Assembly (NCBI GenBank): GCA_001797815.1
Contig: MGQK01000108.1
Span: 2,494-10,271, forward strand
DNA: 7,778 bases
DNA from: Deltaproteobacteria bacterium RBG_13_61_14
GTDB taxonomy: Bacteria > RBG-13-61-14
Direction: 5' to 3'
Of this stretch, positions 1 to 7,778 are shown piece by piece; position 1 is the stretch's first letter; the number at the start of each line of letters is the position of its first letter. Position numbers and translations under genes: made by a program. The notes under the pieces were generated by a model. That model made no database searches, had not been told where the DNA came from, and saw nothing but the letters and a program-made list of their open reading frames with translations.

Positions 1-60
1 GTCGAGGCCGAGCGCAAGCAAACGCGCGCCAACGCCCTGTTGGCGCGCTCGGCTGGATGA
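1..60 (+). CDS. 3' end of an upstream gene (partial)
   Basis: Frame 1 is open from the window edge to a TGA at 58-60 and gives 19 residues ending in ALLARSAG. The residues are Arg/Ala/Glu-rich and look like the helical tail of a real protein, with GC-rich wobble positions. The product cannot be recognised from so little. It points in the same direction as the radical SAM operon and ends 141 nt before it. A perfect inverted repeat lies inside this tail and could partly explain the codon choice. The call depends on the frame staying open upstream of the window. Confidence 0.4.
   Translation, partial: VEAERKQTRANALLARSAG
24..48. repeat. Perfect 10-bp hairpin with 5-nt loop
   Basis: GCGCGCCAAC at 24-33 is the exact reverse complement of 39-48, with loop GCCCT. 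It lies in the last codons of the partial upstream gene. No run of T follows, so it is not a standard intrinsic terminator. It could still slow transcription, protect the mRNA 3' end, or be a chance product of Ala/Arg-rich coding sequence. Confidence 0.5.
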
Positions 61-75
61 CCGGCTTGCGGGAAT

Positions 76-120
76 GAGGAAAGGGCGCAGCAAAGCCGAA
101 GGCGAAACCCAAATGCACAG
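76..120 (-). repeat. Left copy of a 45-bp inverted repeat flanking the operon
   Basis: The reverse complement of 76-120 matches 5911-5955 at 42 of 45 positions. Mismatches are at repeat positions 6, 9 and 20. Similarity fades outward on the inner side (about 8 further bases, 6 matching) and stops abruptly on the outer side. It begins 16 nt after the stop of the upstream gene fragment. The adjoining bases 50-75 (CCGGCTTGCGGGAATGA core) resemble dispersed intergenic hairpin repeats found in many proteobacterial genomes. It may therefore be a genome-wide repeat rather than an element terminus. No target-site duplication was seen next to it. Confidence 0.75.
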
Positions 121-150
121 AGCAGCAAATCCTTACTAGGTGCTCTTAAC

Positions 151-179
151 TGGAAGTCGCATCTGAGTCGTGCTATCCT
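151..179 (+). promoter_or_regulatory. Candidate extended -10 promoter for the three-gene operon
   Basis: TGC followed by TATCCT at 171-179 fits an extended -10 element (TGn plus 4 of 6 matches to TATAAT). The bases 17 nt upstream of the hexamer, TGGAAG at 151-156, match the -35 consensus at only 3 of 6. It lies 22 nt before the first start codon, in the only sizeable gap ahead of the operon. The call is weak because the pattern is short. No operator-like palindrome was seen around it. Confidence 0.3.
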
Positions 180-201
180 AAGGCGAGCCAATAGGCAAGC
201 T

Positions 202-1164
202 ATGTACTCAATGCTGCCTACCCCCAATCAAGAACCTCTTCCTCGCCTAGGCAATCTGAAAGTGCGGGTGACCGCTTCCGGTGTCCACTTGTTCGATCGA
301 GTGAGCGGCCTTAATGTGCTTCTCGATGAGATTCGCGTACAGCCAGACTCCTTTGCTCGGGCGCCCCGTCATGTTTCGATCTCACTCACAAACACCTGCG
401 ACTTGACGTGCCCATACTGCTTCGTTCCCCGGTCGCCGGAGTTCCTAGGCAGAACGCGGCTCTGCCGATGGCTCGACGAACTGGATCGCAGTGGTTGTCT
501 CGGGGTCGGATTCGGCGGTGGAGAACCCACACTCCACCCAGATATCGAAGATCTGTGCCGATACACAGCTCTTCACACCCGGTTGGGCTTGACGTTGACC
601 ACACATGGGCATCGGCTCGACAGCCGACTGGCCGAGGCTCTTTCTAGGAACGTGCACTTCCTTAGGGTTAGCATGGACGGCGTCGGCAGCACCTACGAGG
701 CGCTTCGTGGCCGACCGTTCTTAGACTTCCTCAGGCAACTCGAGCTTATCCGCGCCATCGCACCCTTCGGGATCAACTATGTCGTGAACTCACGAACATT
801 CGCGGATCTCGACAGCGCCGTATCATTGGCCGCGGAGCGTGGCGCCGTGGAATTCCTCCTCTTGCCTGAGGTTCCTTCACGCGCTGGCGGCGGCATCGAC
901 TTGCGAACGCTACAAGCGCTCAAACAGTGGGCGTCGTCCTACCACGGGGAACTCCGGCTCACGATCAACGAGGCGACCGCTAGCGGCTTCCCTGTATGCG
1001 TTCCTTTCCCCGACGAAAATGGGCTTCTAGCCTACGCACATATCGATGCTGCGGGGATCGTCAGGCGATCATCGTACAACAGATCGGGCGTGGCGATAGG
1101 GACCCGTGGGATCTTGGAGGCGATCGAGATATTGGAGAAGCGCCCGGAAGAGGTGGTCAGATGA
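202..1164 (+). CDS. Radical SAM protein with a cysteine-poor, SPASM-like C-terminus
   Basis: This 320-aa protein carries the CxxxCxxC cluster motif at residues 66-73 (C66, C70, C73), which would bind the SAM-cleaving [4Fe-4S] cluster. It also has the GGGEP motif at 105-109, used to hold the SAM amino group. The segment SMDG...YEALRG near residues 157-170 is typical of the MoaA/PqqE/maturase branch. The C-terminal stretch from about 265 follows the usual SPASM pattern (Cys, then hydrophobic-D-x-x-G-x-V, then a GxxxIG...I-x-E element). However, only C264-267 remains, so auxiliary clusters are unlikely. The substrate is unknown; peptide or protein modification is typical of this branch. The first ATG (202) has a weak AGG six bases upstream; ATG 211 has none. 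The stop overlaps the next start as ATGA, so the two genes are translationally coupled. Viperin-like nucleotide chemistry is less likely from these motifs but not excluded. Confidence 0.9.
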   Translation: MYSMLPTPNQEPLPRLGNLKVRVTASGVHLFDRVSGLNVLLDEIRVQPDSFARAPRHVSISLTNTCDLTCPYCFVPRSPEFLGRTRLCRWLDELDRSGCLGVGFGGGEPTLHPDIEDLCRYTALHTRLGLTLTTHGHRLDSRLAEALSRNVHFLRVSMDGVGSTYEALRGRPFLDFLRQLELIRAIAPFGINYVVNSRTFADLDSAVSLAAERGAVEFLLLPEVPSRAGGGIDLRTLQALKQWASSYHGELRLTINEATASGFPVCVPFPDENGLLAYAHIDAAGIVRRSSYNRSGVAIGTRGILEAIEILEKRPEEVVR

Positions 1165-1571
1165 AACTGTGGAGTTCTTACGGATCGGAACACTCAGCCA
1201 ACTTAGTCATGATTGGGAGATTCAAGGAAGTAGGGGACGCGGAGGCGGCCAAGGAGGTAATTGACCGCCTCACAGAGCAGGCACGCGACGATGAGCGGGC
1301 AGGAAAAACTCATATTGGCGAAACCCCAGACCGCTACACGGACGGCATGCTAGACCTTCTCAGCAAGCTCAACGTAGCAAGCGTGAACCCTGTGGAACTG
1401 GAACAATTCTTGTACGACGTCAAAACAACGCTACGCAACGACGAGATAGTTCTCACGACCGAAGAAAACGAGGTATCCGCTTTTCTGAAGGTTATGATTG
1501 ACAAGGGCGCCCGCGTGGAGGTCTATTCCGCACATGACCACCCTGGAACGGGCTACGGCCGTGGCGGCTGA
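1161..1571 (+). CDS. Small partner protein of the radical SAM enzyme (tentatively DUF6375)
   Basis: The protein is 136 aa and begins MKLWSSYGSEHSANLVMIGRFK. The start at 1161 is supported by the ATGA overlap with the radical SAM stop and by GGAAGAGG at 1146-1153, seven bases upstream. The open frame extends further upstream, but only inside the previous gene. From memory the opening SYGSEHS..LVMIG.FK resembles DUF6375, a family with no known function; this assignment is tentative. The first strand and following helix (about residues 12-45) suggest a small alpha/beta fold. The C-terminal tail is VEVYSAHDHPGTGYGRGG, with His, Asp, Pro, Tyr and four to five Gly. There is no signal peptide or membrane segment. 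Its place between a radical SAM enzyme and a STAND NTPase suggests an adaptor, a specificity factor, or a substrate of the enzyme. Confidence 0.8.
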   Translation: MKLWSSYGSEHSANLVMIGRFKEVGDAEAAKEVIDRLTEQARDDERAGKTHIGETPDRYTDGMLDLLSKLNVASVNPVELEQFLYDVKTTLRNDEIVLTTEENEVSAFLKVMIDKGARVEVYSAHDHPGTGYGRGG

Positions 1572-1583
1572 GGGGTTGAAGGC
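1571..1583 (+). promoter_or_regulatory. Ribosome binding site of the STAND NTPase gene
   Basis: GAGGGG (1570-1575) begins within the TGA of the preceding gene and leaves 8 nt to the ATG at 1584. A second purine run, GAAGG at 1578-1582, is too close to be the main site. The overlap of stop and Shine-Dalgarno implies coupled translation of the small protein and the large NTPase, which would keep their dose linked. Confidence 0.6.
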
Positions 1584-4500
1584 ATGCCCCTTCTGAACTG
1601 GGGCGCGTTCGAAGGTCTGCCCGGGAGCGCCCAAGTCAACTTCGAGATGCTCTGCCGTGCGCTGATTCGTCGTCATTACGGCCGCCACGGGCGGTTCGCC
1701 GCACGTGTCAATCAGCCAGGCGTCGAGTTCCACCTCAAGCTTTCCGAGCCGTGTTCGCTAGGCGACGCCGGTCACTGGTTCGGGTGGCAGTGCCGCTGGT
1801 ACGAGTTATCGGGCAAAGCCGCTTTGGGCTCCGCACGGCGCAAGAAGATAGAGGAAGCCATCGCGACTTCCGAAAAGGAACTGCCCGGATTGACACATTG
1901 GGTCCTATGGACAAGACGCCCACTAACGAAAGCCGACCAAGATTGGTACTTCGGCTTGCCCTCAAGGATGCATCTGCAGCTTTGGACCGCATCAGAAGTG
2001 GATGAACACCTTGCTGGTGACGGCGAGATTCTTCGTGGCGCTTACTTTGGGGACCTCGTGCTTACAGATGAATCGCTCGCCGGACTGCATGCGGTGGCCA
2101 TCTCGCCGGTCAAGCGAAGATGGCATCCCGAACTTCACCAGACTGTAGACGCGGAGAGGGGCGTTCGAAGAGCGCTAGCCGAAACTGGCATTTGGCATGA
2201 CTTGGCCGCGTTAGCTAGCGTACTCAAGATAGAAGCCGGTGTCATGCGGGCGCAATCCGATGGGTTGCCTGACACGCTTGCTGACGGCCTGAACCAGACA
2301 GCCACGGCCGCTCATGCAATGTCAGTAGTACTCATGGACACACACTTAGCGCTGCGGCGCGGTGACCTTGACCTCGTGCGGCAATTGCTCGACGGTCGCC
2401 CCCGGTCCCCACTTCAAGGCATTGTAGAGGTGCCCCGGCGGCTTCGCGCCAGTCGCCATCTCTCTGCGCTAGTTGCGACAAACGTCCTGGCAGACATTCG
2501 CCGGGGCGGATCCCTTCTTGACGCTGTTAACAGGGATCTAGAGAAAAGGGTCGTTGCCGTCGTTGCCAGTGCTGGATGCGGCAAGACGCATCTGTCAGCG
2601 CAACTCACTGCCCCAGCCTCCGATCGTCCCGCCGGCGTTCTCCTGCATGGTGGGCATCTACGCGCTGGCGGCACCCTTGGTCACTTGGCAAGCGACATCG
2701 TTATAGCTGGCCATCCCGTACCTAGCATGGAGGCTTTGGTCGCGGCAGTCGATGCGGCGGGCCAACGCGCCCATCGCCGCATGCCGATCGTTGTCGACGC
2801 CCTCAACGAAGCAGAAGACCCGCGCAACTGGAGAGGCGCACTCGCGTCGCTTGATACATTACTTCGCGCGTACCCGTACGTGCTTGTTGTCTGTACTCTC
2901 CGCACGGACTTTGTGGACGACTGTCTACCACCGGACACGCCCCGCTACGATATCCCCGACTTCGGGCGCGATTCGCTCGAAGCGATCCGCCGCTACTTTG
3001 CTTACTACCGAATTGACGCCACTGACGTCGAGATCCCGTTTGACCTGCTTTCTCATCCATTGACGCTCCACCTATTCTGCGAGGTCACCAACCCTCGACA
3101 TGAAAGTTATGTGGGCGTTGAGGCCATGCCGGGGTCGCTCACCACTGTATTCGATCGCTATCTGGAGAGAGCCGCAGAGCGAATTGCCGAACTAGCTCCA
3201 TTGACGCGGCGGTACTACCAGCAGGATGTCCACGCTGCCCTGGATAAAATCGGATGGGCTCTCTGGGAGAATCACTCCCGCGGCCTGGCACTCGACACCC
3301 TCCGCCGCCTACTTGGTGATGACGGCTTTCCATGGGATCAAAGCATTGTCCGGGCGCTCGAACAGGAAGGTGTGTTGATCCGCGAGTCCGAAGGCCACGG
3401 GGAACCGCCTCGCGTCACGGCGGCGTATGATACGCTCGGCGGCCACCTAGTGGCAAGTGCGATTCTCACGAACAAGGGGCGGATGGGCTTCGAAGGTTGG
3501 CTGCAAGATACGTCTACTCAAACAGCATTTACTGGCTCCTACGAGCACACTCACCCTCTTGCCAACGACATTCTCGCCGCCCTTGCAGGGCTTGTTCCCC
3601 GCCGACTCCACCGCCAACAGCTGTGGCTATTGGTGAACGAGCCCCTGAAGACGCACGCGCTCCGCGCAGCAGCCGATTTGGATGCCGGCTACCTCGATGG
3701 TGCCACAGTTGCTGAACTGGCTCGGCTCGCACGATACCCGCGCCCAGGCACGATTGACCTTCTGAGCCGGTTACGTCGAACTCGAAGCGCACCTTCTCAC
3801 CCGCTAAACGCCGAGTTCCTCGACTCTCTACTCCGTTCTATGCGACTCACGGAGCGCGACCTGCGGTGGAGCGAGTGGATCCGCCGGAGTTCCGAGGAGG
3901 TGATGGGCGATCTTGAGTGGCTTCGAACGCGATGGAGCAAGGAAACGCGGCGCCCGGAAATCGAGCGCCTTCTTGCATTGTGGGTTATGTGGAGTCTATC
4001 TAGCACCGTGCGTGACGTGCGTGACCAGGCGACGCTCACCTTGTACGAGTTCGGATGCAGATACCCGGCGGCGCTATTTGATCTGACTGTGAAAGCCCTC
4101 GCGATCGATGACCCATATGTCCCCGAGCGAATGCTAGCAGCGTCGTACGGTTCGGCCATGGCGCTGCACGCCGATCCCGTCATGGTGGATTTTTCACACA
4201 GCGTGCTCCGCGACTACGGCCTAGCACTCTACCAGTCTCTGTTCGCCGATTCTGCTACGTATTCAACCACACACGCCCTGATGCGGGACTTCGCACGCCA
4301 TACGATTGATCTTGCCGTGATGCATAATCCCACAATGTTGGATTCCAGTCAGAGAAAGCGCACGACACCGCCTTTTGCCGCTGGCGGCATTCGAAGATGG
4401 GGACGCGGCGAAGCGTTTGAGAGCGGTGCAGTGATCGGGTACGGGGAGCCCTTCCACATGGATTTTGCCAACTACACGCTGGGCCGGCTTGTGCCTGATC

Positions 4501-5834
4501 GCGGTAACTACGATTTCAAGAATCGGGAATACCGAGGTGTAGTCGCTAACATCTACTGGCGGCTGCGGCAGCTCGGGTACTCCCCCGCTGACTTTCACGA
4601 CGTAGACAAAGAGATCGCGTCTAGCCACTGGACCGGACGATCAAGCGCGAACGCCGGGAGAATAGACCGTTACGGAAAGAAGTACTTGTGGATCTCGTTC
4701 TATGAGTTGTACGGCTACCGGCACGACAGGGGCCTCCTGAAAGGCAGATTTAGCGAACGGGACGAGCGCCCGTCGGACGTTGATGTAGATCCGAGTTTTC
4801 CGCGCGAACCACGGGATGTACAGATAGTCCGAGCGGATTGGCTCGGGGATCGAAGCCTCTCTTTGCAGACTTGGATAGATCGCGGACGCACCCCTGATAT
4901 CCGGCCATACCTCGTGCTGGATGACATTGACGGCGTTCCCGGACCATGGGCGTTGCTAGACGGATTCATCCTACAGGTAGACAAATCCAGCTATCGAGCG
5001 GTATATGCTCACGCGCGCGGCCAGGCTGTTGCAAAGAAGAACGCCGAGCGACTTCGAACCCTTCTCGTCAAAGATAATCTGAGGTTGGGCTTGCCAGAGC
5101 CACATGAGGATTACTACACCTTTGCCGGCGAGATCCCATGGTGCGACACGTATCCTGCAAACGGCTTCGTTGATCTGACGGTCGAGGTTGGGGTGCGTGC
5201 CAAGCAGGTCGCCGAGGATGAACTACGATTCTACCGTGGGCGGAAACGCATTAGCGAGCAAGAAAGGGTTGCGTTGCTCAAGAGACTGCAGGTCGCTCTC
5301 CTTGGGGATGAGCCGGCCCAGGCACTGGAGATTCTGAAGTCGGAAGGACTAACAGCGCGTAAGAGCGTGAGGTACGGGGAGCGAAAGGAAAGCATTATAG
5401 AGACAGTACCGATCTTCGTGCCGGTACGAGAGAACAACTGGGAAAGCTATCACAGCAGCGTTAACCCAGCTCAAAGCGCCATCGTCCCAGCACGCGAGAT
5501 TGCGGAGTCGCTGCGATTGTTCCGGCGTCCGCCGGCGTGGGACTTGTACGATTCTGAAGGACAACTCGCCACGACCTCGATACGGTGGGGCAATCTCTGG
5601 GAAAACGGGCACAATCTGTGCTATATCCGCACACAGCTATTGGAACGATTCCTGAAGGCACGCCGACTCGAGTTCACCTGGGCGTTCTGGGGCGCAAGAG
5701 AAATGAGGCTGGATTCTAGGAGGCCAGAATCAGAGGTTCAACCCGGTAAAGTGCGCATGGAATTCCAGCGGGCCTACTCATACAGCGGTGGACGGGTGGT
5801 TGCCGCAGGTAGTCCAAAGGGCAAGACAGCTTAG
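1584..5834 (+). CDS. Large STAND NTPase with an N-terminal PD-(D/E)xK-like domain (Avs-like)
   Basis: This is a 1416-aa intact protein. Residues 1-150 look like a Mrr-type restriction-endonuclease fold: FE at 20-21 on the first helix, PGVE at 45-48, then WQCRWYE at 68-74. The last resembles the QxK strand, but with Arg71 where Lys is usual. A helical linker spans about 160-310. The NTPase core has Walker A ASAGCGKT (328-335), Walker B VVDALNE (403-409, typical of STAND/NACHT ATPases) and a sensor-like strand LVVCTLRTDF (434-443). A winged-helix region follows, with YDTLGGHLVASAIL near 615-628, comparable to the FxYxRxxDHLxA segment of Avs-like proteins. Residues about 650-950 are helical and Arg/Leu-rich. 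The last 450 residues include RYGKKYLWISFYEL (about 1029-1042), which from memory recurs in large defence ATPases. The predicted role is intracellular: the C-terminal half senses an invader, ATP drives oligomerisation, and the N-terminal domain acts as effector. No transmembrane segment is evident. Avs-like membership is inferred from architecture, not from a search. Confidence 0.85.
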   Translation: MPLLNWGAFEGLPGSAQVNFEMLCRALIRRHYGRHGRFAARVNQPGVEFHLKLSEPCSLGDAGHWFGWQCRWYELSGKAALGSARRKKIEEAIATSEKELPGLTHWVLWTRRPLTKADQDWYFGLPSRMHLQLWTASEVDEHLAGDGEILRGAYFGDLVLTDESLAGLHAVAISPVKRRWHPELHQTVDAERGVRRALAETGIWHDLAALASVLKIEAGVMRAQSDGLPDTLADGLNQTATAAHAMSVVLMDTHLALRRGDLDLVRQLLDGRPRSPLQGIVEVPRRLRASRHLSALVATNVLADIRRGGSLLDAVNRDLEKRVVAVVASAGCGKTHLSAQLTAPASDRPAGVLLHGGHLRAGGTLGHLASDIVIAGHPVPSMEALVAAVDAAGQRAHRRMPIVVDALNEAEDPRNWRGALASLDTLLRAYPYVLVVCTLRTDFVDDCLPPDTPRYDIPDFGRDSLEAIRRYFAYYRIDATDVEIPFDLLSHPLTLHLFCEVTNPRHESYVGVEAMPGSLTTVFDRYLERAAERIAELAPLTRRYYQQDVHAALDKIGWALWENHSRGLALDTLRRLLGDDGFPWDQSIVRALEQEGVLIRESEGHGEPPRVTAAYDTLGGHLVASAILTNKGRMGFEGWLQDTSTQTAFTGSYEHTHPLANDILAALAGLVPRRLHRQQLWLLVNEPLKTHALRAAADLDAGYLDGATVAELARLARYPRPGTIDLLSRLRRTRSAPSHPLNAEFLDSLLRSMRLTERDLRWSEWIRRSSEEVMGDLEWLRTRWSKETRRPEIERLLALWVMWSLSSTVRDVRDQATLTLYEFGCRYPAALFDLTVKALAIDDPYVPERMLAASYGSAMALHADPVMVDFSHSVLRDYGLALYQSLFADSATYSTTHALMRDFARHTIDLAVMHNPTMLDSSQRKRTTPPFAAGGIRRWGRGEAFESGAVIGYGEPFHMDFANYTLGRLVPDRGNYDFKNREYRGVVANIYWRLRQLGYSPADFHDVDKEIASSHWTGRSSANAGRIDRYGKKYLWISFYELYGYRHDRGLLKGRFSERDERPSDVDVDPSFPREPRDVQIVRADWLGDRSLSLQTWIDRGRTPDIRPYLVLDDIDGVPGPWALLDGFILQVDKSSYRAVYAHARGQAVAKKNAERLRTLLVKDNLRLGLPEPHEDYYTFAGEIPWCDTYPANGFVDLTVEVGVRAKQVAEDELRFYRGRKRISEQERVALLKRLQVALLGDEPAQALEILKSEGLTARKSVRYGERKESIIETVPIFVPVRENNWESYHSSVNPAQSAIVPAREIAESLRLFRRPPAWDLYDSEGQLATTSIRWGNLWENGHNLCYIRTQLLERFLKARRLEFTWAFWGAREMRLDSRRPESEVQPGKVRMEFQRAYSYSGGRVVAAGSPKGKTA
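2565..2588 (+). other. Walker A (P-loop) of the STAND NTPase
   Basis: This encodes ASAGCGKT, residues 328-335 of the large protein. The preceding strand is VVAVV. The first Gly of the GxxxxGK[ST] consensus is Ala here, a common and tolerated change. Lys334 and Thr335, which bind phosphate and magnesium, are intact. The matching Walker B, DALNE, is at 2796-2810, so ATP or another NTP should be bound and hydrolysed. Confidence 0.9.
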
Positions 5835-6029
5835 GTCCATCTGACGCTGGCGTCTCGTGCACAGCTTCGATCAGAGGCCTGCTGCCGGAGGGCGGGACAG
5901 GCTTGCGGTTCTGTGAATATGGGTTTCGCTTTCGGCTTTGCTGCGCCCTTTCCTCTGAAGCCAAGGAGGGGCGTGTCAACGAAGCTATTAGCGACTCCAT
6001 CGAGGAGAGAGTTTGGGAAGGCCGGCATT
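5835..6029. other. Intergenic region after the operon
   Basis: These 195 nt hold the right 45-bp repeat and a short hairpin, GACGC-TG-GCGTC at 5843-5854, starting 9 nt after the STAND stop. No T-run follows the hairpin, so it is at best a weak terminator. AAGGAGGGG at 5963-5971 looks like a strong Shine-Dalgarno sequence but sits only 3 nt from an in-frame GTG at 5973. That makes it a second-choice start for the next gene. No clear -10/-35 pair was seen. Confidence 0.4.
5911..5955 (+). repeat. Right copy of the 45-bp inverted repeat
   Basis: This copy reads CTGTGAATATGGGTTTCGCT and onward to CCTTTCCTC. It is 42/45 identical to the reverse complement of 76-120. It starts 77 nt after the stop of the STAND gene and ends 75 nt before the preferred start of the small downstream gene. 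The two copies enclose the complete three-gene operon and nothing else (about 5.8 kb between them). An open frame passes through it, but its predicted peptide (MNMGFAFGFAAPF) looks like translated repeat. A dispersed genomic repeat is the main alternative to an element end. Confidence 0.75.
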
Positions 6030-6359
6030 ATGCAAATGGAACGGACTTTTCGGCAGGCCAAGAAACTATCACAGCAACTAGATATAATTCGTGACCTTGG
6101 TTCCGGGTCTTTCGAAACAGATGAGGAGACATTCCACGTCGAGTTGGCCCGCGAGCCCCGCCAATACTATGTCGACACGATTAGGGGGCTCCTCAAGAGC
6201 CTCGGCGCGCATCCCTTCGGCTACTTCATTGTCGACGGGTGCTTGCTCGTCGCTGGGATGAAGGCCAATTCTCCAGAAGACCTATCCAAAGGCGACTTCC
6301 TTTTGCGCCACGCGGTGCACCATACCTTCTCCCGCGAATGCGCATTGTGCGGGAGCTGA
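6030..6359 (+). CDS. Small hypothetical protein with a His/Cys-rich tail
   Basis: I do not recognise this 109-aa protein. It is soluble and mixed alpha/beta: a charged helix at 4-22, acidic residues around 28-33, then REPRQYYVDTIRGLLKSLG and a hydrophobic strand FGYFIVDGCLLVAG (63-76). The C-terminus reads HAVHHTFSRECALCGS, with H94, H97, H98, C104 and C107, a possible Zn-binding cluster. The start at ATG 6030 is chosen because GGGAAGG (6015-6021) lies 8 nt upstream. GTG 5973 (128 aa) and ATG 5913 (148 aa) are in frame, but the latter begins inside the 45-bp repeat. It follows the STAND gene on the same strand by 195 nt and converges on abiEi. It may be a separate gene, a truncated remnant of a longer one, or an accessory to either defence system. 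Real coding is likely but not certain. Confidence 0.55.
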   Translation: MQMERTFRQAKKLSQQLDIIRDLGSGSFETDEETFHVELAREPRQYYVDTIRGLLKSLGAHPFGYFIVDGCLLVAGMKANSPEDLSKGDFLLRHAVHHTFSRECALCGS

Positions 6360-6546
6360 CCGCTAGGCCTGCGCTTCGGGAGGGCGGCTGGGGCCGATCT
6401 CCTGATTCGTCGCGGCTGCCCACGAATCTGCAGGTCGCCGCTGCGGTACGAGATCGCCTTCAGTTGCCCGGCAGTCACGTTAATCGCCGTAGTCGATTGG
6501 AGCTCCCGCCTACCCGTCAGGCAAGAGAATCCGCCAATCCGCCCTG
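6360..6546. other. Convergent intergenic region
   Basis: These 187 nt lie between the stops of the small plus-strand gene and minus-strand abiEi. An inverted repeat, GATTCGT at 6404-6410 and ACGAATC at 6422-6428 with an 11-nt loop, is centrally placed and could form a hairpin on both transcripts, but no T-run accompanies it. The minus strand stays open through this stretch in another frame. That frame runs into abiEi out of frame, and its product is not recognisable. No RNA gene was seen. Confidence 0.4.
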
Positions 6547-7161
6547 TCAACTTCTGCTCTGGAGCAACTCTTCCAGCCTGCGCTCCACGAGCCTCCGCCT
6601 TTTCTGCGGTGCTATTCGTTTCACGATGGATCGTGCGATGCGAACCCTGAATCCGCTTGGCCACTCCAATTCCGGCAGGGCCCGAAACAGTTTGGACCGT
6701 GCCGGCGCGAGGTATAAGAAGTCGACCAGCGCCTTCTCCGGCGTAGCCAGCCGGCCGCCGGCGTGACCGGTTGCCTCAAAGCCGAAGAAAAACGACGGCT
6801 GAACGTGATGAATCGAGACGGTCCCAAGCGGGGTGTAGTACCGCCGCGTTCGCGCTAGCGAGACGGCATAGGTGACCACGGGAACCTGCGAGATCATGCC
6901 GTGCAGGTAGAGGGCACTATGAAGCGAAACGTAGGCTGGAAACGGCGCCGTCAGGTACTCGGGCAGGGCCAGGGGATCGATCCGGTCCTTGATGGCCCAG
7001 ACAGCACGCCGCAGGCGAAGCACCTGGCTGGAGGTTGCCAAACGGGCAAGCACGACACTGGCGTTCCCGACCGGAACGCCTAACTGGGTGGCGACATCAC
7101 CCGTGGTGAAGACAGGAACGTTCATGCCGAGGATCCTCGAAAGCGCGTACAGGAGTGTCAT
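6547..7161 (-). CDS. abiEi: AbiEi-type antitoxin of a type IV toxin-antitoxin system
   Basis: This 204-aa protein has an N-terminal winged helix-turn-helix at about residues 17-57 (FTTGDVATQLGVPVGNASVVLARL) that should bind the operon promoter. A C-terminal antitoxin domain follows. The block YVSLHSALYLHGMISQVP (about 78-95) and the later ATPEKALVDFLYL are hallmarks of AbiEi. The family neutralises the AbiEii nucleotidyltransferase without stable protein contact and represses its own operon. The start at 7161 has a strong GGAGG 8 nt upstream and overlaps the toxin stop as ATGA; the internal ATG at 7125 is less well placed. The C-terminus is basic (QKRRRLVERRLEELL). The gene order here is toxin first, antitoxin second, the reverse of the usual abiEi-abiEii order. 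Confidence 0.88.
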   Translation of the reverse strand: MTLLYALSRILGMNVPVFTTGDVATQLGVPVGNASVVLARLATSSQVLRLRRAVWAIKDRIDPLALPEYLTAPFPAYVSLHSALYLHGMISQVPVVTYAVSLARTRRYYTPLGTVSIHHVQPSFFFGFEATGHAGGRLATPEKALVDFLYLAPARSKLFRALPELEWPSGFRVRIARSIVKRIAPQKRRRLVERRLEELLQSRS

Positions 7162-7778
7162 TCCTTCCCCCTCCCAAGCGCCTCCACCACTTCCAGCACG
7201 ATCGATTCCCAGACCGAGGCCGAGTCGTAGCGCGCTTGTTCCTCCGGATGAAGGTACGCCAGCACTTGGCTCTTGAAAGTCGCGAAATCAACCCTCAGAG
7301 CATTCGCGCTCGCCTGCTCGGCGGCTCGTCTGCCGACTTCTCGGAACGTATCCGCGCCGGCACCGCTGGCGATCAAGTGATGAAGATCGAAGACATCCCG
7401 GGCCTGCGTTTCGCGCCGATCCGCCAGCGCGCCTACCTTCTGGCGGAACGCCGCGGGCGCGCCGTAATGACTGACCATCACCGGAGACAATTGGTGGAAG
7501 CGGATCACCTCAGCGTCGATGCTGCCGAACTCAACGCCTTCATCCAGGCCACGGTTTGAGAATTCGATCTTCGTCGGGAGCGAAATATCGTTGCCTTCGG
7601 CGTGAAGGCCGAATTTCCACCGTTGGGTGGTGCCGGTCTGCTTGGCTTCGGAGACGTGTTCGATGCGGATCCCCCTAGCCTCTAGTATTTGAGCGAACGG
7701 ACGCGAATCGATGACACCTCGGACCTTTTCCCTGAGAACGTGGAGATCCACTTCGCCGACGTCGAGATCCATATCTTC
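7158..7778 (-). CDS. abiEii: AbiEii-type nucleotidyltransferase toxin (N-terminus beyond the window)
   Basis: 206 residues are visible and the frame is still open at the right edge. The visible start reads EDMDLDVGEVDLHVL, which matches the acidic DxD part of the GSx10DxD nucleotidyltransferase motif (usually R-x-S-E-D-x-D). ATG 7772 is therefore an internal Met, not the start. The upstream GG-[ST] half of the site, some tens of residues, is missing from view. Downstream, KVGALADRRETQARDVFDLHHLI (about residues 125-147) fits the conserved K...R..RDxxDL segment of AbiEii/MNT-like toxins. The family stops growth by nucleotidylation of tRNA in studied members. Family length is about 280-300 aa, consistent with 70-90 residues lying outside. 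The stop overlaps the abiEi start. Confidence 0.87.
   Translation of the reverse strand, partial: EDMDLDVGEVDLHVLREKVRGVIDSRPFAQILEARGIRIEHVSEAKQTGTTQRWKFGLHAEGNDISLPTKIEFSNRGLDEGVEFGSIDAEVIRFHQLSPVMVSHYGAPAAFRQKVGALADRRETQARDVFDLHHLIASGAGADTFREVGRRAAEQASANALRVDFATFKSQVLAYLHPEEQARYDSASVWESIVLEVVEALGRGKE
7162..7175 (-). promoter_or_regulatory. Strong ribosome binding site of abiEi
   Basis: On the minus strand the bases read GGGAGGGGGAAGGA directly before the ATG at 7161, with GGAGG 8 nt away. The site is inside the last codons of the toxin gene. A strong site for the second gene would favour antitoxin production even though it is distal in the operon. It also supports 7161 as the start rather than 7125. 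Confidence 0.7.

Follow-up and report, generated by a model that had tools for sequence, protein, structure and literature searches.

A radical SAM and DUF6375 gene pair joined to one clade of Avs2-type STAND receptors

The locus described here raises the question of whether a gene for a large STAND NTPase, closely preceded by genes for a radical SAM (rSAM) enzyme and a small protein, forms a single system with these two neighbours and, if so, what that system might do. The window, i.e. the whole 7,778-nucleotide stretch of DNA from Deltaproteobacteria bacterium RBG_13_61_14 that was analysed, carries the three genes on one strand (Table 1). Their coordinates, overlaps and lengths had been given in a first-pass annotation and were exact in every case: the stop codon of the rSAM gene overlaps the start codon of the DUF6375 gene as ATGA, and a gap of 12 nt precedes the large gene. 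The trio is bracketed by a 53-nt inverted repeat (91%), whose two arms are the only copies in the whole 4.7-Mb genome. An Rfam search of the window gave no match. Beyond the right arm lie genes for AbiEi and AbiEii, which constitute a type IV toxin-antitoxin pair, and the neighbours of the trio include AbiE and restriction-modification (R-M) genes.

Table 1. Features of the window, in window coordinates.
Feature	Position	Strand	Details
Radical SAM (rSAM) gene	202..1164	+	320 aa
DUF6375 gene	1161..1571	+	136 aa; PF19902 E=3e-43
Avs2-clade STAND NTPase gene	1584..5834	+	1416 aa; PADLOC Avs2 E=1e-95, 9o4e match, tree
rSAM CX3CX2C, residues 66-73	397..420	+	
DUF6375 N-terminal tail codons, MKLWSSYGSEHSAN	1161..1202	+	low pLDDT and high conservation; candidate rSAM substrate
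Large-protein N-terminal effector domain, Mrr/PD-(D/E)xK-like	1584..1973	+	Avs4 8dgf match; PADLOC Avs2/Avs4
Walker A, residues 328-335, ASAGCGKT	2565..2588	+	conservation in 70 relatives
Inverted repeat, left arm	76..128	none	53 nt, 91%
Inverted repeat, right arm	5903..5955	none	53 nt, 91%
AbiEi antitoxin, neighbour outside the unit	6547..7161	-	PADLOC AbiEi E=5e-26
AbiEii nucleotidyltransferase, neighbour outside the unit	7158..7778 (runs off the window end)	-	Pfam AbiEii E=6e-9

Linkage and inheritance of the three genes

Homologues of the three genes might have been found mostly apart, as the first-pass annotation had allowed. A count of adjacency in 71 independent genome loci, which bear about 14 phylum labels, revealed instead 66 complete trios with order and strand kept, and the arrangement is thus far beyond chance. 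The 4-nt overlap between the rSAM and DUF6375 genes recurs in 51/67 loci. The trio occurs on plasmids and genomic islands as well; all 16 plasmid matches to DUF6375 have an adjoining rSAM gene, and the large gene was present in five of the six plasmid loci inspected. Near the copy on the Vibrio plasmid, a simple pattern search revealed no integron attC sites. Twenty-five of 5426 complete Escherichia coli genomes carry the trio, on islands with integrases at tRNA genes, and it is missing from most strains.

Of the HMM matches to DUF6375 in 1168 genomes, nine loci were retrieved, every one of them a trio. Moreover, when 390 genomes were searched reciprocally, the five containing the large protein were exactly the five containing DUF6375. 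The five large-protein matches scored at least 1236 bits and the next best at most 177 bits, the latter being the range of Avs2-like proteins without the rSAM-DUF6375 pair. Ten intact Avs2 or Avs2-like genes that stand alone had neither an rSAM nor a DUF6375 gene in their vicinity. The Avs proteins of the trio form one clade with a support of 100. A pair-less Paraburkholderia protein (L128) was nested inside this clade in the first tree, a placement that vanished when the relative L138 was included and the N-terminus left out; in the revised tree the trio is one clade and both L138 and L128 fall outside it. The three genes also co-diverge (r = 0.84-0.92; 0/2000 permutations). As judged from these sequence comparisons, the three genes are inherited as a unit, and a dedicated rSAM and DUF6375 module accompanies the Avs2-clade receptor in a single clade and no other. 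That they make up one functional unit is almost certain.

Incomplete loci were also encountered. Five (L005, L062, L067, L026 and L078) have kept the pair and lost the large gene or carry it in broken form, and one (L038) has an intact large gene beside a split rSAM gene, where a sequencing error is possible. Two prophage contigs (L140 and L141) hold the rSAM-DUF6375 pair and no Avs, which shows that the pair can have another use. Their DUF6375 proteins are two divergent singletons with altered tails (E10G/N14H in one and G8A/N14K in the other), and a rooted rSAM tree, whose outgroups from the same genomes were too distant, gave the prophage copies no firm position.

The three encoded proteins

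The rSAM protein matches Pfam Radical_SAM (E=8e-15), carries a GGGEP motif and has a C66-x3-C70-x2-C73 motif that is invariant in its relatives. Its AlphaFold2 model (pLDDT 92) is closest, over nearly the full length, to SkfB (Z 26.4, rmsd 3.1 Å over 285 residues) and SuiB (Z 25.0, rmsd 3.5 Å over 303), both of which likewise have a small partner gene adjoining. The enzyme begins with three strands (residues 19-41) that can be aligned to the corresponding N-terminal region of SuiB; they are accompanied by no helices and no Pfam RRE match, and a full RRE is not recognisable. Most peptide maturases carry SPASM cysteines. In the alignment of relatives, no SPASM or twitch auxiliary-cluster cysteines were found in the C-terminus; only Cys 66, 70, 73 and 119 are conserved, with Cys at position 266 in 50/74. 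The enzyme had been assigned to the maturase branch, and this agrees with its fold and disagrees with the absence of the auxiliary-cluster cysteines. The partner differs too, being a folded 136-aa protein whereas that of a RiPP maturase is a precursor peptide.

The tentative assignment of this partner to DUF6375 is now beyond doubt (PF19902, E=3e-43; 148 bits against a gathering threshold of 27.5, residues 1-131). Its model is ferredoxin-like (pLDDT 86), with a best VIA-align Z of 6.5 (Pcc1) and with PII and CutA nearby, and a Foldseek search of the model returned nothing at E<=0.001. The fold gives no indication of function. The 14-residue N-terminal tail is among the most conserved parts of the protein, and residues 1-10 are predicted to be flexible (pLDDT 51). 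The main motif search had partly selected for the tail, and hence conservation was measured in a motif-independent set of 13 sequences. Here, identity is 0.66 in the tail and 0.33 in the body, and W4, H11 and S12 are invariant, as they are in the receptor-less prophage copies. Because it is predicted to be flexible yet is highly conserved, the tail is the best candidate for an rSAM substrate. We lean slightly towards DUF6375 being the substrate of the enzyme, and put the odds that its N-terminal tail is the modification site a little short of even; the conservation could instead reflect binding to the receptor or to the rSAM enzyme.

The large protein had been described as a STAND NTPase with a restriction-nuclease-like N-terminus. 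The domain calls were borne out, and the protein falls within the known Avs proteins, in a distinct clade of Avs2. It matches the PADLOC Avs2 profile PDLC02164 across the STAND and sensor regions (E=1e-95), the NCBIfam Avs2 model at 245 bits (under the equivalog cut-off of 1000) and the solved Avs2 structure 9o4e (E=4e-63, profile 328-967). A further match, to the N-terminal 102 residues of Avs4 (8dgf, E=1e-5), involves its PD-(D/E)xK-like N-terminus. Walker A residues G331, G333 and K334 are kept in 70/70 relatives. The effector domain keeps E48 and Q69, the motif reading Q69-C70-R71 here; position 71 is K in 58/70 relatives and R in the other 12, which include the window protein, and with this substitution its nuclease activity is not assured. 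The C-terminal sensor is shared with Avs2, its residues R1029, K1032, K1033, Y1034, W1097 and W1122 being common to 10/10 other Avs2 proteins. The trio had been put forward as a possible undescribed defence system joining three genes under no existing name. It is indeed a dedicated, conserved unit, and the literature searched contained no published name for it; its STAND protein, however, belongs to known Avs2.

Possible roles of the pair

We favour, with a probability of roughly one half, the reading that the trio represents a new form of AVAST type 2 in which an adaptor modified by the rSAM enzyme licenses or gates the receptor. The rSAM enzyme would modify a protein, unlike viperin, whose product is a nucleotide, and DUF6375 would be translated directly after it. 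The likeliest target would be the near-invariant DUF6375 tail, M-K-x-W4 ... G-S-E-H11-S12. Once modified, DUF6375 would bind the receptor and then license or gate it, such that the nuclease would fire only when the C-terminal sensor detects a phage protein. We think it reasonably probable that DUF6375 is a regulator or adaptor of the receptor, and licensing and holding-off appear about equally likely. The trio very probably gives anti-phage immunity, a reading supported by Avs2 homology, the AbiE and R-M neighbours and the tRNA islands of E. coli.

An antitoxin-like arrangement, in which rSAM-modified DUF6375 restrains the nuclease in healthy cells, appears unlikely. The nuclease would then be freed once infection had depleted SAM, the modified protein or iron-sulphur function, and phages with the receptor-less pair would deploy it as an antidote. 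This is consistent with the prophage contigs, and with loci that keep the pair and have a broken large gene outnumbering the converse. However, the divergent, tail-altered prophage singletons may work with a different effector, the large gene is by its size more exposed to accidental disruption, and the converse arrangement does exist in L038, sequencing error permitting.

The enzyme might otherwise act as a viperin does, making a chain-terminating or signalling nucleotide analogue, with DUF6375 as co-factor or sensor and the STAND nuclease as a second layer. Its best PADLOC match is pVip (E=4e-14), with which it shares the radical SAM core and a similar size, and a superposition of its core on viperin covers 234 residues at 2.2 Å (Z 23.2). 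Against this, it scores 39.6 bits with the NCBIfam viperin model (cut-off 180); Gly190, present in 75/75 rSAM sequences, aligns to the viperin Lys two residues before a conserved Asn, which we take to be the triphosphate-site lysine; a later strand reads L-L-L-P and has no basic residues; and the full-length fold is nearer SkfB and SuiB. Extra N-terminal strands and the DUF6375 partner further separate it from pVip. Viperin-type nucleotide chemistry is disfavoured by the profile score, Gly190 and the fold, and we hold this reading to be very improbable. Less probable still is that an ordinary Avs2 sits beside an unrelated useful pair, for instance a toxin-antitoxin or anti-plasmid unit in its own right. 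The two prophages with the pair and no large gene would fit such an arrangement, but the one-to-one reciprocal occurrence, single clade, translational overlap and co-divergence across so many phylum labels do not; passenger linkage was rejected on the strength of the reciprocal HMM counts and the co-divergence.

Relation to known systems and significance

The trio receptor resembles AVAST type 2 in its homologous STAND core and C-terminal sensor and in its N-terminal PD-(D/E)xK-like effector. AVAST type 2 is a single-gene system, whereas the trio adds rSAM and DUF6375, and the trio receptor is a separate clade with Q44 where other Avs2 proteins have D44. The predicted coupling of FxSxx/rSAM-SPASM peptide systems to TIR-AP-ATPases (Kaur et al. 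2020, PMC7159879) follows a similar concept, with a single conflict locus that combines an rSAM enzyme with a small protein and a STAND-type ATPase. Those systems have a SPASM rSAM, a zincin peptidase, a variable precursor with a C-terminal core peptide and a TIR effector (PMC7159879), whereas the trio lacks SPASM cysteines and a peptidase, its DUF6375 protein is folded and carries the conserved N-terminal tail, and its receptor is an Avs2 protein with a nuclease-like domain. No FxSxx end was found in the DUF6375 alignment, and the three-gene run holds no fourth gene. The nuclease-protease pairs of AVAST type 1 and Hachiman (PMC12799240) set a precedent for Avs receptors with an acquired partner-enzyme module that gates the nuclease; there, a separate nuclease is gated by proteolysis, whereas the trio is proposed to act on a small protein by radical chemistry.

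PADLOC and similar profile tools would call the Avs2 protein but lack models for the other two, and profile-based annotation would therefore miss two of the three genes. The E. coli carriers provide a ready test bed. The receptor-less prophage copies raise a counter-defence hypothesis; the fuller proposal, that an NLR-like receptor needs an rSAM-modified adaptor tail and that the prophage enzyme-adaptor pair acts as counter-defence, is a tentative one. If the pair is essential, DUF6375 would gain a role, and post-translational control by radical chemistry would be a new layer in NLR-like immunity.

The three genes form a linked unit

The rSAM (radical SAM), DUF6375 and Avs2-type STAND genes of the window are packed exactly as the first-pass annotation had them, and its tentative assignment of the small protein to DUF6375 was borne out (see table). 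Short motifs were used to search 84,980 species genomes for relatives of DUF6375; of the 72 loci obtained, one duplicated a plasmid record, leaving 71 to be counted. The complete trio, in identical order and on the same strand, was found at 66 of the 71, across about 14 phylum labels and including some loci in which a gene runs off the contig or is interrupted by a frameshift (e.g. L014, L033, L026 and L038). The homologues are therefore not usually found apart. Among the exceptions, the sequence stops just past DUF6375 (L072) or within it (L079), a transposase sits in the expected place of the large gene (L062, Ensifer), the large gene is absent (L067, Uhrbacteria) or DUF6375 is a remnant (L035). 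In L035 (8340-10561) the stop codon of a PglZ-like ORF marks the start of this remnant, and there is no rSAM gene. The rSAM stop and DUF6375 start overlap by 4 nt at 51/67 loci. All 16 plasmid DUF6375 matches adjoin an rSAM gene (16/16), and full trios are present on cyanobacterial, Deinococcus and Vibrio plasmids. The phylum of the host is sparsely sampled, with three genomes in the collection searched.

Because the first scan relied on short motifs, it was repeated with the Pfam HMM on 386 cyanobacterial, 392 planctomycete and 390 Pseudomonas-order genomes. The new above-cut-off matches that were fetched were all trios (9/9), six of them from species found earlier. Searching the same 390 genomes with the large protein gave five matches scoring 1236 bits or more, in precisely the five genomes that have DUF6375; the next reached at most 177 bits. 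The trio is a real, widespread and apparently unnamed three-gene unit. A literature search found no paper that mentions DUF6375 or ties radical SAM to Avs2, although the supplements of the original Avs papers may.

Coordinates of the trio and related features (window positions unless a locus is named)
Feature	Position	Strand	Remarks
rSAM gene	202-1164	+	Radical_SAM E=8e-15
DUF6375 gene	1161-1571	+	ATGA overlap with rSAM stop; DUF6375 E=3e-43
Avs2-type large gene	1584-5834	+	1416 aa; starts 12 nt past DUF6375 gene
Inverted repeat	76-128, 5903-5955		53 nt, 91%; flanks trio on both sides
AbiEi/AbiEii type IV toxin-antitoxin pair	6547-7778	-	downstream of trio, divergent
Avs2-like gene, L138	5896-9774		no rSAM/DUF6375; different N-terminus without nuclease motif
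Protease-like gene, L138	10594-11424		downstream of Avs2-like gene
Avs2-like gene, L128	5977-10496		IS-broken; no rSAM/DUF6375
Stand-alone Avs2 genes, L125 and L126	6148-10410, 5145-9383		two diverged genes about 13 kb apart, contig G059:C100
Fourth gene, L143 (E. coli MLI107)	21425-23713		overlaps Avs stop; encodes Mrr_cat-nSTAND3, a tandem second STAND nuclease
Prophage pair, L140	7561-8909		gene order reversed; type III R-M-like genes follow
Prophage pair, L141	8001-9265		Mu-like prophage

Origin and possible mobility of the trio

The large protein is of Avs2 type (PADLOC Avs2, E=1e-95; NCBIfam Avs2, 245 bits; solved Avs2 9o4e, E=4e-63). Its N-terminal ~110 residues align with the Avs4 N-terminus (8dgf, E=1e-5), and among 46 relatives the N-terminus profile matches were to Avs2 in 46 and to Avs4 in 28. 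Invariant residues of the sensor half recur in all ten other Avs2 proteins, whereas effector position 44 is Gln in 70/70 trio proteins and Asp in 9/10 other Avs2. E48 is invariant, Q69 is present in 67/70, and at position 71 there are 58 proteins with Lys and 12 with Arg. Given this residue pattern, including Arg71 in the window protein, nuclease activity of the latter is likely but not assured.

In a tree computed without the N-terminal effector, the trio large proteins form one clade (support 100), whose nearest outsiders, L138 and L128, lack the pair. The examined flanks of ten intact Avs2 or Avs2-like genes, some plasmid-borne and some from genomes, contained no rSAM or DUF6375 ORF. The three trio proteins diverge in step with one another (distance correlations of 0.84, 0.92 and 0.90; reached in 0/2000 permutations). 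A single joining of the pair to an Avs2-type gene, followed by its retention, is the simplest history.

The inverted repeat brackets the trio, and its 29-nt core (≤3 mismatches) has no further copy in the 4.7-Mb genome beyond the two arms, which suggests that the trio was inserted as a single piece; the arms may be the termini of a mobile element. Trios occur in 25 of 5426 complete E. coli genomes, in differing islands: integrase-bearing ones next to tRNA-Phe and tRNA-Thr, and another near tRNA-Asn. As raw observations uncorrected for background, genes for type I R-M, AbiEii, YhcG-type nucleases and integrases lie among those adjoining the genome loci. On conjugative Vibrio resistance plasmids (L006:9045-14482) the trio adjoins qnrVC6, dfrA and DUF3265 genes and looks cassette-like; a simple pattern search around it found no attC site.

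The rSAM enzyme, the DUF6375 tail and receptor control

The SAM-cluster motif is complete and, with GGGEP, invariant among relatives. The rSAM model (pLDDT 92) best matches the peptide maturase SkfB (Z 26.4, 3.1 A, 285 residues) and also SuiB (Z 25.0, 3.5 A, 303 residues), both almost end to end, whereas viperin ranks below them and matches in the core alone (Z 23.2, 2.2 A, 234 residues). The 'maturase branch' of the first-pass annotation thus stands as regards the nearest folds, but the auxiliary-cluster cysteines of SPASM peptide maturases (SPASM/twitch) are absent from the rSAM alignment. All relatives have Gly190 where viperin has a lysine that holds the NTP triphosphate. The maturase-like fold match and Gly190 thus make a protein or peptide a likelier substrate than a nucleotide. 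The three strands at the N-terminus may represent a reduced RRE, which is suggestive only.

The DUF6375 model (pLDDT 86) is a ferredoxin-like domain whose first residues are flexible (1-10, pLDDT 51), and fold searches gave only scores of a common arrangement (best Z 6.5). Conservation of residues 1-14 far exceeds that of the body both in 59 sequences whose selection the search motif biased (0.80 vs 0.38) and in 13 gathered without that motif (0.66 vs 0.33); W4, H11 and S12 do not vary. Being flexible, highly conserved and encoded directly 3′ of the rSAM gene, the tail looks as an rSAM modification site would, and also as a docking peptide would.

Two IMG/VR prophage contigs (L140 and L141) carry a diverged pair, with no Avs gene in the sequenced stretch read around it. 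Their tails retain W4, H11 and S12 and are altered at residues invariant or nearly so in trios (E10G and N14H; G8A and N14K). As a lead from two cases, this hints that W4, H11 and S12 matter to the rSAM enzyme and other tail residues to the receptor. The same two cases make it possible that the prophage pair is a phage antidote or counter-defence, or serves another effector.

Precedents for the gating of Avs receptors by an additional pair of enzymes exist in AVAST and Hachiman (PMC12799240). The prediction of FxSxx peptides that rSAM-SPASM enzymes modify and that are linked to TIR-AP-ATPases (Kaur et al. 2020, PMC7159879) offers a conceptual precedent, although the component parts differ. The trio is best filed under AVAST type 2, as a variant equipped with a dedicated radical-SAM/DUF6375 module. 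We infer a defence role in which the rSAM enzyme would modify the DUF6375 N-terminal tail, and modified DUF6375 would license the Avs nuclease, or restrain it, until a phage protein reaches the sensor.
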